Shown here piece after piece: positions 1 to 64,000 of a stretch of 64,000 nt of DNA. The notes under the pieces are model-generated. The model was not told the origin of the DNA, did not search any database, and worked only from the letters and a program-made list of their open reading frames with translations. Location: positions 142,591 through 206,590 of the IMG/VR virus record IMGVR_UViG_3300042514_000542. The stretch is one strand, 5' to 3'. Position 1 is the stretch's first letter; every line of letters starts with the position of its first letter. Position numbers and translations under genes: made by a program. Origin of the DNA: a virus.

Positions 1-2
1 AC

Positions 3-704
3 TCAAATAAGACCATTTATACATTATCTGAAATGCTTCCATATTTATCCAATAAATACTCCTCTGGTGTATTGGATGAATTGAATACTAATGTGATTAG
101 GTTCGATATTGCCAACGATGTAATGTTTTTCGAAACCCCATCATACCTTATAATTGATAGGGTACTTATGAATGATGGAGTGTTTGTAGACCCCAGAACT
201 GCTCCGATAACGATAGTTACGGGTGATGAATATAGTAAAATATCCAATAGATTCAGAGTCAACCAAACAGTCTATTACTGTAATACTAAAACTCAAACAC
301 CCGCCATATCATCTAATAATTTTATAGTATATCCAGAGATATACGCATTCGATCTAGTTAATTTTAGAAATAATAAAATATTCCCACTCGATGAAGCCGA
401 TATAACTACCTTCTTTAGTATATCTGGTGATGGTGTTAGATATACCTATCTGGATAGTCCAATACTGACCTATAGTAGTAAAAACAATATCTTTAACCTC
501 TCATTTTTAATGAAAGACCAAAACGATATGCCTAGATTGCATCAGTTGGATTTCTATCTTAACCCAAACATATCATTTAGTTCCCATACTATTCACAATT
601 TTTCACCCTTCTCAAAGTCATACACCCTATCGTCTATAAACAATCTATCCCTATACTTATCTGGGGGTAATATAACATATGTTGGGGAAGAACTTATACT
701 ATGA
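3..704 (+). CDS. Virion structural protein, 5' end outside window
   Basis: The reading frame is open to the left edge of the window, so the gene is 5'-partial; the first ATG seen (position 33) is probably internal. The 233 visible residues are rich in Asn, Ser, Tyr and Ile and beta-prone, like phage baseplate or tail-fibre proteins, but I recognise no family. The stop overlaps the ATG of the next gene (ATGA), so the two are probably co-translated. Tail role is inferred from the adjoining adhesin-type genes. Confidence 0.6.
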   Translation, partial: SNKTIYTLSEMLPYLSNKYSSGVLDELNTNVIRFDIANDVMFFETPSYLIIDRVLMNDGVFVDPRTAPITIVTGDEYSKISNRFRVNQTVYYCNTKTQTPAISSNNFIVYPEIYAFDLVNFRNNKIFPLDEADITTFFSISGDGVRYTYLDSPILTYSSKNNIFNLSFLMKDQNDMPRLHQLDFYLNPNISFSSHTIHNFSPFSKSYTLSSINNLSLYLSGGNITYVGEELIL

Positions 705-1195
705 ATACATATACGATAAATTTATCCTCGAATTCATCCAATTATAGTCAAAAACTATCAACCACACATTTTGATGATATTTCGAAACTTGAAATAATCC
801 CCCATAATCTTTTTAGTGGGTCAATTCCACTATATATAGTGATTGATTGGGGTGACGGTGTATCTGAGACTATAAATAATTCTATAGAATCTGATAGATT
901 GGCTGCAACAGTGTCCACCACTCATGATATGTTTTATAAAACATATAGCCATGAATATTATCCATCGACTAATTCACTATACAAACAATTAAGCGCACAA
1001 ATACTGGTCTTCTATATGAATGGTGAGTTTTCTTTTTTTGTAATACCTATTCAAATCAGAACATACGATTATTTCGAATCGATGTATGACATACATCTGA
1101 AACACACGAATATTCTACCCCTTGAATACAATCCAAAGGAACATTATTTCTCAACTGAGAGAGATGGTTACTTAATAGAACTACGAGGTAATTAA
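701..1195 (+). CDS. Virion protein with PKD-like beta-sandwich motif
   Basis: 164 aa. Around residues 48-87 the sequence runs VIDWGDGVSET, then HEYYP, matching the WGDG...HxY signature of PKD-type immunoglobulin-like domains found in phage structural proteins and surface adhesins. Overlaps the upstream gene by 4 nt (ATGA). Its TAA stop is also the first three bases of the TAAATA motif that precedes the next gene. Probably a small tail or baseplate decoration protein; the domain call rests on the short motif and the role is inferred from context. Confidence 0.6.
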   Translation: MNTYTINLSSNSSNYSQKLSTTHFDDISKLEIIPHNLFSGSIPLYIVIDWGDGVSETINNSIESDRLAATVSTTHDMFYKTYSHEYYPSTNSLYKQLSAQILVFYMNGEFSFFVIPIQIRTYDYFESMYDIHLKHTNILPLEYNPKEHYFSTERDGYLIELRGN

Positions 1196-1198
1196 ATA
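1193..1198 (+). promoter_or_regulatory. Late-promoter-like TAAATA, 5 nt before GTG
   Basis: TAAATA, then 5 nt, then the GTG at 1204. The stop codon of the upstream gene forms the first three bases. Spacing matches T4 late promoters if +1 is the first base of the start codon. Confidence 0.6.
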
Positions 1199-1203
1199 AT
1201 ATT

Positions 1204-3573
1204 GTGGTATCTGTAGTCAACATATCTGCGATGAATTCCAATAGTTTAAGTTCTAACTTAAACGGATTTACATTTAAGCAATTTAAAAGAAACTATCCGG
1301 GAAATTATACTATAAATTTTGCCCATAGTTTATCGTCGTTTAATGATTTCCAAATTAAAAACTATACTAATTTCTACCTAACCAACGATTATAAAATTAG
1401 TGATATATTTGATTTCGATACAACTCCCCTAAAAGCATCTTCTATTCACACGCCCATATTATGGGGAAGTGGGTATTTATCATTTTCAGGTATAGACTCG
1501 GAAGCATATGCCTTAGCCAACAGATACCATGAGAGTAAGAATTACGGTGTTGCCATTATCGGTGAAACCGAATCTTCGCTCTCCATAGATATACTTGATA
1601 ATAATATATGTAATATTTATCACACCAAAAATTATCAAAAGTTTTTTCTTGTAGTTGATGATACAAATTCTTTGGTTTTTGTGAAACAGAATTTGTTATC
1701 AACTGACCCAATGGTGGTTAAACCTCAAGATTTTCATTATCTATTTTCTGAAAATGGTAATTTATTCTATCTGTTTAAAAAAACCTCAACTGGGACAAAT
1801 ATTGTGACCGTTGTTGATGGAGAACCGTTAGTCACTCCTGTTCTCAACAATAATACATCCTATATTAATTGGTTTTTTAAAATCGAAAAAAGTATCTACT
1901 CATACCCCACCAAAAATCTAAACACATCATTCATAACCTATGATACGAATAATATGTTGGATAAGGATAAGAGTGATTTCGAATTATCAAATAACCTACT
2001 ATTACATAAAAAAATATCTAGCGATGTTACAGACGTTATCATTCTAAAAAATCAATTATTACAGAATAATATATATTCATCTTCAAACAATCTATTATCT
2101 GGATTTAATAAGAATATATTTGTAAATGAGTTGAGAGAATATACCTCTATTGGAAATTCTATAGATTCAGAGACATCTGAGGCATTAGATTTGAATTATG
2201 TATTTTACAATAAACCTTATAAAATTGTAACTGGTAGTAATATATTTTATAGTTCGTCAAGCATAGAACCATTCACACAGTTGAATATAAATGATACAAA
2301 ATTTATAGAGGCTGGTGCATTTCCATACCTAACACCGGAATTTTCAGATAGAGTCTATCATCTATCAAATGATACCAATAACTATGATAATGGTCAACAT
2401 TTACTATGTACTTGGCTTTCTGGTTCACCCTTCCTCAATAATAGTGTATGGGTTGATAGGTATTATTATCCGAATCTAATCGAGAAATCCGAAGCATTAG
2501 CTGGATCGTCCACTCTATCTATAACGTATGATGATTATATTGAGGTTCTGGTGAATAGTAATTCACAGAAAAAGGAAAATATAAAAATACAGAAATTTTT
2601 TGACAAGAAAAGCGATCTAGTCTTTACCCCAAATCAAAAATACAACTATGAGAGAATCTCACAAATAGGTGTCGAATCGTTGTCGTCAAATTATTCATAT
2701 TGTCAGACAACTTTGAGTGCATACCCAACAAACTATTTCAAAGATATAAACACCAGTGGTGAAGTGAGTGTTGCATTTACGTTCTTTGGCGATGATTCAA
2801 GTTGGACAATTCAAAGTGATAGAGGATATATAGACTCTGGAATATCTATAATCAAAACTAATAACAAGATTACAATAACTTGTAAATTCTATGATGCCAC
2901 AACAAGAGATTTTAGCGGAGAATGGTTTTCCTTTAGTAAGACCCTAGATATCAAGAGCTTAAAGACTAATAATTTATGCGTATCGGTAGATGTTAAGTTG
3001 GGTATTGGATATTTCTTCTTTAATAATGAAATTGTCTACAATTTTACGCTACCCCAATATCAATTACTAGGTAAAGATATCATTCATGGAGACTTTAAAT
3101 ATATTAAAGAACAAACTTATGATTTATTATATGATGAAATAAATGGAATTTCAAATGTTTTTATAAATGATCTATACATAACCCCCGAACGAGCATTTTT
3201 AATTTTTACTCTTAATAGTAACGGGATTGACGATATTTATATAACACTACCATGTGGAATGAGGAACAGTGTTGATGATATAGCATACCTGAACAGTGTA
3301 TGTGGAACATCAACATTTAAATCAAACTATATTGATATTGAACTAAAAAATATTGGTATAACCGATGACTCAATCATAAATGATTTAAAATTAATTATCT
3401 CAGATATTGGTGAGAAGAATCTACCAGCATCAACGACCATCAATGATATAAAATTCAATGATTATAGGAAAATGAAACCCAATGCTGATACTATTACGGT
3501 TCCACCATATGCACTAGTGTATAATGGAAACCTTATTACATATAATGGTATTGTCATTATATCAACACCTTAA
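1204..3573 (+). CDS. Large tail/adhesin structural protein
   Basis: 789 aa, no recognised family. GTG at 1204 is preferred over the internal ATG at 1231 because it lies exactly 5 nt after TAAATA, as in many other genes here. Composition is beta-rich (Asn, Ser, Tyr, Thr). Residues about 520-640 (from SGEVSVAFTFFGDD to YFFFNNEIVYNF) look like a concanavalin/LamG-type jelly-roll, as in carbohydrate-binding phage adhesins. It is flanked by other tail-type genes. Function as a fibre or baseplate-associated adhesin is inferred. Confidence 0.6.
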   Translation: MVSVVNISAMNSNSLSSNLNGFTFKQFKRNYPGNYTINFAHSLSSFNDFQIKNYTNFYLTNDYKISDIFDFDTTPLKASSIHTPILWGSGYLSFSGIDSEAYALANRYHESKNYGVAIIGETESSLSIDILDNNICNIYHTKNYQKFFLVVDDTNSLVFVKQNLLSTDPMVVKPQDFHYLFSENGNLFYLFKKTSTGTNIVTVVDGEPLVTPVLNNNTSYINWFFKIEKSIYSYPTKNLNTSFITYDTNNMLDKDKSDFELSNNLLLHKKISSDVTDVIILKNQLLQNNIYSSSNNLLSGFNKNIFVNELREYTSIGNSIDSETSEALDLNYVFYNKPYKIVTGSNIFYSSSSIEPFTQLNINDTKFIEAGAFPYLTPEFSDRVYHLSNDTNNYDNGQHLLCTWLSGSPFLNNSVWVDRYYYPNLIEKSEALAGSSTLSITYDDYIEVLVNSNSQKKENIKIQKFFDKKSDLVFTPNQKYNYERISQIGVESLSSNYSYCQTTLSAYPTNYFKDINTSGEVSVAFTFFGDDSSWTIQSDRGYIDSGISIIKTNNKITITCKFYDATTRDFSGEWFSFSKTLDIKSLKTNNLCVSVDVKLGIGYFFFNNEIVYNFTLPQYQLLGKDIIHGDFKYIKEQTYDLLYDEINGISNVFINDLYITPERAFLIFTLNSNGIDDIYITLPCGMRNSVDDIAYLNSVCGTSTFKSNYIDIELKNIGITDDSIINDLKLIISDIGEKNLPASTTINDIKFNDYRKMKPNADTITVPPYALVYNGNLITYNGIVIISTP

Positions 3574-3580
3574 ATAAATA
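3571..3580 (+). promoter_or_regulatory. Two overlapping TAAATA motifs before the 588-aa gene
   Basis: TAAATAAATA overlaps the TAA stop of the upstream gene. The next likely ATG is 60 nt downstream (3643), so unlike its counterparts this site would give a leader of roughly 55 nt. Confidence 0.35.
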
Positions 3581-3642
3581 ATATCATATCGAATATATCT
3601 AGGTCAGGTAAGCACCGCCAACTAATAATGAAAAGAATTTAA

Positions 3643-5409
3643 ATGAGCTACTTAAAATATACATCAGGTGAGTCTTTCACTCTAAATTCCGAAGATTATT
3701 CTGGTTATTTTAGAGTAGTTGGTGATACTGCATTTTCCGGTAGAATTGGTGGGCTTGAACTAACACCAAAAGATACTTTTATGTCTAAATTATATATTGA
3801 TTTATATAATTTAGATACTACCTATAAAAATATACAAAATCTCAATAATGTATATGCAAATACCCTAGACACTCTAGATAAGTTGGGTATAGATAGAATA
3901 TTAGAATCCCTTCATAATAATAATAAAATTTGTTATAAATCATTAGTATTATCAAATCCAACGGTATTCAAATACGATGAAACTGGGGGATTCTTCTATG
4001 GTTTATCTGCGACTGATGAATATAATGATAAAATATATCCGAAAAGGGGTGTTGTTAATATCAATACGTTGTCTGACTCTGATTATTGGTCGTTTTTAGA
4101 TAAAATTACAACAGGACACCATTTAGTTGATACATATGAAAACTTTAAATATATTTGCACTGATGGATTTGTCACGTATACTCTATCCGGTAATTTTAAT
4201 GGGAATATTCCTCTAACAAAAATTTCAGAATACCCCAACGTTCCATATTACGATAAAATTTACCATATTCATCACGATATCGATGATGGTAGAATGTTTT
4301 TCGTGAAAAATGATTATATTGAAATTTATGACGCATCTAATTTTGAATTATGCGATAATCTAATACTAGTTGATAGAATTAGTCTTATTCCGACAACAAC
4401 AACTGAGCATATTTGGAACACTTTAGACGTTAACTGGAATGATTTCCAACAACTTTGGAATGTTCTATTCGATACTATCAATAATAATACTCCTGAAACT
4501 ATTAAAATCGGTAAAAATCTAAGAACTGGTATAAGTAGTGATCTAACAACACTTAACCTGTATAACAAATACTCGAATAAAATTCATAGGCAAATTAGTT
4601 TAGCTGAATTGGATATACAATCCGTGATTGATGTAGATATCAACTCCAATAGTGACGATATTTTGATTCTATACCAGAATAAAAATTCTGATGTAATGAT
4701 ATGCTTTATTGATATCACCACACCCAATGTGAAAAAACTATCTAAGTTGGAATCACTTTTTGGAACTACTTATAATATTAAATTCACAGAGTTTGATTCC
4801 AATGTATTCTATATTTGGAATAGTAATGGATATCAAACTAGAAATATATCGAATTCTACATACCCATCCGGTAGATTGGAGTTAAATGATTTAAAATATC
4901 CAAAGGATTACATCTGGAACACCACCGATGAAATTTGGAATTTCCTAAATCTTAGATGGGATGTTAATGGATCTCTGGCGAACAGATACAATAATTTAAA
5001 TACATCGGTGACTATATCAAATAATAAAATGTATATGTTACTGCACAATATTGGCAGATTATATGTTATGAATCAAACAATGGATGATAGATTCTACTCC
5101 AATATACCCCTAAATTTACAATCATTCTTCACAGAATCTACATGTTCTGAATCATCCATTGGTATATATCTAAATACAAATATTGCGAATATCGCAAAAG
5201 ATACATTGAACATACTGAGCAAATCTAATGGGAGTTTCGATATATACGAGAGATCCGTATTCTTGAAACAAATTGATGACTTTATTCTGGACACTAATAA
5301 CTTATACCTAAATGGTAATGAAAACATCAATATCACAAGCATTCAAAGGATTTTACTCTCTATCCTAAATATACAGAGTAAAATCTTACCCGTATCTATT
5401 GAAAATTAA
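3643..5409 (+). CDS. Virion structural protein with Trp repeat motifs
   Basis: 588 aa, not recognised. Two segments share a Trp/Asn pattern: IWNTLDVNWNDFQQLWN near residues 262-280 and IWNTTDEIWNFLNLRWD near 424-441, suggesting a duplicated module. The protein is beta-rich with many Tyr, Asn and Asp. It follows the other tail genes after a 69-nt gap and precedes fibre-like genes, so a tail or baseplate role is inferred. ATG start; no strong Shine-Dalgarno is visible, as for most genes here. Confidence 0.55.
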   Translation: MSYLKYTSGESFTLNSEDYSGYFRVVGDTAFSGRIGGLELTPKDTFMSKLYIDLYNLDTTYKNIQNLNNVYANTLDTLDKLGIDRILESLHNNNKICYKSLVLSNPTVFKYDETGGFFYGLSATDEYNDKIYPKRGVVNINTLSDSDYWSFLDKITTGHHLVDTYENFKYICTDGFVTYTLSGNFNGNIPLTKISEYPNVPYYDKIYHIHHDIDDGRMFFVKNDYIEIYDASNFELCDNLILVDRISLIPTTTTEHIWNTLDVNWNDFQQLWNVLFDTINNNTPETIKIGKNLRTGISSDLTTLNLYNKYSNKIHRQISLAELDIQSVIDVDINSNSDDILILYQNKNSDVMICFIDITTPNVKKLSKLESLFGTTYNIKFTEFDSNVFYIWNSNGYQTRNISNSTYPSGRLELNDLKYPKDYIWNTTDEIWNFLNLRWDVNGSLANRYNNLNTSVTISNNKMYMLLHNIGRLYVMNQTMDDRFYSNIPLNLQSFFTESTCSESSIGIYLNTNIANIAKDTLNILSKSNGSFDIYERSVFLKQIDDFILDTNNLYLNGNENINITSIQRILLSILNIQSKILPVSIEN

Positions 5410-5419
5410 ACAATCACGT

Positions 5420-5425
5420 TAAATA
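5420..5425 (+). promoter_or_regulatory. Late-promoter-like TAAATA, 6 nt before ATG
   Basis: TAAATA followed after 6 nt by the ATG at 5432. Confidence 0.55.
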
Positions 5426-5431
5426 AACATA

Positions 5432-6253
5432 ATGAGTACTTTCACTAATCAATTCATTTTAAACACATACGGTGGTATATTACACTCAGATGGAGAGTTG
5501 AATATTTCCCAGAAATCGATCATGTATGACGGATTCGGTAACGAATCCGCATTAACATTGGGTCGAAAAAATAATGGGGCTAGTGTTAGTGGTAATTTAT
5601 CATCAACATCTTTAAATGTCGGACAATTAACTTTCCCGTCTCTTTCAAGTGATGTCAATAACGTGTTGATACAAAAGGCCGATGGAATTGTGGATTTTTC
5701 TGACACCATACCATCATCTCTACTCGCAGATCTAAACCCAAATCCAGAAAATGTATATAATACTATAAAGTCCATTACTGTAAATTCTAAAGGTCTTACG
5801 ACAAAAGTTGATACTTGGGGGAGTTCAAATAATACCATAACATCCACAACCTATAAAGAAAATGCTGGAACACCATTTTCAGTAGTCACCGTAACTGCCG
5901 ATGTATGGACAAAGGTGTTTTTAACGGACGCTATACCACCAGAAGATGTTTCTAGCGTTAAAGCTGTTATACTATACGTTGAACCTACAGGTAATTTAGC
6001 CGCATATAGAAAATCATATACGCTAGTTGCATCTCCAAATCAAAGTGATGTGTATCCAATATATCAAGTCATTGGTGGTGAAGATGCGGGGGGTGGAAAC
6101 GATACTTACGGTATAGGTGTTCAATGTTCCGTCCGTATTGGAGGAATTGGAACAAATTCAATATACATATACCTTAAAAACCCCATCACAAAAAGTAACT
6201 CCGATAATGCGACTTACTCATTTAATGTTCATTTAATAGCTTATCAACGATAA
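5432..6253 (+). CDS. Tail fibre-like protein
   Basis: 273 aa. The N-terminal half has the repetitive Ser/Asn/Gly-rich style of fibre shafts (NGASVSGNLSSTSLNVGQL), also seen in the large fibre at 62320. The C-terminal half (about 140-273) looks like a compact beta head ending in SFNVHLIAYQR. It starts a run of four closely spaced genes (6255, 7281, 8143) that probably share the transcript initiated at the TAAATA motif just upstream. Specific fibre identity cannot be assigned. Confidence 0.6.
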   Translation: MSTFTNQFILNTYGGILHSDGELNISQKSIMYDGFGNESALTLGRKNNGASVSGNLSSTSLNVGQLTFPSLSSDVNNVLIQKADGIVDFSDTIPSSLLADLNPNPENVYNTIKSITVNSKGLTTKVDTWGSSNNTITSTTYKENAGTPFSVVTVTADVWTKVFLTDAIPPEDVSSVKAVILYVEPTGNLAAYRKSYTLVASPNQSDVYPIYQVIGGEDAGGGNDTYGIGVQCSVRIGGIGTNSIYIYLKNPITKSNSDNATYSFNVHLIAYQR

Positions 6254-6254
6254 T

Positions 6255-7277
6255 ATGCCAAATATAGAAATAGCTAAGTTAAAAACAAGAAGAGGCACGA
6301 ATAATCAAAGAAAACGTGTCATCTTTGACCAAGGGGAAATTGTATCTACCGTTGATACTAATAGATTATTCCTTGGAACCGGAACGTTGAGTGGCGGTGT
6401 TGTGATAGGTTCGAAAGTTCATCAACCTATCACTAATTATTCATCATTATCAAATATCGCAGCCGAAGTTGGTGATTTAGCATATGCTAATAATATATTT
6501 TACCAGTTAACGGCATCACCACCATCAAATATCAACAATTGGATGTCTACTGGAATTAAACTAGACAGTGGATTATTCTCGTATGATTCAGATAATACAC
6601 TTAGATTAAATCTATCCTCTCTATCGGCAGTGCATATCAATCCACTAACCGTATCGAATGGAATTAAGATATCTGGTGGGATTCTTCAAAGCAATTTTAA
6701 TACAAAATCTTTAGAAATTTCATCATATCAATTATCCCTAAAGGCTAATGGTATAGATGAAAGAGAGCTAAACTCGACAACTTTTGGTTACGGAATTAGT
6801 GGGGGATCAGGAACTAAAGTAGTTCTGGACGTAAATCCATCACAGTTTCGTTTCAATGGTGATACCCTAAATCTCACGAATTCTACATCCATATCCGCAG
6901 TAGATAATTCATCATTAATTCTAAGCTCTGGTGTAATATCAGTAAATAATAATGGGGCTTCTGGTAGTTATCAATGGCCAAGAATTGTAGTGGATACTTT
7001 CGGTAGAGTGACTACAGCAGAATCATCAATATTAGATGTTTTAACAGGTAATGCATCTCTATCAAGCTATAACCGTAATAATTCACTCTCCGCAATATAT
7101 AATGGTGATTCTATGGGATTATCATCTATAGCAATAACGAGATTTACTGCACTATCATCCGATGGAACAAGCATTATACATCTTTCATCTGCTGGGTTTA
7201 TAACATTCGAAGGAGGGACCACAACAAGGAGTGGAACTTCCGTTGGAAGATTCGCAATCCCAATTTATAGATATTAA
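6255..7277 (+). CDS. Fibre protein, tropism-determinant-like N-terminus
   Basis: 340 aa. Residues 5-50 (KLKTRRGTNNQRKRVIFDQG, then TVDTNRLFLGTG) match a module common at the N-terminus of phage receptor-binding and fibre proteins: an RRGT..QR..V....GE...T.DT.RL..G.G pattern, as in Mtd-like N-terminal domains. The rest is a Ser/Asn-rich beta-repeat shaft with a short C-terminal tip. The start lies 1 nt after the upstream stop, indicating translational coupling. Paralogous at its N-terminus to the next gene. Confidence 0.65.
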   Translation: MPNIEIAKLKTRRGTNNQRKRVIFDQGEIVSTVDTNRLFLGTGTLSGGVVIGSKVHQPITNYSSLSNIAAEVGDLAYANNIFYQLTASPPSNINNWMSTGIKLDSGLFSYDSDNTLRLNLSSLSAVHINPLTVSNGIKISGGILQSNFNTKSLEISSYQLSLKANGIDERELNSTTFGYGISGGSGTKVVLDVNPSQFRFNGDTLNLTNSTSISAVDNSSLILSSGVISVNNNGASGSYQWPRIVVDTFGRVTTAESSILDVLTGNASLSSYNRNNSLSAIYNGDSMGLSSIAITRFTALSSDGTSIIHLSSAGFITFEGGTTTRSGTSVGRFAIPIYRY

Positions 7278-7280
7278 TAT

Positions 7281-8141
7281 ATGGAAATTCTCAACAATAC
7301 AATTATTAAATTAATAGTCCGTCAAGGTGCAAATACTGATCGAAAGTATATTCTTTTGAATTCTGGCGAACCCGCATTTACGACAGATACTCATAGATTT
7401 TATGTAGGGACTGGTATATTGAGTGGTGGTGTTGTTGTTGGAAATAAATACCAAGGGTCTTCCACAGATGTTACTGGATTTACATCTGCTGTAAATGGAG
7501 ATGATGCATATGATTCCGATAAACACAAACTTTATAAAGTAATTAATGATACTGACACCACTCAACTCTCGAATTGGGAGTATGTTGGGGGTGTTTACTC
7601 TTCTGGTGATAATTATATTGAAATAAGTAGCGATAATCAGATATCTCTGAATGCGTTATCCGCCAATGCCTTATCTAATGACTTAGTGAAAGGTCCAATT
7701 ATCTTAGATTCTGGAAGAATCTCATTATCTGCGACAATTCCTTATCAATCAGTATCTACAAAAACTATAACTATATCTAATGGTTTAAAAGCCACTATTA
7801 ATGGATTAAGTGTTACTGGAAACGCAGTTAATGTGTTATCATCCAATCTAGTAGTATCAACCAAGCAATTATTTGCGAGATATAATGGTGTAACCCAAAC
7901 ACTGACAAACTATCAGAATATTTCTTCTGTTAACTGGTTATCAGCAGGTCATTATGTGTTCAATTTCGAACCAGTTCTCAGTAATTCCAATTATGTCCCC
8001 TTAACGCAAATAATTGGAATTAACGGTCTAGGATATCATTCTAGAGTTATATCAACAACCATTTCATCATGTCATGTGGTGATATTGAGTACTAATGAGG
8101 CAAAAACCGATGTAGATTTATCTCTATTGATTAATTATTAA
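7281..8141 (+). CDS. Fibre protein, paralogue of preceding gene
   Basis: 286 aa. Residues 8-55 (KLIVRQGANTDRKYILLNSG, then TDTHRFYVGTG.LSGGVVVG) align with the N-terminus of the previous protein, so the two genes arose by duplication or module sharing and probably occupy related positions on the fibre. The C-terminal 90 residues differ and likely form a separate tip domain. Start is 4 nt after the upstream stop; part of the 5432-8862 operon. Confidence 0.65.
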   Translation: MEILNNTIIKLIVRQGANTDRKYILLNSGEPAFTTDTHRFYVGTGILSGGVVVGNKYQGSSTDVTGFTSAVNGDDAYDSDKHKLYKVINDTDTTQLSNWEYVGGVYSSGDNYIEISSDNQISLNALSANALSNDLVKGPIILDSGRISLSATIPYQSVSTKTITISNGLKATINGLSVTGNAVNVLSSNLVVSTKQLFARYNGVTQTLTNYQNISSVNWLSAGHYVFNFEPVLSNSNYVPLTQIIGINGLGYHSRVISTTISSCHVVILSTNEAKTDVDLSLLINY

Positions 8142-8142
8142 T

Positions 8143-8862
8143 ATGTCATTCCCTTCCGATGTTTTATTACCAGTAAATGCGAAATATTTTGGAATTATAG
8201 AACCTGATTACGCATTCAACCCACATTGGGACTTAACTTGGAGTTTTTCATATGCATTGACTGGAACTGAGCATGGTATCTGTACTTTTCTCTGTGATAA
8301 TTCAACTGTAACATCACCACCCGGACACTATATTGGTTATGGTGGGCTAAGTGCGTCTAAATTTGTATTAGGTGTTGCGTTGGATTCAACTGGGCTTTTC
8401 GCATTATCTACTAATTACTCTTCAGGTGTCCCCCGTTCGCAAATAAAAAGAGATAGTCTCATTATAAGAGATCAAACCAATAATGTAATTTTTAATCAGT
8501 CGCTTTCTACACTGGACTCAACCTTTAACATAGCTACATCAGCGAAAGAATATAAGACAATTCGAATTCGCTACTCCAATGTGGGTAGGAAGATCTATAT
8601 AGACTATAAAATTGGCGATACTAAGTATATAAATCTCACTAGTATTAGTCATATTTCACTAGACACATCAACATACGAAAATCTTTATGTTGGTTTATCA
8701 TATTCGTCACCTATTTCAAGTAGTTCCATAACACCATCAAAAATATGGGTCAAGAACTTCCACATTCAAGGTAATATCGAAAACCCTACATATAATACAT
8801 TGGCATACACACCGATTTCATCAAATGTAGTTAATTCATTCTCGTCAATTAACATATTCTAA
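8143..8862 (+). CDS. Lectin/concanavalin-like fibre protein
   Basis: 239 aa. The alternating beta pattern (GICTFLCDN, HYIGYGGLSASKFVLGVALDS, KTIRIRYSNVGRKIYIDY) resembles L-type lectin or LamG jelly-roll domains, suggesting carbohydrate binding at the cell surface. Start is 2 nt after the upstream stop. Immediately after the stop, another frame continues as plausible coding sequence (see 8853-8963), so this C-terminus may be the result of a frameshift. Family call from fold pattern only. Confidence 0.55.
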   Translation: MSFPSDVLLPVNAKYFGIIEPDYAFNPHWDLTWSFSYALTGTEHGICTFLCDNSTVTSPPGHYIGYGGLSASKFVLGVALDSTGLFALSTNYSSGVPRSQIKRDSLIIRDQTNNVIFNQSLSTLDSTFNIATSAKEYKTIRIRYSNVGRKIYIDYKIGDTKYINLTSISHISLDTSTYENLYVGLSYSSPISSSSITPSKIWVKNFHIQGNIENPTYNTLAYTPISSNVVNSFSSINIF

Positions 8863-8963
8863 CACTTTCGGGATTTGTTCAAGGTATAACTAGTCAATCA
8901 TTTTATAATAATTTAATTCACTCTGATGCTTTCGTCACTAGACAAGCATTAAATAACAGAAAT
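8853..8963 (+). other. Out-of-frame coding-like remnant after the lectin-like gene
   Basis: Frame 3 here is open and reads TLSGFVQGITSQSFYNN, then SDAFVTRQALNNRNV, before running into the shadow of the Ser-rich gene. It has no start codon. The text resembles a real fibre C-terminus, so it may be what the 8143 gene encoded before an indel, or may be reached by frameshifting. Confidence 0.35.
8950..8955 (+). promoter_or_regulatory. Late-promoter-like TAAATA, 6 nt before ATG
   Basis: TAAATA followed after 6 nt by the ATG at 8962. Confidence 0.5.
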
Positions 8964-9309
8964 GTCTTCTTCTTCTTCTTCGTCTTCCAGTTCTTCCACA
9001 CCTCCAGTAACATTACCACCACCGGTAACACCACCACCGGTAAATTTTGAGTGTACTCCGTGTTATCCACCTATTCCATCCACACCAGAATTCCCACCGA
9101 ATTTTACACTACCGACAACCAAAACAGCACAGCCAGAATTTATTATAACAACACCACCCCCACCAGTTAACCCTCTAACTATAAGTATAAACATAACTAC
9201 TACTTCAACTACAACAACTCAAATAGTGACACCACCAGTGACACTACCACCACTGATAACCCCATCAGTGAAAGAATGTAATGATGGTTGCAATGCTCTA
9301 AATTTTTAG
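8962..9309 (+). CDS. Ser/Pro/Thr-rich low-complexity protein
   Basis: 115 aa: an N-terminal run of 11 Ser, partly encoded by a (TCT)n tract, then repeated PPVTLPP/PPVTPPP units, a Thr run (TTTSTTTT) and four Cys in two pairs (CTPC near residue 32, CNDGC near the C-terminus). No transmembrane segment. Such proteins are seen in phage tail regions; it may be an extended linker or a glycosylation substrate, given the glycosyltransferase gene that follows. That link is inference. TAAATA 6 nt before the ATG supports the start and late expression. Confidence 0.55.
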   Translation: MSSSSSSSSSSSTPPVTLPPPVTPPPVNFECTPCYPPIPSTPEFPPNFTLPTTKTAQPEFIITTPPPPVNPLTISINITTTSTTTTQIVTPPVTLPPLITPSVKECNDGCNALNF

Positions 9310-9319
9310 TAATTACTCC

Positions 9320-10150
9320 ATGAGGAATCTAACAATTGGAATGGCAACGCATGATGATTTCGATGGGTTGTATTTCACAATTCAAAATATACGTTTGAAT
9401 CATAAAGAAATCTTAGATAAGATAGAATTTGTTATTATTGATAATAATCCAAATAGTAAACATGGTAAGAGTATTCGAAACTTTATGCAATGGATAAAGG
9501 AACCCGTCCAATATCTTCCCTTCACTAAGTTTCAATCCACTACAGTTAAAAACAAAGTATTCGAACTGGCAGATACGCCATATGTTCTATGTATAGATTC
9601 CCATGTTCTATTAGAACAAGGTTCTTTGAAAAAACTCATAAATTTCTACGAAAGTGGTAAAGATTATGGTAATTTACTACAAGGTCCATTAGTATATGAT
9701 GATATGGAAAATATTAGCAGTCACTTCGATCTAACTAAATGGGGTGGCAATATGTGGGGTCAATGGGGGTCAGATGATAGGGCTAAAAATCCAAATAATG
9801 AACCCTTTGAAATCCCAGCACAAGGTATGGGTCTTTTTTCCTGCCGTAAAGATGCTTGGTTAGGTTTTAATAAGGAATTTAGAGGATTTGGTGGTGAAGA
9901 AGGTTATATTCACGAAAAATATCGTAAAAATGGTAAAAAAGTTATATGTTTACCCTTTTTACGATGGGTTCATAGGTTTGATCGACCAAATGGAACCACG
10001 TATCCAAACATTTTGGAGGATAGGTTTCGAAATTATTACATAGGGTTTAAAGAACTTGGTCTTGATACCACAGAACTCTTTGAAAACTTTCCAGAGTTTT
10101 CTAATACCGAAAATCTCAATAAATTAGACTTAGAAATATCCAAATTTTAG
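9320..10150 (+). CDS. Family 2-type glycosyltransferase
   Basis: 276 aa GT-A fold protein. N-terminal LTIGMATHDDFDGLYFTIQN is the typical GT2 nucleotide-binding start, VIIDNNPNS the second strand, and CIDSHVLLEQG (about residues 93-103) takes the place of the DxD metal/nucleotide motif. GFGGEEGYIHEKYR near 193-206 resembles the acceptor-side GG.(D/E)ED region. It would transfer a sugar from a nucleotide-sugar to an unknown acceptor, perhaps the adjoining fibre proteins. Its stop overlaps the convergent gene at 10147 by 4 nt. Confidence 0.75.
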   Translation: MRNLTIGMATHDDFDGLYFTIQNIRLNHKEILDKIEFVIIDNNPNSKHGKSIRNFMQWIKEPVQYLPFTKFQSTTVKNKVFELADTPYVLCIDSHVLLEQGSLKKLINFYESGKDYGNLLQGPLVYDDMENISSHFDLTKWGGNMWGQWGSDDRAKNPNNEPFEIPAQGMGLFSCRKDAWLGFNKEFRGFGGEEGYIHEKYRKNGKKVICLPFLRWVHRFDRPNGTTYPNILEDRFRNYYIGFKELGLDTTELFENFPEFSNTENLNKLDLEISKF

Positions 10151-10377
10151 ATATTTCCCAAGGAAGCTTCACACTCTACATCGTGTAACATAGCTGGAAA
10201 TCTATCTTTGATGTATGATTCGATGGCTAATGGCTTAATCATATCAATAGGATCGACATTTAGATCCTTCGCCTTCTCTTCAATGAAGTGAAATGCCTCA
10301 ACCAAACACATCCATCTGGTAAATTCACCAGTTGTCATTTCTTCCACTATCCCATCACCTCGTTTTATTGTAATCAT
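10147..10377 (-). CDS. Small hypothetical protein
   Basis: 76 aa, mostly helical and acidic, with no recognised family. ATG start at 10377; a TACAAT hexamer lies 8 nt upstream and could be a -10 element, but no clear -35 is seen. Convergent overlap of 4 nt with the glycosyltransferase at 9320. It ends the minus-strand block that includes 10404 and 10909. Confidence 0.5.
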   Translation of the reverse strand: MITIKRGDGIVEEMTTGEFTRWMCLVEAFHFIEEKAKDLNVDPIDMIKPLAIESYIKDRFPAMLHDVECEASLGNI

Positions 10378-10403
10378 AAGTCCCTATTGTAGTTCGGTTT
10401 TAA

Positions 10404-10943
10404 TTAATTATTTTTACCAACTAATTCATCAAAGGTCTGCTCAATATTCAATGGTTCCGAAACCAAAACAGTGTTATAGTTGATGTCAACCTTATAATAC
10501 TGTTTACATTTTTCACACTGGACTACGTTATCGGTATTTGGTGAAAATAAGCCTTGGAACGTATTACCACCACATACACAAGGAAGTTCTACTAGCAAAG
10601 AATCGAAAATGTCCTCATAATCGAGGATAACTTTCCTCTGTTCTTCGTCTTTCAGAGAGTGTTCAGCGATAATTAGATCTTGCGTCTTAATAATCTCTTG
10701 AGATTCTAAATCTGGGCTGTTTTTCTTAAGTAAGAAAGCGCAAACACCCCAAGATATAGGCAAAACAATTGATAATGATCTAACGTAATCATCCAGACCA
10801 ATTCCATAAGAGATTAATACCGAAATTGCCGTAGCGATGACAAAATATTGCCAGTTTTGTTTAAGATACTCTGTCATTTGAATGAGTCTATCAGATTTTC
10901 TAAGATTGTCAATCCATTTCTTCGAAATCGAGGTCACGATCAC
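10404..10943 (-). CDS. Small membrane protein with zinc-ribbon-like tail
   Basis: 179 aa from the GTG at 10943; the ATG at 10877 is an alternative that avoids most of the 35-nt overlap with the upstream gene. Two hydrophobic segments follow (YFVIATAISVLISYGIGL and LSIVLPISWGVCAFLL, about residues 33-72), then a soluble domain with CVCGG and CEKC pairs near 122-145, a probable zinc ribbon. This predicts a hairpin membrane anchor with a cytoplasmic metal-binding domain. Function unknown. Confidence 0.55.
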   Translation of the reverse strand: MIVTSISKKWIDNLRKSDRLIQMTEYLKQNWQYFVIATAISVLISYGIGLDDYVRSLSIVLPISWGVCAFLLKKNSPDLESQEIIKTQDLIIAEHSLKDEEQRKVILDYEDIFDSLLVELPCVCGGNTFQGLFSPNTDNVVQCEKCKQYYKVDINYNTVLVSEPLNIEQTFDELVGKNN

Positions 10944-11286
10944 CTAAATGTCTCGCTCCAATGGTATATTTTTCCAATGTGGAGTCCACGTTTTGTAAAA
11001 GATATACGACCATCTTCTCTGTATTCTTCTTAAGCTTTAGTAATTGCTTCTTATTCTTAAATTCTTTGGTTTTTAAAGCAACTTCAATGGCCTTACAAGC
11101 CTGAATACCATTATCTACCATATTTCCATAATATTCTGGAATTTCTGCCATTTCATATGGTAAAACATTCGGACCATAATGGGTTTCTTTTTCTTCAGCT
11201 TTCCATTTTCTCATCTGGGTTCTTGGATCGTGATCGTGATCGATCTCTCCAGATGCAAATTTTGTGGAATATGGTGACTCAGGCAT
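10909..11286 (-). CDS. Hypothetical protein with late-type start
   Basis: 125 aa, no recognised family; charged, helical C-terminal half (KTKEFKNKKQLLKLKKNTEK). The open frame extends upstream to 11526, but that part is antisense to the well-supported plus-strand gene at 11324. The ATG at 11286 lies exactly 5 nt after a minus-strand TAAATA and is the likely start. It overlaps the next gene. A virion role is possible given the late motif, but this is inference. Confidence 0.6.
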   Translation of the reverse strand: MPESPYSTKFASGEIDHDHDPRTQMRKWKAEEKETHYGPNVLPYEMAEIPEYYGNMVDNGIQACKAIEVALKTKEFKNKKQLLKLKKNTEKMVVYLLQNVDSTLEKYTIGARHLGDRDLDFEEMD

Positions 11287-11291
11287 ACATA

Positions 11292-11297
11292 TATTTA
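11292..11297 (-). promoter_or_regulatory. Late-promoter-like TAAATA (minus), 5 nt before ATG
   Basis: Reads CTAAATA on the minus strand, then 5 nt to the ATG at 11286. It is back-to-back with a plus-strand TAAATA at 11310, forming a divergent late-promoter pair in a 37-nt gap. Confidence 0.6.
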
Positions 11298-11309
11298 GTT
11301 GCCAATGAC

Positions 11310-11315
11310 TAAATA
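11310..11315 (+). promoter_or_regulatory. Late-promoter-like TAAATA, 8 nt before ATG
   Basis: CTAAATA followed after 8 nt by the ATG at 11324; divergent partner of 11292-11297. Confidence 0.5.
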
Positions 11316-11323
11316 TATAAAGT

Positions 11324-11764
11324 ATGAGTAAATTCGCAAAAAACTTCCTTGAAGTATTAAAAGAAGCAGATCTTGATAGAGATCTTGAGAGACAAGCTAT
11401 GGAAGGTTCTCTTGATGACGGTATCGATCCTTCTGAATTCGATACCGATATGGAGATGTCCCCTGAAGAAGCACAAGCCACTGATGAAGTTGCCGATGCT
11501 ATGTCGAAACGTAACCAACAAATCATTTCAGAACTCCAAGGTTGGATTGATCAAGTCGAAGAGTTCCTTAGCTTTCTTAACAGTGAAGATCCTAATAGTG
11601 TCCAATCACGTTTGGCTGCTGCTGAACCAGATACCGTTATGGATAAGATGAAACAGTCTCAACAAACTAAAATTAGTCGTGTTGCATCTGACTTAGCGAG
11701 TTTACATCAAAACTTCCTTGGATTCATGGCTCAAACTTCCAACGCAAGATTTAAATATGTGTGA
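11324..11764 (+). CDS. Putative internal head/prohead protein
   Basis: 146 aa, acidic and helical. The N-terminus MSKFAKNFLEVLKEADLDRD fits the short Lys/Phe helix ending in hydrophobic-x-E/A that in T4 targets internal proteins to the prohead and is cut by the gp21 protease; VLKE/A would be the cut site. The rest is a Glu/Asp/Gln-rich helical protein like scaffold-core proteins. TAAATA upstream predicts late expression. Function is inferred; no family was recognised. Confidence 0.6.
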   Translation: MSKFAKNFLEVLKEADLDRDLERQAMEGSLDDGIDPSEFDTDMEMSPEEAQATDEVADAMSKRNQQIISELQGWIDQVEEFLSFLNSEDPNSVQSRLAAAEPDTVMDKMKQSQQTKISRVASDLASLHQNFLGFMAQTSNARFKYV

Positions 11765-11821
11765 TTTTTGTTGATAATCAACGAGTTATAACTTTCATTA
11801 AGAAAACTTCAACACTTTAGA

Positions 11822-11827
11822 TAAATA
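11822..11827 (+). promoter_or_regulatory. Late-promoter-like TAAATA, 13 nt before ATG
   Basis: TAAATA followed after 13 nt by the ATG at 11841. The longer spacing predicts a leader of about 8 nt. Confidence 0.4.
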
Positions 11828-11840
11828 ATAGTATAATTTT

Positions 11841-11912
11841 ATGAAAAAGAAAGATCAAGAAGCAATTACCAAGTTATATACAGAGGGAGATCATTCCAAT
11901 GACTATAGATGA
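11841..11912 (+). CDS. 23-codon leader ORF ending in TGA, in frame with next gene
   Basis: Encodes 23 residues beginning MKKKDQEAITKLYTEG, with the head-targeting style of neighbouring genes (LYTE/G). It ends in TGA directly followed by an in-frame ATG (TGAATG at 11910-11915). It is either a separate peptide coupled to the next gene or the N-terminus of a single protein cut by a nonsense codon. TGA is a normal stop elsewhere in the window, so genome-wide recoding is not supported. Confidence 0.45.
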   Translation: MKKKDQEAITKLYTEGDHSNDYR

Positions 11913-12176
11913 ATGGATGATGATTCTTCGGAGTATGATTCATCCAATTTATATTATCCCTCGGATGAGGAAGAACAATTAAAACGTGGATTGATACCAG
12001 TTGGAGGGATAATTAGAGCTTTGAAAGCTGCGAACTTACCTAACAAAAATATTTTGAATTATTTTATAGATATTACATCCGATGATTATGATGATGGTAT
12101 GATTAATAGAATAGCAGAGGTTATCCTATCAACTGGGAAGTTCAATTTATCCATTGAAGATCTTGAAAATTTTTAA
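11913..12176 (+). CDS. Acidic hypothetical protein
   Basis: 87 aa with a strongly acidic, Ser/Tyr-rich first 27 residues (DDDSSEYDSS, PSDEEEQ) and a helical remainder. No family recognised. The ATG directly follows the TGA of the 23-codon ORF in the same frame, so it may be expressed by reinitiation or be the body of one longer protein of 110 codons. A hairpin terminator lies just downstream inside the convergent primase gene. Confidence 0.5.
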   Translation: MDDDSSEYDSSNLYYPSDEEEQLKRGLIPVGGIIRALKAANLPNKNILNYFIDITSDDYDDGMINRIAEVILSTGKFNLSIEDLENF

Positions 12177-12177
12177 C

Positions 12178-13254
12178 TCATAACTTTCCAAACAAAATCT
12201 TAAATTTAACAATAGCACCTTTACCACAGGTGCTATTTGCTTTTAGAAACCCATGTTTAATCTCATCAAGTCCACAATGAATACACAATTCATTAAAGTC
12301 TTTAAACTCTTTAAACTTCTCGGGCCAAATAAAGACACACTCTCCCATCTCTAGAAGAACTTGAGTCTTTAATCGAGATGCTTTATCAATCCATTGGTTA
12401 TCTAATACCCAAATCTTATTAAAAAGCTTCAGTTCTTCTAGTTGATCTAACTGAATTGGTGTGAACTTGTGGTGTCCTTCATTGATACCTGCCACAGCCA
12501 CTCCATTTCGCACAAAACAGGCATCTAGGGGGCCTTCAAAGATGAAAACGTCATCTAGTGCTGAATCGATCCTATCTATCCCAAAAATCGATTTGTCGGA
12601 GTTGAATTTAGATATGTAATTGGGTTTCTCATCCCATTCAAACAATCTTCTCGACTGATAGTGAATAAAATTACCGGAAGTGTCTAAAAATGGTATCGTT
12701 AACCTATTCTTATGACTATAATCCTTAAGAGATATGTAAAAATTACATCTATTGATTGCCGTATCTAATCTACGACTCTTAATATAAGTCAAAGCTGTCT
12801 GAACTATGTGATTATCCTTATAAAACTCCCTCTGAGTGGGATCACTAAGGTTAATACTATCGTCAGGTAGAGATGGCTGCTTCTTTCGTTGAATTGGCTC
12901 ATCAAAATTCAATTCAACTGACACTTCATTGTTACCAACGTCCTTACGGATCTGTTCATCTGTCATTCCAGAGACTTTTCGTATCCAATTATAGGGTTTT
13001 AGACTTGAACCGCAGTTATGACAGAAAATATTGTCATCTTTGGGAATATAGAAACATCTTTTCTTATTCCCCCAACTCTTACCCTCTTTACAGATGGGAC
13101 AACAAGAGTTATATACGTTCGTATAGTTATTATAGGATACTTTATACCCCAATTCGTAAAATTTAGCTACAACATAATCATTCGGAAGATCGAACGACTT
13201 CTTTGTTGTGGATGAATTGAGCTTTGGAAGTTTTTTTAACAGGCTTGGGTGCAT
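12178..13254 (-). CDS. 61: DNA primase, T4 gp61-like
   Basis: 358 aa (T4 gp61 is about 342). Synthesises RNA primers for the lagging strand in complex with helicase gp41. An N-terminal zinc ribbon is visible as CPIC (about 52-55) and CHNC (about 73-76). The TOPRIM domain carries VFIFEGPLDACF with its conserved Glu near residue 240 and IWVLDNQW in place of the DxD strand. The ATG at 13254 gives a 77-nt overlap with the preceding gene; no later Met precedes the zinc ribbon, so it is kept. Convergent with 11913. Confidence 0.88.
   Translation of the reverse strand: MHPSLLKKLPKLNSSTTKKSFDLPNDYVVAKFYELGYKVSYNNYTNVYNSCCPICKEGKSWGNKKRCFYIPKDDNIFCHNCGSSLKPYNWIRKVSGMTDEQIRKDVGNNEVSVELNFDEPIQRKKQPSLPDDSINLSDPTQREFYKDNHIVQTALTYIKSRRLDTAINRCNFYISLKDYSHKNRLTIPFLDTSGNFIHYQSRRLFEWDEKPNYISKFNSDKSIFGIDRIDSALDDVFIFEGPLDACFVRNGVAVAGINEGHHKFTPIQLDQLEELKLFNKIWVLDNQWIDKASRLKTQVLLEMGECVFIWPEKFKEFKDFNELCIHCGLDEIKHGFLKANSTCGKGAIVKFKILFGKL
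12211..12244 (+). terminator. Hairpin terminator for the 11.3-12.2 kb plus-strand genes
   Basis: A 10-bp stem (AATAGCACCT / AGGTGCTATT) with a 7-nt loop, followed by TGCTTTT. It lies inside the 3' coding end of the convergent primase gene. Confidence 0.55.
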
Positions 13255-13456
13255 TTTCTACAAATTCTAAAATATCATTCGTCAATCCAAAGTCAAACTC
13301 ATCTTTCGGAACCCATAAATTCTCCATAACGGGAATAGCTAAAAATCCATGCTGAGAAGAATTGGATTCAATATATACCAACATTTTACCTGCATGTTTT
13401 CCTGTAGTGCAAGCGTATATATTACCAAACTTTATTTTATTCTTGAAAAATAGCAT
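13178..13456 (-). CDS. Small hypothetical protein overlapping primase start
   Basis: 92 aa. The first 60 residues look like a small beta fold (GNIYACTTGKHAGKMLVYIES, LAIPVMENLWVP); the tail is Lys/Pro-rich (NAPKPVKKTSK). The last 77 nt overlap the primase start in another frame. Situated 1 nt after the upstream gene's stop, so co-transcribed with replication genes. No family recognised. Confidence 0.55.
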   Translation of the reverse strand: MLFFKNKIKFGNIYACTTGKHAGKMLVYIESNSSQHGFLAIPVMENLWVPKDEFDFGLTNDILEFVENAPKPVKKTSKAQFIHNKEVVRSSE

Positions 13457-13457
13457 A

Positions 13458-13760
13458 TTAATTTATACGTGAATTCATAAAGCGACCAATTTCTTCCATG
13501 AAAGCGTTATCCAGAGCAGATTTTTCAATCTTTTCTTTGTATACTGTCATATTAATCGGATTACCATCTAGATCATAACCTATGAGCTTGAAGCATGATA
13601 GAAATTCTCCTATAGTTCCAATCAAGGCATTGTTCAGTATATTCTTTTTAGGAATCTTTCTTTTATCTTTTAACTGTAAGGATAAAGCTTCCTTAAGAAT
13701 ATTTTTTATCTCGTCATCACTAAACTCTTTAAAGTCTGGTTGTTCTGGAGTATCTTCCAT
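13458..13760 (-). CDS. Hypothetical protein in replication block
   Basis: 100 aa, charged N-terminal half, predominantly helical. No recognised family. It lies between the clamp-proximal gene 13769 and the primase group with short spacing, so it is probably part of the same early/middle operon. No TAAATA motif precedes it, unlike the late genes. Confidence 0.55.
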   Translation of the reverse strand: MEDTPEQPDFKEFSDDEIKNILKEALSLQLKDKRKIPKKNILNNALIGTIGEFLSCFKLIGYDLDGNPINMTVYKEKIEKSALDNAFMEEIGRFMNSRIN

Positions 13761-13768
13761 GAAGATAT

Positions 13769-14275
13769 TTAACTATCAACTTCAACTTTACTAGTGTATT
13801 GATTATCTTCGGTTTTTTGAGGGACACCCTTCTCGATTAGAGTAGTGATAATGATTTCCATTGATTGTGTTTTAAGGGAATAGTTCTTAAACCTGTTACC
13901 ACCATCATTAAATTCAAAGTGAACTTCACCCGGAGATTCTTTATTTACATAACATGTAATAATTAAACAATGACCACCTGGATCTACCATGATAGTCCAT
14001 TTACGTGGATCTGAAATTGGATAATCTTTAAATAAACGAATCGCAATGAATCCACTGTCCCTCAATCTATTTAAAAAATAGCCACCTGTTGTAATCGAAT
14101 TTTTTTTCTTGTTCATTGGTTTAAATTTGTATTGGAAGTAGTCTTTAGTTATTCCCATCTTTTCATAATCTATTGTAAGTGATCTACCGGTGTAATCTGG
14201 TGCAGGTATGTCCACAGATATAAGTTCTGGAAACTCAAATGGTTGTTCTTGGTTTATATTGAATCCACTTAACAT
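13769..14275 (-). CDS. Hypothetical protein downstream of sliding clamp
   Basis: 168 aa, alpha/beta mixture, not recognised. It starts 1 nt after the clamp stop codon, so it is translated from the clamp mRNA. The position recalls the T4 order with clamp-loader genes and regA next to gene 45, but I see no AAA+ motifs and no clear RegA resemblance, so neither name is used. Confidence 0.55.
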   Translation of the reverse strand: MLSGFNINQEQPFEFPELISVDIPAPDYTGRSLTIDYEKMGITKDYFQYKFKPMNKKKNSITTGGYFLNRLRDSGFIAIRLFKDYPISDPRKWTIMVDPGGHCLIITCYVNKESPGEVHFEFNDGGNRFKNYSLKTQSMEIIITTLIEKGVPQKTEDNQYTSKVEVDS

Positions 14276-14276
14276 A

Positions 14277-14993
14277 TTACTTACTAAGGCTGCTTAGGAT
14301 ATAATTTAGTTCAACATTACCATTTTTCAAGCTAATGCTACCGATTCCCATCTTATTAATTCTAAGAGTGAATACTTTTGAATCACCGAATGATAATAGA
14401 CGAATGTTATCAAGATTTAAAATGAATTCATCCATTTCAAAATCGACATCATCTCCTTCAATGGTTAGAACATCGGTGTTCATCATTGTTCTATCACCCA
14501 ATGACCAATATAACTTCTCATCTTCTGTAAAGATGTATAATTTATTAGTGTCTTTGAAAATTGAGGACTGTTTAATAACAGTGTCCAGAAAAGATTTACT
14601 TACATCGAATTCATATTCGTATTGCAGACTCTCAATCTTTGAAAGAGTCAATTTAGGGGCGACCAAAATTCCATCACCATAAAGATGGTATTTGAATTTG
14701 ATTTTCTTACCTTTATATTCTAAATTATTTGAATTTAGAATGAACTCTACCTCCTTATCTGGTATAAGATCCAAGGACTTGGATAACTTCTTAACAGATG
14801 GTAGATTTAAAACTTGTGGATCATCATAATCACTGTCTAACGTAGACCATAGAAACATGCTTCGATCTTCGGATGAAGAGATTGCATATATTCTATCTGT
14901 TTCTACATTGAGGATCGAGGAATCACTTACTTTGGACAATCCTTCGAGAAAATTCTTAAAATCGTCCTTATTAAACTTAATTGTTTTTTGCAT
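14277..14993 (-). CDS. 45: Sliding clamp, T4 gp45-like
   Basis: 238 aa (T4 gp45 is 228). The trimeric ring tethers polymerase gp43 to DNA and, in T4, also activates late transcription with gp55 and gp33. The sequence fits the family: an N-terminal Lys/Phe-rich strand-helix (TIKFNKDDFKNFLEGLSKV), the ILNVETDRIYAISSSEDRS segment, and duplicated clamp domains through the C-terminal SISLKNGNVELNYILSSL. It overlaps the upstream 164-aa gene by 17 nt. No TAAATA upstream. Confidence 0.88.
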   Translation of the reverse strand: MQKTIKFNKDDFKNFLEGLSKVSDSSILNVETDRIYAISSSEDRSMFLWSTLDSDYDDPQVLNLPSVKKLSKSLDLIPDKEVEFILNSNNLEYKGKKIKFKYHLYGDGILVAPKLTLSKIESLQYEYEFDVSKSFLDTVIKQSSIFKDTNKLYIFTEDEKLYWSLGDRTMMNTDVLTIEGDDVDFEMDEFILNLDNIRLLSFGDSKVFTLRINKMGIGSISLKNGNVELNYILSSLSK

Positions 14994-15471
14994 TTTGTTT
15001 CAACTTTGGGACAATTGTATCTTCCTTTGTTGATTTTTCAAGCAACGAAATAACTTTTGTCAACTTTTTCGAAATATCTCTCAAAAGGTCATTAGTAATT
15101 GTTTGCTCGGATGTATTGAAAGAAAACTCCAACTGATCACCAGGATCGGGTGTTGGTAATTGCGGGTTATGTTGCGGTTGCACATATGGCGTGTATGACG
15201 CAGTTCCCATAATTGGATCTGGTTGATCCAAGGGTATTGCTGGTGGTACATACATGGGTTGTGGACGAACAACAGAGTTCAGAGCAAGATTTTGCGCTTG
15301 CTCTAAACCCTGTTTAATAGACATACTACCATTATCCTTATGTGTTCCCGGCATGGGATTATTCGAGATAAAAGATTCGACAACTCTCGACTCTTGATAT
15401 AAGGGTCCAGCAAATGCCGCCAAAGCAGCAAAATCATCGGGTGTCATTGGTGGTATGTATCCGTCGTCCAT
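14977..15471 (-). CDS. Pro/Gln-rich hypothetical protein between gp32 and gp45
   Basis: 164 aa with a long Pro/Gln/Tyr-rich, probably disordered centre (about 65-115) and a helical C-terminus (TNDLLRDISKKLTKVISLLE). Not recognised. The central segment is followed by QLEFSF, reminiscent of a short hydrophobic clamp- or SSB-binding peptide, but this is speculative. Its ATG is next to a 16-bp palindrome; it overlaps the gp45 start, so it is co-transcribed with the clamp. Confidence 0.5.
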   Translation of the reverse strand: MDDGYIPPMTPDDFAALAAFAGPLYQESRVVESFISNNPMPGTHKDNGSMSIKQGLEQAQNLALNSVVRPQPMYVPPAIPLDQPDPIMGTASYTPYVQPQHNPQLPTPDPGDQLEFSFNTSEQTITNDLLRDISKKLTKVISLLEKSTKEDTIVPKLKQNAKNN

Positions 15472-15487
15472 ATGATTAATTAATCAT
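15472..15487. repeat. 16-bp perfect palindrome between gp32 and the next gene
   Basis: ATGATTAATTAATCAT abuts the start codon of the 164-aa gene and lies 9 nt after the gp32 stop. It could act as an operator or mRNA hairpin; no function is shown. Confidence 0.4.
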
Positions 15488-15496
15488 TGGTTTCGT

Positions 15497-16414
15497 TTAG
15501 TCAATATCTAATTCTTTAAGTAGATCATCTACATCAGTATCAGCACTGCTACGAAGACTATCGGTGTCAAAATCCATAGGAATCTCATCCTCTGGTTCTT
15601 CGCTAACCTTTTTATCAGCCTTTGGTTTGGTTTCCTTCTTAGGAATAGACTTACGTTCTTCCTTTTTAGGTTCAACTACACCATCAGTATCGAAATGTTC
15701 TTCAAGTAGTGCTTGAAGTTCTTCGACTGTCTTCACAGGATAGACTTGGGTAAGATCATGCACGCTCGCATAAACTTCATCGATTTCCTTATCAGTAAGG
15801 TCTAACTTAGTCTTAGAAGAGAATCTTGAAGATTTATAAGTTGTATAAATTCCTTGTTCCTCTGCTTTGATTTTGAAATCGCAACCATCTTTTGATAAAT
15901 CAAAGATAGCAGCACCGAATTCATCGGCATCCTCACCTGTCATTGCAGCATCTACAATCGTCTTAAGTTGTGGACCCATGTTAAGAATCTTAACGGTTCC
16001 ATTATTTTCTGGATTTGCAGGATCATCGATAACATAAACGTTAACGAACCATGCTTCCTTCTCCTTAATCGGATTTTCAAACTTCTCATCCTTAGCGGGT
16101 TCAGTATCTTTCCAACCCTTATAGAGTTTCCAACGGACTTCATTGATAGGATCTCTTTCCCCAAAAGACTTTAGGGAAATTGCATTAACAAATGATCCAT
16201 CTTTCTTAGAAGTCCACTGATTTAAATAGTGATGGAAGAATGTCTTGTCATCACCACTTTCAAGTCCATCAACGTCTGGAATCAACCTAAGTGTATAGGT
16301 ATGTCCTGCTGGGAACTTGATGATATTTGCGAAAGATCCACTAGGGGTTCTTTCCGTCTTTTTAAGAGCATCTTTGATCTTGTCAAACATACTCGCATTG
16401 TATTTTTTTGCCAT
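15497..16414 (-). CDS. 32: Single-stranded DNA-binding protein, T4 gp32-like
   Basis: 305 aa (T4 gp32 is 301). Coats ssDNA during replication and recombination and interacts with gp59, gp43 and UvsY. The N-terminal basic segment (MAKKYNASMFDKIKDALKKT), the OB-fold core (HTYTLRLIPDVDGLESGDDKTFFHHYLNQW) and the acidic C-terminal tail (PEDEIPMDFDTDSL) are all present. The zinc cysteines of T4 (C77, C87, C90) have no counterparts: residues about 60-100 contain no Cys. ATG start; no TAAATA upstream. Confidence 0.92.
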   Translation of the reverse strand: MAKKYNASMFDKIKDALKKTERTPSGSFANIIKFPAGHTYTLRLIPDVDGLESGDDKTFFHHYLNQWTSKKDGSFVNAISLKSFGERDPINEVRWKLYKGWKDTEPAKDEKFENPIKEKEAWFVNVYVIDDPANPENNGTVKILNMGPQLKTIVDAAMTGEDADEFGAAIFDLSKDGCDFKIKAEEQGIYTTYKSSRFSSKTKLDLTDKEIDEVYASVHDLTQVYPVKTVEELQALLEEHFDTDGVVEPKKEERKSIPKKETKPKADKKVSEEPEDEIPMDFDTDSLRSSADTDVDDLLKELDID

Positions 16415-16421
16415 ATTCTTA

Positions 16422-17180
16422 TTATTGTTTTAGTTTATTTTCTAGTTTTGTTTGTTTTGTTTGAAGGTTTTCACCTTCAAAAGTATTTAACGTAAGTTTT
16501 AAATTATTCAATCTCGCTTCTCTCATTTTTTGTTTTGTCTCTTCAGAATGCTTATAACCTAATCTGGCAGTTCTTGCATTTTCTTTATGCTCTTCCGACA
16601 AAGGTTTTCCTATTTTCGATTCTCTAATTTTAATCTTTGTTTCTTCCGACATTTGTTTTCCCATTTTCGAGATTCTCATCTTTTCTTTCGACTCTTCGGT
16701 ATGTTTCCGTCTTCGACACTTTTCTTTGAAAGAATCAGATTTTGGTTTTTTCATTTTATTTTTTGTATATTCCGAATGTTTCTTACCCCTTTGACCTTCA
16801 CTCATTCTTTTCCGAACTTCTTCAGAGCATTTATATCCAGTTCTATCAGTTGAATATTTACAGATATTATATCCTATATTTCTATCGGTGGAATTATAGA
16901 TTCCAATATAATGAGCCTCTCTATCAAAAAGTTTTTCTTTATCTAAATTTTTATTAAAATTTTCAAATATTTCTAGTATATCTATTTCAAAATTTTCCCA
17001 CCCATATTTAATCAATGCATTTTCAAAATGAAATCGTCCAAATTTTCTATTACAACACGATTTATGATACGACAATCTATTATAGATATTTACGGATTTA
17101 CCTATATATATTTTACCACTTACTATACAGACAAGTTTATATATTCCCGCCTTCTTTGGTATTTCCATTGTTTGATTCAT
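16422..17180 (-). CDS. GIY-YIG homing endonuclease with NUMOD3 repeats, copy 1
   Basis: 252 aa, Seg-like free-standing nuclease. GIY-YIG motifs at residues 12-30 (AGIYKLVC, GKIYIGKS), then the domain through about residue 100, then NUMOD3-type DNA-binding repeats (HSEETKQKMREARLN and relatives) to the C-terminus. It makes a strand break in DNA lacking the gene, promoting its own spread. It lies between gp59 and gp32; its 5' end overlaps the gp59 3' end by 44 nt. The ATG at 17180 is 5 nt after TAAATA, predicting late expression inside an early operon. Confidence 0.85.
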   Translation of the reverse strand: MNQTMEIPKKAGIYKLVCIVSGKIYIGKSVNIYNRLSYHKSCCNRKFGRFHFENALIKYGWENFEIDILEIFENFNKNLDKEKLFDREAHYIGIYNSTDRNIGYNICKYSTDRTGYKCSEEVRKRMSEGQRGKKHSEYTKNKMKKPKSDSFKEKCRRRKHTEESKEKMRISKMGKQMSEETKIKIRESKIGKPLSEEHKENARTARLGYKHSEETKQKMREARLNNLKLTLNTFEGENLQTKQTKLENKLKQ

Positions 17181-17820
17181 TTATATATTTAATCAAATTA
17201 TTAGAAATTTTTGTTTTTGCTTGTTTTGCAAATTCTTTCATCTTTTTGGATGTGTAGAACTTGTTTTTTGTTTGTTGAAACACCAAGTAAAAATCAGGGA
17301 ATATGAATTCCAATATTTCTGATTCTATCTGGGGTTTTTTGAAAGTCAATGCCTGAAGCGTGTAATAATTGATCTTGTGATCTTTTAAATGTTGCACGAA
17401 ACATGGCATTGTTCCTTCTATATTTAGTTCATAATCAGATAATTGCAAAGACTGCTCCTTACAATATTTCGCTACAAACTTAAGACTTTCTGCCAGTCTT
17501 CTAAGGCTATCGGAAGAGTCTGGATCTTGTAATTCCAGTTGCTTCATATAATCACTATAACACTTAATTGCTTTAGGTTTAGTGTAAAAATCCAGAGGAT
17601 AGTAATCATCATCTGAATAAATTTTGTGGGGGGCTAAAAAGAAATCTTCTTGAATGAGATTGGGATATGAATTGAAAAGTCTGGATAGTTTTTGAAGAAC
17701 CATCACTTGATCTTCATCAAGTTTAGAAAAATCCTTTTTGAGTTTGAATGGTTCATTCTTAGCCTTTCTTGAAGCAACCAAATGGTTGTTATAGATCTGC
17801 TTTTCAAATTCAGTTATCAT
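17137..17820 (-). CDS. 59: Replicative helicase loader, T4 gp59-like
   Basis: 227 aa (T4 gp59 is 217). Loads gp41 helicase onto gp32-coated forked DNA. Identification rests on length, position next to gp32, and the helical two-domain composition with KAIKCYSDYMKQLE and LKFVAKYCKEQSLQ resembling the gp59 core. The last residues (about 212-227, NESNNGNTKEGGNI) lie in the overlap with the GIY-YIG gene and may be a replaced C-terminus. ATG overlaps the upstream gene by 4 nt. Confidence 0.7.
   Translation of the reverse strand: MITEFEKQIYNNHLVASRKAKNEPFKLKKDFSKLDEDQVMVLQKLSRLFNSYPNLIQEDFFLAPHKIYSDDDYYPLDFYTKPKAIKCYSDYMKQLELQDPDSSDSLRRLAESLKFVAKYCKEQSLQLSDYELNIEGTMPCFVQHLKDHKINYYTLQALTFKKPQIESEILEFIFPDFYLVFQQTKNKFYTSKKMKEFAKQAKTKISNNLIKYINESNNGNTKEGGNI
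17186..17191 (-). promoter_or_regulatory. Late-promoter-like TAAATA (minus) for GIY-YIG copy 1
   Basis: Located inside the gp59 3' coding end; 5 nt separate it from the ATG at 17180. Confidence 0.55.
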
Positions 17821-18089
17821 TTCTTATTACTATTCAAAAATTTTGTGACGTATTTGCTTTTTGCAATCGTCGGATCGAAATCTAAGAACACCCTAACAAG
17901 CTCATAGTCAGTGTCAAGGTTTAGAATCTCCTTTAAAATTGTTTTTAACTTTTCACTTGAGAGTGTTTGAATGAAAACGTTCTGAATAGAAAGCTTTTTA
18001 CCTTTCAAGTTCATGACGAATGTGCAAAAACATAAGAAAAGGTGAGTTGATTCCTCATCCTCGATATTTTGTGAAGGATCAGTTATCAT
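17817..18089 (-). CDS. Hypothetical protein upstream of gp59
   Basis: 90 aa from the ATG at 18089; the open frame upstream of it is antisense-frame shadow of the GIY-YIG repeats. Helical (LSSEKLKTILKEILNL), no recognised family. In T4 the late co-activator gp33 occupies this map position, but I see no convincing gp33 resemblance. The start overlaps the GIY-YIG stop within ATGATAACTGA, the same 11 nt that begin gp59. Confidence 0.5.
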   Translation of the reverse strand: MITDPSQNIEDEESTHLFLCFCTFVMNLKGKKLSIQNVFIQTLSSEKLKTILKEILNLDTDYELVRVFLDFDPTIAKSKYVTKFLNSNKK

Positions 18090-18927
18090 TTTTAATTTCC
18101 AACCTTTCTCTTTTAGATTGTCTAATTTTCTCTTTGGTTTCTTCCGAACATTTTTTTCCAGTATTAGCGATTGAAATCTTCGCCTTTGCTTCCTCTGAAC
18201 ACGGAACACCTTTTTTAAGATTACTCATATTTGATTTCCATTCATCTGTTCTTTTTTTACCTTTATTTTTCATACTAATTTTTTTTCTGGTTTCTTCAGA
18301 ACAAAGTCTACCTAGTCTAGCCGCACTCATTTTTTTCCTAGTTTCTTCGGATACTATATGAGTAGTTATTCTACCTTTTCTCTGTATACTCATTTTTTCC
18401 TTCGAATTTTCTGAATGTTTTTTACCCAATCTATGATTTCTTATTTTTTCCTTTGCATCGTCGGACATTTTCTTACCTAATCTACATTGTCTAAGTTGTT
18501 CTCGTTTCTCGTCGTCAAAAATCCTTATTACTTTTTTCTGTGCTTGACTCATTTTCAGTTTAGATTCTTCTGAACAAATATGTCCAGTTCTATCCGTTGA
18601 ATGTTTACAAATATTATAACCCTTTTCATTATTAGTGGTATCAAACATCTCAATAAATTTGGTTTCCGTGTCGAGAAGTTGTTGATTATGTTCTGGATTT
18701 GATTTAATAAAATTTTCAAAAACATCTAAAATTTCAACGGTAAATGAATCCCATCCATATTTTACAATGGCGTGTGCTATTTTATATTTTTTATTGGGTA
18801 TAATCTTAGATTTTCTATGATCATTTATTCTACGTTTAATGTTGATGGTCTTTCCTATGTATACTTTATTGTTTGTCAAACATGTCAATTTATAAATTCC
18901 TGCCGCTTTTGGATATTCTAATATCAT
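18079..18927 (-). CDS. GIY-YIG homing endonuclease with NUMOD3 repeats, copy 2
   Basis: 282 aa from the ATG at 18927, chosen over 18963 because it lies 5 nt after TAAATA and matches the MILEYPKAAGIY start of the other copies. GIY-YIG core at residues 8-30 (AGIYKLTCL, NKVYIGKT) followed by about eight NUMOD3-like repeats (CSEETRKKISMKNKGKK type). Its stop lies within the start region of the next gene. The DNA just upstream is a truncated ORF (18890-19012), suggesting insertion damage. Confidence 0.83.
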   Translation of the reverse strand: MILEYPKAAGIYKLTCLTNNKVYIGKTINIKRRINDHRKSKIIPNKKYKIAHAIVKYGWDSFTVEILDVFENFIKSNPEHNQQLLDTETKFIEMFDTTNNEKGYNICKHSTDRTGHICSEESKLKMSQAQKKVIRIFDDEKREQLRQCRLGKKMSDDAKEKIRNHRLGKKHSENSKEKMSIQRKGRITTHIVSEETRKKMSAARLGRLCSEETRKKISMKNKGKKRTDEWKSNMSNLKKGVPCSEEAKAKISIANTGKKCSEETKEKIRQSKRERLEIKNDN

Positions 18928-19012
18928 GTATATATTTAGTAATCCGAGTCGTTTCTTCTTCAATTAAATTTGTTAATAGGTCAATAAGATCTGATGACGG
19001 GTCGTAATTCAT
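18890..19012 (-). pseudogene. Truncated ORF interrupted by GIY-YIG copy 2
   Basis: The ATG overlaps the stop of the 74-aa gene (ATGA). It encodes MNYDPSSDLIDLLTNLIEEE and a few more acidic/helical residues, then runs out of frame over the GIY-YIG start and stops after 40 codons. The protein-like beginning and abrupt end suggest the 5' remnant of a gene split by the endonuclease gene. It could also be an intact 40-residue gene. Confidence 0.4.
18933..18938 (-). promoter_or_regulatory. Late-promoter-like TAAATA (minus) for GIY-YIG copy 2
   Basis: CTAAATA, then 5 nt, then the ATG at 18927. Confidence 0.55.
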
Positions 19013-19233
19013 AAACTAAAAATTTCATCTAACCATAACCCCTCAACATAAAAACATGTTCCTGAATGCATTTGAATCATTGATAAATCATGGTCATTCT
19101 TTCTAATCATAAATGCTATTGACTTTTTATTCACATATAATTTTTCTTTATGTAAATCATATTGAAAATTTTTACCCAAAGTGTAATAATAGTCAAATTC
19201 AATAAGTTTGTTTTTCCATCTATTTGCGCTCAT
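19009..19233 (-). CDS. Small hypothetical protein
   Basis: 74 aa, with alternating charged and aromatic residues (NKLIEFDYYYTLGKNFQYDL) and a beta-like C-terminal half. No family recognised. It overlaps the DHH-type gene upstream by 4 nt and so belongs to the gp41 operon. Confidence 0.5.
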   Translation of the reverse strand: MSANRWKNKLIEFDYYYTLGKNFQYDLHKEKLYVNKKSIAFMIRKNDHDLSMIQMHSGTCFYVEGLWLDEIFSL

Positions 19234-20096
19234 ATCTGTATAAGTTTTTGTGTAAAGTCCAAGAACTTTTGGGATATCTTCCCACCACTAGCCCATTCTC
19301 CACCCCCTCCATTACAAAGATTTTCAGCCATGAATGTGATGTTCGCTATTGATCCTTCGGGTTTTCTAAAGGAAACGAACTGAGTATCTGGATTCACAAC
19401 GATAATGACATCCTTTTTGTGATTGTCAATCAGCTTTTTGGCGATTTCGTTCACGGAGAACTTGGAAAACACCGCTACAACTGACCATTCTTTAAAAGTT
19501 CCTTCGTAAAGTTCTAAATTTTTATATTCTGTATCAATAGCATCGAAGAATGATTCAGCTAATACCATTTCCTTATCAGTAAGACCATCATAACCATTCC
19601 AGAACCTATTAACGAACACTTTGAAACGATTGAAGCGTGTATTCCTGAATAATCCATTCAAATACTCCGATTCTTTGTGTTTTAGAGAGTATACGTTGTA
19701 ATCATCGACATAAAGTATTAGTTTCTTAAGATCGTTTGGTATATCGAACTTATCCTTGAACTTTTTATACAATAACTTACAACAAGATGATGTTTCTTCG
19801 GAAATCATAGTGGAATCAAAGACGTTTAACTTCTCACCACGATCAGAAACGAATACTACCTTATAATCATCGATCTTATTGATCAGAGATTGATCCAAAA
19901 CCATTCCAATTATGAATACTTTGTCATAATTCTCAAGATTATGCTCCCATTCAGCATATTGATTGGCGAAATCACCAAAGAATGCTGATTTATACTCCAT
20001 ATCTGGAAATATATTACCCAAAAGGATGGTGGAACACGCCCCATCTAGATCAGAATTAGCCCATACAAAAATCTTACTCACGTTATAATTACTCAT
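19230..20096 (-). CDS. DHH-family phosphoesterase-like protein
   Basis: 288 aa. Motifs in order: NSDLDGACS near residues 14-22 (the first Asp motif of DHH enzymes), VVFVSDRGE near 79-87 (DHH-equivalent region), LYVDDYNVYSL near 128-138, and CNGGGGEWASGG near 260-271, equivalent to the GGGH..A.G signature of the DHHA1 domain although the His is replaced. This suggests a nanoRNase/oligoribonuclease or exonuclease-like role in nucleotide recycling. Some catalytic positions differ, so activity is uncertain. It starts right after gp41. Confidence 0.6.
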   Translation of the reverse strand: MSNYNVSKIFVWANSDLDGACSTILLGNIFPDMEYKSAFFGDFANQYAEWEHNLENYDKVFIIGMVLDQSLINKIDDYKVVFVSDRGEKLNVFDSTMISEETSSCCKLLYKKFKDKFDIPNDLKKLILYVDDYNVYSLKHKESEYLNGLFRNTRFNRFKVFVNRFWNGYDGLTDKEMVLAESFFDAIDTEYKNLELYEGTFKEWSVVAVFSKFSVNEIAKKLIDNHKKDVIIVVNPDTQFVSFRKPEGSIANITFMAENLCNGGGGEWASGGKISQKFLDFTQKLIQI

Positions 20097-21413
20097 TTAC
20101 GATGCTTTTGCAAGTCTTTCTAAAAAGTTTAAATCTTCCTCACCCATACATTCCTCTTCTTCGTCACTCTGGACAATAGTGAGTGTCGTATATGTAATTT
20201 TCATAGCCTGAACGATTTTTTTAGGTCCATATCTATTCTTAGCTAGACCAAATCTAATTATTCCCATCTCTTGATCTTCTTCTTCTTGGAAAAGTGATAT
20301 AATTACATCGGCTACAGCCGCAATTGCTATACTTTCCCCAATACTATCCATTCCGGGGGCTGTTTGCTTACCATAAGCTGAACGTGTAAACTGAACTGCT
20401 GAAATAAATGGAATCTTAAAGACATATGACAATGCCCTCACTTGCTCACAGATGTATTTCCCACGCTCGTAGGAGTTAGTTCCTCTATCAGTGTGTAGAA
20501 GCGTTAGATAATCGATTACAACGGCATCTAAATGGACACCACCATCAATAAGTTTCTTAATAAATGCCGAAATTTGATTCGGAGACATCGTGGAAGGTGG
20601 AAATTCCTTGATATAAATCTTTCCACTTTTCTTTTCTTCCTCTTCTAGAGCAAATCTTAGTGTGTGAACATCTTCCTTGAAATTACTTAAGGGAATTTTG
20701 GTCACATTGGATGCAATTCTCTTAGCATACAACATTTCAGACATTTCCAAGGTAATAACAAGAACATTCTTACCTTGTTCAGCTATATTCTTGGCTGCAT
20801 TTCCAAGAACTATACTTTTACCAATATTTGCCTCGCCACCATAGATATATAAGGCTTTTCCATCTCTTCTATATCCACCACCAAGGTTTTTATCCACCCA
20901 CTCCCATCCAGAAGAGATGTGAATGTCTTCATTTAGAACATCTTCGATGATTTTCTCTTTATCACCAAATAATTCGATACCTCTATCAGAATCTAGGCAA
21001 ATTTTACATATATCCTCAAATGCTTCTAATACTTCAGAAGGATTCTTAACTTTCTTCTCCGAATTCTCTGCAATATCTAGAATATTGCACCAAGTAGCAC
21101 GTTCTTTAAGGAATCTTTCAGTATTTTCATACAATTCATCCTTATCATAGAGCTTATCCATCGTTTTGAATGACTCTACAAGCTTTTTAAAGTCATTTCT
21201 TTGCCCCTCGGTCGTCAAATAGGGCTTTATTTCGGTTATTGTTGGTAATTTTTGACGTTTATCGTAAAAATCCTTAACAATTTGGAAATAATTAGCAATA
21301 TTTGGCTGCTCAAAGTATTCAGGTTTGACATAATCAGCAATAGAAGTCAAATATGTGGAGTCCGTCATAGCTTTATAGGCTATGATTTGCTCATATTCAG
21401 TTAGGTCGATCAT
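20097..21413 (-). CDS. 41: Replicative DNA helicase, T4 gp41-like (DnaB family)
   Basis: 438 aa (T4 gp41 is 475). Hexameric 5'-3' helicase that unwinds the fork and binds primase gp61. RecA-like core: Walker A GGEANIGKS near residue 196, LVITLEMSE, the Walker B strand AVVIDYLTLL near 303-312, ISAVQFTRSAYGK (sensor-like Gln) and LAKNRYGPKK near 395 (arginine finger region). The N-terminal 150 residues form the helical DnaB-type domain. It overlaps the small upstream gene by 4 nt. Confidence 0.92.
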   Translation of the reverse strand: MIDLTEYEQIIAYKAMTDSTYLTSIADYVKPEYFEQPNIANYFQIVKDFYDKRQKLPTITEIKPYLTTEGQRNDFKKLVESFKTMDKLYDKDELYENTERFLKERATWCNILDIAENSEKKVKNPSEVLEAFEDICKICLDSDRGIELFGDKEKIIEDVLNEDIHISSGWEWVDKNLGGGYRRDGKALYIYGGEANIGKSIVLGNAAKNIAEQGKNVLVITLEMSEMLYAKRIASNVTKIPLSNFKEDVHTLRFALEEEEKKSGKIYIKEFPPSTMSPNQISAFIKKLIDGGVHLDAVVIDYLTLLHTDRGTNSYERGKYICEQVRALSYVFKIPFISAVQFTRSAYGKQTAPGMDSIGESIAIAAVADVIISLFQEEEDQEMGIIRFGLAKNRYGPKKIVQAMKITYTTLTIVQSDEEEECMGEEDLNFLERLAKAS

Positions 21414-21571
21414 TTACGAACAGCTAATATAATTTTACCACCTCTAGTCAACTCAATTGCTATATGTTTTATATCTTTACTATAATAATTAGGATGGATT
21501 AATATCATTTTATCGTTATAAATTACATATTGATAACCCACCTCTTCGATAATCTCATATTCTTTTATCAT
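21410..21571 (-). CDS. 53-aa hypothetical protein before gp41
   Basis: The ATG at 21571 is preferred over 21610, which lies inside the upstream glycosyltransferase gene. Encodes MIKEYEIIEEVGYQYVIYND followed by a beta/basic tail, perhaps a tiny SH3-like barrel. No family recognised. It overlaps both neighbours by 4 nt, so it is translationally coupled. Confidence 0.5.
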   Translation of the reverse strand: MIKEYEIIEEVGYQYVIYNDKMILIHPNYYSKDIKHIAIELTRGGKIILAVRK

Positions 21572-22266
21572 TTGTATTTTTCTAAAAAGTATTTTTCTCC
21601 AGCTTTCCACTCATCGGTGAACTCTCGCAACCCCGGAGACTCATGTGTGATCAAAATATCACCAACGCCAACTCTACCACCCTTTAAATGGAAGTCAAGC
21701 GATGCCAGCAAGTCATAAAAATGGAATTTTGATGGACAATCCTCATCAAACCTCATTTCTTCCATAGCCTTTCTATTAAGTGCCATGAAAACACCATCAA
21801 TCATAACAACTTTGTGTGGATATTTTCCAAAAGTTGATGCAGGTTTTACCACTTCTTCATATTGACATCCATAAAAAGCAGTATCGTTTTTAACTAAATG
21901 TTGAACACATCCATGTAAGTGACCACCTTGGAATCCTCCACCCATCAAATGCCACAAAGCAGGACTCTTAAGTTCAATTTTGGATGCTCCAGCAACCCCA
22001 ACCAAATCATAATCATCAAATAACTTCTCAAGTTTTGGAATTGGGTCTTCCTCAAGGATAACATCGTCGTGAACTAGAATTAAACAGTCTCTATTCTCTT
22101 CCAATGCTTCGTCAATAGCCTGATTATATCTTTTAGCTAAGGATTCTGTATTATTTAAATGTGTCTGGCAAAGTAATTCATATCTCCAAATACTTTCATT
22201 CAATGTATAGTCTTTAAATTTGGATTTTTGAGTGCAACACACCACTTTTGCGTTTTTGATCTCCAT
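21568..22266 (-). CDS. Glycosyltransferase (GT-A type)
   Basis: 232 aa from the ATG at 22266, chosen because a TTGACT/TACTGT promoter-like pair lies just upstream; 22299 is the alternative. Signature: YNQAIDEALEENRDCLILVHDDVILEEDPI (only partly quoted elsewhere), where the HDDV tetrad near residues 79-82 serves as the DxD-type metal site. GVFMALNRKA near 163-172 and HFYDLLASLDFHLKGG resemble the acceptor half of family-2-like enzymes. It is the first gene of the gp41 operon. Acceptor unknown. Confidence 0.7.
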   Translation of the reverse strand: MEIKNAKVVCCTQKSKFKDYTLNESIWRYELLCQTHLNNTESLAKRYNQAIDEALEENRDCLILVHDDVILEEDPIPKLEKLFDDYDLVGVAGASKIELKSPALWHLMGGGFQGGHLHGCVQHLVKNDTAFYGCQYEEVVKPASTFGKYPHKVVMIDGVFMALNRKAMEEMRFDEDCPSKFHFYDLLASLDFHLKGGRVGVGDILITHESPGLREFTDEWKAGEKYFLEKYK

Positions 22267-22270
22267 ATCT

Positions 22271-22299
22271 GACAGTATCACAGATAAATCCACAGTCAA
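22271..22299 (-). promoter_or_regulatory. Sigma70-like promoter for the gp41 operon
   Basis: Minus-strand TTGACT (22299-22294), 16-nt spacer, TACTGT (22277-22272), then 5 nt to the ATG at 22266. The -10 is a weak match. Confidence 0.4.
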
Positions 22300-22303
22300 C
22301 AGA

Positions 22304-22309
22304 TAAATA
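22304..22309 (+). promoter_or_regulatory. Late-promoter-like TAAATA, 5 nt before ATG
   Basis: ATAAATA followed after 5 nt by the ATG at 22315; divergent from the minus-strand promoter at 22271-22299. Confidence 0.6.
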
Positions 22310-22314
22310 TAGTT

Positions 22315-24306
22315 ATGACTAAATATGGATTTGACTATTTTACCAAACGTGCAGAACTCTTAACAGAGATGGCTAGAACGACTACCCGCTATAATGGGTT
22401 GAATGTTGGAGGTGAATATGATTATGATTTCGTTGCTCTTAGAGCGAAAGTGTTGAATGCTATTAAAAGTGGAATGTCCCCGCATAATGCGTCAGATCCG
22501 TTGGTAGATGAAGACGGGAAAACTGCAACAGGTGTGGTTGATGGATCTCAATATAGATCATTGATATACATGTTTTCTAAAGTGTATAATACGATATTAG
22601 ATAATGAAGAGTTTGATATCGATGCCGATGTTGAATTTGAAAATGCTAAGGGTTTACTATCATCGGACATATCCAAACTGCCAGTTAGCGAAGATGTTCA
22701 CGCGATTATATATGAAATACAAAATCAAATCAAGGAAAATGGTATTAAATTAGATAAACCTACATTAGATAATGTAACTAGAGAAATTATATCAAAATAC
22801 GTTCCAAATATTGCGGAAATTTTAAAGGCTCATGATAGTGGAGATAAGAATTCGGGAATAGAAGAGCTTCCTGTAATTCCCGTTGATATTTATCGAGATC
22901 CCTCAAGGTTCTTATCATCTTTATTTGAAATCCGTAATTCTAAAACCACTAGTGGTAGAAAAGTAGTCGATGACCCCAATAAAAAACCCGGAAAACAACC
23001 CACTCTTATAGAAGAATATACTAAAAAAATGCAATCTTTGGCAAGGAAAATATATAAACAATATGTCGAAAACCCCAAAAAAGCACCAAGCGGTCCAGAA
23101 ATTTTTGAAGCTGCCACTATCGTCCTCATAAAAAAGCATCCGGAATTAATTTTCGATAAATCATTTGTAAATTCCGTATTAGATCCTGTAAATATTGCCA
23201 CTTTTATCAATAAAGGGGAGTCAGGTGAGGGGATTGTCGTACTGGATCATGAAACATCAAAACTGGCAGCAAGAAATATTGGTGAAATGTATGGTATAAA
23301 CGCTAAATCTTATAATGAGTTGATGTCGAAGTCTAGAAAGGTCAGAACACAATTAAGTTATCTATCTCGCGCAGATGCAAAGAGAAAAGTGAAAACTTCC
23401 CCGACTGTAGAAAAAAAATCAAGTCCCGATAAATTAGATAATTTACATACCCAAAACGTAGATAACATTCTTACTATATTACTAGCTTTAAAAGAAGACA
23501 AGATCGACTTGGATGAACAGATTGAAATTAAGAGTGAATTATTTAAGGACCCTTACGATGTGATCCTAACAATACATGACGAAACAGACGTTCCAATAAA
23601 GTGGATAACATCAATGATGAAGCTCAAGGGTACACAAGTTATCGACAGATTATACGATGTTTTTCTTACATTAGAAAATGTAGGAATTGATATTGACACT
23701 TTTAATGAAAATATGGAGGAGTTAAAATCAAAAAAACCAGAATTGGTGGGGTTTATCGATATTTTCACTAAAGACGTTTCACTAAAAATAAAAGCAGATA
23801 CTCCAAAGTCGAATGTCCTTAGTTTTCCGGGATTCGCCCAAGAACATATTGAAAAAGTTCTCGATACTCCAGAAAAGAAAAACATCTTCTCCACTTATTA
23901 TAATTATATCTATGTTAAAGATTTGAAGCGAGCAGCCGCAGAAGTTCAGCAAAAATTAGACGTTGATGCAGGTAAAGAAGTTGTGGGAAAACCAGTTACC
24001 CTATATGCTATGCGTCAAGCTGAAAAGAATTTCCAAAAGAGTAGTGGTAAGTTTGGTAATAGGGGTGAAAATATGGAACGTGAGGCAGAACTAGCTAAAC
24101 GTGAGAAGGACAAAGAATTTAAAAAGGATCAAAATAAACTAAGCAAGGGGATACAAGATATAATCGGTAAACCTCTACGCAACGAATCATATGTTATGAA
24201 TTATATGACAGAACAATTCCAAAAAGATAGGTTCAAAACCAAAGGTGAATTTAAAGATCGTGGATACAAAAAACCAACCAATTACTGGCAAGGTAGAAAC
24301 CTATGA
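22315..24306 (+). CDS. Large putative internal head protein
   Basis: 663 aa, helical and highly charged, no recognised enzyme motif. The N-terminus MTKYGFDYFTKRAELLTEMA matches the head-targeting style of many small proteins here, with LLTE/M as the predicted prohead-protease site; the next gene shares LxEMAR. Repeated Lys/Glu segments follow and the C-terminus is basic (RFKTKGEFKDRGYKKPTN). It lies between two replication blocks on the opposite strand with its own late motif. A packaged (ejected) protein is inferred. Confidence 0.6.
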   Translation: MTKYGFDYFTKRAELLTEMARTTTRYNGLNVGGEYDYDFVALRAKVLNAIKSGMSPHNASDPLVDEDGKTATGVVDGSQYRSLIYMFSKVYNTILDNEEFDIDADVEFENAKGLLSSDISKLPVSEDVHAIIYEIQNQIKENGIKLDKPTLDNVTREIISKYVPNIAEILKAHDSGDKNSGIEELPVIPVDIYRDPSRFLSSLFEIRNSKTTSGRKVVDDPNKKPGKQPTLIEEYTKKMQSLARKIYKQYVENPKKAPSGPEIFEAATIVLIKKHPELIFDKSFVNSVLDPVNIATFINKGESGEGIVVLDHETSKLAARNIGEMYGINAKSYNELMSKSRKVRTQLSYLSRADAKRKVKTSPTVEKKSSPDKLDNLHTQNVDNILTILLALKEDKIDLDEQIEIKSELFKDPYDVILTIHDETDVPIKWITSMMKLKGTQVIDRLYDVFLTLENVGIDIDTFNENMEELKSKKPELVGFIDIFTKDVSLKIKADTPKSNVLSFPGFAQEHIEKVLDTPEKKNIFSTYYNYIYVKDLKRAAAEVQQKLDVDAGKEVVGKPVTLYAMRQAEKNFQKSSGKFGNRGENMEREAELAKREKDKEFKKDQNKLSKGIQDIIGKPLRNESYVMNYMTEQFQKDRFKTKGEFKDRGYKKPTNYWQGRNL

Positions 24307-25070
24307 ACGAATTCATAAATTTATATAAATCTCTAATGTTGGAGATGGCTAGACCCTCATCACTTGGGCCAAAAATGTTGGGTGATGAATTATTCAAAAA
24401 ATTCAACACATTATTAGCTGAAGTTAATGATAGGTTCAAGTATGGCGTTCACAAATATCCAGAACTAGTAGACTTTAAAGGGGAAGAAGCATATGGTCTA
24501 CACGATAAAGTTTTACAAGAGAGGAAACTTAGATATTTCTTTTTTTGTTTAAACAAAAACTATAAAAATTTAGATTATAAAGAAGAAATTACCATGGATA
24601 ATGAGAGAGCTAGATCCATAGGCGAAATGACACAATACTGTAAACAAAAAGGAATACATTATAGTCTCGGATCAATTAGAATGACCACTTCTGCTATTTT
24701 TGAAAAAATAAAAGACGATGAGAAGTGGTTTTTGTCAAAAAACTTCCAAAAGATATTATTAGATCCTAAACTTATGGCTAGTTATATGAATGCTTCGAGG
24801 GAGACATTTAACCAATCATCTATAAATGCCGCAGCAAAACGTGAGAAAGAGGGTGGAATGGGTATACGAGATCTAGATAAATTCAGGGCAGAATACCGTG
24901 ATGTAGATAAAGCATTAAGTTACAAGGAGAGGGGTACGGGTCTTAAACAAAAAGCCGCAGAAAAAAGAGAAAAGATTGAAACTCTTCGTAAGAAAAAAGA
25001 GATGGCTAATGCGAAGCGTAAACAGACATGGGCTAATAAGAAACTAAACAAAAAAACCCAAGGAATTTAA
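24303..25070 (+). CDS. Putative internal head protein, partner of 22315
   Basis: 255 aa, overlapping the previous gene by 4 nt (ATGA). The N-terminus MNEFINLYKSLMLEMARPSS parallels the LLTEMAR start of its neighbour (LMLE/M cut site predicted). The C-terminal 80 residues are extremely basic and Lys/Arg/Ala-rich (KRKQTWANKKLNKK), like DNA-compacting internal proteins. Its stop codon lies in the loop of the terminator hairpin. Function is inferred from these features and late expression. Confidence 0.6.
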   Translation: MNEFINLYKSLMLEMARPSSLGPKMLGDELFKKFNTLLAEVNDRFKYGVHKYPELVDFKGEEAYGLHDKVLQERKLRYFFFCLNKNYKNLDYKEEITMDNERARSIGEMTQYCKQKGIHYSLGSIRMTTSAIFEKIKDDEKWFLSKNFQKILLDPKLMASYMNASRETFNQSSINAAAKREKEGGMGIRDLDKFRAEYRDVDKALSYKERGTGLKQKAAEKREKIETLRKKKEMANAKRKQTWANKKLNKKTQGI

Positions 25071-25082
25071 TCCTTGGGTTTT
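25053..25082. terminator. Strong bidirectional terminator
   Basis: A 12-bp perfect stem (AAAACCCAAGGA / TCCTTGGGTTTT) with a 6-nt loop, T-rich on both sides. It sits between convergent genes 24303 and uvsX. The stop codon of 24303 is in the loop. The minus-strand side has the longer T tract. Confidence 0.8.
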
Positions 25083-25096
25083 CTCTATTTTAAAGA

Positions 25097-26305
25097 TTAA
25101 GACTCATCGTCATCTTCTTCCTCGATCTCATCAATCTTCTTAGAAACCTTTTTCTTAAGATTTTTTAAAGCATCCAAAGGGTTGTCACATTGAACTTCTT
25201 CATCAGGGGAATCCTCTTCGTCATCATCTTCGGGTGGTGCTTCCTCATTGGAATACTTCCACTCATCCTGAATACGGTTCTCAAGTTCTGGTAGAAGTTT
25301 TTTCCAGACAGCTTTATCCTTTCTCCAAGACTTATAATATCCAAGAGATTCACCGTTCCAATCCTTATATGTTTTACCATCAAGAACAACAACACCAAGA
25401 CCTCTCATAATCTCAAGAAGACCATAATACTTATCTAGTCCAGTCGCAAAGGATAGGTATAGTTCAGCTTCAAGGAATTGTTTGATGAAGCGATTCTTAA
25501 CAGTTAAGCATCGTAGGATAACACCAGAGAAACTTTTCTGACCAGCAGCAAGAGTATTATCTACTGTTTTACCATCATCATCCTTCATAGGCTTCCTAGC
25601 CAATTGAACAGTTACAGACGGTTTGTAAATTGCAGCACGACCTCCAGGCATGTTCTTCTCAAGAGAAGGATACATCGCACTAGGATCATCATATACCTCA
25701 TTGGTTAGAACAATAGTAGTCTTGGTGATTTTACCCCAGTTAACACATGTCTTAAGGAATGACTTAATAGACTTAGCAAATGTCCCCATGTCGGCAGCAG
25801 TAGAATCTTTTTCCATTCTAGCTTCTCCAAGTTCTGATTCCATTTGCGCCATTGAATCAACCACGATAAGGAATTCACCTTGTCTACCAGTTTCGGCAAC
25901 TTTCTTAAGAAACTTATTGATGGCATTTCGAGTGTTCTCAATAGTGGTTGTTGGAACATACTTAACTTTAGTTGGATCAATTCCAAACCCAATAGCACCT
26001 TCCGCATCAATAGCATTCTCACTATCAAAAACCACAACATACTTACCCATCTTTTGAGCAGATGCGATTATCTTCTGAATAAAGAATGTTTTACCAGTCA
26101 TAGATGGTCCAGCAAATTGAATCACTCGACCACAAGGCACACCCTTATACATAGAACCGGAAATAATAGCATTGAGTGCTAGTGATCCAGTGTCAATCCA
26201 TTCATCAACATTAGAAAATGTTGACTCGCTCAAGTAAGTCGAATAGGGATTGACCGAATCGATCTCATCCATCAGCTTACGCATATCTTTTTCGTTTTTA
26301 TTCAT
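25097..26305 (-). CDS. uvsX: Recombinase, UvsX (RecA family)
   Basis: 402 aa (T4 UvsX is 391). Forms filaments on ssDNA for strand exchange and recombination-dependent replication. Walker A GPSMTGKT near residue 68, the FDSENAID strand near 92-99, Walker B LIVVDSMAQM near 150 and an acidic C-terminal tail (EEEDDDES) are visible. The ATG at 26305 is preferred over 26371, because the latter would overlap the upstream gene by 61 nt. No TAAATA upstream, as for other replication genes. Confidence 0.92.
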   Translation of the reverse strand: MNKNEKDMRKLMDEIDSVNPYSTYLSESTFSNVDEWIDTGSLALNAIISGSMYKGVPCGRVIQFAGPSMTGKTFFIQKIIASAQKMGKYVVVFDSENAIDAEGAIGFGIDPTKVKYVPTTTIENTRNAINKFLKKVAETGRQGEFLIVVDSMAQMESELGEARMEKDSTAADMGTFAKSIKSFLKTCVNWGKITKTTIVLTNEVYDDPSAMYPSLEKNMPGGRAAIYKPSVTVQLARKPMKDDDGKTVDNTLAAGQKSFSGVILRCLTVKNRFIKQFLEAELYLSFATGLDKYYGLLEIMRGLGVVVLDGKTYKDWNGESLGYYKSWRKDKAVWKKLLPELENRIQDEWKYSNEEAPPEDDDEEDSPDEEVQCDNPLDALKNLKKKVSKKIDEIEEEDDDES

Positions 26306-26310
26306 AAATT

Positions 26311-26514
26311 TTAGCAAAGGTATTGTGAGTGTGTTGAAAGTCCTGTGAATTTGGTATCTAGAAATTGCCACCCCAAATCTACATTGGGTGTAACTTTTTT
26401 CATAACTAAGCCAATATGTTGTTTAATAACTATTACCTGTTCTTCCGTTAAAGTATCGCTATGGGTCAGTTCGAAATAGCCTTGTAACCAGTATACAAAA
26501 TTTTCAGGTGTCAT
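26311..26514 (-). CDS. Small hypothetical protein before uvsX
   Basis: 67 aa, helical, with MTPENFVYWLQGYFEL at the start and a TLTEEQVIVIKQHIGLV helix. Resembles small conserved phage proteins often found near recombination genes, but I cannot name the family. It lies 5 nt before the uvsX start and overlaps the upstream gene by 4 nt. Confidence 0.55.
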   Translation of the reverse strand: MTPENFVYWLQGYFELTHSDTLTEEQVIVIKQHIGLVMKKVTPNVDLGWQFLDTKFTGLSTHSQYLC

Positions 26515-26810
26515 AATACAATTGTTGCAATGATTGTTTCAAGTTTTTGATTACGTCCTATAACTCTATTCTCAATCTCAGACAATGCACCACATAGCTC
26601 GGTTCTATATCCCACTGGTTGGGCTATTTTAGCATTACAATCGGTAGATATAGGTAGGGATTCCAAAATTGGTCCAAGTTTATATTCGAGTTTCGTCAAA
26701 AGATCTTCATTGCGAGCCAATAGCTCATAGATAATTTCAATTTTATAAAAGACTTCGGACTCGGATTTGGGGATGCCTTTCGCACACTCATCATAAGTAT
26801 AATCTTTCAT
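26511..26810 (-). CDS. Hypothetical helical protein
   Basis: 99 aa, almost entirely helical (EVFYKIEIIYELLARNEDLL, SEIENRVIGRNQKLETIIA), likely a small coiled-coil dimer. No family recognised. Part of the gp43-uvsX operon, 1 nt downstream of the preceding stop. Confidence 0.5.
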   Translation of the reverse strand: MKDYTYDECAKGIPKSESEVFYKIEIIYELLARNEDLLTKLEYKLGPILESLPISTDCNAKIAQPVGYRTELCGALSEIENRVIGRNQKLETIIATIVL

Positions 26811-26811
26811 A

Positions 26812-27165
26812 TTAAAGGTCGTTGATTGAAATTACTTTAGGGTTGTTTTGAACCTCTACTTTAGGTTCAGGTGGTGTGTTAATAGCAGCATATCTACTAA
26901 GAATATCCGCATTTAGCTCAATATTACTAACCGTGATAGCCGACTTATTATAAGTCCAAGAATTTTTCTCTCTACTACCCTTTTCTAATAGTTCGAAGAA
27001 GAACAGAGGGTATAGTTGTAGTTCCAACTGACCAGTCTGAGAAGGTTGGAAATGGACAATAATTGGATTATCCAATGTGAGTTCGGCTGAAGTGTTGGAG
27101 GTTTCAATTCCAAGAATGGTTCTACCGATTTGATCGATGATTACAGTGTGTTTTACGTCTTGCAT
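26812..27165 (-). CDS. Hypothetical beta-rich protein
   Basis: 117 aa from the ATG at 27165 (the start at 27201 would overlap the upstream gene). The first 60 residues (MQDVKHTVIIDQIGRTILGI and on) look like a five-strand beta barrel of Sm or SH3 size; the rest is polar. Lies 4 nt after the previous stop in the gp43 operon. No family recognised. Confidence 0.5.
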   Translation of the reverse strand: MQDVKHTVIIDQIGRTILGIETSNTSAELTLDNPIIVHFQPSQTGQLELQLYPLFFFELLEKGSREKNSWTYNKSAITVSNIELNADILSRYAAINTPPEPKVEVQNNPKVISINDL

Positions 27166-27169
27166 ACAG

Positions 27170-27547
27170 TTATAATTTATCATCATATGAGATAATGTCA
27201 ACCTTTAAATTCCTTAAAAATTCCTTAGCCTTCTTTGCAATTCTACTTCTAGCCTTCGCACCAACTAGCCCTTTGTTGAACTCCACTATCTCCAAAATGG
27301 ATTTATCAATTTCTGTCATAGACTCAATATCCACTTCGTCTCCTCTCAAGAAATCTAAAACGAAATCATAATTTCTAGATGTTGTAATTGGTGTCGATTG
27401 AATTGTCAAAATCCTTTGTCTAATTTCTTCCATTGCTGGATTATTAAATGGTGGTGTGTCATTACCATCCAATGCACTGGTTAGTTTTTCGATTGCTTCT
27501 TTCTCCGCAACATCCAACCCTTTAATATAAGCCTCCTGTATATTCAT
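27170..27547 (-). CDS. Hypothetical protein between gp43 and uvsX
   Basis: 125 aa, mostly helical and charged; a basic stretch SRIAKKAKEFLRNLK near residues 101-115 could contact nucleic acid. Starts 2 nt after the gp43 stop. Not recognised. Confidence 0.5.
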   Translation of the reverse strand: MNIQEAYIKGLDVAEKEAIEKLTSALDGNDTPPFNNPAMEEIRQRILTIQSTPITTSRNYDFVLDFLRGDEVDIESMTEIDKSILEIVEFNKGLVGAKARSRIAKKAKEFLRNLKVDIISYDDKL

Positions 27548-27549
27548 AA

Positions 27550-30120
27550 TTAACTAAAAAAATCTTCAAGTTCAATCTTTACATTCTCATTAGGTTTGCG
27601 TAACTTCCAATTAACAGCTTTATAAAAAACCTCAATCGATTTATACAATAGATTACCAAACATTTTCTCATAGTCAATCTCAAATATTTCGGAGAATTCG
27701 TGTGGATATTTACCCTTAAATCCGATAACACTTATCCCATATTTATTTGGCGTTTTCAAATAAAGCCTTTTAACTTTATCACCAGATTTAAATTTTTCAT
27801 ACTTATTAGATATACCCAATTCATCCACTAAGGTATCGTGAAAATGTGCAGCCCCAACATGGTTTGGAACTGATGGTTTACCTTTGGTGAGGACATATCC
27901 ATTCATTCTAGGTTTATGTTTATCATAATCACTCATGGAACAGTTCATATAAATTGAATCAATATCAAGACCTTTGAAAATCTCATAGGCATCCATGAAT
28001 TTAGCATTAGTGGTGGCCATTGATTGAGACATTACCATAGTCTCCATGATCGCTTTGACATATGGTTTAATTGCCTTGGGCATGGTTGTCTTAACAACCG
28101 ACACACCTTTATATTTGAACTTGTTGACTGCCATACCTTCATCATCAAGAATATGTAGCACATAATTCTTACCACTCACGAAAATAACATTATCACAAAT
28201 CGATTCGCGCTTGAATACAAATCGAGAATCCTTACTTAATAAAGATTTCACCGACCACAAATTCATACCATCATTCAGATAATTTTCGAACTTATCACAC
28301 AACTGAAAGAAATCGTCTGATATTTTCTCACCATCCTTTAGGACAATTCCAGCATCCTCAAATAATTTCATAGAGATGTAGATGGAATCAGTATCATTAT
28401 AAATCAATGCATTATCACATTTACCAGATAAATCTGGATAAAATTCCCCAACAAACCTCTCAAATAATTCATTACTCTTTTTGATGACAGCTTGACCCGT
28501 TAATGTTACTGAGCTACCAATTTCATCATCACCCAATGGTGCATACTTATTAGCACAATAGCCATAAGTGGAGTTGAGAGTAATTTTATAGGCATTTTGG
28601 AATGTATCGAACTTCTTAACTTGTGTTTTAAGTTCGGATATTTCTTTTTTGGAAAGCTTAGGATTTTCTAGGGCTTTCTTAGCTTGGAACATTTTACCCT
28701 TCATTTCTTTTCTCTTAGTATATAAGAAATCCAAGAATTCTGGCATAATTCCAACTTTCTTTTGTGAGAATAATACATTGGCTTTGGATAAGGATGCCTT
28801 TTCTTCCTTTAGAAAAGTTACAAAATTCTCCTTCGATAAATCAAAAGTTTTTCCTGATACATGTTTGATACTATAGATATCTCCAATTTTCTCCAAAGAG
28901 CCAAGTTTGGTTTCTGGTGACATGTTTAAAGATATCATAACACTTGGATACAGAGAGTTGGCATCAAAGCTCACTACATTTTGAGAAAATCCCAACTTGG
29001 GTTTAGCAACGTATCCACCGGGAATCTTTCCTTCGGTTTTTGGTCTAACAAAAGTTGGAATCTTCTCATCTCTATGTCTCGCACGTATCGCAACAGCACC
29101 ATTAATAACTGGAACTGTTTTAATGGCATTCTCAAGATTACATAACCCAAGGTATGCAATGAATCGTAATAGATCCAGATACTTCAACTCTTCATCCAAA
29201 TCGACAACTAGTTTAACGTCCTGAATGTTATAATCCACATAAGTTTCCCAATCCTTAACAGATAAATCCCAAAGTGACCCCTCATAAGAAACTTTCTGAT
29301 CATCCAATTCAACTTCACCAATATAATCAAGTTTATATGACTCTTGTGGTTCAAGTGCGAATTTTTTATAAAGAACCATGTAATCGATACATGAAATTCC
29401 TTCAATTACATACTCTGTAGTTGGCATTCCAAACTTTCCCGTAGAATTAACCTTTTCATAAATTCTCTCAATCGGAGATAACTTATCAGCCCACTCTTTT
29501 CCCAATTGAAAAGTAATTCTATTAACTAGATATGGTATATCGAACCCACTCGTATTCCATCCAACCAAACAGTCGGGAAAATCTGAAGAAAAGTGATTAA
29601 TAAATCTCTTTAGAAGATCTTCTTCTGACTTACAGTGATGATATTTTACGTTTTTTTCCTTCGGTTCGTAATTCTTTAACCCAAAAACTGTATATTTTTT
29701 AGATAATGAGTCATAACATGTCAATAAATTTATAACATTTTCTGCAAGTTTGGGTTCTGGAAACGCACCAACACCCGGACACTCAATGTCAAAATACATA
29801 ATCTTGAGAGGATGGGCAGCGAAGTCTTCATCTTCATTACAGTGATAGTAATTATCAATTAGGAATTGTTGGTATGGTGGAAGATTCTCAAAAATTCTTC
29901 TAATACCACTCTCATTAACGAATTTATCACGATCCCACTTAGTATTGAACTCGCGTTTGAGAATTGCGGTTCCATAAATGGATGTAGCATCCCCAACCTT
30001 GCTCTCCAAATACAAATATGGAAGGAAGTCCAACTCTTGAAAGACCCTGTTTCCAGAGGCATCCCAAGTCCAAAGATGCACACTTTTGGTTTTGTTGTTA
30101 TAGACGCAGTTACGATACAT
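27550..30120 (-). CDS. 43: Family B DNA polymerase, T4 gp43-like
   Basis: 856 aa (T4 gp43 is 898). Replicative polymerase with 3'-5' exonuclease. Exo I MYFDIECPG near residue 108 (Asp, Glu), Exo II region CLVGWNTSGFDIPYL near 188, motif A SFDANSLYPSVM near 387, motif B NSTYGYCANKYAP near 518 and motif C YNDTDSIYIS near 577 are all intact. The C-terminal helix ends ELEDFFS, which fits a clamp-binding tail like that of T4 polymerase. No inserted intron or endonuclease. No late motif upstream. Confidence 0.96.
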   Translation of the reverse strand: MYRNCVYNNKTKSVHLWTWDASGNRVFQELDFLPYLYLESKVGDATSIYGTAILKREFNTKWDRDKFVNESGIRRIFENLPPYQQFLIDNYYHCNEDEDFAAHPLKIMYFDIECPGVGAFPEPKLAENVINLLTCYDSLSKKYTVFGLKNYEPKEKNVKYHHCKSEEDLLKRFINHFSSDFPDCLVGWNTSGFDIPYLVNRITFQLGKEWADKLSPIERIYEKVNSTGKFGMPTTEYVIEGISCIDYMVLYKKFALEPQESYKLDYIGEVELDDQKVSYEGSLWDLSVKDWETYVDYNIQDVKLVVDLDEELKYLDLLRFIAYLGLCNLENAIKTVPVINGAVAIRARHRDEKIPTFVRPKTEGKIPGGYVAKPKLGFSQNVVSFDANSLYPSVMISLNMSPETKLGSLEKIGDIYSIKHVSGKTFDLSKENFVTFLKEEKASLSKANVLFSQKKVGIMPEFLDFLYTKRKEMKGKMFQAKKALENPKLSKKEISELKTQVKKFDTFQNAYKITLNSTYGYCANKYAPLGDDEIGSSVTLTGQAVIKKSNELFERFVGEFYPDLSGKCDNALIYNDTDSIYISMKLFEDAGIVLKDGEKISDDFFQLCDKFENYLNDGMNLWSVKSLLSKDSRFVFKRESICDNVIFVSGKNYVLHILDDEGMAVNKFKYKGVSVVKTTMPKAIKPYVKAIMETMVMSQSMATTNAKFMDAYEIFKGLDIDSIYMNCSMSDYDKHKPRMNGYVLTKGKPSVPNHVGAAHFHDTLVDELGISNKYEKFKSGDKVKRLYLKTPNKYGISVIGFKGKYPHEFSEIFEIDYEKMFGNLLYKSIEVFYKAVNWKLRKPNENVKIELEDFFS

Positions 30121-30153
30121 TACGAATTGAGAATATCACCACCAAGCAGGATG

Positions 30154-30399
30154 TCAACCAACCTGATCCTGAATATAGCTTAAATGTGCTGTGTCTCCAT
30201 TAACTCTACAGTTTAATTTCATACTACCTCTAATTCCTCGATCAACTTCGGCTACATTTTCACCAATAATTAATTTATACCCACGGTGAGTCGCTATATG
30301 TTCCCCATTCGGTAATACCCCATTAACTATTTTAACTTCCCACTCACCACTATACATTTCAAGTAATAGGTTTTGAATATTCGCAACATCCTTTTTCAT
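30154..30399 (-). CDS. Small late protein with head-targeting-like N-terminus
   Basis: 81 aa. Begins MKKDVANIQNLLLEMYSGEW, i.e. a short helix ending in LLLE/M, like the putative internal proteins elsewhere in the window. The remainder is a small beta-rich domain. The ATG at 30399 is exactly 5 nt after TAAATA, so it is expected to be late although it lies immediately upstream of gp43 in an early operon. No family recognised. Confidence 0.55.
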   Translation of the reverse strand: MKKDVANIQNLLLEMYSGEWEVKIVNGVLPNGEHIATHRGYKLIIGENVAEVDRGIRGSMKLNCRVNGDTAHLSYIQDQVG

Positions 30400-30404
30400 A
30401 ACAT

Positions 30405-30410
30405 TATTTA
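30405..30410 (-). promoter_or_regulatory. Late-promoter-like TAAATA (minus), 5 nt before ATG
   Basis: AATAAATA on the minus strand, then 5 nt to the ATG at 30399. Confidence 0.6.
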
Positions 30411-30431
30411 TTCCACTTTTTCAAATAATGT

Positions 30432-30605
30432 TTATTTAATTGTCTGATTTGGTAAAAGCTCGATAATTGCTTTAAAGTCTTCTTTAAAATTTGGCAAATG
30501 TGCATATCCCTTTAATTCTCTATTATCGAATTCTTCATCCATTATACGTTGACCAATCTCAGCACGATCATCCATCTCTTTTAACAATTTCTCTATTTCA
30601 GTCAT
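30432..30605 (-). CDS. 57-aa late protein with head-targeting-like N-terminus
   Basis: The ATG at 30605 is preferred over 30629 since it lies 5 nt after TAAATA and the longer frame would overlap the glycosyltransferase stop. Encodes MTEIEKLLKEMDDRAEIGQR and a short polar tail. LLKE/M matches the putative targeting/cleavage pattern. If cut there, about 47 residues would remain. Function unknown; late expression and packaging are inferred. Confidence 0.5.
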   Translation of the reverse strand: MTEIEKLLKEMDDRAEIGQRIMDEEFDNRELKGYAHLPNFKEDFKAIIELLPNQTIK

Positions 30606-30610
30606 AATGA

Positions 30611-30616
30611 TATTTA
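30611..30616 (-). promoter_or_regulatory. Late-promoter-like TAAATA (minus), 5 nt before ATG
   Basis: Directly abuts the TAA stop of the glycosyltransferase gene; 5 nt before the ATG at 30605. Confidence 0.6.
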
Positions 30617-31825
30617 TTAAGGGTTCCACTTTTTCAAAAATGGTCGTTTATCAGATCCCCATTCCGTATTGAACGCTTCAAGATAACATCCAATGTTCTG
30701 TGGATGTTCTAGGAATCGTGTTTCTCCAAGTTTTCTAAGTTCTGGAACCAGACTATAATATTTAGAACGGTTTTTCCAATTAGTCATCATCTCGATTTTA
30801 TGTTCTAATTCGTCAGCAGTCTTAAACCTAAGCATATCGGGAGCGGAACTATATGTAACCATGTCTTGGCATAGACATGGGATTCCAAGTTGTGCCGCTT
30901 CGATAAATTTGATGTCGGATTTACTACGATTGAATGGAATATCCATCAATGGGGCAATAAACAGTTGTGCATTTAATGATGCTAGGAAATTAGGATAGTT
31001 TAAGAATGATTGCCATCCATGAACCTCGATTTCCTTGGAATCAACGTAAGGTTTTAGTGCTGGTGGATATGCACCAATAAATACAAACTGGTATTTGTGT
31101 CGATTGTCAATGATAAATTCATTAACGTGGGTAAAATCATCCTGACCACCAGCTAAGTTCTTAACATCAAAGTGTGCGCCAGATCCAGCATAGATAATAC
31201 GAGGCTTTTTCTTGAATGTTTCAAAATTATTACAGATTTTTCTATAATCATATTGATGACCACTCCACCAATGAGGCATAAAGTTAGGAACCACTGTTAT
31301 TTTTTGTTGTCCAGTCTTCTCAATATATAAATCTTTCATATATTGGCATGTAACTGTAACCTCATCAACCATATTGATCATATCGATACAGTTTTGGCGA
31401 ATCTCTTCGGTGTCGAATCCATGTTTTGAAGCATTGTGATCAGGAATTTCCTCGCGAAACACAACGTCATCCACCTCATAAATCAATTTAAATCCCATTT
31501 CTGGTTGAATTGATTTCAGATAAGCAATAAAATCTTTTTGATGGGATGCTGCTTGCCTTTGCAGAGTTACACTTTTAATATTATGGTAGAAACCCTTCTC
31601 TAAGACCATCTTAGTGATGTCAACAGAATCACCATAACCACTCATATTGATGTGATTTGTGATAAAAGATCTACGGAACTGTGCGCAGCCATCCCTTCCT
31701 GCAAGAAAATTGATATAACGATTTTCTAGTTGTGGAGGCATTTCCACTCTAGGTTGCTTTACATAAGTATTGCCACCATAAGGAGATTTTGGAAATGGGC
31801 TTGCGAACGGACTATTCTGAAACAT
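30617..31825 (-). CDS. GT-B fold glycosyltransferase
   Basis: 402 aa. The C-terminal half has GT1/GT4-type features: PRIIYAGSGAHFDVKNLAGG near residues 210-229, YQFVFIGAYPP, then IEVHGWQSFLNYPNFLASLN, and LFIAPLMDIPFNRSKSDIK with KFIEAAQLGIPCL near 307-319 (the donor-binding E-x7-E region). The N-terminal half holds the acceptor-binding Rossmann domain. It transfers a sugar to an unknown phage or host acceptor. It lies alone between gp46 and gp43 and may start from a promoter near 31856. Confidence 0.75.
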   Translation of the reverse strand: MFQNSPFASPFPKSPYGGNTYVKQPRVEMPPQLENRYINFLAGRDGCAQFRRSFITNHINMSGYGDSVDITKMVLEKGFYHNIKSVTLQRQAASHQKDFIAYLKSIQPEMGFKLIYEVDDVVFREEIPDHNASKHGFDTEEIRQNCIDMINMVDEVTVTCQYMKDLYIEKTGQQKITVVPNFMPHWWSGHQYDYRKICNNFETFKKKPRIIYAGSGAHFDVKNLAGGQDDFTHVNEFIIDNRHKYQFVFIGAYPPALKPYVDSKEIEVHGWQSFLNYPNFLASLNAQLFIAPLMDIPFNRSKSDIKFIEAAQLGIPCLCQDMVTYSSAPDMLRFKTADELEHKIEMMTNWKNRSKYYSLVPELRKLGETRFLEHPQNIGCYLEAFNTEWGSDKRPFLKKWNP

Positions 31826-31829
31826 ACAA

Positions 31830-31856
31830 TAATTAGTATGTTTTTTGACAAGTCAA
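31830..31856 (-). promoter_or_regulatory. Possible sigma70-like promoter before the GT-B gene
   Basis: Minus-strand TTGACT at 31856-31851 and an AT-rich TAATTA about 15 nt downstream, 4 nt before the ATG. The -35 is part of an inverted repeat (TTGACTTGTCAA). The -10 and spacing are suboptimal. Confidence 0.3.
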
Positions 31857-33649
31857 CTCACAATTCTTCTAGTAATCTTATTTTCTTTCTCAAGATTAAC
31901 TGTTTCTCCATCAATATGCTTTAATGTCTCCTGTCTATGAGAAATTGCATAACATGATAATGAATGTTTATCAATTCTTTCCTTCAAAACTTCTATCAGT
32001 TTATCAAATCCGACAGGATCGAAGGCCGCATCGAAAATCTCATCAAAAAATTCAACATTGGATGATACCCCAGAAATCTTTCTCTTAATATCCTTGAATG
32101 CCCATGAACAAGCAATATCAACAGTTCTACGTTCCCCACCAGAGAAATTCCAATAAGTAGTAGCCTTTCCTGTATCAGTCGTTATATGTTCATCAAAATA
32201 TTCATCAAACTTACATCTCATGGTCATACCCAAAGAAATAATATATTTCTGAATAGACGCATTCAACATATCCAAAAGTCTCTTAATGATGAATGACTTA
32301 ATACCTTCTTCTCCAAGAATAAACTTACACATCTCCAAATCACTTTGGGACTGTTGTAATTCTTCGACAATTTTTGATTCCTTCTCAAGCCTATCCTGAA
32401 CTTCTTTGATCTTCTCTTCAAAAGAAATATTATCGAGTTCCTCAACAACCATATTTTTTAATATGTCCTTCTGAAGTTCTATCGTTGATAAAATGGTATC
32501 CTTATCATATTCGATTTGTTTCGCATCCTTCAAAATTCTAGAATTCTCCCATATTTTAGTTTGGATCTTGGACTTCTTATCTATCCAACTAACCTCCTCA
32601 TCATTTAATTTTTCGATGTTATTTTCCAATTGGTTTATGATATTCACCATTTCAACCTTCATGGACTTAATATGTTCTATATGAGTTTCTGGAATGTTCT
32701 GTAAACACTTATCACATGTAGATCCATCAACACCATCGGCTTTGGACAACTTACCCTTCTCTACTTTTAATGCAGCAGACTCCTCTGATCTTTTGAAAAC
32801 AATTCTACTAAGTTTACCGTCAATATTTTCCCACACCTTATGTAATTTAACATTTTCTTCTTCTATTCCATCAATTGGAATAGATTTCATGGAATCATAT
32901 CTGACTTGAAGAAGGTCTATCTTATCCTGTAACTCTTTACGGGCTTTCTTTTCACGTTCACCCCTTTCGTCGTTTTTCTTCCTTTGTTCTTCGGATAATC
33001 TAATCAGTGGGTCGATTGAATTGGATATTTCCGAAACTTTAGTCAAACCAATTGTTAATTCAGCCTTATTATCCTTAATCTGTTCCTTCAGATCCTTCAA
33101 CATCTTACCAAAAATTTCCAATGCAAAGATATCCTCAATAAACTTGCGTTTTTCTTCTGGCTTTTTCGCCATGAATGGTGTGTTATCACTCAACGAAAGG
33201 ATGTCACATGATTTACATATGACTGGATTAGATCCAATCAGATCACAAATATATTTGTTGGTATTTGCTATGGAATCTTTGGAAATATCTTCATCTTGAT
33301 CGCCAAGTTTCCACAATTCTACTGTTGATGGCTTTAGTTGTCTAACAACTTTATAAGAACTTGTTCCAGTATCAGTCTGAACATCAAACCATAAAGTAAT
33401 ACAACCCTTACCTTTCGTAACATTATTAACTACGAACTCTTTTTTAATCTCTCTGATGGTAGTTCCAAACAGAGCATAATAGAACGATTCAATGATAACA
33501 GATTTTCCTGCACCATTTCTACGTTCTGGATTATCAATATCGACACCAGTTATGAGATTCAGACCATTCTGAAAATCAATAACCAAAGTATCGTTTCCAA
33601 CACTTAGGAAATTCTGAACAGACAATCTGGAGTATTTAATTTTTCTCAT
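31853..33649 (-). CDS. 46: Recombination nuclease subunit, T4 gp46-like (SbcC/Rad50)
   Basis: 598 aa (T4 gp46 is 560). SMC-like ATPase that with gp47 processes DNA ends for recombination-dependent replication. Walker A RRNGAGKSVIIESF near residue 45, zinc-hook STCDKCLQN near 314 between two coiled coils, ABC signature FSGGERRTVDIA near 503 and Walker B VEFFDEIFDAAFDP near 535 are all present. It overlaps the small upstream gene by 14 nt and belongs to the gp55-gp47-gp46 operon. Confidence 0.93.
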   Translation of the reverse strand: MRKIKYSRLSVQNFLSVGNDTLVIDFQNGLNLITGVDIDNPERRNGAGKSVIIESFYYALFGTTIREIKKEFVVNNVTKGKGCITLWFDVQTDTGTSSYKVVRQLKPSTVELWKLGDQDEDISKDSIANTNKYICDLIGSNPVICKSCDILSLSDNTPFMAKKPEEKRKFIEDIFALEIFGKMLKDLKEQIKDNKAELTIGLTKVSEISNSIDPLIRLSEEQRKKNDERGEREKKARKELQDKIDLLQVRYDSMKSIPIDGIEEENVKLHKVWENIDGKLSRIVFKRSEESAALKVEKGKLSKADGVDGSTCDKCLQNIPETHIEHIKSMKVEMVNIINQLENNIEKLNDEEVSWIDKKSKIQTKIWENSRILKDAKQIEYDKDTILSTIELQKDILKNMVVEELDNISFEEKIKEVQDRLEKESKIVEELQQSQSDLEMCKFILGEEGIKSFIIKRLLDMLNASIQKYIISLGMTMRCKFDEYFDEHITTDTGKATTYWNFSGGERRTVDIACSWAFKDIKRKISGVSSNVEFFDEIFDAAFDPVGFDKLIEVLKERIDKHSLSCYAISHRQETLKHIDGETVNLEKENKITRRIVS

Positions 33650-33935
33650 TCAAGTCTTCCCTTTCAGTTTTACATATAGCAAAGACACGATCAAGCATCC
33701 TATTGGCATTAGCAAGCATCTTACATGTTTTAAACGCACTTAATAAATCATATAATTTAGACATTCGGATATACTCACCGTCAGATTTTTCATCATTTAA
33801 ACGAATTATGAAATCTTCAACAGATTCCAATTTTCCCCAATCTAATGAGTATGGAATTTGTGTAAATTTGGATTGGTGTCGTATCCAATGTTCAACTCTA
33901 TCCTTTTTAATTACGAAAATTGGCTGTTTTTTCAT
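33636..33935 (-). CDS. Hypothetical protein between gp47 and gp46
   Basis: 99 aa, basic N-terminus (KKQPIFVIKKDRVEHWIRH) and helical remainder, no recognised family. It follows the 55-aa ORF after 6 nt and overlaps the gp46 start by 14 nt, so it is co-transcribed with recombination genes. Confidence 0.5.
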   Translation of the reverse strand: MKKQPIFVIKKDRVEHWIRHQSKFTQIPYSLDWGKLESVEDFIIRLNDEKSDGEYIRMSKLYDLLSAFKTCKMLANANRMLDRVFAICKTEREDLNEKN

Positions 33936-33941
33936 ATAATA

Positions 33942-34109
33942 TTATTGCGCCCATTCCGGTAAGAGTTCACATTGAGATTTAGGAAAAAGGAATCCAAAAG
34001 TCATATTACCTAAATATTCACCGTCTTCGAAATTACATTTGAAGAAACCAATTTTTCCATCTGTGAAAAATACCTTAAAATTTTTACCTATATTATTTGT
34101 GTCGTTCAT
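33942..34109 (-). CDS. 55-aa hypothetical protein filling the gp47/next-gene gap
   Basis: ATG at 34109, TAA at 33944-33942. Encodes MNDTNNIGKNFKVFFTDGKI and continues as a small aromatic/beta protein ending LLPEWAQ. It overlaps the gp47 3' end by 17 nt and ends 6 nt before the next ATG. Tight packing and protein-like composition support a real gene; no family recognised. Confidence 0.55.
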   Translation of the reverse strand: MNDTNNIGKNFKVFFTDGKIGFFKCNFEDGEYLGNMTFGFLFPKSQCELLPEWAQ

Positions 34110-35112
34110 ATAATTCTTTCATTATTTTTTCCACACGTTTTTCTTTTTCATCTTCCATTTTCAACTGCTCAATAAACTCATCAATCGAATCCAGAAGATC
34201 CACACTATCAAGTTCTTCAACATCATCAACTGTTTTAGTGGATGTGTTATATTCGGTATGGAATTGAAATGGTTTGTATTTGGAAATGTAGGTTTGAATC
34301 TTTTCAACTTGCTTTTCCGTAGCCTCAACGTCAACAATGAGTTTAACAATGTTATTTTCAAAGTCAACCTTTGTATATGACTTCAATTTCGACAATGTGA
34401 TCTTCTTAAACTTCGGTGAAACCGTATTTTCAAAGAATTCCAATGATCCGTCTTCAATATCCAAAATATGATAACCTTTAATATTACCAGCATCGGCAAA
34501 ATCCATTGGAAACGTGTTACCAATATAATGAATTGAACCCTCATTATACTTCTTGGTGTTTCTATGGTGGAAATGACCAGAGAATACGGTATCGGTTCTT
34601 GATGCTAGAAAGTCCATCGATGATAATCCATGATCACAAACCTTAAAGTTATTCATCTTGAAGTTCTGGATTTCAAAGTGACCAAAAATATAGTCAAATT
34701 TCCCTTCTGGTAATTCACTATTCCATGGAACGAATAACAAATCCTTATCGAATGCGTTTATTTCAATGTTTTGATCAACGATTGTTAGGTTTTTATGACC
34801 ACGTAGTAATCCAAGACTATGAACATCTGCTCTATTCTTGTAAAAAGCATCGTGATTTCCAACAATGATTATCATATTGAATTCTGAGAACATATCTAGA
34901 ATTTCAGATGCAACGTGGATAGTTTGAACACTGATTTCAGAACGATTATGAAAAAAGTCACCAAGGAATAATATATCCTTAATCTTCTTTTTCTTCAATT
35001 CTTTCACCATCCACCTAGCCCACACTTTAGCGACTTCGTGCCAAGATTCAGAGTTTCCATAAAGACCTAAATGTAGGTCAGAAAATAGTGCTACTTTTGA
35101 TTTCTTAATCAT
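34093..35112 (-). CDS. 47: Recombination nuclease subunit, T4 gp47-like (SbcD/Mre11)
   Basis: 339 aa, the same length as T4 gp47. Metallophosphoesterase partner of gp46. Conserved metal-binding motifs in order: FSDLHLG near residues 10-16, LGDFFHNR near 50-57, IVGNHDAF near 84-91, FGHFEIQ near 146 and FSGHFHHRN near 178-186. The C-terminus is charged coiled-coil-like and likely contacts gp46. It overlaps the upstream small gene by 8 nt. Confidence 0.93.
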   Translation of the reverse strand: MIKKSKVALFSDLHLGLYGNSESWHEVAKVWARWMVKELKKKKIKDILFLGDFFHNRSEISVQTIHVASEILDMFSEFNMIIIVGNHDAFYKNRADVHSLGLLRGHKNLTIVDQNIEINAFDKDLLFVPWNSELPEGKFDYIFGHFEIQNFKMNNFKVCDHGLSSMDFLASRTDTVFSGHFHHRNTKKYNEGSIHYIGNTFPMDFADAGNIKGYHILDIEDGSLEFFENTVSPKFKKITLSKLKSYTKVDFENNIVKLIVDVEATEKQVEKIQTYISKYKPFQFHTEYNTSTKTVDDVEELDSVDLLDSIDEFIEQLKMEDEKEKRVEKIMKELYERHK

Positions 35113-35314
35113 GTTTCCAATTTCGATCTAAAAATTTAGACATCTCAGCTAATGCAGGTTTGAATAAATTATTATATGAATAATCCGAGTAGTTAGCGCA
35201 TTTATATTCGAATACATCTTCAGAATATCCATTAAGATGGCATCGGATAATCCACTTACCATCTTCATATCTACCATCTATTTTATCAACTCTCCTATGT
35301 TTCATATTAGTCAT
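35105..35314 (-). CDS. Hypothetical protein between gp55 and gp47
   Basis: 69 aa from the ATG at 35314 (35305 is an equal candidate; 35377 lies in gp55). Basic N-terminus with TNMKHRRVDKIDGRYEDG and an aromatic-rich middle (YANYSDYSYNN style). Overlaps gp55 and gp47 by 8 nt each. No family recognised. Confidence 0.5.
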   Translation of the reverse strand: MTNMKHRRVDKIDGRYEDGKWIIRCHLNGYSEDVFEYKCANYSDYSYNNLFKPALAEMSKFLDRNWKHD

Positions 35315-35753
35315 AACATCCGTCCTCTGAATCATGTTCCAACATCGGTCTAACATAAACCGACCCTTGTGATGCATCGCTCATTTCATTTTCATAAACC
35401 ATCTGTTTATATTCTTCCAGACCTTCGTGTTGTCTATTCTCTTTCTTGATACGATTGGAAAATGCATTCCATGCAATCTGATTGAAGTATGAGAATGGAT
35501 TGAATTCTGATTCAATCTTAAATTTCTTATCTTCCAATGCTGAATACATCTTCAAAATGGCATCACCCACCATCTCATCTTTCCATGTGTAATTGATAAA
35601 CCTATAATTATAACTAAGACCTTCAGCAATCTTAACTATGTTCAAGGCTAGTTCATTCGACATTACATCATCCTCGTAGTATTTCTCCAATTGCTGGCGA
35701 AATAGTTTTGATGACACATAATACTTCTCTTTAACGTCTTTATTTGTTATCAT
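35307..35753 (-). CDS. 55: Late transcription sigma factor, T4 gp55-like
   Basis: 148 aa (T4 gp55 is 185). Directs host RNA polymerase to TATAAATA late promoters. The segment ALNIVKIAEGLSYNYRFINY near residues 36-55 and WKDEMVGDAILKMYSALED correspond to the sigma region 2-like core, and NPFSYFNQIAWNAFSNRIKKE near 86-106 to the conserved helix that reads the promoter and binds the polymerase clamp. The shorter C-terminus still ends in acidic residues. Its presence matches the many TAAATA motifs. It overlaps the GIY-YIG stop (ATGA). Confidence 0.88.
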   Translation of the reverse strand: MITNKDVKEKYYVSSKLFRQQLEKYYEDDVMSNELALNIVKIAEGLSYNYRFINYTWKDEMVGDAILKMYSALEDKKFKIESEFNPFSYFNQIAWNAFSNRIKKENRQHEGLEEYKQMVYENEMSDASQGSVYVRPMLEHDSEDGCYD

Positions 35754-36487
35754 AATTCTTTATTCTTTCTTGGTCGTTTACTTCCACTATTTCTTAACCT
35801 GCTCGCCTCACCTATTCTTTTTCTAGTTTCTTCTGAATGGGTGTATGTAGAATTTTTTCTTGATTCTCTCATCTTTTCCTTTGTCTCTTCTGATAGAGGG
35901 ATTCCCACCTTAAGTTGTCTCAATTTTTCTTTAGTTTCTTCACTCGTCTTATACCCCAATCTTACATTTCTCATTTTTTCCTTGGTTTCATCCGATACTT
36001 TCCTCCCCAAATTAGACTTTCTATTTTTTTCATTAGATTCTTTTGAATGGTGTTTACCTATTCTCGAAAGCCTTATTTTTTCTCTAGTTTCTTCGGATTT
36101 TGGTTTCCTCATTTTTTCTTTAGATTCTTCTGAATGATAATATCCGGTTCTATCTCGGGAATATTTGCATATATTATAACCTATATCATTATTTGTAGAA
36201 TCTAGTAGTGATATATAATGAGATTCTAGTTCTAATAGATCCGTATTATCTTTAAATTTATCAAAATTTTCATAGATCTCTAATATCTCAATAGTGAATG
36301 AATTCCATCCATATTTTTTAATAACGTGTTGTAAATAACACTTGCCTTGCTTTTTATTTTCACAATATTTATGAGATATAAATCTATTTTTCAGGTTTAT
36401 CGATTTTCCCACATATATCTTATTTGTCACACCACATGTTAATTTATATACTCCAGCAACATTTTTATATTCAGAATAATTATTCAT
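35750..36487 (-). CDS. GIY-YIG homing endonuclease with NUMOD3 repeats, copy 3
   Basis: 245 aa. GIY-YIG core at residues 11-30 (AGVYKLTCG, NKIYVGKS) and a catalytic-domain segment to about residue 110, followed by six or seven NUMOD3-type repeats (SEETKEKMRNVRLGYKT and variants). It sits exactly between uvsW and gp55: its ATG is 5 nt after the uvsW stop and its TGA overlaps the gp55 ATG. The late motif TAAATA overlaps the uvsW stop codon. Close paralogue of copies 1 and 2. Confidence 0.85.
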   Translation of the reverse strand: MNNYSEYKNVAGVYKLTCGVTNKIYVGKSINLKNRFISHKYCENKKQGKCYLQHVIKKYGWNSFTIEILEIYENFDKFKDNTDLLELESHYISLLDSTNNDIGYNICKYSRDRTGYYHSEESKEKMRKPKSEETREKIRLSRIGKHHSKESNEKNRKSNLGRKVSDETKEKMRNVRLGYKTSEETKEKLRQLKVGIPLSEETKEKMRESRKNSTYTHSEETRKRIGEASRLRNSGSKRPRKNKEL

Positions 36488-36491
36488 ATAA

Positions 36492-37940
36492 TTATTTAGA
36501 TGAAAGGTTTAGTTCAGTCTCCTTCCACGGTATCTGTTCGTCGTCATAAAATGTCTTTCTAAGATCTGCATGTTCAGTGGATGATTTCATATTATCATAC
36601 AAATCGAAAATTGTAAGTAAATCTTTACTATGATGTAATCTTAATCCACGACCGATTGACTGAACTATTCGAACGAATGATTTACCATTACCAGCGAACA
36701 TGACATAATGTAAATTCTTAACATTGATACCAGTTGAGAAAATGGATGCCATGGCAACACATACGATATTATCCTGCGATTCCATTCTCTCGATTATAGC
36801 CATTCTCTCTAATACGGGCATCGCACCACTAACAAAATAAAATTCCTTGTCGTCAAATTTTAGATGTTCTGATAAATGCTCACCATGTTCCAGTCTATTG
36901 ACTAGTATAAGAATATTCTTATTCAATTTAGATACTATTTTTCGTATGGTATTATTACGAGTCTCATCAGTATGAATAAATTCCAATTCTTTCTTATATC
37001 CTCTTGGTGGATGTTTATGGATTAGTTTTATAACTCTGATCGTAGCATGGGCTAAAAACTTAGCATCCCTAAGTTCCTTTGAATTTTTCTCGTATATAAT
37101 CGGACCGAATGTTCCTATGATTTTCCACACATCAATTTTCTCTTTCGGTAAAGTTCCAGTAAACCCGAACTTGTTGGGAGTTTTTATCTTGGATAGGATT
37201 TTTGTCATCACATTTCCAAGTTTGGTCTGGTGACACTCATCCCTCAATACCAGATCGACATCCAATAAATTTGTAAAGTTCCCGAATTGGGAACACAAAC
37301 ATTCAGTATTGACTATAATGACTTCCGTATCCGTTAAAGGTAACTTATAATTTCCCTTGGTATCAGTCTCGCCTGTCCATCCAGAGAAAGTAAACGAAAC
37401 TTCGTATTCCTTAAAGTCATTCAACAACTGATGAACCAATCCTGTGCCGGGAACAACGAGTAAACATTTCACATTCCCTTTGATTTTTTTCCAATTCTCG
37501 ATAAGAGATGCTTGAATCAAAGACTTACCACCACCTGTTGCCACCACAACAGTCCCACGACCCACTTTTAGGCAAGTTTCAACTGTTTCCACCTGATAGT
37601 CCCTCAAAGGATACTTAAGCCCGTCAAATAGCTCATAGTCCTTAAAACCGCACATCAGACATTCCTTAAAATTATCTGTATAAGTTATTTCTGATATAGA
37701 TTCGGATATAAGAAATTTTCGAATATCAACAAACAATCCAAAATCAAATAATCCACTGGCTTGAATAGCATACTTTCTATCAGGAATTTTGGATTTCTTA
37801 CCAAGACTCTTAGCTTTATGATTTACAAAAGAGGCAGATGCATCCTTTTCTGAGAAATGGTTACGAACAAACGTCAAGATTGAATCATCACAGATCAATC
37901 TTCCTTTTCTATAGGATTTGTCGTAGTCGAATGTGATCAT
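36492..37940 (-). CDS. uvsW: Recombination helicase UvsW
   Basis: 482 aa (T4 UvsW is 503). SF2 helicase that unwinds branched DNA and R-loops and drives the switch to recombination-dependent replication. PLRDYQVETVETCLK (Q-motif-like), Walker A ATGGGKS near residue 137, DECHQ near 238, FGFTGTL near 258 and QSIGRGLRLHH near 430 (motif VI) are visible. The N-terminal 110 residues form the accessory domain. It overlaps uvsY by 4 nt. Confidence 0.92.
   Translation of the reverse strand: MITFDYDKSYRKGRLICDDSILTFVRNHFSEKDASASFVNHKAKSLGKKSKIPDRKYAIQASGLFDFGLFVDIRKFLISESISEITYTDNFKECLMCGFKDYELFDGLKYPLRDYQVETVETCLKVGRGTVVVATGGGKSLIQASLIENWKKIKGNVKCLLVVPGTGLVHQLLNDFKEYEVSFTFSGWTGETDTKGNYKLPLTDTEVIIVNTECLCSQFGNFTNLLDVDLVLRDECHQTKLGNVMTKILSKIKTPNKFGFTGTLPKEKIDVWKIIGTFGPIIYEKNSKELRDAKFLAHATIRVIKLIHKHPPRGYKKELEFIHTDETRNNTIRKIVSKLNKNILILVNRLEHGEHLSEHLKFDDKEFYFVSGAMPVLERMAIIERMESQDNIVCVAMASIFSTGINVKNLHYVMFAGNGKSFVRIVQSIGRGLRLHHSKDLLTIFDLYDNMKSSTEHADLRKTFYDDEQIPWKETELNLSSK
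36493..36498 (-). promoter_or_regulatory. Late-promoter-like TAAATA (minus) for GIY-YIG copy 3
   Basis: Overlaps the uvsW stop codon; 5 nt before the ATG at 36487. Confidence 0.55.
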
Positions 37941-38329
37941 TCCATTTCTAATTTTTTATGATCAATTCGATTTTTCATATCTTGATGAATCCAAGAAATC
38001 ATATTCACTACACGATCCAGATATTCTATCAGGAATTCCAGTTCAGCAAGTCTTTCGTTGATATCTTCCAACTTGGAATCATTCTCAATGCCATCCAATG
38101 TAGTTTTTGATAAGTTGACAACACCTGACGCAACTCGACTTTCGATAAGAGCGTCTTTAATCTTCTTCTTAGCCTTGATAAGTTTTGATTTATCAATCTT
38201 TGCTAAGATCAAACGATAAATCCATGAATGTTTTACCGCTGGAATTCTTCTCAAGCGATCATCCATGTTAAAATCATCAAATTTTAGGAACTCGATTATC
38301 TCCTGTTGGTATTCTTCAAGTTTACTCAT
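37937..38329 (-). CDS. uvsY: Recombination mediator UvsY-like
   Basis: 130 aa (T4 UvsY is 137). Loads UvsX onto gp32-coated ssDNA. The call rests on length, adjacency to uvsW as in T4, and the all-helical composition: N-terminal KLEEYQQEIIEFLKFD like T4 MRLEDLQEELKKD, a basic DNA-binding helix KSKLIKAKKKIKDALIESR near 48-66, and a C-terminal SWIHQDMKNRIDHKKLE. First gene of the operon, with a good sigma70-type promoter upstream. Confidence 0.75.
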   Translation of the reverse strand: MSKLEEYQQEIIEFLKFDDFNMDDRLRRIPAVKHSWIYRLILAKIDKSKLIKAKKKIKDALIESRVASGVVNLSKTTLDGIENDSKLEDINERLAELEFLIEYLDRVVNMISWIHQDMKNRIDHKKLEME

Positions 38330-38342
38330 CTCGTATCTTGAT

Positions 38343-38370
38343 AGTATAAATACATATATGAGATTGTCAA
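38343..38370 (-). promoter_or_regulatory. Early promoter for uvsY-uvsW operon
   Basis: Minus-strand TTGACA (38370-38365), 16-nt spacer, TATACT (38348-38343), 13 nt before the uvsY ATG. The -35 lies inside the divergent gene at 38358, and the late octamer TATAAATA on the plus strand overlaps the -10 and spacer. Confidence 0.65.
38345..38352 (+). promoter_or_regulatory. Perfect T4-type late promoter TATAAATA, 5 nt before ATG
   Basis: Full T4 late octamer, then 5 nt, then the ATG at 38358. With T4 spacing the transcript starts at the A of ATG. Confidence 0.75.
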
Positions 38371-38606
38371 TAGAAGAACAAACAAAACTTGCAAATATTT
38401 ACGAAACTAAGGTGTTAGTTGAAATGGATGTAGCGGGAATTATGGGTGGTGCGCCAACTTCTGGTGGTAGTCTTGAGAATGTTGATGGTTATGCCGCTGG
38501 GGATAATAGGATTCCTAAAATCTTAGGTGGTATTCAGACTCGTAGGGGTCTTGCGAAGAAAAATGGTAAGAAAAAGAGGAAAGTTGGCACGAAATCTGCG
38601 TCCTAA
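38358..38606 (+). CDS. Small putative internal head protein
   Basis: 82 aa from the ATG at 38358; the longer frame from 38265 is rejected because it runs through the promoters and uvsY. N-terminus MRLSIEEQTKLANIYETKVLVEM has a helical targeting-like start with LVE/M; the C-terminus is very basic (RRGLAKKNGKKKRKVGTK), suggesting DNA binding inside the head. The perfect late octamer supports late expression. No family recognised. Confidence 0.65.
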   Translation: MRLSIEEQTKLANIYETKVLVEMDVAGIMGGAPTSGGSLENVDGYAAGDNRIPKILGGIQTRRGLAKKNGKKKRKVGTKSAS

Positions 38607-38848
38607 TAAGTTATTATAATTGTTATAACTACTTTATAACTATTTCTTATTCTTTATTGTACATTAATATATAATAACTATAACTATATTAATAGTACCT
38701 AGCCCGCCCACCACCCCTTAAGTATAACTACAATAACAGAAAGTCAATAGGGTAAATTGAAAATAGTTGAAAAAAGAAAATTTACTACTAATTAGTAGTA
38801 GTTAGTATAGTAAGTTATAGTTATTGTACAATAATAGAAAGAAACAAA
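38607..38848 (+). other. AT-rich non-coding region with palindromes
   Basis: 242 nt without a plausible gene. Contains an 18-bp perfect palindrome (TACTACTAATTAGTAGTA, 38783-38800), a second palindromic ATTGTACAAT (38824-38833), inverted ATAACTATAAC / GTTATAGTTAT arms about 130 nt apart, and an isolated GC-rich GCCCGCCCACCACCCC tract. It lies just after the strand switch. A replication origin, operator cluster or endonuclease target are possible; none is shown. Confidence 0.5.
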
Positions 38849-39292
38849 ATGGACAACACAACATGGAAAAACCTACCAGAAGATTACAGTGACATTTTCG
38901 GCTTCGTTTACATAATTAAAAATCATCACCCAGAAGCGATTAAAAAATACTACATAGGTTGTAAACAGTGTCAGAAAAGAGTGAAGAAGAAACCATTAAA
39001 GGGTAAAACAAGGAATAGAATACAGTTCAAGGATAATGATGTTCTAAAGTATTGGGGATCGTCAAAAGAATTACTAGCAGACATTGAGAATTATGGTATA
39101 GAACATTTCACAAGAGAAGTTATACAACTATGTGATTCAAAGTTTGATATGAAGTATTCTGAACTTCATTGGCAGTTACTCACAAATGCTTTATTGGATA
39201 GTAGGTTTTACAATGGGATCATTAACATTCGTCTAGTAGCACCGAAAAATTACGTTGACAAACCAAGAAGTCTCGATACACTCAATTTATGA
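38849..39292 (+). CDS. GIY-YIG-like endonuclease without NUMOD repeats
   Basis: 147 aa. FGFVYIIKN near residues 18-26 and KYYIGCKQ near 33-41 are a divergent GIY-YIG pair; VLKYWGSSKELLADIENYGI and HFTREVIQLCDS follow, typical of phage GIY-YIG proteins related to Seg-type endonucleases, and SELHWQL carries the conserved Glu. It is not closely related to the three NUMOD-bearing copies. It follows a structured AT-rich region and overlaps the next gene by 4 nt. It may be a homing or a host-degrading nuclease. Confidence 0.65.
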   Translation: MDNTTWKNLPEDYSDIFGFVYIIKNHHPEAIKKYYIGCKQCQKRVKKKPLKGKTRNRIQFKDNDVLKYWGSSKELLADIENYGIEHFTREVIQLCDSKFDMKYSELHWQLLTNALLDSRFYNGIINIRLVAPKNYVDKPRSLDTLNL

Positions 39293-39783
39293 TTTTCATA
39301 AAAGAGTATAACGGTGTTGTTTTTGAAGACTTGGAATCCGTTTTTAAAAAAACCAATATAGATTTTTACAATTATATAACAGAAATGGGTATAGAAATAG
39401 ATCTTTCCAAAAAGGATCAACAAAAAATATATCTACATCATTTTATAATTTATCTATGTAATGTTTTAAAGACCCATAATGATAAAATAATATTCCATAT
39501 TAATTCATTTAATATTTGCGATATTCAGAAAAAAATAATTAAAAAGATTAAGAGAATATTTGGAATACGCATATGGGTGTCTCCCTATACTATTGATACG
39601 TTTTTGGAAAATTTGAAGAATCGTGATGTTACCATAACGGATTCTTTCGAATTATACTTAAACATCAAATCTAAACCAAAATCATTTAGACATATTAAAA
39701 AATATTTAGATAAGGAAGGCTTTACCAGTCTTTCAGATAGTTATTTCCAAGACATAGCAAACAAAATGGTTATTCTTTGTTAA
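39289..39783 (+). CDS. Hypothetical protein
   Basis: 164 aa, Ile/Lys/Phe-rich, alpha/beta composition (KIIFHINSFNICDIQKKIIK), not recognised. Overlaps the GIY-YIG-like gene by 4 nt and ends with a TAA that forms part of the TAAATA motif for the next gene. Base composition is more AT-rich than its neighbours, which fits a mobile or recently acquired pair with 38849; this is inference. Confidence 0.5.
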   Translation: MIFIKEYNGVVFEDLESVFKKTNIDFYNYITEMGIEIDLSKKDQQKIYLHHFIIYLCNVLKTHNDKIIFHINSFNICDIQKKIIKKIKRIFGIRIWVSPYTIDTFLENLKNRDVTITDSFELYLNIKSKPKSFRHIKKYLDKEGFTSLSDSYFQDIANKMVILC

Positions 39784-39786
39784 ATA
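39781..39786 (+). promoter_or_regulatory. Late-promoter-like TAAATA, 6 nt before ATG
   Basis: Begins with the stop codon of the upstream gene; 6 nt before the ATG at 39793. Confidence 0.55.
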
Positions 39787-39792
39787 ATCAAT

Positions 39793-40233
39793 ATGAGTAA
39801 ATTCCTTAATCTTATAGAACAGTTCGATCCACAAAACACTGAAGATCCCAAGTGGAAACTGATTGATTATCTTAAATCCAAAGGTGTTCATGTAGAACTT
39901 GTAAGGGATACCGATATGGTTCATATCCATACAGATGGTGATGTCATTGCGGTTAATGTTTCCATTCCAGAAGAAGAGGCTGAAAGTATTAATGCTGGAA
40001 CTGGAACCTATGAAGTAGATCAAGAGGTTGAAAATCTTGGAAATAAGGCTAATAGCGGATTAAGAGGATTGGCAGCAAAAGCTTGGGGAACTCCAGCACA
40101 AAAAGCTAAAACAGCGGTGAAAGAGCGTCAACAAGTTGCTGGACAAGCTGTAGATGCATATAAAAAAGGAACCGAAAGAATCCAAAAAGGATTACAAGCG
40201 GTTAAAAAATCAGCAATCGGCAGAACATACTAA
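39793..40233 (+). CDS. Putative prohead core/internal protein
   Basis: 146 aa. MSKFLNLIEQFDPQ has the short Phe/Lys targeting-like start (NLIE/Q). Residues 15-60 form a small alpha/beta domain, then an Ala/Lys/Gln-rich basic helical region (AKTAVKERQQVAGQAVDAYK) reminiscent of histone-like or scaffold proteins. Overlaps the next gene by 1 nt. Late motif upstream. The role is inferred from these features. Confidence 0.55.
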   Translation: MSKFLNLIEQFDPQNTEDPKWKLIDYLKSKGVHVELVRDTDMVHIHTDGDVIAVNVSIPEEEAESINAGTGTYEVDQEVENLGNKANSGLRGLAAKAWGTPAQKAKTAVKERQQVAGQAVDAYKKGTERIQKGLQAVKKSAIGRTY

Positions 40234-40607
40234 TGAAATCTAAAACTTTACAACTAATCAATCGTTATCACCGTCTTATTAGAGAGCAAGGTGAAGACCC
40301 ATCTATGGAACAAGACCCTAATGCTATGGAACAACCACAAGATGCTGTTGATCCAAATGCTGGAGGTGCTGGAGAAGAGGAATTACCATTAACGTCTCAA
40401 GGTGAAGATAAGTATATTGCTGATCTTATTGATGCAGCATTATTCGAGCCATCAGCAGAAGACGCTAGAACACTTTTAAATCTCCAAAACGTAATGCAAA
40501 TGAAGCGTTACAAAAATGCTAGAGAAGAAGTTCTACCATTAGTATTATCTCTTATTAGTTCTGAAACCCAAGGTGGGGATCTTAAAAAGAGCTTGAATTC
40601 AATTTAA
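40233..40607 (+). CDS. Acidic putative prohead core protein
   Basis: 124 aa. N-terminus MKSKTLQLINRYHRLIREQG (LIRE/Q) is followed by a disordered acidic Gln/Asp/Pro segment (DPNAMEQPQDAVDPNAGG) and a helical C-terminal domain. Acidic small core proteins such as T4 gp67 are processed in the prohead in the same way; similarity here is of composition, not of sequence. Co-transcribed with 39793. Confidence 0.5.
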   Translation: MKSKTLQLINRYHRLIREQGEDPSMEQDPNAMEQPQDAVDPNAGGAGEEELPLTSQGEDKYIADLIDAALFEPSAEDARTLLNLQNVMQMKRYKNAREEVLPLVLSLISSETQGGDLKKSLNSI

Positions 40608-40621
40608 CCTAAACATTTTAA

Positions 40622-40627
40622 TAAATA
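40622..40627 (+). promoter_or_regulatory. Late-promoter-like TAAATA, 5 nt before ATG
   Basis: AATAAATA followed after 5 nt by the ATG at 40633. Confidence 0.6.
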
Positions 40628-40632
40628 ATACT

Positions 40633-41031
40633 ATGAAGTTCCGCGATAGAGAAAATGCTTTAATTTGGGAGAGATATGTTGATCCATACACCCAATTAGA
40701 AATGGATGGAGATGAATCATTGAATGATCCTACAGTTGAAGACCCTATGATGGGTGAAGAGGATCTTGAGGTTCTGGCATTTGAACCAGAAATGGATATT
40801 GAAACCGAAGAACATGAAGCGTGTAATGAAGTTATATATTCTGATATCAAAAAACTTGCCGAATATTCAAAAAGAATTCTTGGAATTTGTCAAGAAAAAG
40901 AAATGGAACCTTGGATGCAAGCAAAACTTATAAAAGCTTCTGATTATGTTTCTGAAGTATGGCATAGACTTGATTCGGAAGCAGATTTTGCAAATACTGG
41001 ATTTGAACAGTCCGACAACATTAGTTTCTAA
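40633..41031 (+). CDS. Conserved-type small virion protein
   Basis: 132 aa. Starts MKFRDRENALIWERYVDPYT with the LIWE/R pattern shared with the next gene (LMWE/K). A very acidic middle (DEEDLEVLAFEPEMDIETEE) precedes a helical domain with MEPWMQAKLIKASDYVSEVW near 97-116, a segment I associate with a widespread small T4-like virion protein. TAAATA at 5 nt supports the start. Likely a core or internal head protein. Confidence 0.6.
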   Translation: MKFRDRENALIWERYVDPYTQLEMDGDESLNDPTVEDPMMGEEDLEVLAFEPEMDIETEEHEACNEVIYSDIKKLAEYSKRILGICQEKEMEPWMQAKLIKASDYVSEVWHRLDSEADFANTGFEQSDNISF

Positions 41032-41032
41032 T

Positions 41033-41308
41033 ATGAGTAAGTTTTTGACGAAGAGCGAGGAATATCAATTGATGTGGGAAAAAACCCAAATCAAAGAGTC
41101 CAATGTTCAACCAATAAATGTATTATTGGAATCAAAACATATGTTAGAAAACATAGTAAAAACTATTAATATCAACTCTGGTTCGATGAAACCTATAAAA
41201 GAGAATAAAAATCAACCATCGGTTGATGATGTGGTGAAAGTATATGATACATTACTCAAAATAACCAAACAGATGGGTGTTGATACAACACTTCAACCAG
41301 TGATTTAA
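41033..41308 (+). CDS. Small putative internal head protein
   Basis: 91 aa from the ATG at 41033; the longer frame from 40946 lies inside the preceding gene. Begins MSKFLTKSEEYQLMWEKTQI, close in style to the preceding protein (LMWE/K). The remainder is helical. It starts 1 nt after the upstream stop, so it shares its late transcript. Function unknown. Confidence 0.55.
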   Translation: MSKFLTKSEEYQLMWEKTQIKESNVQPINVLLESKHMLENIVKTININSGSMKPIKENKNQPSVDDVVKVYDTLLKITKQMGVDTTLQPVI

Positions 41309-41311
41309 TGA

Positions 41312-41752
41312 ATGAGAAGTTTCAAGCAATATTTTGTAGAGAAAACCGTTTTAGGTTTGGAAGAAACTATCTACGTTGATGGTGTTGGACAACTACGTGC
41401 GAAATTAGACACGGGAAATGGAGCGTTTAATGTTCTACATGGACAGAAAATTCAAATAGATGGTGATATGGTTAGGTTCACCACTGAAAATGGTGTGGTA
41501 TTAGAGAAACCTATTTCAGATCATATAACAATTAACTTGGGTGCTGGTAATACCGAAGATCGTCCAGTGGTATTATTAAATATAAAAATGGGTGATAAGA
41601 TTTTCAAGGATATCCCATTCTCAATCGGAAACAGATCACAAAATACCCATAAAGTTTTAATTGGTAAGAGCTTCATACAAAATGAATTAGATGCATTAAT
41701 TGATGTGGGTCTTGTAGATGTAGCTAAAAGAAATATAGAAGTTAATATATGA
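41312..41752 (+). CDS. Retropepsin-like aspartic protease (PF05618-type)
   Basis: 146 aa. QLRAKLDTGNGAFNVLHGQK near residues 26-45 contains the DTG active-site motif in the context RAKLDTG typical of the RimK-associated 'ATP-dependent zinc protease' family, which has a single-chain retropepsin-like fold; RPVVLLNIKMGD and KVLIGKSFI near 108-116 match the later strands. One DTG per chain implies a homodimer. It lies among putative prohead proteins and itself starts MRSFKQYFVEK. It may take part in head maturation; this is inferred. Confidence 0.7.
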   Translation: MRSFKQYFVEKTVLGLEETIYVDGVGQLRAKLDTGNGAFNVLHGQKIQIDGDMVRFTTENGVVLEKPISDHITINLGAGNTEDRPVVLLNIKMGDKIFKDIPFSIGNRSQNTHKVLIGKSFIQNELDALIDVGLVDVAKRNIEVNI

Positions 41753-42249
41753 AAAAGTTTACTCAAAAAGAATTGTTGAATGAGGGGTTTTGGGACAGTT
41801 TTCCAGCTAGAGTTCTTAAGGGTGCTGCTGTTGTTGGTAAATTTGCGACTAAGACACTCGCACCTGAAATATACAACCCTATCTCCAGTGTGGTGTCGGG
41901 AATTAAAGATCTAAATCAACAATTGATTAAAGCTACCACACCAGAGGCTTCATATATAATAAATAAATTGGCGAATCAAGGATATTCAATAGTTGGTGAT
42001 ATTGGTAAGATTAAAATGAGACAAGGGGATGATAAACAATTGTATAAAGTATCAGTTGTAATAAGACAAAATTTTATCAGTTCTGGAGAACCCAATCCTC
42101 AAAAAATATTCTTAGTGGACAAAGATGGTAATATAGTAAGAGATTTAAGTGCTAAAAACGCCGCAAAGGGTGGGAAAAAACCACAAAAACAAAGAGTTTC
42201 ACCAGTTGTAACAAATCCACAAACCAAAAAAGTTCCACCGAAACCTTGA
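41749..42249 (+). CDS. Putative internal head protein
   Basis: 166 aa. N-terminus MKKFTQKELLNEGFWDSFPA fits the targeting/cleavage pattern exactly (LLNE/G, the preferred T4 gp21 form). A mid region with beta strands follows (LYKVSVVIRQNFIS), and a basic Pro/Lys-rich tail (AAKGGKKPQKQRV, KKVPPKP). Overlaps the protease gene by 4 nt. No family recognised. Confidence 0.6.
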   Translation: MKKFTQKELLNEGFWDSFPARVLKGAAVVGKFATKTLAPEIYNPISSVVSGIKDLNQQLIKATTPEASYIINKLANQGYSIVGDIGKIKMRQGDDKQLYKVSVVIRQNFISSGEPNPQKIFLVDKDGNIVRDLSAKNAAKGGKKPQKQRVSPVVTNPQTKKVPPKP

Positions 42250-42273
42250 CATAATAGACCTGTCTGATATTGT
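42246..42273 (+). promoter_or_regulatory. Possible sigma70-like promoter
   Basis: TTGACA (42246-42251), 16-nt spacer, TATTGT (42268-42273), 10 nt before the ATG at 42284. Confidence 0.4.
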
Positions 42274-42283
42274 TCTAGTTGTT

Positions 42284-42532
42284 ATGAACAAAATTGAAGC
42301 TAAAAAGTTTGGTGAAGTGTATGTTGCTACCGATGGTGAGAGATCTGCAATTGGTAAGACCGAGGAAGACGCAATTAAAGCTATTGAGGATATGCAAGCA
42401 CTAGCACAGGCCGCTATTGATGAGCAAACATCTAAGAGCAATGCCGCCCCCCTAGAAAATTCTAAGGAGGGACATCCGTTCGATCCATTTGGTGGAACTT
42501 CTTGGTCTGGAAAACGTAATAGTTTTGACTAA
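42284..42532 (+). CDS. Small hypothetical protein
   Basis: 82 aa: beta-beta-alpha start (KKFGEVYVATDGERSAIGKT), a helix EDAIKAIEDMQALAQAAIDE, and a polar tail with PFDPFGGTSW. The first 45 residues resemble the small beta-beta-alpha fold of HicB-type or phage accessory proteins, without certainty. Its last 4 nt overlap the convergent phoH gene. Confidence 0.5.
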   Translation: MNKIEAKKFGEVYVATDGERSAIGKTEEDAIKAIEDMQALAQAAIDEQTSKSNAAPLENSKEGHPFDPFGGTSWSGKRNSFD

Positions 42533-43266
42533 ACGCCCAAAACTTGGGTGATATGTTTGAGCAACGGTGATCTAACAATATCTGTCACATCAAATTCGAC
42601 ACAATGGATGTTATTTTTTCTTGAAAACTCTGTATCGAATAAATCGAAGACATCCGAGAAACCTGAATCTCTAATATCCTTTTGCTTACCATCACCACAA
42701 ATAATATATTTGGTTCCTCTACCAAATCTTGTTAAGATTGTGGTTAATTCAGATCTGGTGGCATTTTGAGCTTCATCAAATATGACAATAGAATTGTTGA
42801 ATGTTAAACCACGGGCAAAGTTAACAGGTATAGCTTTGATATATTCCTGTTCAATCATAGCATTGTAAGATGCTTTATCAGTGGTTTCCAAACATTTTTC
42901 ATTTAGAACCATTGTATATGCTGCAAACTTTTCGTTTTCATCACCCTTTAGATATCCCATAGAACGGGAAGCACTCTCAATGACAGTTCTGATATAAATG
43001 ATCTTATCAGCCTTACGTTCCTTTAACATTTCCAAGGCAGAAAACACGGCACAATATGATTTTGCGGAACCTGCTGGTCCATCTAGAAGAACCATATTCG
43101 TCTTATCATTTTTCACCAAATCTATAAAAGATTTTTGACGATCTGTTAGGGGAAATTGCTTTTTAATAGTTATATTAGAACAATCAAAGTTCTGTTTATA
43201 GTTTTTATTGAATTCATCGGTTATATCCACTTCCTTCCTCTTGCGAGGTGCGCTTTTCTTTTGCAT
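42529..43266 (-). CDS. phoH: PhoH-like ATPase
   Basis: 245 aa. Common in T4-like and other marine/freshwater phages; exact role unknown, with RNA-helicase/NTPase activity proposed. LTDRQKSFIDLV, Walker A LLDGPAGSAKS near residue 60, KIIYIRTVIESASRSMGYLKG near 89-109, Walker B SIVIFDEAQNA near 162 and ICGDGKQKD near 194 are the family motifs. Start at 43266; a TAAATA lies 7 nt upstream. Divergent from the nucleotide kinase at 43329. Confidence 0.9.
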   Translation of the reverse strand: MQKKSAPRKRKEVDITDEFNKNYKQNFDCSNITIKKQFPLTDRQKSFIDLVKNDKTNMVLLDGPAGSAKSYCAVFSALEMLKERKADKIIYIRTVIESASRSMGYLKGDENEKFAAYTMVLNEKCLETTDKASYNAMIEQEYIKAIPVNFARGLTFNNSIVIFDEAQNATRSELTTILTRFGRGTKYIICGDGKQKDIRDSGFSDVFDLFDTEFSRKNNIHCVEFDVTDIVRSPLLKHITQVLGV

Positions 43267-43273
43267 TCATTAT

Positions 43274-43279
43274 TATTTA
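43274..43279 (-). promoter_or_regulatory. Late-promoter-like TAAATA (minus), 7 nt before ATG
   Basis: On the minus strand, 7 nt before the phoH ATG at 43266 and 3 nt before an out-of-frame ATG. Confidence 0.4.
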
Positions 43280-43294
43280 ATATATTTTAGTGAA

Positions 43295-43322
43295 TTGACA
43301 AATTAAAAATAAATGTTAAATT
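43295..43322 (+). promoter_or_regulatory. Sigma70-like promoter placing +1 near the ATG
   Basis: TTGACA, 16-nt spacer, TAAATT, then 6 nt to the ATG at 43329. This predicts a nearly leaderless early mRNA for the kinase and sugar genes. Confidence 0.6.
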
Positions 43323-43328
43323 ATTAAC

Positions 43329-44057
43329 ATGAGGATAGCAATATCAGGCACGGCAAATTCCGGTAAAACTACATTAATCGATGCATTTAAAAATCGATGG
43401 CCGATGTATACAACACCATCGAAGACATATAGAGATGTAATTAAGGAGAATAATTTAGAACATTCATCCAATACAAATGACGATTCACAATTGTTAATTC
43501 TAAATTGGATGATGGAGGAGCAGAAAAAGTATAATAAAGATTCGTATGTCATCTATGATAGATGTCCATGGGATAATTTAGCATATACATTACAGGGAAA
43601 TGCATTAGATAAAATTTCAGATACAGTTACAGCCGCAACTATTTCCTTTGTTAAGGAATCCATGAAGGATCTTGATATTATTTTCTGGCTGAAGTATAAT
43701 CCAGCTATTAAAGTCGTAGAAGATGGGCTTAGAGATGCTAATGAAGCATATATCAAACAAACAGATCAGGTATTCCAAGGATTATTTGATCAGTATATGG
43801 ATAATCTTGAAGAGGACGTATTCTACCCGAAAGATGACTGCCCTGCAATCGTTTGTATCGATGAACACTTTTCTACAGTTGATGATAGATTAATGTTTAT
43901 TGGTGAATTTTTAGACCGTAAAGGTGATTTGATTGATGGGGAGAGTATGCTATCCGAAGAAAACCTGTCGATCTTAGAAGGAATTTTAGGTGATCAAGGT
44001 CGTGAAAAGGAAAACGAAGATAGAATTAATAAAATCATTAAAGAATTTAAGAAATGA
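43329..44057 (+). CDS. P-loop nucleotide/nucleoside kinase
   Basis: 242 aa. Walker A GTANSGKTT at residues 6-14 and YVIYDRCPWDNLAYTL near 76-91 (the DR-containing strand seen in deoxynucleoside and dTMP kinases) indicate a P-loop kinase of the thymidylate/AAA_28 type. Residues 105-140 (FVKESMKDLDIIFWLKYNPA) fit the lid and Walker B strand. The C-terminal helix is charged. Probably supplies nucleotides or modifies a sugar precursor; the substrate is not evident. It overlaps the first glycosyltransferase gene by 4 nt. Confidence 0.7.
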   Translation: MRIAISGTANSGKTTLIDAFKNRWPMYTTPSKTYRDVIKENNLEHSSNTNDDSQLLILNWMMEEQKKYNKDSYVIYDRCPWDNLAYTLQGNALDKISDTVTAATISFVKESMKDLDIIFWLKYNPAIKVVEDGLRDANEAYIKQTDQVFQGLFDQYMDNLEEDVFYPKDDCPAIVCIDEHFSTVDDRLMFIGEFLDRKGDLIDGESMLSEENLSILEGILGDQGREKENEDRINKIIKEFKK

Positions 44058-44881
44058 TTAACAAAAAAGAAACCATTGGTGTTGGTATTATAACCAAAGA
44101 CCGTCAACACCTTTTAAAAACTCTCATAAAAAGTCTCAAAGAGTGCGATTGGGATGAAATTGTCATTATAAACGATGGAAATAAAATTGAAGTAGATGGG
44201 TGGAATCATTGGTGTTATCATTATATTCAGAGAAATGATACAAATTTGGGGGTTGGTATATCAAAAAATAAAGCATTGAAATATCTTCTAGATATGGGAT
44301 GTGATCATATCTTTTTAATTGAAGATGACATCTTTATTAAAGATGGATCAGTTTTTGAAAAATATATTGAGACATCTAAAAAGACTGGTATTCAACATTT
44401 AAATTTCTCTCAACATGGGAGAATGAACAAAAAATGGCCAAATACAACACCAAATCCAAGAGTAGTCATAGATTATGGTGATGTTAAATTACCACTATAC
44501 CCTCATTGTGTTGGTGCATTCTCATATTATTCTAGAAAATGTTTGGAGATTGCTGGACTTATGGACGAGCGATATTTCAATGCTTGTGAACACGTTGATC
44601 ACACTTTAGAAATTATCAAAGCTGGGATACATCCACCATTTTGGTATTTTGCCGATATTGAAAATTCTTGGGAATATTTGGGTGATGAGGAATGGTCTAT
44701 TGAAAAATCAACCATATCATCTAATCCAAATCATAAACAAATGATGAAAGATGCCGATGTAATTTTTAGAGAGAAACATGGTTGCGTTCCGGGTGAGATT
44801 AAACTACTTGGAATTGATGAGGTTGGTAAAACTTTAAAACGTATTAAAAATGGGTATGGATCTGACAATAGTAACATGTAA
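44054..44881 (+). CDS. Family 2-type glycosyltransferase
   Basis: 275 aa GT-A protein. VGIITKDRQHLLKTLIKSLK near residues 9-28, DEIVIINDGN near 34, NKALKYLLDMGCDHIFLIEDD near 73-93 with LIEDD as the DxD-type motif. The C-terminal region CEHVDHTLEIIKAGI matches the usual acceptor helix. First of a co-oriented cluster of sugar-transfer genes extending to 50003. Acceptor unknown: virion glycoprotein, modified DNA base or host surface glycan. Confidence 0.8.
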   Translation: MINKKETIGVGIITKDRQHLLKTLIKSLKECDWDEIVIINDGNKIEVDGWNHWCYHYIQRNDTNLGVGISKNKALKYLLDMGCDHIFLIEDDIFIKDGSVFEKYIETSKKTGIQHLNFSQHGRMNKKWPNTTPNPRVVIDYGDVKLPLYPHCVGAFSYYSRKCLEIAGLMDERYFNACEHVDHTLEIIKAGIHPPFWYFADIENSWEYLGDEEWSIEKSTISSNPNHKQMMKDADVIFREKHGCVPGEIKLLGIDEVGKTLKRIKNGYGSDNSNM

Positions 44882-45557
44882 TTATGATACACCTGATTTA
44901 ATTACCAATTTAATGGTGTCTCTCGCTAATACTTGTGATGATATTCCTTATATGTTGGTTATAAGCACAGGAAAATATCCGCTTTTAAACCCAATGAAAC
45001 CGTTATGGCACAACCATAACATTCCACACACATCTCATGGAGATGCTGTTAATGAGGCTTTCAGTTTAGTAAAAACTAGATATATGTTGTTGGTCGATTC
45101 TGATGTTTTATTTCTCAAGGACTTCTATGAGCCATATGAAAAATTCAAAGAGGGTAGATTTGCATTGATGGGTGAAGTTGTTGGTGATCGTGGCGGAAAG
45201 TTAATATATCCTAGAGTTAATCCATGGTTCTGTTTTATTGATTTGGAGCAACTCAAAGAACACAACATTAAATTCTATGACCATTACCGAACCAAAGAAA
45301 TCAAATCTGAAAAGATATATGATATTGGATCTACAATGTTTGAGGATGTTATAAACGCTGGACTAACAATCGGCAATGCCAATATGGAAAATAAATATTT
45401 TAAACACTATGAGGGTATGTCGTGGAGGGTTCAGAAATACAACCCAAACGATGTGGATACTGACATCGATATCGGAGGAACCCACAATAACAAAGCGTTA
45501 TATGATTATGGTCTGAAAGTCAGAGAACAATATGAAAGGGATGTGGTTAAATTATGA
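44850..45557 (+). CDS. GT-A type glycosyltransferase
   Basis: 235 aa. MDLTIVTCNYDTPDLITNLM near the N-terminus and ARYMLLVDSDVLFL-type segment near residues 75-88 (LVDSDV is the DxD site) define a GT2-like fold; the C-terminal region carries a KHYEGMSWRVQKYNP loop. The ATG at 44850 overlaps the previous gene by 32 nt; ATG 44856 is possible. Overlaps the next gene by 4 nt. Confidence 0.7.
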   Translation: MGMDLTIVTCNYDTPDLITNLMVSLANTCDDIPYMLVISTGKYPLLNPMKPLWHNHNIPHTSHGDAVNEAFSLVKTRYMLLVDSDVLFLKDFYEPYEKFKEGRFALMGEVVGDRGGKLIYPRVNPWFCFIDLEQLKEHNIKFYDHYRTKEIKSEKIYDIGSTMFEDVINAGLTIGNANMENKYFKHYEGMSWRVQKYNPNDVDTDIDIGGTHNNKALYDYGLKVREQYERDVVKL

Positions 45558-46303
45558 AGAATACAACATTTATTATTCACTTTAGACGAGATTGCGAGGA
45601 TAGAATTTTCAATTTAAAAACTATTTTAAAATATTTATATTCCAATAATCCTCTTGAAATAATTGTCATCAACGATGATAATGTTGTAGACCCAATCATG
45701 AAATGGGTAAAGACCGAGTATCCAACAATAAAATTGTTGTTTTGTGAAAATGAAGATGAATTTAAAAAATCTTATTGTTTTAATATGTCAGCATTACAAT
45801 CAACTGGCGATGTGTTATGTTTTTATGATGTTGATGTTTTAGTATCTCAAGCACAATTAGAAGAATCTCAAAATTTAATTTTGAGTGGACAAGCGGATCA
45901 CGTATACCCATTTAATGGAATTTTTATAGATGTTAAAAAGAAATTTTTTCCTATGTTTATTGACACATTTAATTTTGTCACCCTAAACAATGAGGTAACA
46001 GATACAACTTTAGGATTTTACAATGGAAATATAAATATTATATCTGATAAATCACCAGGAGGATGTAATTTAATATCAAAAAAAGCATTTCAAAAAATTG
46101 GGGGATATGATGAAAATTTCATTGGGTGGGGGTTTGAAGATACCGATTTCAGGGAAAGATCCAAGAAGAAAAATAATGTTCGGTATTTAGAGGGGGATAA
46201 GTATTTATATCATTTAGAACACATAACCCATTGTGATCAAGATAGATCGCAACAACCATATTATGGTAACAATTACAAACAATTTATACTAAATCAAAAA
46301 TGA
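45554..46303 (+). CDS. Glycosyltransferase with galactosyltransferase-like C-terminus
   Basis: 249 aa. TTFIIHFRRDCEDRIFNLKT and EIIVINDDN form the nucleotide-binding half; LCFYDVDVLV near residues 92-101 holds the DxD motif. FQKIGGYDENFIGWGFEDTD near 179-198 is the GGxDExFxGWGxED signature of the GT7/GT27 C-terminal domain. Overlaps both neighbours by 4 nt. Confidence 0.8.
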   Translation: MKNTTFIIHFRRDCEDRIFNLKTILKYLYSNNPLEIIVINDDNVVDPIMKWVKTEYPTIKLLFCENEDEFKKSYCFNMSALQSTGDVLCFYDVDVLVSQAQLEESQNLILSGQADHVYPFNGIFIDVKKKFFPMFIDTFNFVTLNNEVTDTTLGFYNGNINIISDKSPGGCNLISKKAFQKIGGYDENFIGWGFEDTDFRERSKKKNNVRYLEGDKYLYHLEHITHCDQDRSQQPYYGNNYKQFILNQK

Positions 46304-47571
46304 ACACTAAAACATATGTACAAATAGGTGCGAATGTAGGAAACGATGATTTTTATGCGAAAGTTAAAAACTTAACTGAACCATCGATAATACATTTGAT
46401 AGAACCGAACATTACCTTACATTCAGAACTACTTAAATGTTATGAAGAGTTAAGTAAATTGCATAATATTAGTGTTCATGGTTATGGAATTTCAAATAAA
46501 TCGGAACATGTATGTTTAAATCTATATGATAACTCTGGATTATCATCGATTATAAATAGGAAATCATATAGTCATAAAACAACAGCTATCGATATTGTAT
46601 GTAAGTCATTCGATGTTTTTTGCGAGGATAATCAAATATCACATATAGATTATTTATGTATAGATACGGAAGGATTGGATTATGAGATTTTAAATAGTAT
46701 TGACATAAACAGAATCAATATAGATGTTATTGAATTTGAAGAATGGCCGTATGAAAACGATGACGATAATGACAATTATAAGACTGGTGTGACATTTTTA
46801 CAATGTGAAGTTTTACCTAAATATAAAAATTATATCCTCGATAAACTTATTATCGGAGATATGCCAAGTTTTAGGTTAACAAAAAAGAAACTTTCTATTG
46901 CATTTACAACATTTAATAGTAGTCAATTCATTGTAGATGCATTATCTAATATTATATATAATGATATAGTTGATGAAATTATTATATCAGATGATAATTC
47001 GGATGATATAACAACTCTTAAAGAAATAATAAATAATTTCAACTGTCCAAAAATAAAATTATTCACACATGAATATCATTTAAATGCTAGTGTAAATAAA
47101 TATAAAGCTGTAATGTATTGTAAAAACGAATATGTTGCGTTAATAGATAGTGATAATGTTATTGATAATAGATACATTGATTTGATAGATTTTAAATATG
47201 ATGGTATACAAATGCCATCATATGCTAGTCCGAATTTCGATTATAGTAGTTTAGTTGGTGAGTATGACTTAGAGAGTATTAAATGGTTGATGAATAGTCC
47301 AAAACGAGATTTAACTTTACAATGTCTGAATACAGGGAATTATATTTTTCCAAAGTTTAGATATTTAGAAATAGCTAATAATGCATTAGAATTTAAATCA
47401 TATGGGGTTGATGTTTTTTATATATCTTGTTTATGGTTGCATTCTAATTATAATATAAAAATACTCAAGGGGTTAGAATATTTTCATAGATTAAGACCGG
47501 ATAGTTTGTGGATGAAAACCTCGAACGATAGTAATATAGTGATGGGGGAACTGATCAATAAATATTTATGA
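46300..47571 (+). CDS. Fusion of FkbM methyltransferase and GT2 glycosyltransferase
   Basis: 423 aa in two parts. Residues 1-180 are an FkbM-type SAM-dependent methyltransferase: YVQIGANVGNDDF near 6-18 (SAM loop), IIHLIEPNITLH and HIDYLCIDTEGLDYEILNSI near 119-138. Residues 195-423 are a family-2 glycosyltransferase: KLSIAFTTFNSSQFIVDALS, DEIIISDDNSDD and YVALIDSDNVID near 278-289. It would add and methylate a sugar in coupled steps. The fusion is seen directly in one uninterrupted frame. Confidence 0.78.
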   Translation: MNTKTYVQIGANVGNDDFYAKVKNLTEPSIIHLIEPNITLHSELLKCYEELSKLHNISVHGYGISNKSEHVCLNLYDNSGLSSIINRKSYSHKTTAIDIVCKSFDVFCEDNQISHIDYLCIDTEGLDYEILNSIDINRINIDVIEFEEWPYENDDDNDNYKTGVTFLQCEVLPKYKNYILDKLIIGDMPSFRLTKKKLSIAFTTFNSSQFIVDALSNIIYNDIVDEIIISDDNSDDITTLKEIINNFNCPKIKLFTHEYHLNASVNKYKAVMYCKNEYVALIDSDNVIDNRYIDLIDFKYDGIQMPSYASPNFDYSSLVGEYDLESIKWLMNSPKRDLTLQCLNTGNYIFPKFRYLEIANNALEFKSYGVDVFYISCLWLHSNYNIKILKGLEYFHRLRPDSLWMKTSNDSNIVMGELINKYL

Positions 47572-47622
47572 ATAAACAATTAACCATCGGTACAATATTG
47601 GGTTTTAGAAAGAAAATATAAT

Positions 47623-48237
47623 ATGTTAATAGACTTCAATATATTAAAAGATAAGTATGGTATCACCACACATGGAGTGATACATGTTGGTATGCATAAA
47701 GCAGAGGAATATCCAATTTATAAAAACTGTGGGGTGGAAGAAATTATTTTTGTAGAGGCTAACCGAGATTTGGCGCATGGGTGGGTGAATGATGATCCTC
47801 ATTGTCATGTAGTCCATGCTGCGGTTTCAGATAAAGAAGAAATTATTAAATTCCACATCACCAATAATGGTGAAAGTTCCTCAATTTTAGAGTTGGGTGA
47901 TCATGCTAAGATATATCCACATATTGTAAATGTTGATACTGTTGAAATGAAGACCACCACATTAGATACGATTATTGAAAGGGTTGGTGTTTATAAGTTC
48001 GTATGGAATGTTTTAAATTTGGACATTCAGGGAGCAGAACTCAAGGCTATGAAGGGGCTAACCAATTGGGATAGTATTGAAGCCGTCTTCACTGAAGTAA
48101 ACTATAGAGAGATGTATAAGGGGTGTGGATTGGAACCGGAAGTTACCAAGTTTTTGGAGGATAAGGGATTTGAAAAGGTTGAAGAAGATGATACTGGATG
48201 TGGGTGGGGGGACGCACTATATATTAAAAAGAAATGA
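47623..48237 (+). CDS. FkbM-family methyltransferase
   Basis: 204 aa. GVIHVGMHKAEEYPIYKNCG near residues 19-38 is the SAM-binding loop, EIIFVEANRDLA the next strand, and VWNVLNLDIQGAELKAMKGL near 127-146 the FkbM acceptor-site signature (D.QG.E...L.G). Typically O-methylates sugars on polysaccharides or glycoproteins. It starts 51 nt after the fusion gene, with no regulatory motif seen in the gap, and overlaps the GT11 gene by 4 nt. Confidence 0.82.
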   Translation: MLIDFNILKDKYGITTHGVIHVGMHKAEEYPIYKNCGVEEIIFVEANRDLAHGWVNDDPHCHVVHAAVSDKEEIIKFHITNNGESSSILELGDHAKIYPHIVNVDTVEMKTTTLDTIIERVGVYKFVWNVLNLDIQGAELKAMKGLTNWDSIEAVFTEVNYREMYKGCGLEPEVTKFLEDKGFEKVEEDDTGCGWGDALYIKKK

Positions 48238-48992
48238 AAAATAAATGTTACGTTGATGTTAGTGGCGGTATTGGAAATCAGCTATTTAAGGTGGCTAATG
48301 GATATGCTTATAGCCAAAGGTATAATTTAGAGTTGGTTATAGATCCAACTAATTGGACAGCATCTCAAGGAACTAGTCCAATTCTATACCAATCCAATAT
48401 ATTTAAAAATTTTAACATTATCCCTAGAGGTGAAACTACAGAAATTCATGAAATATCCTTTAATTTTATGGAACTACCGAAATATGATTGGTCATATGGT
48501 GATATATCTCTACATGGTGGTTTTCAATCTCTGAAATATTTTGAAGATTATAAGGATGAGTTTATCAGTCTACTATGTTTACCGAAGGTAGATACATCAT
48601 TTATATCATCGGATGCTAATATAGCGTTTCATATTAGATTTGGTGATTATCAACATTATCCCAAAATATTTGGAGATATTACTAACTATTTCCATAAACA
48701 ATTTGAGAAGTTTTCTCCAGATTTTCAGATTAATGTATTTTCGGATTCTCCAGAATTAGTATTGAATAAATTCCGAAACTATAAATTTAATCTAATAAAA
48801 ACATCATCCGAGTTGAATGACTTGACTTTACTTTCTCTACATGATAGGATAGTTTGTAGTAACTCGACATTCTCTTGGTGGGCATCATTACTGGGTGCGA
48901 AAAAAGAATTGATTATCGTACCCGATAAATGGTTATTAGATCGAGATTGTAAAGATATATATTACGAAGGAATGATAAAAAATGAGTTTTAA
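48234..48992 (+). CDS. GT11 alpha-1,2-fucosyltransferase-like
   Basis: 252 aa (GT11 enzymes are about 290). VDVSGGIGNQLFKVANGYAY near residues 8-27 is the GGLGNQ(L/M)FQ.A motif; IAFHIRFGDYQHYP near 129 is the HxR.GDY donor site; SNSTFSWWASLLG near 206-218 is the characteristic C-terminal motif. GT11 enzymes transfer fucose from GDP-fucose in alpha-1,2 linkage, often on lipopolysaccharide. Donor and acceptor here are inferred. Confidence 0.85.
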   Translation: MKNKCYVDVSGGIGNQLFKVANGYAYSQRYNLELVIDPTNWTASQGTSPILYQSNIFKNFNIIPRGETTEIHEISFNFMELPKYDWSYGDISLHGGFQSLKYFEDYKDEFISLLCLPKVDTSFISSDANIAFHIRFGDYQHYPKIFGDITNYFHKQFEKFSPDFQINVFSDSPELVLNKFRNYKFNLIKTSSELNDLTLLSLHDRIVCSNSTFSWWASLLGAKKELIIVPDKWLLDRDCKDIYYEGMIKNEF

Positions 48993-49329
48993 AGCATCGA
49001 ACTACCTAATTTTCGACCAGTCTAAAAACGAACTGGATAATGAATTACTTGAGGAATTTAATCCTTGGATGACAACCAAAACATTCTCATTTTATAATGA
49101 TGGGGAATTCATTCATTATATCAATGATTTTTTGAATGGTAATACCAACATCTTCAAAACTAAAGAAGAACAATTTAAATATTATGAGAATGTCATTCCC
49201 AGACAGAAATTTAAAAGAATAACTTATATTAAGAAATCTAAAACCGAAAAAGTCGAAGAGTATCCAATTCCAGAATTTTACTCTAGGCGCGAGATCGACT
49301 TATTTGAAAATATAAATATCATCACATGA
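48982..49329 (+). CDS. Hypothetical protein in sugar cluster
   Basis: 115 aa, aromatic- and charge-rich (WMTTKTFSFYNDGEFIHYIN), not recognised. It overlaps the GT11 gene by 11 nt and the following glycosyltransferase by 4 nt, so it is part of the same translationally coupled cluster. Possibly an accessory subunit; no motif supports a specific activity. Confidence 0.5.
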   Translation: MSFKASNYLIFDQSKNELDNELLEEFNPWMTTKTFSFYNDGEFIHYINDFLNGNTNIFKTKEEQFKYYENVIPRQKFKRITYIKKSKTEKVEEYPIPEFYSRREIDLFENINIIT

Positions 49330-50003
49330 TAACTCTAATTACACCAACTGGCGGAAGACCTAAATCATTTGCATTGCTAGAAAAATATATGAGTAGGCAG
49401 TCAATGCCTTTCGATCAATGGATCGTAGTTGACGATTTTGAAACACCAACTCCATGTAATTTAGGACAAATGGTTATTCGTAGGCAACCCTTTTGGAAAC
49501 CTGGTGAAATGACCTTACCTTTAAATATATTAACCGCACTACCATGGGTTAGAGGGGAATATATATTGATCGTTGAGGATGATGACTGGTATAATCCTGA
49601 TTATATTAGAATAATGGTTGACCGATTGCAAAATTATGATCTAGTTGGTGGGGGTATTGCCCACTATTATAATGTGTCAACATTTCGTCATATAATACAC
49701 GGAAATACTCTAAATGCTAGTTTATGTGAAACCGGATTTAGACGAAGTGTTATGGATTCTATCGAGTCATGTATTCAATCTCACATCAATGAAATGTATG
49801 TTGATGGATATATATGGGATTTACCATTGAATAAATTAGTGTTCAATGACTCGGTTAATTGTATTGGTATAAAAGGTATGCCGGGTAGAGGGGGGCTTGG
49901 TCATGGACATCTAATTGATTTTGGATATCTAGACTCAACACCCTTCGATACATTACAAAAATGGATTGGGGATGATGTCAAATATTATAAAGATTTGCGA
50001 TGA
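49326..50003 (+). CDS. Family 2-type glycosyltransferase
   Basis: 225 aa. LITPTGGRPKSFALLEKYM near residues 4-22, QWIVVDDFETP near 32, and YILIVEDDDWYNPDYI near 79-94 (EDDDW is the DxD motif) are classical. GVPGRGGLGHGH-like segment (KGMPGRGGLGHGHLIDFG) near 190-207. Last plus-strand gene of the sugar cluster, convergent with 50019. Confidence 0.82.
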   Translation: MITLITPTGGRPKSFALLEKYMSRQSMPFDQWIVVDDFETPTPCNLGQMVIRRQPFWKPGEMTLPLNILTALPWVRGEYILIVEDDDWYNPDYIRIMVDRLQNYDLVGGGIAHYYNVSTFRHIIHGNTLNASLCETGFRRSVMDSIESCIQSHINEMYVDGYIWDLPLNKLVFNDSVNCIGIKGMPGRGGLGHGHLIDFGYLDSTPFDTLQKWIGDDVKYYKDLR

Positions 50004-50018
50004 TAGTTTACGTAACTA

Positions 50019-50774
50019 TTATCTTTTTTGTAAAAAATCTAGTAGTAATTGATTGTAATCAATATTCCATTTCGGAGTTAGTGTAATATCTCCGGTGGGT
50101 ATCTTTCCTTTTATTCTTAGTTCTTCTATATGTCTTGAGTGCCTGACTATAATACTCTCTCTATCTGCTGTGTCTGCACCTTGACCAGACATATGATAAC
50201 TTCTATCAGCCCACAAATACATCCAAGAAACCTCCTCATCTGGAGGCTCTGCGAGAACCACCCTACATTGATATTCATTCTTTAGTTTTACGACAAATGA
50301 CATATCATATCCAGCATTTTCTAATTCATGTTTACCTGATTTTTCCCATATATTTTTAGTATAAACAATACCAGAATTACCCAAACTATGGATCGCATCA
50401 ACCTTTTTATAATTTACGGCTGCACCCTTTTGCCAATGTAATAAATCATATCCAGGAAAATATTTATTGATATTTTCCAAATGGTTTGGTAGTGCGATAT
50501 CATCATCGTCCCAAACCGCTATCGTGTCATATTTACAGTTATCGACCGCAAAATTCTCCTTTTCACCAATAGTTTCGAATGTTCTATTAAGATTAATTAT
50601 TTTAACATTTGGATGGTCGAAATATAATTTTTGCTCTGGGTAATCATTCACGATTACCATCTCTCGCTCACCATCATATTCCTGATTTAAAAAGCTGAAT
50701 AAAGATTCCTCAAGTAAGTCCACTCTACCGTATGTAATACACTTACATGAAATAGGTATTTTATCATTCATCAT
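50019..50774 (-). CDS. Family 2-type glycosyltransferase
   Basis: 251 aa from the ATG at 50774 (50798 is possible but includes the TAAATA motif). KIPISCKCITYGRVDLLEES near residues 4-23, EREMVIVNDYPEQ near 36 and TIAVWDDDDIALPNHLEN near 81-98 (WDDDD is the metal site) identify GT2. The C-terminus has SYHMSGQGADTAD. Opposite orientation to the rest of the cluster, with its own late motif, so probably acts late, perhaps on virion components. Confidence 0.8.
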   Translation of the reverse strand: MMNDKIPISCKCITYGRVDLLEESLFSFLNQEYDGEREMVIVNDYPEQKLYFDHPNVKIINLNRTFETIGEKENFAVDNCKYDTIAVWDDDDIALPNHLENINKYFPGYDLLHWQKGAAVNYKKVDAIHSLGNSGIVYTKNIWEKSGKHELENAGYDMSFVVKLKNEYQCRVVLAEPPDEEVSWMYLWADRSYHMSGQGADTADRESIIVRHSRHIEELRIKGKIPTGDITLTPKWNIDYNQLLLDFLQKR

Positions 50775-50782
50775 ATCGGAGA

Positions 50783-50788
50783 TATTTA
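50783..50788 (-). promoter_or_regulatory. Late-promoter-like TAAATA (minus), 8 nt before ATG
   Basis: GTAAATA on the minus strand, then 8 nt to the ATG at 50774 or 11 nt to that at 50771. Confidence 0.4.
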
Positions 50789-50838
50789 CTCGTAACAATA
50801 ATTAATCAATCTAAAATCTCTTTATTAAATCTAGTATA

Positions 50839-50866
50839 TTGACATATAAATAAACCAAATTAAATA
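50839..50866 (+). promoter_or_regulatory. Compound promoter: TTGACA-16-TAAATA, 5 nt before ATG
   Basis: TTGACA (50839-50844), 16-nt spacer containing TATAAATA, then TAAATA (50861-50866) and 5 nt to the ATG at 50872. It could serve host-type and late polymerase forms. Confidence 0.55.
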
Positions 50867-50871
50867 CCACT

Positions 50872-51306
50872 ATGAGCGAACAAGTTCCAGCATCAATTGA
50901 TATCCTTAAACCATTACATTCACATCTAGATCTTTCGGACCGCAGTTTACCAACAGATTTCGGGTTGGAAAATTATAAATTGGCTAAACTTATGGATGAC
51001 GTTATGTTGGTAGAGTTCTGTGACTTACAGAGTGGTGAAGACGGTGTGGAATATGTTATGCGTGGTGGTATTGCCATCCCAACCACACAAGTCCATAACA
51101 TGTGGAGAAAAGGTCGTGTTATCCTCAAGGGTCCGAACGTTCGATATACCGAAGTTGGTGAGATTGTAGTCTTTCCAGCTAACATGGGGATTCAAGTCAC
51201 AAACATTGATGTTGATGGATATGGCAAGATCTCCAAAGGTCTTTTCCTAAACGAGCAAAGAATGTTTGGTATTTGTGTTGATAAAGATGCGGAAGTGCCT
51301 TTTTAG
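50872..51306 (+). CDS. 31: Co-chaperonin, gp31/GroES-like
   Basis: 144 aa (T4 gp31 is 111, GroES 97). With host GroEL it folds the major capsid protein in T4. KLAKLMDDVMLVEFCDLQ near residues 37-54 is the first GroES strand; EYVMRGGIAIPTTQ near 60-73 corresponds to the mobile loop with its hydrophobic tripeptide; RKGRVILKGPNVRYTEVGEIVVFPANMG near 79-106 (quoted in part) is the GxGxG..VxVGD-type core. The extra N-terminal 35 residues are phage-specific. TAAATA at 5 nt supports the start. Confidence 0.78.
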   Translation: MSEQVPASIDILKPLHSHLDLSDRSLPTDFGLENYKLAKLMDDVMLVEFCDLQSGEDGVEYVMRGGIAIPTTQVHNMWRKGRVILKGPNVRYTEVGEIVVFPANMGIQVTNIDVDGYGKISKGLFLNEQRMFGICVDKDAEVPF

Positions 51307-51309
51307 CAT

Positions 51310-51315
51310 TAAATA
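51310..51315 (+). promoter_or_regulatory. Late-promoter-like TAAATA, 6 nt before GTG
   Basis: 4 nt after the gp31 stop; 6 nt before the GTG at 51322. Confidence 0.5.
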
Positions 51316-51321
51316 ATTAAT

Positions 51322-51891
51322 GTGGCATCTGGTAGAGATAGATACGAAAGAATTGCGATGGACTCTAAGGGAAATCTTAGAGATGCATGGAATCGTTTTG
51401 TAAAAGGGTTCCAAGTTATTGATGATTATAAATCAGAAATAACACAATCCGACAGACTTGTATCAAGAGCGGAGTTAAAGGCATTATTACAAAATAATGT
51501 ATGTGAGGTTGTCTTTGTTCGAAGACGACCAGAACGCGCACCAGTCCCGCCAAGATATAGTATTAGAAGAATGTTATGCACTGATTCAAATCAATTATTA
51601 ACATCTTATAACGCGAAAGTATCACTTAATTATAAAGCACCAAAGACTGGTTATAGAGTTGATGAAGTTAAACATGATTTAGTGTGTGCGTGGGATATTT
51701 TTATGCAAGCATATAGAAATATTTCTATATCGACTCCTGAATCACCATTCACTGGTAAGGGATCATCCTATCAGTCTTGCTATTTAAGGCAGACAATCCC
51801 AGCAGATGATACGTTTTGGAAATATTATAATGATGCATTATTGAATATGACACCAGAACAGAAGATGAATTTCATGGATAGTGTCCGTTAA
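51322..51891 (+). CDS. WYL_2/Sm-like SH3-fold phage protein
   Basis: 189 aa. SRAELKALLQNNVCEVVFVR near residues 47-66, then RRMLCTDSNQLL near 83-94, match the small Sm-like SH3 beta-barrel called WYL_2 in phage proteins (a strand pattern V.F.......R.M.CT). The C-terminal half repeats a similar arrangement around VDEVKHDLVCAWDIFMQAYR. GTG start 6 nt after TAAATA. Function unknown; possibly RNA- or polymerase-interacting. Confidence 0.5.
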   Translation: MASGRDRYERIAMDSKGNLRDAWNRFVKGFQVIDDYKSEITQSDRLVSRAELKALLQNNVCEVVFVRRRPERAPVPPRYSIRRMLCTDSNQLLTSYNAKVSLNYKAPKTGYRVDEVKHDLVCAWDIFMQAYRNISISTPESPFTGKGSSYQSCYLRQTIPADDTFWKYYNDALLNMTPEQKMNFMDSVR

Positions 51892-52261
51892 TGTTGATTT
51901 ACACATTCCATGTTGTAATTATATTATGTATCGTCTTGAAAATCAATTAAAACCATTAATGTTAGCTGATGTAGAATTTGTAATTGATGATAAAATTATC
52001 AAACGTGGGAAAATTAGGGTGTTTAATACTAAACAATTTTTCATTAAATTTCGATTAGAGAATTGTAACAATGTAAAAGATTACGAGATACCATATCCAT
52101 TTAGGGTTAAAAATGTGGATGATGGATATTTATTCGATTATTGTCTCTCAGCATTTATTCCTAATACCGAAGAGGTTTTTTGGAAAATGAAAACCATGAA
52201 CAGTGTAGACTCCTCAAAACTCCACGAAAAATATCTATTTGTGCGAAAGTTGTCTGCTTGA
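51881..52261 (+). CDS. Hypothetical beta-rich protein
   Basis: 126 aa from the GTG at 51881 (overlap of 11 nt); the ATG at 51926 is an alternative. Beta-strand-rich core (VEFVIDDKIIKRGKIRVFNT, FFIKFRLENC). Not recognised. The TTGACA of the next promoter overlaps its stop codon (TGA). Confidence 0.45.
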   Translation: MSVNVDLHIPCCNYIMYRLENQLKPLMLADVEFVIDDKIIKRGKIRVFNTKQFFIKFRLENCNNVKDYEIPYPFRVKNVDDGYLFDYCLSAFIPNTEEVFWKMKTMNSVDSSKLHEKYLFVRKLSA

Positions 52262-52286
52262 CAAATGAGATATCCATGAGTATAAT
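52258..52286 (+). promoter_or_regulatory. Perfect consensus sigma70 promoter TTGACA-17-TATAAT
   Basis: TTGACA (52258-52263), exactly 17 nt, TATAAT (52281-52286), then 7 nt to the ATG at 52294. The expected transcription start is the first base of the start codon. Confidence 0.85.
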
Positions 52287-52293
52287 GGGCTAG

Positions 52294-53907
52294 ATGACAA
52301 ACCTCATACTCAATTTCCCTGATGGATACTCTCCATCTAATCCACAGGTCGAGATATTAAAATCAATAGAGAGACACATCCAAAATGGTGTGAAATATAT
52401 AGTGGTGAATGCCCCCACCGGATCTGGAAAATCATTTATTCCAAAGACCATAGCAAACAGCGTAAATGGTGCATCGGATTATTTCAAACAAGTTGTTGAC
52501 GATTATAGTATTTTTTCTGACACTGGTGAGGATTTGATAGCGGATGAAGACCCATTTGGTGTATATGCTCTAACTATCACCAAAACCCTTCAAGATCAAT
52601 ATAAGAATACTTTTAATGATACTGGTATACTTAAGGGTCAAAGTAATTATCGGTGCGCTATTGACGATAGTATGACTGTCGATATTGCACCATGCATCTA
52701 CGTTAAAGGGTTGAAAAATGATTGTTGGAAGGCTAATAAATGCCCATATTACAACTCTAGAAATGAAATGCTTAAGAGTAATTTCTCATCACTTAACTAT
52801 AGTATGTTTTTCAGTTTACCAGATCATTTAAAGAAGCGAAAGATAATCGTTTGCGATGAAGGATCTGAACTAGAGGAACAACTTGTCGGTCAATTTTCTT
52901 GCGAAATTGACATTCCATTCCTAGTCAAGACTGGAACCAATACCTCTTCATTCCCATCCCAAGAAACACCAACCAAAGTCCTAACATGGTTGAATGAGCT
53001 ACTATTATCTCTGAATTCAAATATAGATGATTATAAACAATATCTAAAGGATCATAAGGGTTCTACGGATTTCTTTAAAAAATCCAGTGAATATACAAGG
53101 TTGCTAAACCTACAAGGAAGTATTCAAATTTTAATATTAACATTCTACGACAGTGAATATATTATAGAACGCGAGGAGAAGAACATAAAATTCACACCTT
53201 TGAAAGTTGATAAACTTTCTCAATATATTTTTAATCACGCTGATCATGTGATCATCATGTCTGCCACAATTATCGACCATAAAAGTTTCTGTAAAGGTCT
53301 GGGTATTCCAAAATATGAATATATTGAGGTTGATACAGAGTTCGATCATAGTAAGGGACCAATCCATATCATGGTTAAACAGAAATTGAATTTTAATAAC
53401 CTTAAAGAAATGTTACCGACATTAGCTAAACAGGTTAGAGGTATTCTTGAAGAACATAAAGACGATAAAGGTATTATTCACACACATACACAATATATTG
53501 CAGATTATATTAGGGATTATGTGAAATCTGATCGTCTTTTATGTAGGGAGACTGGAGTAAAAAATGAGGAAATATTAGACCTACATGAGAGATCTAAAGA
53601 GCCTACAGTATTGGTTTCTCCTAGCATGACTTATGGTGTTGACCTCAAGGGTGATCTAGCTAAGTTCCAAATACTTTTAAAAGCACCTTGGCTACCGACA
53701 AAAGAAAAACGTGTTGAGAAGATGATGAAGCTTGACAAACAATGGTATTCGAATAAGATGCTATGCACACTAGTTCAAGCTTGTGGTAGGGGTCTTAGAT
53801 CGTCCGATGACGAGTGTATCACTTACATTTTAGATGGATCGATATTTGATGTCGTGGTGAGGAACAAAAGTAAATTACCCAAATATTTTATAGACCGCTT
53901 TGAATAA
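52294..53907 (+). CDS. Fe-S cluster helicase, DinG/XPD-like
   Basis: 537 aa SF2 helicase. Walker A APTGSGKS near residue 45; four Cys between the first two motifs (YRCAID, APCIY, NDCWK, NKCPYY, about residues 124-151) arranged like the iron-sulphur domain of DinG/XPD/Rad3; IIVCDEGSELEEQ near 184-196 in place of DEAH; IIMSATI near 320; and LVQACGRGLRSSDD near 489-502 (motif VI). Translocates 5'-3' and may resolve forks or R-loops. Overlaps the AAA+ gene by 8 nt and is driven by a consensus early promoter. Confidence 0.85.
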   Translation: MTNLILNFPDGYSPSNPQVEILKSIERHIQNGVKYIVVNAPTGSGKSFIPKTIANSVNGASDYFKQVVDDYSIFSDTGEDLIADEDPFGVYALTITKTLQDQYKNTFNDTGILKGQSNYRCAIDDSMTVDIAPCIYVKGLKNDCWKANKCPYYNSRNEMLKSNFSSLNYSMFFSLPDHLKKRKIIVCDEGSELEEQLVGQFSCEIDIPFLVKTGTNTSSFPSQETPTKVLTWLNELLLSLNSNIDDYKQYLKDHKGSTDFFKKSSEYTRLLNLQGSIQILILTFYDSEYIIEREEKNIKFTPLKVDKLSQYIFNHADHVIIMSATIIDHKSFCKGLGIPKYEYIEVDTEFDHSKGPIHIMVKQKLNFNNLKEMLPTLAKQVRGILEEHKDDKGIIHTHTQYIADYIRDYVKSDRLLCRETGVKNEEILDLHERSKEPTVLVSPSMTYGVDLKGDLAKFQILLKAPWLPTKEKRVEKMMKLDKQWYSNKMLCTLVQACGRGLRSSDDECITYILDGSIFDVVVRNKSKLPKYFIDRFE

Positions 53908-55138
53908 TATGAATTTAAAAAAATATAAACGAATTAGGAAATTAGTTAACGGTTTAATGACTACAACATACGTTCCCAAAAAAGAAAATAGAAATATGAC
54001 AACCTTAAAAAAATATTTAAATCACTTTATGTGGTATGATTTATCTAACGATGATCTTTTAAACATCATTCCATCACCAGTATTCGATATCGAGTATCCT
54101 TCAAATTTTGAAACACATTTTGGTAAAATTCCAACGGTATTTTTAAAAATAGATGATAAAATTCTACCTTTGGAAAACTTCAACAAATTTCAAAAATATC
54201 TATTATCGCAAGGATTTGATTTAATGGAATGCGGGTATGAGACTTTCAAATATATTCATTTTGAAAGAAAAATACTTATTAGTGGTGATGCCACTGATAT
54301 GTCTATCGATCTTGAAGAGGATGAAGAGGATGACTATCCCAGAGGAAATCGATCAATCGAATCCGAAACTATTTATATAAATTTACTCCCAACTCTTGAA
54401 AATAAAGAGTTTATCGAAAAAGTGATGAAAAAAATCCATTCATTTCTTATTGATGTTTCGACTCAAATCGATAAGTTCTACATGATTGCTCAGGGTCAAA
54501 ATGGACTGTTTACACAGAAGACTAAATTTAAATCTATACCTGTGGAAGATGATAGATTCGATTTATTCTATGGTAGAGAATTTCCACATGAAAAAATGCA
54601 AAGGTTTGTATGGGATAAAACCGATAACCTTATGCTACTTCACGGAGATCCCGGCACAGGTAAGTCTAATTATATTAAACATCTTATAACTAGTTCTAAG
54701 AAAAAAGTTATATATATCCCACCATCTATGCTTAGTGTCATCTCCGATCCGGGATTTGTAACATTTATGATGAGTAACAAGGATAGTATTCTTCTGATTG
54801 AAGATGCCGAAGAAGTATTATCAGTGGATAGAAATTCGGCAACCAATAACCTATTAGGATTAACTGACGGATTTTTAAAAGATGCGTTGGGGCTGAAGGT
54901 TATTGCCACATTCAATTGTGATATCGGTAAAATTGACCCTGCTTTGAAAAGAAAAGGTCGTATGTATTTTGAATACAAGTTTGATAAATTAAGTGTTGAT
55001 GAGTGTAGAACATTGGCTACTCACTTAAAACTAGATAAAGAGATTAGAGATCCTATGACACTTGCGGAATTTTTTAGTGTTGAGGAAAACACAATAGAGG
55101 ATTCGTTTAAAGAACGTTTTATAGGGTTTGCGACATGA
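53900..55138 (+). CDS. AAA+ ATPase
   Basis: 412 aa. The N-terminal 210 residues are phage-specific with an acidic linker (DLEEDEEDDYPRGN). The AAA+ domain has MLLHGDPGTGKSNYIKHL near 244-261 (Walker A), SILLIEDAEEVL near 295-306 (Walker B), KVIATFNCDIGKIDPALKRK near 333-352 (sensor 1 and arginine finger) in the BCS1/proteasomal-like style. This ATPase class is widespread in T4-like phages with unknown role. Not a clamp loader. Paired with the Fe-S helicase. Confidence 0.8.
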   Translation: MNNMNLKKYKRIRKLVNGLMTTTYVPKKENRNMTTLKKYLNHFMWYDLSNDDLLNIIPSPVFDIEYPSNFETHFGKIPTVFLKIDDKILPLENFNKFQKYLLSQGFDLMECGYETFKYIHFERKILISGDATDMSIDLEEDEEDDYPRGNRSIESETIYINLLPTLENKEFIEKVMKKIHSFLIDVSTQIDKFYMIAQGQNGLFTQKTKFKSIPVEDDRFDLFYGREFPHEKMQRFVWDKTDNLMLLHGDPGTGKSNYIKHLITSSKKKVIYIPPSMLSVISDPGFVTFMMSNKDSILLIEDAEEVLSVDRNSATNNLLGLTDGFLKDALGLKVIATFNCDIGKIDPALKRKGRMYFEYKFDKLSVDECRTLATHLKLDKEIRDPMTLAEFFSVEENTIEDSFKERFIGFAT

Positions 55139-55146
55139 TATATAGT

Positions 55147-55152
55147 TAAATA
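55147..55152 (+). promoter_or_regulatory. Late-promoter-like TAAATA, 5 nt before GTG
   Basis: GTTAAATA followed after 5 nt by the GTG at 55158. The fixed spacing selects GTG as the start. Confidence 0.6.
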
Positions 55153-55157
55153 GATAT

Positions 55158-56252
55158 GTGAAAACATATTCCTATTTCCGAGAAACCCTTAACACCCTCA
55201 CACAATTCACCGCAGCGTTCGATGATTGTGTAGTGTGGAGGTATGATAAAAATTTCGAGAAGAAGGAAAAAATCAATGTTCGATATGTATTTGGTCCAAA
55301 AAATAGGGTATTGTACGACATAGTTAATCAGTCTAAGAATATCACTCTTCCTGTTATTTCAATTGAGCAGACTAACGTTAAAAGAGATTCTAGTCGAATC
55401 CAATTTAAGGATCAGAAGATAACCCGAAGAAATCTTAATGATGATAGTATTTCAAGGGTTCCAAGTCCCATACCAGTCACCATGGATCTTAATGTATCCA
55501 TGGTAGCTAATTATAAAGAGGATATTGATCAAATAGCTGCAAATATTCTACAGTGGTTTAATCCATATATAATTATATCTTGTAAGATTCCAGAAGAATT
55601 TGGAATGGATTTTATAGATGAAATCAGAACCGAGGCTACTTGGGGTGGTTCAGTGGATTACGAAAACCCAACGAATATCGCGGCATCGGACAAATATAAA
55701 ATCGTTGGGAATACCACTTTTAATGTTAAGGGTTGGATATTCCCAGCATTAGAAACACCCCAAGCACCTATTTACGTTGTAAATACAAATTTTGTATCGG
55801 TATCGAGCGGTTCCATACTAAATGGATATGATGATTTCTGGTCATTATCCGCTAATAATACGACGGATTCGATCTTAATCTCCGCATTCCCAGAATTTAC
55901 AAATTATTTTATAAATGGTCGCCCATATGATGAGTTAATTTTAAACGATATCAATGATAAAACATTTACATTTTACGGGAAAAGATTTGATTTTAATAAC
56001 ACTTGGTATCTAAGTTCAAATGTAGTAATACCCGAATTAGTATATACCGAAATAGACACCGCTAAATTTCCTACCATATCTGCTTATAAATTACCTGATA
56101 GTGTTATCACCACTGTAAATGATAATATAGTATCAATTAGTTTAAGTTCGGGGTATTTGAATTTGAGTGGCGGATATGTTTTTATCACAGCCAATGATGC
56201 GGGATGGGGTCTGTCAACTGGAATTTTTATAAACTCTGATAATTTATTTTAA
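55158..56252 (+). CDS. Tail sheath completion protein, gp15-like N-terminus
   Basis: 364 aa (T4 gp15 is 272). NVRYVFGPKNRVLYDIVNQS near residues 36-55, then ISRVPSPIPVTMDLNVSMVA near 100-119 and IAANILQWFNPYIIISCKIP near 130-149 fit the gp15 tail terminator/sheath-stabiliser pattern of T4-like phages (force YGPK..., P.P....L.., multi-dimensional strand and the Y/F-x-P loop). The C-terminal 150 residues are extra, with a fibre-like beta domain. Late motif at 5 nt. Gene symbol 15 is probable but not certain. Confidence 0.6.
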   Translation: MKTYSYFRETLNTLTQFTAAFDDCVVWRYDKNFEKKEKINVRYVFGPKNRVLYDIVNQSKNITLPVISIEQTNVKRDSSRIQFKDQKITRRNLNDDSISRVPSPIPVTMDLNVSMVANYKEDIDQIAANILQWFNPYIIISCKIPEEFGMDFIDEIRTEATWGGSVDYENPTNIAASDKYKIVGNTTFNVKGWIFPALETPQAPIYVVNTNFVSVSSGSILNGYDDFWSLSANNTTDSILISAFPEFTNYFINGRPYDELILNDINDKTFTFYGKRFDFNNTWYLSSNVVIPELVYTEIDTAKFPTISAYKLPDSVITTVNDNIVSISLSSGYLNLSGGYVFITANDAGWGLSTGIFINSDNLF

Positions 56253-56301
56253 ATGGGATTATAATTTTCTACAATGGTCAGAAAATTATATATAATTAAG
56301 T

Positions 56302-56307
56302 TAAATA
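56302..56307 (+). promoter_or_regulatory. Late-promoter-like TAAATA, 5 nt before ATG
   Basis: TTAAATA followed after 5 nt by the ATG at 56313. Confidence 0.6.
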
Positions 56308-56312
56308 ATTAT

Positions 56313-57416
56313 ATGGCAATAGATTTAGGCGATAATCCAGTGGGAATCCCCCCCACAGCAGGTGAGGCGACCCAAATTAGAACGGTTTTAGGGTTGGGTA
56401 ATGTTAACAATACATCTGATCTAGATAAACCGATCTCGACAGCCACACTATCGGCACTTAATTTAAAAGAGACTCCCGCTGGAGCAGCCGCGCAAATCGC
56501 AGCATCCGCCCTTACTGACGCACAAGTGGGCAACCAAGTCGGTAACGAGCTTGTGGCTACTTTTTCAGCGTTGGCCGCTGTATCCACACTAAATCCCGGC
56601 TGTCTGGTGTTGGCCACTTCTCGTCCGAATGCTGCTAACGTCATAATCAGGACATCAACTGGCTACGCTCGACCTATTCTCGCTGCCACTGGAGCATTGT
56701 CCACTCAGGTTGGGACAGGGGTTGTTGGCGCACAGTTAACAATCCCCATTGCTGCTGGTGCTGCCATGCGTGCAATGTCGGTAATCAGTGTTGCGAGCGG
56801 TGGCTCTGTCCGTAGTGGTAACATCACTGACATTAATATTTCTGATGTGGGCTTACACAGTATGCCCACATCGCACTTAACAGCTTTGACTGCGCTGACT
56901 GTTATTAACAGTAGGTTGCCCAGCTTTGACGGGTCTGGGCTTACTTCGCTCACAATCCTAGCCTTAAACAGCAACAATCAACTCCGCTCCTTTACCAAGG
57001 GAACAGGATTAGAATCACTGTTGAGCCTAACGTTAAATTCTAATAGACTGACAACGTTTTCGGGAGTGGGACTTAGCGTATTAAGAAATCTCTTTTTAAA
57101 TAATAACCAACTCACAACTTTTGACGCTACTGGATTAGGTGAGCTTAGGACATTAAACGTTTCAAACAACACAACCCTGAATAGCTTTGTTTTGTCCAGT
57201 GTCCCAACCCTAGTTTCTCTTCGTAATGAGGATATTTCGACTTTTGCAGTGGTTGCAAATGGTTGCTCTTTAAGTGCGCAAGCAATCAATGACTTCTTCA
57301 CTGCACTCCCGCCAGCAACAAACGGAGCAGCAACTCTAGTCTTCAACGGAAACCCAGGAAGTGCAACTGCCAATGCATCCATTGCCACCTCCAAAGGTTA
57401 CACTGTATCCCTCTAA
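56313..57416 (+). CDS. Leucine-rich-repeat fibre protein
   Basis: 367 aa from the ATG at 56313, chosen over 56274 because it lies 5 nt after TAAATA and begins the fibre-type MAIDLGDNPVGIPPTAGEAT. The N-terminal 150 residues resemble phage fibre attachment regions. Residues about 205-310 hold four to five leucine-rich repeats (LTSLTILALNSNNQL, LRNLFLNNNQLTTF, LRTLNVSNNTTL). GC content and codon use are clearly higher than in neighbours, indicating acquisition. Likely a receptor-binding or host-interaction fibre. Confidence 0.65.
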   Translation: MAIDLGDNPVGIPPTAGEATQIRTVLGLGNVNNTSDLDKPISTATLSALNLKETPAGAAAQIAASALTDAQVGNQVGNELVATFSALAAVSTLNPGCLVLATSRPNAANVIIRTSTGYARPILAATGALSTQVGTGVVGAQLTIPIAAGAAMRAMSVISVASGGSVRSGNITDINISDVGLHSMPTSHLTALTALTVINSRLPSFDGSGLTSLTILALNSNNQLRSFTKGTGLESLLSLTLNSNRLTTFSGVGLSVLRNLFLNNNQLTTFDATGLGELRTLNVSNNTTLNSFVLSSVPTLVSLRNEDISTFAVVANGCSLSAQAINDFFTALPPATNGAATLVFNGNPGSATANASIATSKGYTVSL

Positions 57417-57427
57417 AATAAATCATC

Positions 57428-58327
57428 ATGCAAACTAAAATCACCATCGCGCTTGGAGCGTCACACGCCGCAGAGGTATCCAGACTCTCCACCTCCATTC
57501 CTGAGTTGCTGATCGTAGATGAGGAAAACCCTCTTTATGAAGAGCGACATGATGATGTCACGGTCAATGCGCTACTCACCAAGTCTGGCTTTGGCAAGTT
57601 CCTACCAGAAGACAGAGATGGAGCAGTTTTCCTTTGCGACACCGACCTCCAGCCTGTGGGTGGCGGAAACCCATTCGACACCTTCCCCGATATGGGTGAT
57701 GCCGACATCGCCTTTGTTGCATATCCCGGACGATTCTTTTTCCCACCTACCGAAAGCTACCAAGCAGCGAGCTACGCTGTCCTTGGGAAAAAGCTCAACT
57801 CAGGAATGGTCTGGTTCAAGAATCACGAAACAGCAAAAGCTATCTCTGCTGCATGGGAGGCAAAATATCTAGAGGATATTTCCGAGGGTGGTGCTATGGC
57901 TGACATGACTCATAAAAATGATGAGGTATCGCTGATGGCGGTGCTTGTTTCTGGCGACTGGAACTACCACTGGCTGGAGCAAGTCTGGAATAACCAATGG
58001 GAACCTAGCGAGAACGACATCATTCGTCACTCGCACGATGTCCCGACTACATCCGCGCCACAAAGCGAACCAACGCCTGTCCCTGAATCCCTCGCCAACT
58101 GGCGCGTTAAGGCGGTTCTTGACATACAGGGACTTACATCAACTGTGGATGCTGCCATAGATGCTATGGTAGACAGTAATGAAAAAATTATTATTTCAAG
58201 AGCATGGAACGGTAATGGTGATGTCCTTCGTCACTCCCCAACCGTTAATTCTTTCATGGCTATTCTCGGCCTCACCGATGCTCAGGTGGATGATATGTTC
58301 CGTTTGGCTGATACTTTCAATCCGTAA
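57428..58327 (+). CDS. Glycosyltransferase-like protein fused to a tail-associated domain
   Basis: 299 aa. Residues 1-205 resemble nucleotide-sugar transferases of the GT8-like type: VFLCDTDLQPVGGGNPF near 67-83 has the DxD motif, KKLNSGMVWFKN near 119-130 the LNSG motif and HKNDEVSLMAVL near 161-172 the (N/D)DE motif. The C-terminal 75 residues (IQGLTSTVDAAIDAMVDSNE, VNSFMAILGLTDAQVDDMFR) are the short helical domain often found at the end of phage tail proteins. GC-rich like the LRR gene, with which it was probably acquired. Confidence 0.6.
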   Translation: MQTKITIALGASHAAEVSRLSTSIPELLIVDEENPLYEERHDDVTVNALLTKSGFGKFLPEDRDGAVFLCDTDLQPVGGGNPFDTFPDMGDADIAFVAYPGRFFFPPTESYQAASYAVLGKKLNSGMVWFKNHETAKAISAAWEAKYLEDISEGGAMADMTHKNDEVSLMAVLVSGDWNYHWLEQVWNNQWEPSENDIIRHSHDVPTTSAPQSEPTPVPESLANWRVKAVLDIQGLTSTVDAAIDAMVDSNEKIIISRAWNGNGDVLRHSPTVNSFMAILGLTDAQVDDMFRLADTFNP

Positions 58328-58480
58328 GTTCTTTATCTTTTTTGGCCAAATCATAAGATCCTTTGAGAGTTTTCGACGTAAATGTCGATGGATAGATATT
58401 ATCAACACAATTTATGTATTACCACTAATCAATAATGGGTGAATATATGTAGTATATGGTTGTTATTTGACAATTCATAC

Positions 58481-58486
58481 TAAATA
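58481..58486 (+). promoter_or_regulatory. Late-promoter-like TAAATA for portal, 5 nt before ATG
   Basis: CTAAATA followed after 5 nt by the ATG at 58492. The preceding 160-nt gap (58328-58480) holds a TTGACA at 58467-58472 and no gene. Confidence 0.6.
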
Positions 58487-58491
58487 CTTAA

Positions 58492-60318
58492 ATGGCAGGT
58501 ATTCAGAATAATCCTAATAATAGGAGTAATTTATCCAGAGACGGTAAATCTGGAATGTATGATAGGTCGATGCAGACTTATCTCAAAAACCGTGTTCCAT
58601 ATAATTATAGTGTTTTAGATTCGGATGAATCCAAAAATACAAAATATAAATATTTCCAAAAAGTTGGAATGCGTAGACCAGAGGCTCTTGCTAAGAACTC
58701 TGTAACTCTCAATAATCCATATAATAACACAGCATTCTCTGCAATCGAAAGAGATAAGACTTTCGGTGATATTATGTATGCAAGCGCATCTGAAGATAAA
58801 CCGGGACGCTTGAGGGATTATAGATCTATGGCAGCATTTTCCGAAATTGCTGATGCTCTAGATGAAATTTGTGATGAGACAATTAATCCAGATGAAAATG
58901 ATGAGATTGTCCTTTTAAAATTTAAAAATACGGATTTGGAGTCGGATAAGAAAAGCGAAATCCAAGAAGAATGGTATAGGTATATTGAATATTACGACTT
59001 ACATAATAATGGATGGCAATACTTTAGACAATTCTTAACTGAGGGTGAATTGTTTTTTGAACAAATAATTCATGATGAATTTACCAATGAGGGTGTTTTA
59101 GGCATTATTAATATGCCAGCAGACCTCATTGATCCGGTATATTCAAATATTCAAAATATGTTGGTTAAGGGATTCCTATATCAAAAACCAATCTTCGATC
59201 CCAATGATCCCAAGAAAGTGGAAAGATATGAACCAATTCCTTTAGAGGAAAACCAAGTAGTTTATATTAATAATTCTGCATATAATGACACAAAGGATTT
59301 CATTATACCATTTATAGAAAATTGTCGTAGAGCTTATAGACAATTATCGATGATCGAAGATGCTGTAGTTATTCATAGAATGGTTCATGCACCTCTAAGG
59401 TTTGTATTTAATGTTGACGTTGGTACACTTCCTGTACCACAAGCAGAATCATACTTGAGAAAATTACAAGCACAGTATTGGTCATCTAAAACATTCGACT
59501 CTGACCAAGGGGATATTGTTAAAAAATATAGCCCACAATCAACATTGGATAGTTATTGGTTCGCCAAGAGACAAGGACAGGAACCGACCACAGTTAGTGA
59601 AATCGGTGGAACTCCGGGTCTTGGAGAGCTTCATGACTTGATGTTCTTCATCAAAAAACTTTACAGATCGCTTAAGGTTCCGACTTCAAGATTAGACCCC
59701 GAAGATTCGTTTCGTGATGGGACTGATATTCTTAGAGAAGAATTAAAGTTTGCCACAATGATCATGAGACAACAGAAGAAATTTGCTTCTGGCCTCAAGA
59801 GAGGATTTATAACACACCTCAAACTTCGTCATATGTTTGAGCAATATGATTTAACAGAACAAAATATTAATGTTGTATTCAATGCACCATCAAATTTCTA
59901 CGATCTTAGAAATAATCAGAAGATGGAACTTAAGGTTAATTCTTATAATAATCTTATGTCAACTCAAAAGGTTTCTGATACATATGCCAAGAAAAAAGTT
60001 CTTGGTTGGAAAGACAAAGATATTCTAGCAGATCGTGAATTGCGTAGAAAAGACGCAGAATTAGATTGGGAATTACAACAGATTATGGCAATGGGTCCAA
60101 GCTGGAAAGAGCAGTTATTACAACAAGCCCAAGGTGGCGCACCCGAAGCTGGTGATGATCTAGGTGGTATGGGCGGCGGAATGGGTGCTGGCGGTGCTGG
60201 AGGTTTACCACCTTCGTTCGGTGGTGGTGAAGCAGCAATTGGTGGTGATGAAACACTTCCACCTAATGCTGGTGTTGCGCCAGAAATGCCTATGGTTCCA
60301 GAAGAACCTCCAGCTTAA
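58492..60318 (+). CDS. 20: Portal vertex protein, T4 gp20-like
   Basis: 608 aa (T4 gp20 is 524). Dodecameric channel for DNA at the head-tail vertex. Recognised by FSEIADALDEICDETINPDE near residues 119-138, NGWQYFRQFLTEGELFFEQI, VYINNSAYNDTKDFIIPFIE near 258, IHRMVHAPLRFVFNVDVGTLP near 295-315 (part quoted) and KKLYRSLKVPTSRLDPEDSF near 387-406. The C-terminal 70 residues are Gly/Met/Pro-rich (GGMGGGMGAGGAGG), longer than in T4 and probably disordered. Confidence 0.93.
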   Translation: MAGIQNNPNNRSNLSRDGKSGMYDRSMQTYLKNRVPYNYSVLDSDESKNTKYKYFQKVGMRRPEALAKNSVTLNNPYNNTAFSAIERDKTFGDIMYASASEDKPGRLRDYRSMAAFSEIADALDEICDETINPDENDEIVLLKFKNTDLESDKKSEIQEEWYRYIEYYDLHNNGWQYFRQFLTEGELFFEQIIHDEFTNEGVLGIINMPADLIDPVYSNIQNMLVKGFLYQKPIFDPNDPKKVERYEPIPLEENQVVYINNSAYNDTKDFIIPFIENCRRAYRQLSMIEDAVVIHRMVHAPLRFVFNVDVGTLPVPQAESYLRKLQAQYWSSKTFDSDQGDIVKKYSPQSTLDSYWFAKRQGQEPTTVSEIGGTPGLGELHDLMFFIKKLYRSLKVPTSRLDPEDSFRDGTDILREELKFATMIMRQQKKFASGLKRGFITHLKLRHMFEQYDLTEQNINVVFNAPSNFYDLRNNQKMELKVNSYNNLMSTQKVSDTYAKKKVLGWKDKDILADRELRRKDAELDWELQQIMAMGPSWKEQLLQQAQGGAPEAGDDLGGMGGGMGAGGAGGLPPSFGGGEAAIGGDETLPPNAGVAPEMPMVPEEPPA

Positions 60319-60608
60319 TCACAAAAGCTTACACAGTTGAACGCTGAACTATAATAATACTTAGTTCCAGAATTCGATTGTAAATTTAACCCAGAATCAC
60401 TCGGAACATTACATTCTAGAAAATAATATTCAGTCGGTATATTGGTTGTAACTTGGGGATAATTATCTTCTTGTCCCCATAAAATGAATTCATTCGCAGA
60501 TATACGGTAATATCCAGTGGATTTATTGGAGTTTATATTCACCCCTGATGTCGATGGAACACCACACGACAGTTCGTAATAAACGGAGCCAGAATTACTT
60601 TCATACAT
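60315..60608 (-). CDS. Small Cys/Tyr-rich late protein with internal duplication
   Basis: 97 aa, opposite strand within the structural cluster. Two halves share a pattern: YYELSCGVPSTSGVNINSNK near residues 10-29 and YYFLECNVPSDSGLNLQSNS near 61-80, so the protein is a tandem duplication of about 50 residues. It has five Cys. The ATG at 60608 is exactly 5 nt after TAAATA, supporting real late expression. Possibly a small surface or decoration protein; no family recognised. Confidence 0.6.
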   Translation of the reverse strand: MYESNSGSVYYELSCGVPSTSGVNINSNKSTGYYRISANEFILWGQEDNYPQVTTNIPTEYYFLECNVPSDSGLNLQSNSGTKYYYSSAFNCVSFCD

Positions 60609-60613
60609 AATAT

Positions 60614-60619
60614 TATTTA
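60614..60619 (-). promoter_or_regulatory. Late-promoter-like TAAATA (minus), 5 nt before ATG
   Basis: ATTAAATA on the minus strand, then 5 nt to the ATG at 60608; divergent from the plus-strand motif 6 nt away. Confidence 0.6.
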
Positions 60620-60624
60620 ATAAC

Positions 60625-60630
60625 TAAATA
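60625..60630 (+). promoter_or_regulatory. Late-promoter-like TAAATA, 6 nt before ATG
   Basis: CTAAATA followed after 6 nt by the ATG at 60637. Confidence 0.55.
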
Positions 60631-60636
60631 ACTAAT

Positions 60637-61788
60637 ATGAGTTCACTTTGCACAATTACGCCAGTTTCGGCGTTTATGTCTACAAATCTAAGTTCGAAAA
60701 TTGACTGTTTTCAAGAATTGGGTGCTAGAATTCTTAGAATGCTTGGACACCCTATGATCAATGTTGAGCTACATCCTGATCAATTATATGACTCTATTTC
60801 AATGGCGTGTGAGTTTTTCACAAAGTATGCAGGACACACTAAGGAGTATTTGGTATTCAACTCTGATCTCTACGAAAGAGATAAAGGTATTAGATTGGAC
60901 TATTTATATACAGTCTCGAATACTGGGTTTACATTATCTCAAAAACTGAATGATCAAACTATTCCAAATCCAGACTTTGAATTGAAATTTAGAGAGAATT
61001 TATATGTGTCGTTATCAGACATCTCATATAATCATTTTTTAACTTCATCTGCATTATCTGCGTCGATTCCAACTGATGGTATCTCAACAATGCAGATATT
61101 AGATGAAAGTTCTTTTGCTCAATTAACCGCTTTTGATGCTAATTTGAGAAACATGTTTCGCATTTCACCTATGAAACCCTTCAATGTTCAATGTGAACAG
61201 GTGGAAAATGTGAGAACTATTAATAACATGTTTGATTATGATATTATGGATTATCGTAAAGTTATAGATGTTATTGATTTTGAAGAGGGTTCAAGTTCTG
61301 GTATTAGTCAATTATTTTCGATGGAACAGACCTTAGCTCAACAAACTTTCTATAGTTATGCTATGGGTAACTTTGGATTCGATTTGCTGTCTTGGCATAC
61401 TGTTAAAGATTGGCAAGATACCCGTGAGAAACTTTTGGCGACTCGTAGAGATATACATTTTGATAATAGAACGCAGTATTTGAAGTTTTATCCACAACCT
61501 AAAGATACGTCATCATTTGTGGGGGTGTTAGAATGCTATGTGGAAAGACCATTGAGAGATATTATTAAAGAAAAATGGGTTCTAGATTATTCTATCGCAC
61601 TATCTAAAGTTATGTGGGGAAGGATTCTAACAAAAATTAATGGTGTGACTATGCTTGGTGGCGGGACTCTAAATGGTGCTGAAATTTTAGCAGAAGGAAA
61701 TGCTGATAAAGAACGTCTTGAAACGATGCTGATTGAAGGCACGGGTGGGACAGCTTCGTATGAACCTATCATGATGTTCATAAGGTAA
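60637..61788 (+). CDS. Neck/head-tail connector-like structural protein
   Basis: 383 aa. RMLGHPMINVELHPDQLYDS near residues 34-53, then CEFFTKYAGHTKEYL, is the motif of phage neck/connector proteins in which a conserved LG.P...VEL...Q....I..A...F segment starts the domain. FYPQPKDTSSFVGVLECYVE near 287-306 and KEKWVLDYSIALSKVMWGRI near 314-333 are also typical of this virion protein of T4-like phages. Lies next to portal, which fits a head-tail junction role. T4 equivalence (gp13 or gp14) is uncertain. Confidence 0.6.
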   Translation: MSSLCTITPVSAFMSTNLSSKIDCFQELGARILRMLGHPMINVELHPDQLYDSISMACEFFTKYAGHTKEYLVFNSDLYERDKGIRLDYLYTVSNTGFTLSQKLNDQTIPNPDFELKFRENLYVSLSDISYNHFLTSSALSASIPTDGISTMQILDESSFAQLTAFDANLRNMFRISPMKPFNVQCEQVENVRTINNMFDYDIMDYRKVIDVIDFEEGSSSGISQLFSMEQTLAQQTFYSYAMGNFGFDLLSWHTVKDWQDTREKLLATRRDIHFDNRTQYLKFYPQPKDTSSFVGVLECYVERPLRDIIKEKWVLDYSIALSKVMWGRILTKINGVTMLGGGTLNGAEILAEGNADKERLETMLIEGTGGTASYEPIMMFIR

Positions 61789-61793
61789 ATTTT

Positions 61794-62309
61794 ATGATAT
61801 ACCCAAAACAAATTCCCAAATTTGTAAAAGATGTTCAATATCAGGAATTACATCCGAAAGTTGGAAAATATTTATATAGATATAAGACATTAGATGATAT
61901 CGAGTTGGTATTTCATAATTCATTAATACCACAAAATCAAACTATAACATTTAGTGATGAACAAGGTCGAATCTGGTTGACCATCACACACAAATCTATA
62001 ATAATATCCAAGAATTATGCTTGGAATGGATGTTCACCAAAAAGATGGTGGCTGGTTTGGTGGGGAACTCCCGATTTTGAGGAAACCCTTATTGCGTCAT
62101 TATTTCATGACGCATTAGTTCAGTTTGTATACACTGAACATTTTCCCTTGTCGAGATATATATGCGACAACATATTCAAAAATATATTATATATGAAAAA
62201 ATTTAAATTTGTAGATATATATTATATTGGAGTTAGAGTAGGTAGTGAAGTATTACCAATCAATAAATATGTTGGGAAATCCAACTTGACAACACTATCT
62301 CAAGACTAA
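61794..62309 (+). CDS. DUF1353-like phage protein
   Basis: 171 aa. NYAWNGCSPKRWWLVWWGTP near residues 79-98 followed by IASLFHDALVQFVYTEHFPL near 105-124 and RYICDNIFKNILYM match the DUF1353 pattern, in which a W-rich loop precedes a conserved A..HD.L segment. Role unknown; in other phages such proteins occur near virion or lysis genes. Starts 5 nt after the neck-like gene, same transcript. Confidence 0.55.
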   Translation: MIYPKQIPKFVKDVQYQELHPKVGKYLYRYKTLDDIELVFHNSLIPQNQTITFSDEQGRIWLTITHKSIIISKNYAWNGCSPKRWWLVWWGTPDFEETLIASLFHDALVQFVYTEHFPLSRYICDNIFKNILYMKKFKFVDIYYIGVRVGSEVLPINKYVGKSNLTTLSQD

Positions 62310-62312
62310 ATA
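62307..62312 (+). promoter_or_regulatory. Late-promoter-like TAAATA, 7 nt before ATG
   Basis: CTAAATA overlapping the stop of the upstream gene; 7 nt before the ATG at 62320. Confidence 0.5.
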
Positions 62313-62319
62313 TATTTCA

Positions 62320-64000
62320 ATGAAGTTGTTTAGCGAAAAGGTGAAGCACACCTTAACTAACTCTTCTCAAAACATCTTACAGGTTGAAGCTTTCCAAGAA
62401 ATCTTTTTCGGTGTTTATGAGATAGAGATAAACAAGTCCAAATATCCTGTTGAAAAGATTTCTGAATATGATGGAAATCCAGTGGTGTCTGTGCCTGTTA
62501 CGGTTGAGGGTGTTAAGAGAGAATACCCATTTGTATTGTTGGAGGGTAAATTTGAGTTATTATTCAATGAGGATAATAAGCTAAACGATGAGTATGAGAT
62601 AGTTCAGGACACTATTAAAGATATTCTACTTGCGGAAACTGTCGAGGAAATTGAAGAAGTTATCAGTATTCCAGAGGTTGTCGATAATAGAGGGAAAATT
62701 CTAAAACAAATTCAAAAGGCTAAAAAAGATGCCTACAATGCTTTACAGTTAGAGAAAACCAAGAATCTAAAAGAAATTCAAGTTGAAGCTGCTAAAAAGA
62801 ATAAACTTTTAAAAGAAACCTTGGATGTTGCTAGGGAGAATCTTGTAGAGGAATTTGTATCTGTATCCAAGAAGATACGAGAAGAATTGGTTGATGGAAA
62901 TGATAAACGTTTTGATGAAATTAAAGAGACTATTGATAATAAGATCAATGATCTAGCTTCTAATCTTTCAGAATCTTTGAAGAAAGACTTTAAACAATCT
63001 TCTAAAATCTTTGATGATAGTATTAAGAAATTAGTCAAGGAATCATATAATTCTTTACAACCCAAAATAGATAAAGAACTTAAGGCTATTGCGACGGATA
63101 TTGTCGAGAAAGTAAGTTCTATTGAGAAAGAACTTGATAGAAAACTTGAGGATAAGGCTGATATAACCCTTATTGAAAATGTCGAGGGAGAACTGAACGC
63201 AGTATCCAAAGCTAATATTGAGCTTAATGATAAGATCAACAAAGGTGTCAATAAGGCACTTTCAAGAGTTGGTAATGCCGATAAGAAAATTGATGAACTA
63301 ACCATAGCCTTATCCGAAGAAGTTGAAAGTAAGATTTCAAAGGCTGAAGAGAACATTACGAATTACTATACAGAGAAACTTAAAATGTTGGAAGAAAAAA
63401 CTTTCGACATTACAGAAGAAACTAGAAAATATATAATCGAGTTGGTCACAGAATCGCGTAATAATCTTGTCGAAGAGATACGCAAAATTAAAGATGAAAA
63501 ACCAATCGAATATATTGTCGAATCTAAAGGCAAGAAACAATCAATAAACTCCGATGATTTAGTAAAGGATTTTGATAAAAAGATTAATTCAAAGATTGAT
63601 AACGAGGTTACAAGACTTCGTAAATATATTGCGGTATATTCGGGTGGTGGTTCCGTAGCAATGCAATTTGCAGATGGGGGAACCATGAATGGTGATTTGA
63701 ATGTTAATGGTAACTTAACAGTGGTTGGGTCTATCAGTGCATCCCAATATCTTGGAATTCCTTATCCATCAGAGAATGATACATTAGATGTCGTAACATC
63801 TAGAGGCAATATCACCAATAATTCAATAAAGGTTAATAATCTTTCCGCCAACTCTGCTCATCTCACATCAGTAATAGAGGCATCTGCGTTTGTTACCACA
63901 GGTGGCACATCTTCGGATTTTGTGAAAGGAGATGGATCTCTGGATAGTAATACTTATATAACAGAAGAAGCCTTTTTATCAAATCTTGTTTTATATCCCA
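62320..64000 (+). CDS. Long coiled-coil fibre protein, 3' end outside window
   Basis: Open from the ATG at 62320 to the right edge (560 codons seen). Residues 1-120 form an N-terminal domain (MKLFSEKVKHTLTNSSQNIL), then about 300 residues of near-continuous Lys/Glu coiled coil (EELVDGNDKRFDEIKETIDN and similar), then SGGGSVAMQFADGGTMNGDL near 445 and a beta-repeat fibre shaft (NVNGNLTVVGSISASQYLG). The layout matches long tail fibres or whisker-type trimeric fibres of T4-like phages. 3'-partial. Confidence 0.75.
   Translation, partial: MKLFSEKVKHTLTNSSQNILQVEAFQEIFFGVYEIEINKSKYPVEKISEYDGNPVVSVPVTVEGVKREYPFVLLEGKFELLFNEDNKLNDEYEIVQDTIKDILLAETVEEIEEVISIPEVVDNRGKILKQIQKAKKDAYNALQLEKTKNLKEIQVEAAKKNKLLKETLDVARENLVEEFVSVSKKIREELVDGNDKRFDEIKETIDNKINDLASNLSESLKKDFKQSSKIFDDSIKKLVKESYNSLQPKIDKELKAIATDIVEKVSSIEKELDRKLEDKADITLIENVEGELNAVSKANIELNDKINKGVNKALSRVGNADKKIDELTIALSEEVESKISKAEENITNYYTEKLKMLEEKTFDITEETRKYIIELVTESRNNLVEEIRKIKDEKPIEYIVESKGKKQSINSDDLVKDFDKKINSKIDNEVTRLRKYIAVYSGGGSVAMQFADGGTMNGDLNVNGNLTVVGSISASQYLGIPYPSENDTLDVVTSRGNITNNSIKVNNLSANSAHLTSVIEASAFVTTGGTSSDFVKGDGSLDSNTYITEEAFLSNLVLYP

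Follow-up and report, generated by a model that had tools for sequence, protein, structure and literature searches.

The gene at 57428–58327 (plus strand, ATG start, 299 aa) encodes a bipartite protein in which a transferase-like domain precedes a helical module whose sequence relatives lie beside tail-fibre genes, and together with the leucine-rich repeat (LRR) tail-fibre gene in front of it this gene forms a two-gene island in a large T4-like phage. Our working reading, to which we give a probability of roughly 0.4, is that the protein is a fibre-dedicated GT-A-like transferase, which would dock through its fibre-assembly module and glycosylate the LRR tip, the two genes making up an exchangeable receptor-binding cassette. 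The window, by which we mean the whole 64,000-nt stretch of DNA that was analysed, covers positions 142591–206590 of a 206,590-base virus record.

The two-gene island and its insertion site

The gene context of the ORF is that of a large T4-like phage. To the left lies a gp15-like tail sheath stabilizer gene (55158–56252, plus strand; Pfam T4-gp15_tss, E=6.9e-17) and to the right a gp20-like portal gene (58492–60318, plus strand; Pfam Portal_T4, E=3.3e-89), with head–tail adaptor and tail assembly chaperone PHROGs farther out. The LRR gene and the ORF stand between them as a GC-rich island (56274–58330, plus strand), which holds the three highest GC values (0.507, 0.440 and 0.502) among 106 segments of 600 nt; the fourth highest value is 0.427 and the median of the window 0.34. 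The same is seen at third codon positions, where GC reaches 0.54 in the transferase-like domain, 0.42 in both LRR residues 69–380 and the C-terminal module, and 0.34 in the LRR anchor, compared with 0.27–0.29 in the three genes flanking the island (gp15 0.29, portal 0.27).

Relatives, defined as viral loci with a related portal, were taken from 80 of the 91 confirmed portal loci and include many near-duplicates; gp15 and portal were both found in 74. Among the matches listed, 39 of these 74 have a gp15–portal gap no longer than 122 nt, 24 have one of 332–950 nt and 11 one of more than 1000 nt, and the closest relatives (L034 and L035–L037) belong to the group with the shortest gaps, the portal of L034 being 90% identical and its gap 52 nt. 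These sizes indicate that the gp15–gp20 site is empty in close kin and takes insertions in others. The composition of the island and the short gap in relatives together argue that the two genes were acquired as one unit, and on these grounds we regard their horizontal origin as established.

The interval between gp15 and gp20 (window 56253–58491; loci L034–L113) is an insertion hot spot. Among ten genes scanned from other inserts, that of L048 encodes a tail spike (phrog_2234, E=2.1e-18) and is the single match to a tail PHROG; the first gene of the L050 insert matches the window LRR fibre at its N terminus (50% over 48 aa, E=2.8e-5), and the remaining eight, three of them from L050, matched no PHROG. 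Behind the portal of another relative, L049, the anchor IDLGD-PVG-PPT, which is shared with the window LRR fibre, fronts a different adhesin gene. There (L049:3218–5289) a 550-aa repeat adhesin with NMQNMF/LQSVPLFNTA repeats comes after a short anchor gene (IDLGDIPVGTPPT). This LRR-type adhesin has a C-terminal cap similar to that of the window LRR fibre and no transferase neighbour, which suggests that such fibres can do without one in some cases. Also behind the portal, small minus-strand ORFs with YYYLSCGVPSTSG/YYFLKCGV repeats occur in the window (60315–60608) and in L049 (5546–5914), their neighbours being on the opposite strand.

The first gene of the island (56274–57416, plus strand, 380 aa), for which an alternative start is possible at codon 14 (56313), was identified as an LRR tail fibre by Pfam, by PHROGs and by its homology to a second copy described below. 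Its product consists of an N-terminal fibre anchor, a middle domain, leucine-rich repeats and a short C-terminal cap. The repeats match Pfam LRR_4 (E=6.4e-6) and LRR_8 (E=1.6e-5), each slightly below the curated cut-off, and the N terminus has matches among the PHROGs of minor tail proteins and tail fibres (phrog_13892, E=1.2e-8; phrog_35419, E=5.1e-5). The LRR stretch is rich in serine and threonine, which make up 0.27 of it in the window and 0.34 in the second copy, with 0.10–0.24 in twelve other window ORFs; for a fibre the window value is not extreme.

Of the 68 window ORFs that start with ATG and reach 120 aa (overlapping frames counted), only 2 have a Shine–Dalgarno-like core upstream, a scarcity that we take to resemble Bacteroidota and that may hint at the host of the phage. 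Against this hint can be set kin of the cassette in Verrucomicrobial MAGs and kin of the LRR anchor in Flavobacterium phages.

The C-terminal module and its kin

A helical C-terminal domain of a kind common in tail proteins, recognized by a GLTDAQ(V/I)D..F pattern, had been proposed from the sequence of the ORF, and the proposal was borne out. The module (58043–58324, plus strand) matches phrog_6034 (E=8.4e-15, over about residues 205–296) and phrog_14311 (E=3.2e-7), both PHROGs of unknown function, and has GLTDAQVD at residue 281 as part of GLTDAQVDDMF (residues 281–291; 58268–58300). AlphaFold run on the single sequence gave a mean pLDDT of 34.5 for the whole ORF; a 22-row alignment improved the C-terminal module alone, where pLDDT is 87–96 per ten-residue block from residue 211 to 299 and five short helices are predicted (residues 224–233, 237–246, 250–262, 271–280 and 284–294).

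Relatives of the module in viral contigs amount to 30 copies at 29 loci, 27 of them distinct in sequence, in proteins that are mostly 96–190 aa in total and have varied, mostly short N termini. A same-strand frame of at least 120 codons ends within −32 to +18 nt of the start of the module gene in 28 of the 30 copies, a count that is biased toward finding neighbours, most of all in GC-rich contigs. Ten ORFs upstream of module genes in metagenomic phages, picked for a length above 350 aa, were scanned, and six matched tail or tail-fibre PHROGs, two matched families of unknown function and two matched nothing. Among seven annotated phages, the gene directly 5′ of the module gene is a tail fibre, tail or tail collar gene in six (Percy, Alfacinha1, P26059A, phiN3, HHBS14_1 and phiM9) and hypothetical in AXY1. 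The module protein itself is called a ‘tail fiber assembly (like) protein’ in the Sinorhizobium phages phiM7 and phiN3, which is annotation and not experiment, and is annotated as hypothetical in phiM12 and phiM19. Twenty structural neighbours were found in BFVD at E≤0.001, among them a Rhizobium phage P106B protein annotated as a ‘putative tail fiber assembly-like protein’ as well as proteins of Caulobacter phage Percy and Sinorhizobium phage phiM9. From these sequence comparisons we regard the kinship of the module with fibre-adjacent proteins as established, and a tail association of the ORF product is well supported. The original prediction had cast that association either as a sugar enzyme carried on the virion or as a chaperone that glycosylates the neighbouring LRR fibre; gene order and the kin of the module uphold the association, and the renewed pairing with an LRR fibre in an unrelated phage (see below) favours the chaperone-like version.

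Among 386 genomes of the order to which an Akkermansiaceae MAG belongs, 19 carry the module according to a 25-row profile. On a contig of this lake Akkermansiaceae MAG (L134), the C-terminal end of an LRR protein (42.9% identical to the window LRR across 35 aa, E=5.6e-4) is followed after 33 nt by a 139-aa protein with the module (47% identical) and without the transferase domain, which makes the transferase look like an N-terminal addition. In a genome of the Akkermansiaceae family (L173:1486–2268, minus strand) the module (45% identical) is fused to a different N-terminal domain of about 170 aa; an identification of that domain as a sulfotransferase, made by eye only, found no support in Pfam, PHROG, PDB or phage searches. 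One contig (L033) carries two module genes, each right after a frame of about 390 codons, like tandem fibre-partner pairs. Two further candidates were rejected, one (L143) as a second LRR example, its upstream fibre not being significantly similar to the window LRR (E=1.2), and the ‘tail fiber assembly-like protein’ of Cyanophage S-2L as a member of the module family, as it matches the N-terminal part only. The best VIA-align scores, Z 4.6 for a guanylate cyclase (over the module) and 3.7 for a restriction controller protein, were read as a common helical arrangement. The module profile matched 15 PDB chains at E≤1, nearly all of them artificial alphaRep proteins (best E=0.0022), and among PDB chains no sequence link from the module to the tail chaperones Pam3 gp25 and Mu Tfa was seen.

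In its plan the ORF resembles the Tfa-type chaperones (Tfa of phage Mu, gp25 of myocyanophage Pam3 and the phiN3/phiM7 proteins), the genes of which lie right after a fibre gene and the products of which are bipartite, with a conserved C-terminal helical domain and an exchangeable N-terminal domain; the phiN3/phiM7 proteins align with a C-module protein across both parts. In Pam3 gp25, according to passages of PMC9608196, the fibre tip is held by a variable N-terminal domain and trimerization is driven by a helical C-terminal domain that is conserved, and the authors state there that chaperones combine distinct N-terminal domains with a conserved C-terminal domain. The ORF departs from the Tfa type in its N-terminal domain, which is about 203 aa long and transferase-like, whereas that of Tfa is a small β-sandwich. 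The proteins of phrog_6034 and phrog_14311 share the module with it, and the enzyme-like domain of about 200 aa is an addition in the ORF. This likeness to Tfa-type proteins lends itself to an alternative explanation, namely that the protein is a non-catalytic chaperone of Tfa/Pam3-gp25 type, or a tip adhesin, which has taken on a transferase-like fold as the N-terminal domain that binds the fibre. Such a domain would fold or cap the LRR tip and may perhaps bind host sugars without transferring any. The gene position and bipartite plan, both as described for Pam3 gp25 in those passages, speak in its favour, as do the highly diverse N termini of other proteins with the module.

The transferase-like domain in two phages

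Residues 1–203 (57428–58036, plus strand) form the transferase-like, putative GT-A domain. GT-A enzymes carry a DxD motif, an NSG motif and a late acidic motif in that order, with strands preceding DxD and NSG and a helix following NSG. The motifs that had been read at the outset as those of a nucleotide-sugar transferase are indeed present on the plus strand, as DTD at residues 71–73 (57638–57646), LNSG at residues 123–126 (57794–57805) and NDE at residues 164–166 (57917–57925).

A search for NSGxxWFK returned 18 stretches, one of which encodes a true relative (phmmer E=7e-90); it is a 6,685-base contig (L211) with siphophage-type tail genes (tape measure and minor tail proteins). Its homologue of the ORF (5661–6527) is 53% identical over 291 aligned columns and 66% identical in the transferase-like domain, and all three motifs, including the DTD that answers to the DxD of GT-A enzymes, are invariant between the two. 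Because they are identical in a domain that is otherwise only 66% identical, the motifs are conserved and not chance letters. The homologue begins 12 nt downstream of a 418-aa LRR fibre gene on the same strand (Pfam LRR_8, E=1e-11; BppL_N-like anchor, E=9e-5, below cut-off); in the window the corresponding distance is 11 nt. The L211 fibre aligns to window LRR residues 69–380 with 44% identity, and the N termini of the two fibres are unrelated. The L211 C-terminal module matches phrog_6034 only at E=0.0024 and is 24% identical to that of the window. GC content is raised in this cassette too (0.41–0.48 versus 0.33–0.42).

Comparison of the two copies codon by codon ranks the transferase-like domain as the best conserved part of the cassette (203 codons, 66% amino acid identity, pN 0.22, pS 0.79 with synonymous sites saturated), ahead of the LRR part (306 codons, 52%, pN 0.37) and the C-terminal module (24%, pN 0.54), with pS at 0.76–0.79 across all parts. 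By this measure the domain is evidently under strong purifying selection. The comparison further indicates that the distal LRR fibre, or tip, and the transferase-like domain travel as one unit, and that the fibre anchor and the C-terminal module are phage-specific ends; the pairing of the LRR-fibre and transferase-like genes is well supported from both loci. The same data weigh against the non-catalytic chaperone, since the three transferase motifs survive in a domain that differs at a third of its residues and is better conserved than the fibre that it would have to chaperone. We consider that explanation unlikely, though it is the strongest of the alternatives.

L211 is the sole homologue of the domain that was found, so that the cassette copies number two. 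A viral scan with a two-homologue profile returned 55 stretches, L211 being the one confirmed; the domain's own peptides gave three stretches in viral contigs and the whole protein 33 in genome contigs, none related. At E≤10, tblastn against phages gave no match to the domain, and plasmids gave just six Thermus records (E=2) with annotation unrelated to it. Aeromonas phage CF8, the sole match of the L211 protein among phages (E=6), was set aside, the matching protein not being transferase-like. The domain was found in none of the 50 records behind the loci (0/50, a set without a positive control). Weak matches occurred in 32 of 387 Verrucomicrobial-phylum genomes at E≤0.5 (best 0.011), and in the family four genomes out of 254 matched a two-row profile at E≤0.1, the best at 0.035; the motifs are missing in the frames of six (of 20) of the phylum loci, three (of 4) of the family loci and L150.

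Neither the window ORF nor the L211 homologue matched any Pfam family at E≤10. The transferase-like domain gave no significant Pfam or NCBIfam family match, no match to a Tfa domain in Pfam or PHROGs and no sequence relative in the PDB; with no curated GT family match, it is filed in no named GT family. In the 22-row AlphaFold model its pLDDT is below 55 and mostly below 50, the alignment there being one or two sequences deep, so that structure prediction, proposed as a check on both parts of the protein, succeeded for the C-terminal module and not for this domain. In that low-confidence model strands stop at NSG and right before DTD, with a helix after NSG. The order and spacing of the motifs, with this placement of strands in the low-confidence model, would thus follow the GT-A arrangement. 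Foldseek of the model against the PDB gave no match at E≤0.001. For hhalign, a set of 20 proteins was used, comprising three bacterial GT-family proteins (one of PF01501 and two of PF04488; PF03407 matched nowhere, controls included, and so supplied no template), six from the phage's GT/FkbM cluster and 11 other window proteins. The probabilities were 0.1–0.2 for the three bacterial proteins and 0.1–0.7 for all 20, the top score of 0.7 belonging to a non-GT control protein of the window, and transferases did not rise above controls; the best local alignment to one PF04488 protein (L219) is in register at the DTD of L219. The ORF thus shares with the GT-A families Nucleotid_trans (PF03407), Gly_transf_sug (PF04488) and Glyco_transf_8 (PF01501) the order of DxD, NSG and late acidic motif, and differs from them in having no significant family match and hhalign scores at control level.

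The absence of family and fold matches is what would be expected if the domain were some other α/β enzyme or a binding domain that has DTD, NSG and NDE by chance. The invariance of the motif residues in L211, and a motif order, spacing and strand placement (the last in the low-confidence model) like those of GT-A enzymes, make this the least probable of the explanations considered here. We conclude that the domain probably has sugar transferase chemistry. The original prediction of a transferase accordingly holds as regards the motifs, their conservation and the order of strands and helix in the low-confidence model, and it gained nothing from family or fold comparison.

A possible role in fibre glycosylation

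An LRR fibre beside a putative sugar enzyme that bears a fibre-assembly-type module suggests that the phage may glycosylate its own receptor-binding fibre. According to our working hypothesis, the first gene of the cassette would provide an LRR tail fibre whose N-terminal anchor is specific to the phage, and the second, probably co-translated with it, a bipartite fibre partner made of an N-terminal GT-A nucleotide-sugar transferase and the C-terminal helical module. DTD would hold the metal and the sugar nucleotide, LNSG would line the acceptor/donor pocket and NDE would lie near the end of the core. By way of the C-terminal module the enzyme would reach the nascent fibre or the site of fibre assembly and there attach a sugar, probably through an O-linkage, to serine or threonine residues of the LRR tip before or during assembly. 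That the product glycosylates the LRR fibre we infer from the pairing of the genes and the nature of the module; the fibre as acceptor and the timing are likewise features that we infer, and the enzyme may or may not stay on the virion.

Elsewhere in the window (44054–50798) the phage has a cluster of sugar-related genes, including several of GT2 type (some under the Pfam cut-off), Glyco_transf_7C, FkbM methyltransferases and a GT11 fucosyltransferase-like gene, which suggests a general investment in glycans. It is conceivable, then, that the ORF encodes a sugar transferase with another target, such as a host envelope glycan, the phage DNA or another virion protein, and that it is held near the tail by its module or was merely transferred along with the fibre. 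Besides the GT, FkbM and GT11 genes of the cluster, the phage glycosyltransferases with DNA, serotype and virion targets that are cited in parts of PMC12619734 would agree with such a role. The strict pairing with an LRR fibre in both copies and the fibre type of the module argue for the LRR fibre instead, and we judge a different target quite unlikely.

Glycosylation of the LRR tip would have a parallel in mycobacteriophages, for which a passage of PMC12619734 reports phage-encoded virion glycosylation, with glycans on the capsid and tail tube (Freeman et al., 2023). In both cases a phage enzyme would modify its own virion; here, by contrast, an LRR fibre is the proposed acceptor, and the enzyme, encoded as its partner, bears a fibre-type module. 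Literature searches, which lay mostly outside subscription journals and preprints, returned nothing on LRR tail fibres and receptor binding or on LRR proteins together with a phage glycosyltransferase, and within the same limits no such cassette appeared in the titles or opening abstract lines of work on phage glycosyltransferases, tail fibres and chaperones.

It is interesting to speculate on what such a cassette might do. One possibility, which we put forward tentatively and at less than even odds, is that phages swap a ‘self-decorating fibre’, that is, an LRR tip with a dedicated glycosyltransferase tethered by a fibre-assembly module that the phage itself supplies, and that the sugar on the fibre tunes or masks receptor binding; the enzyme would then be a catalytic fibre chaperone. 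If so, large phages that swap host range would take over a fibre and its glycosylating enzyme together, enzymes would join the proteins built on the bipartite plan of fibre chaperones, and glycosylation of a phage receptor-binding tip would become testable in a two-gene expression system. The kinship described above marks phrog_6034 as a fibre-associated module, the N-terminal partners of which can be mined for other fibre-modifying enzymes.
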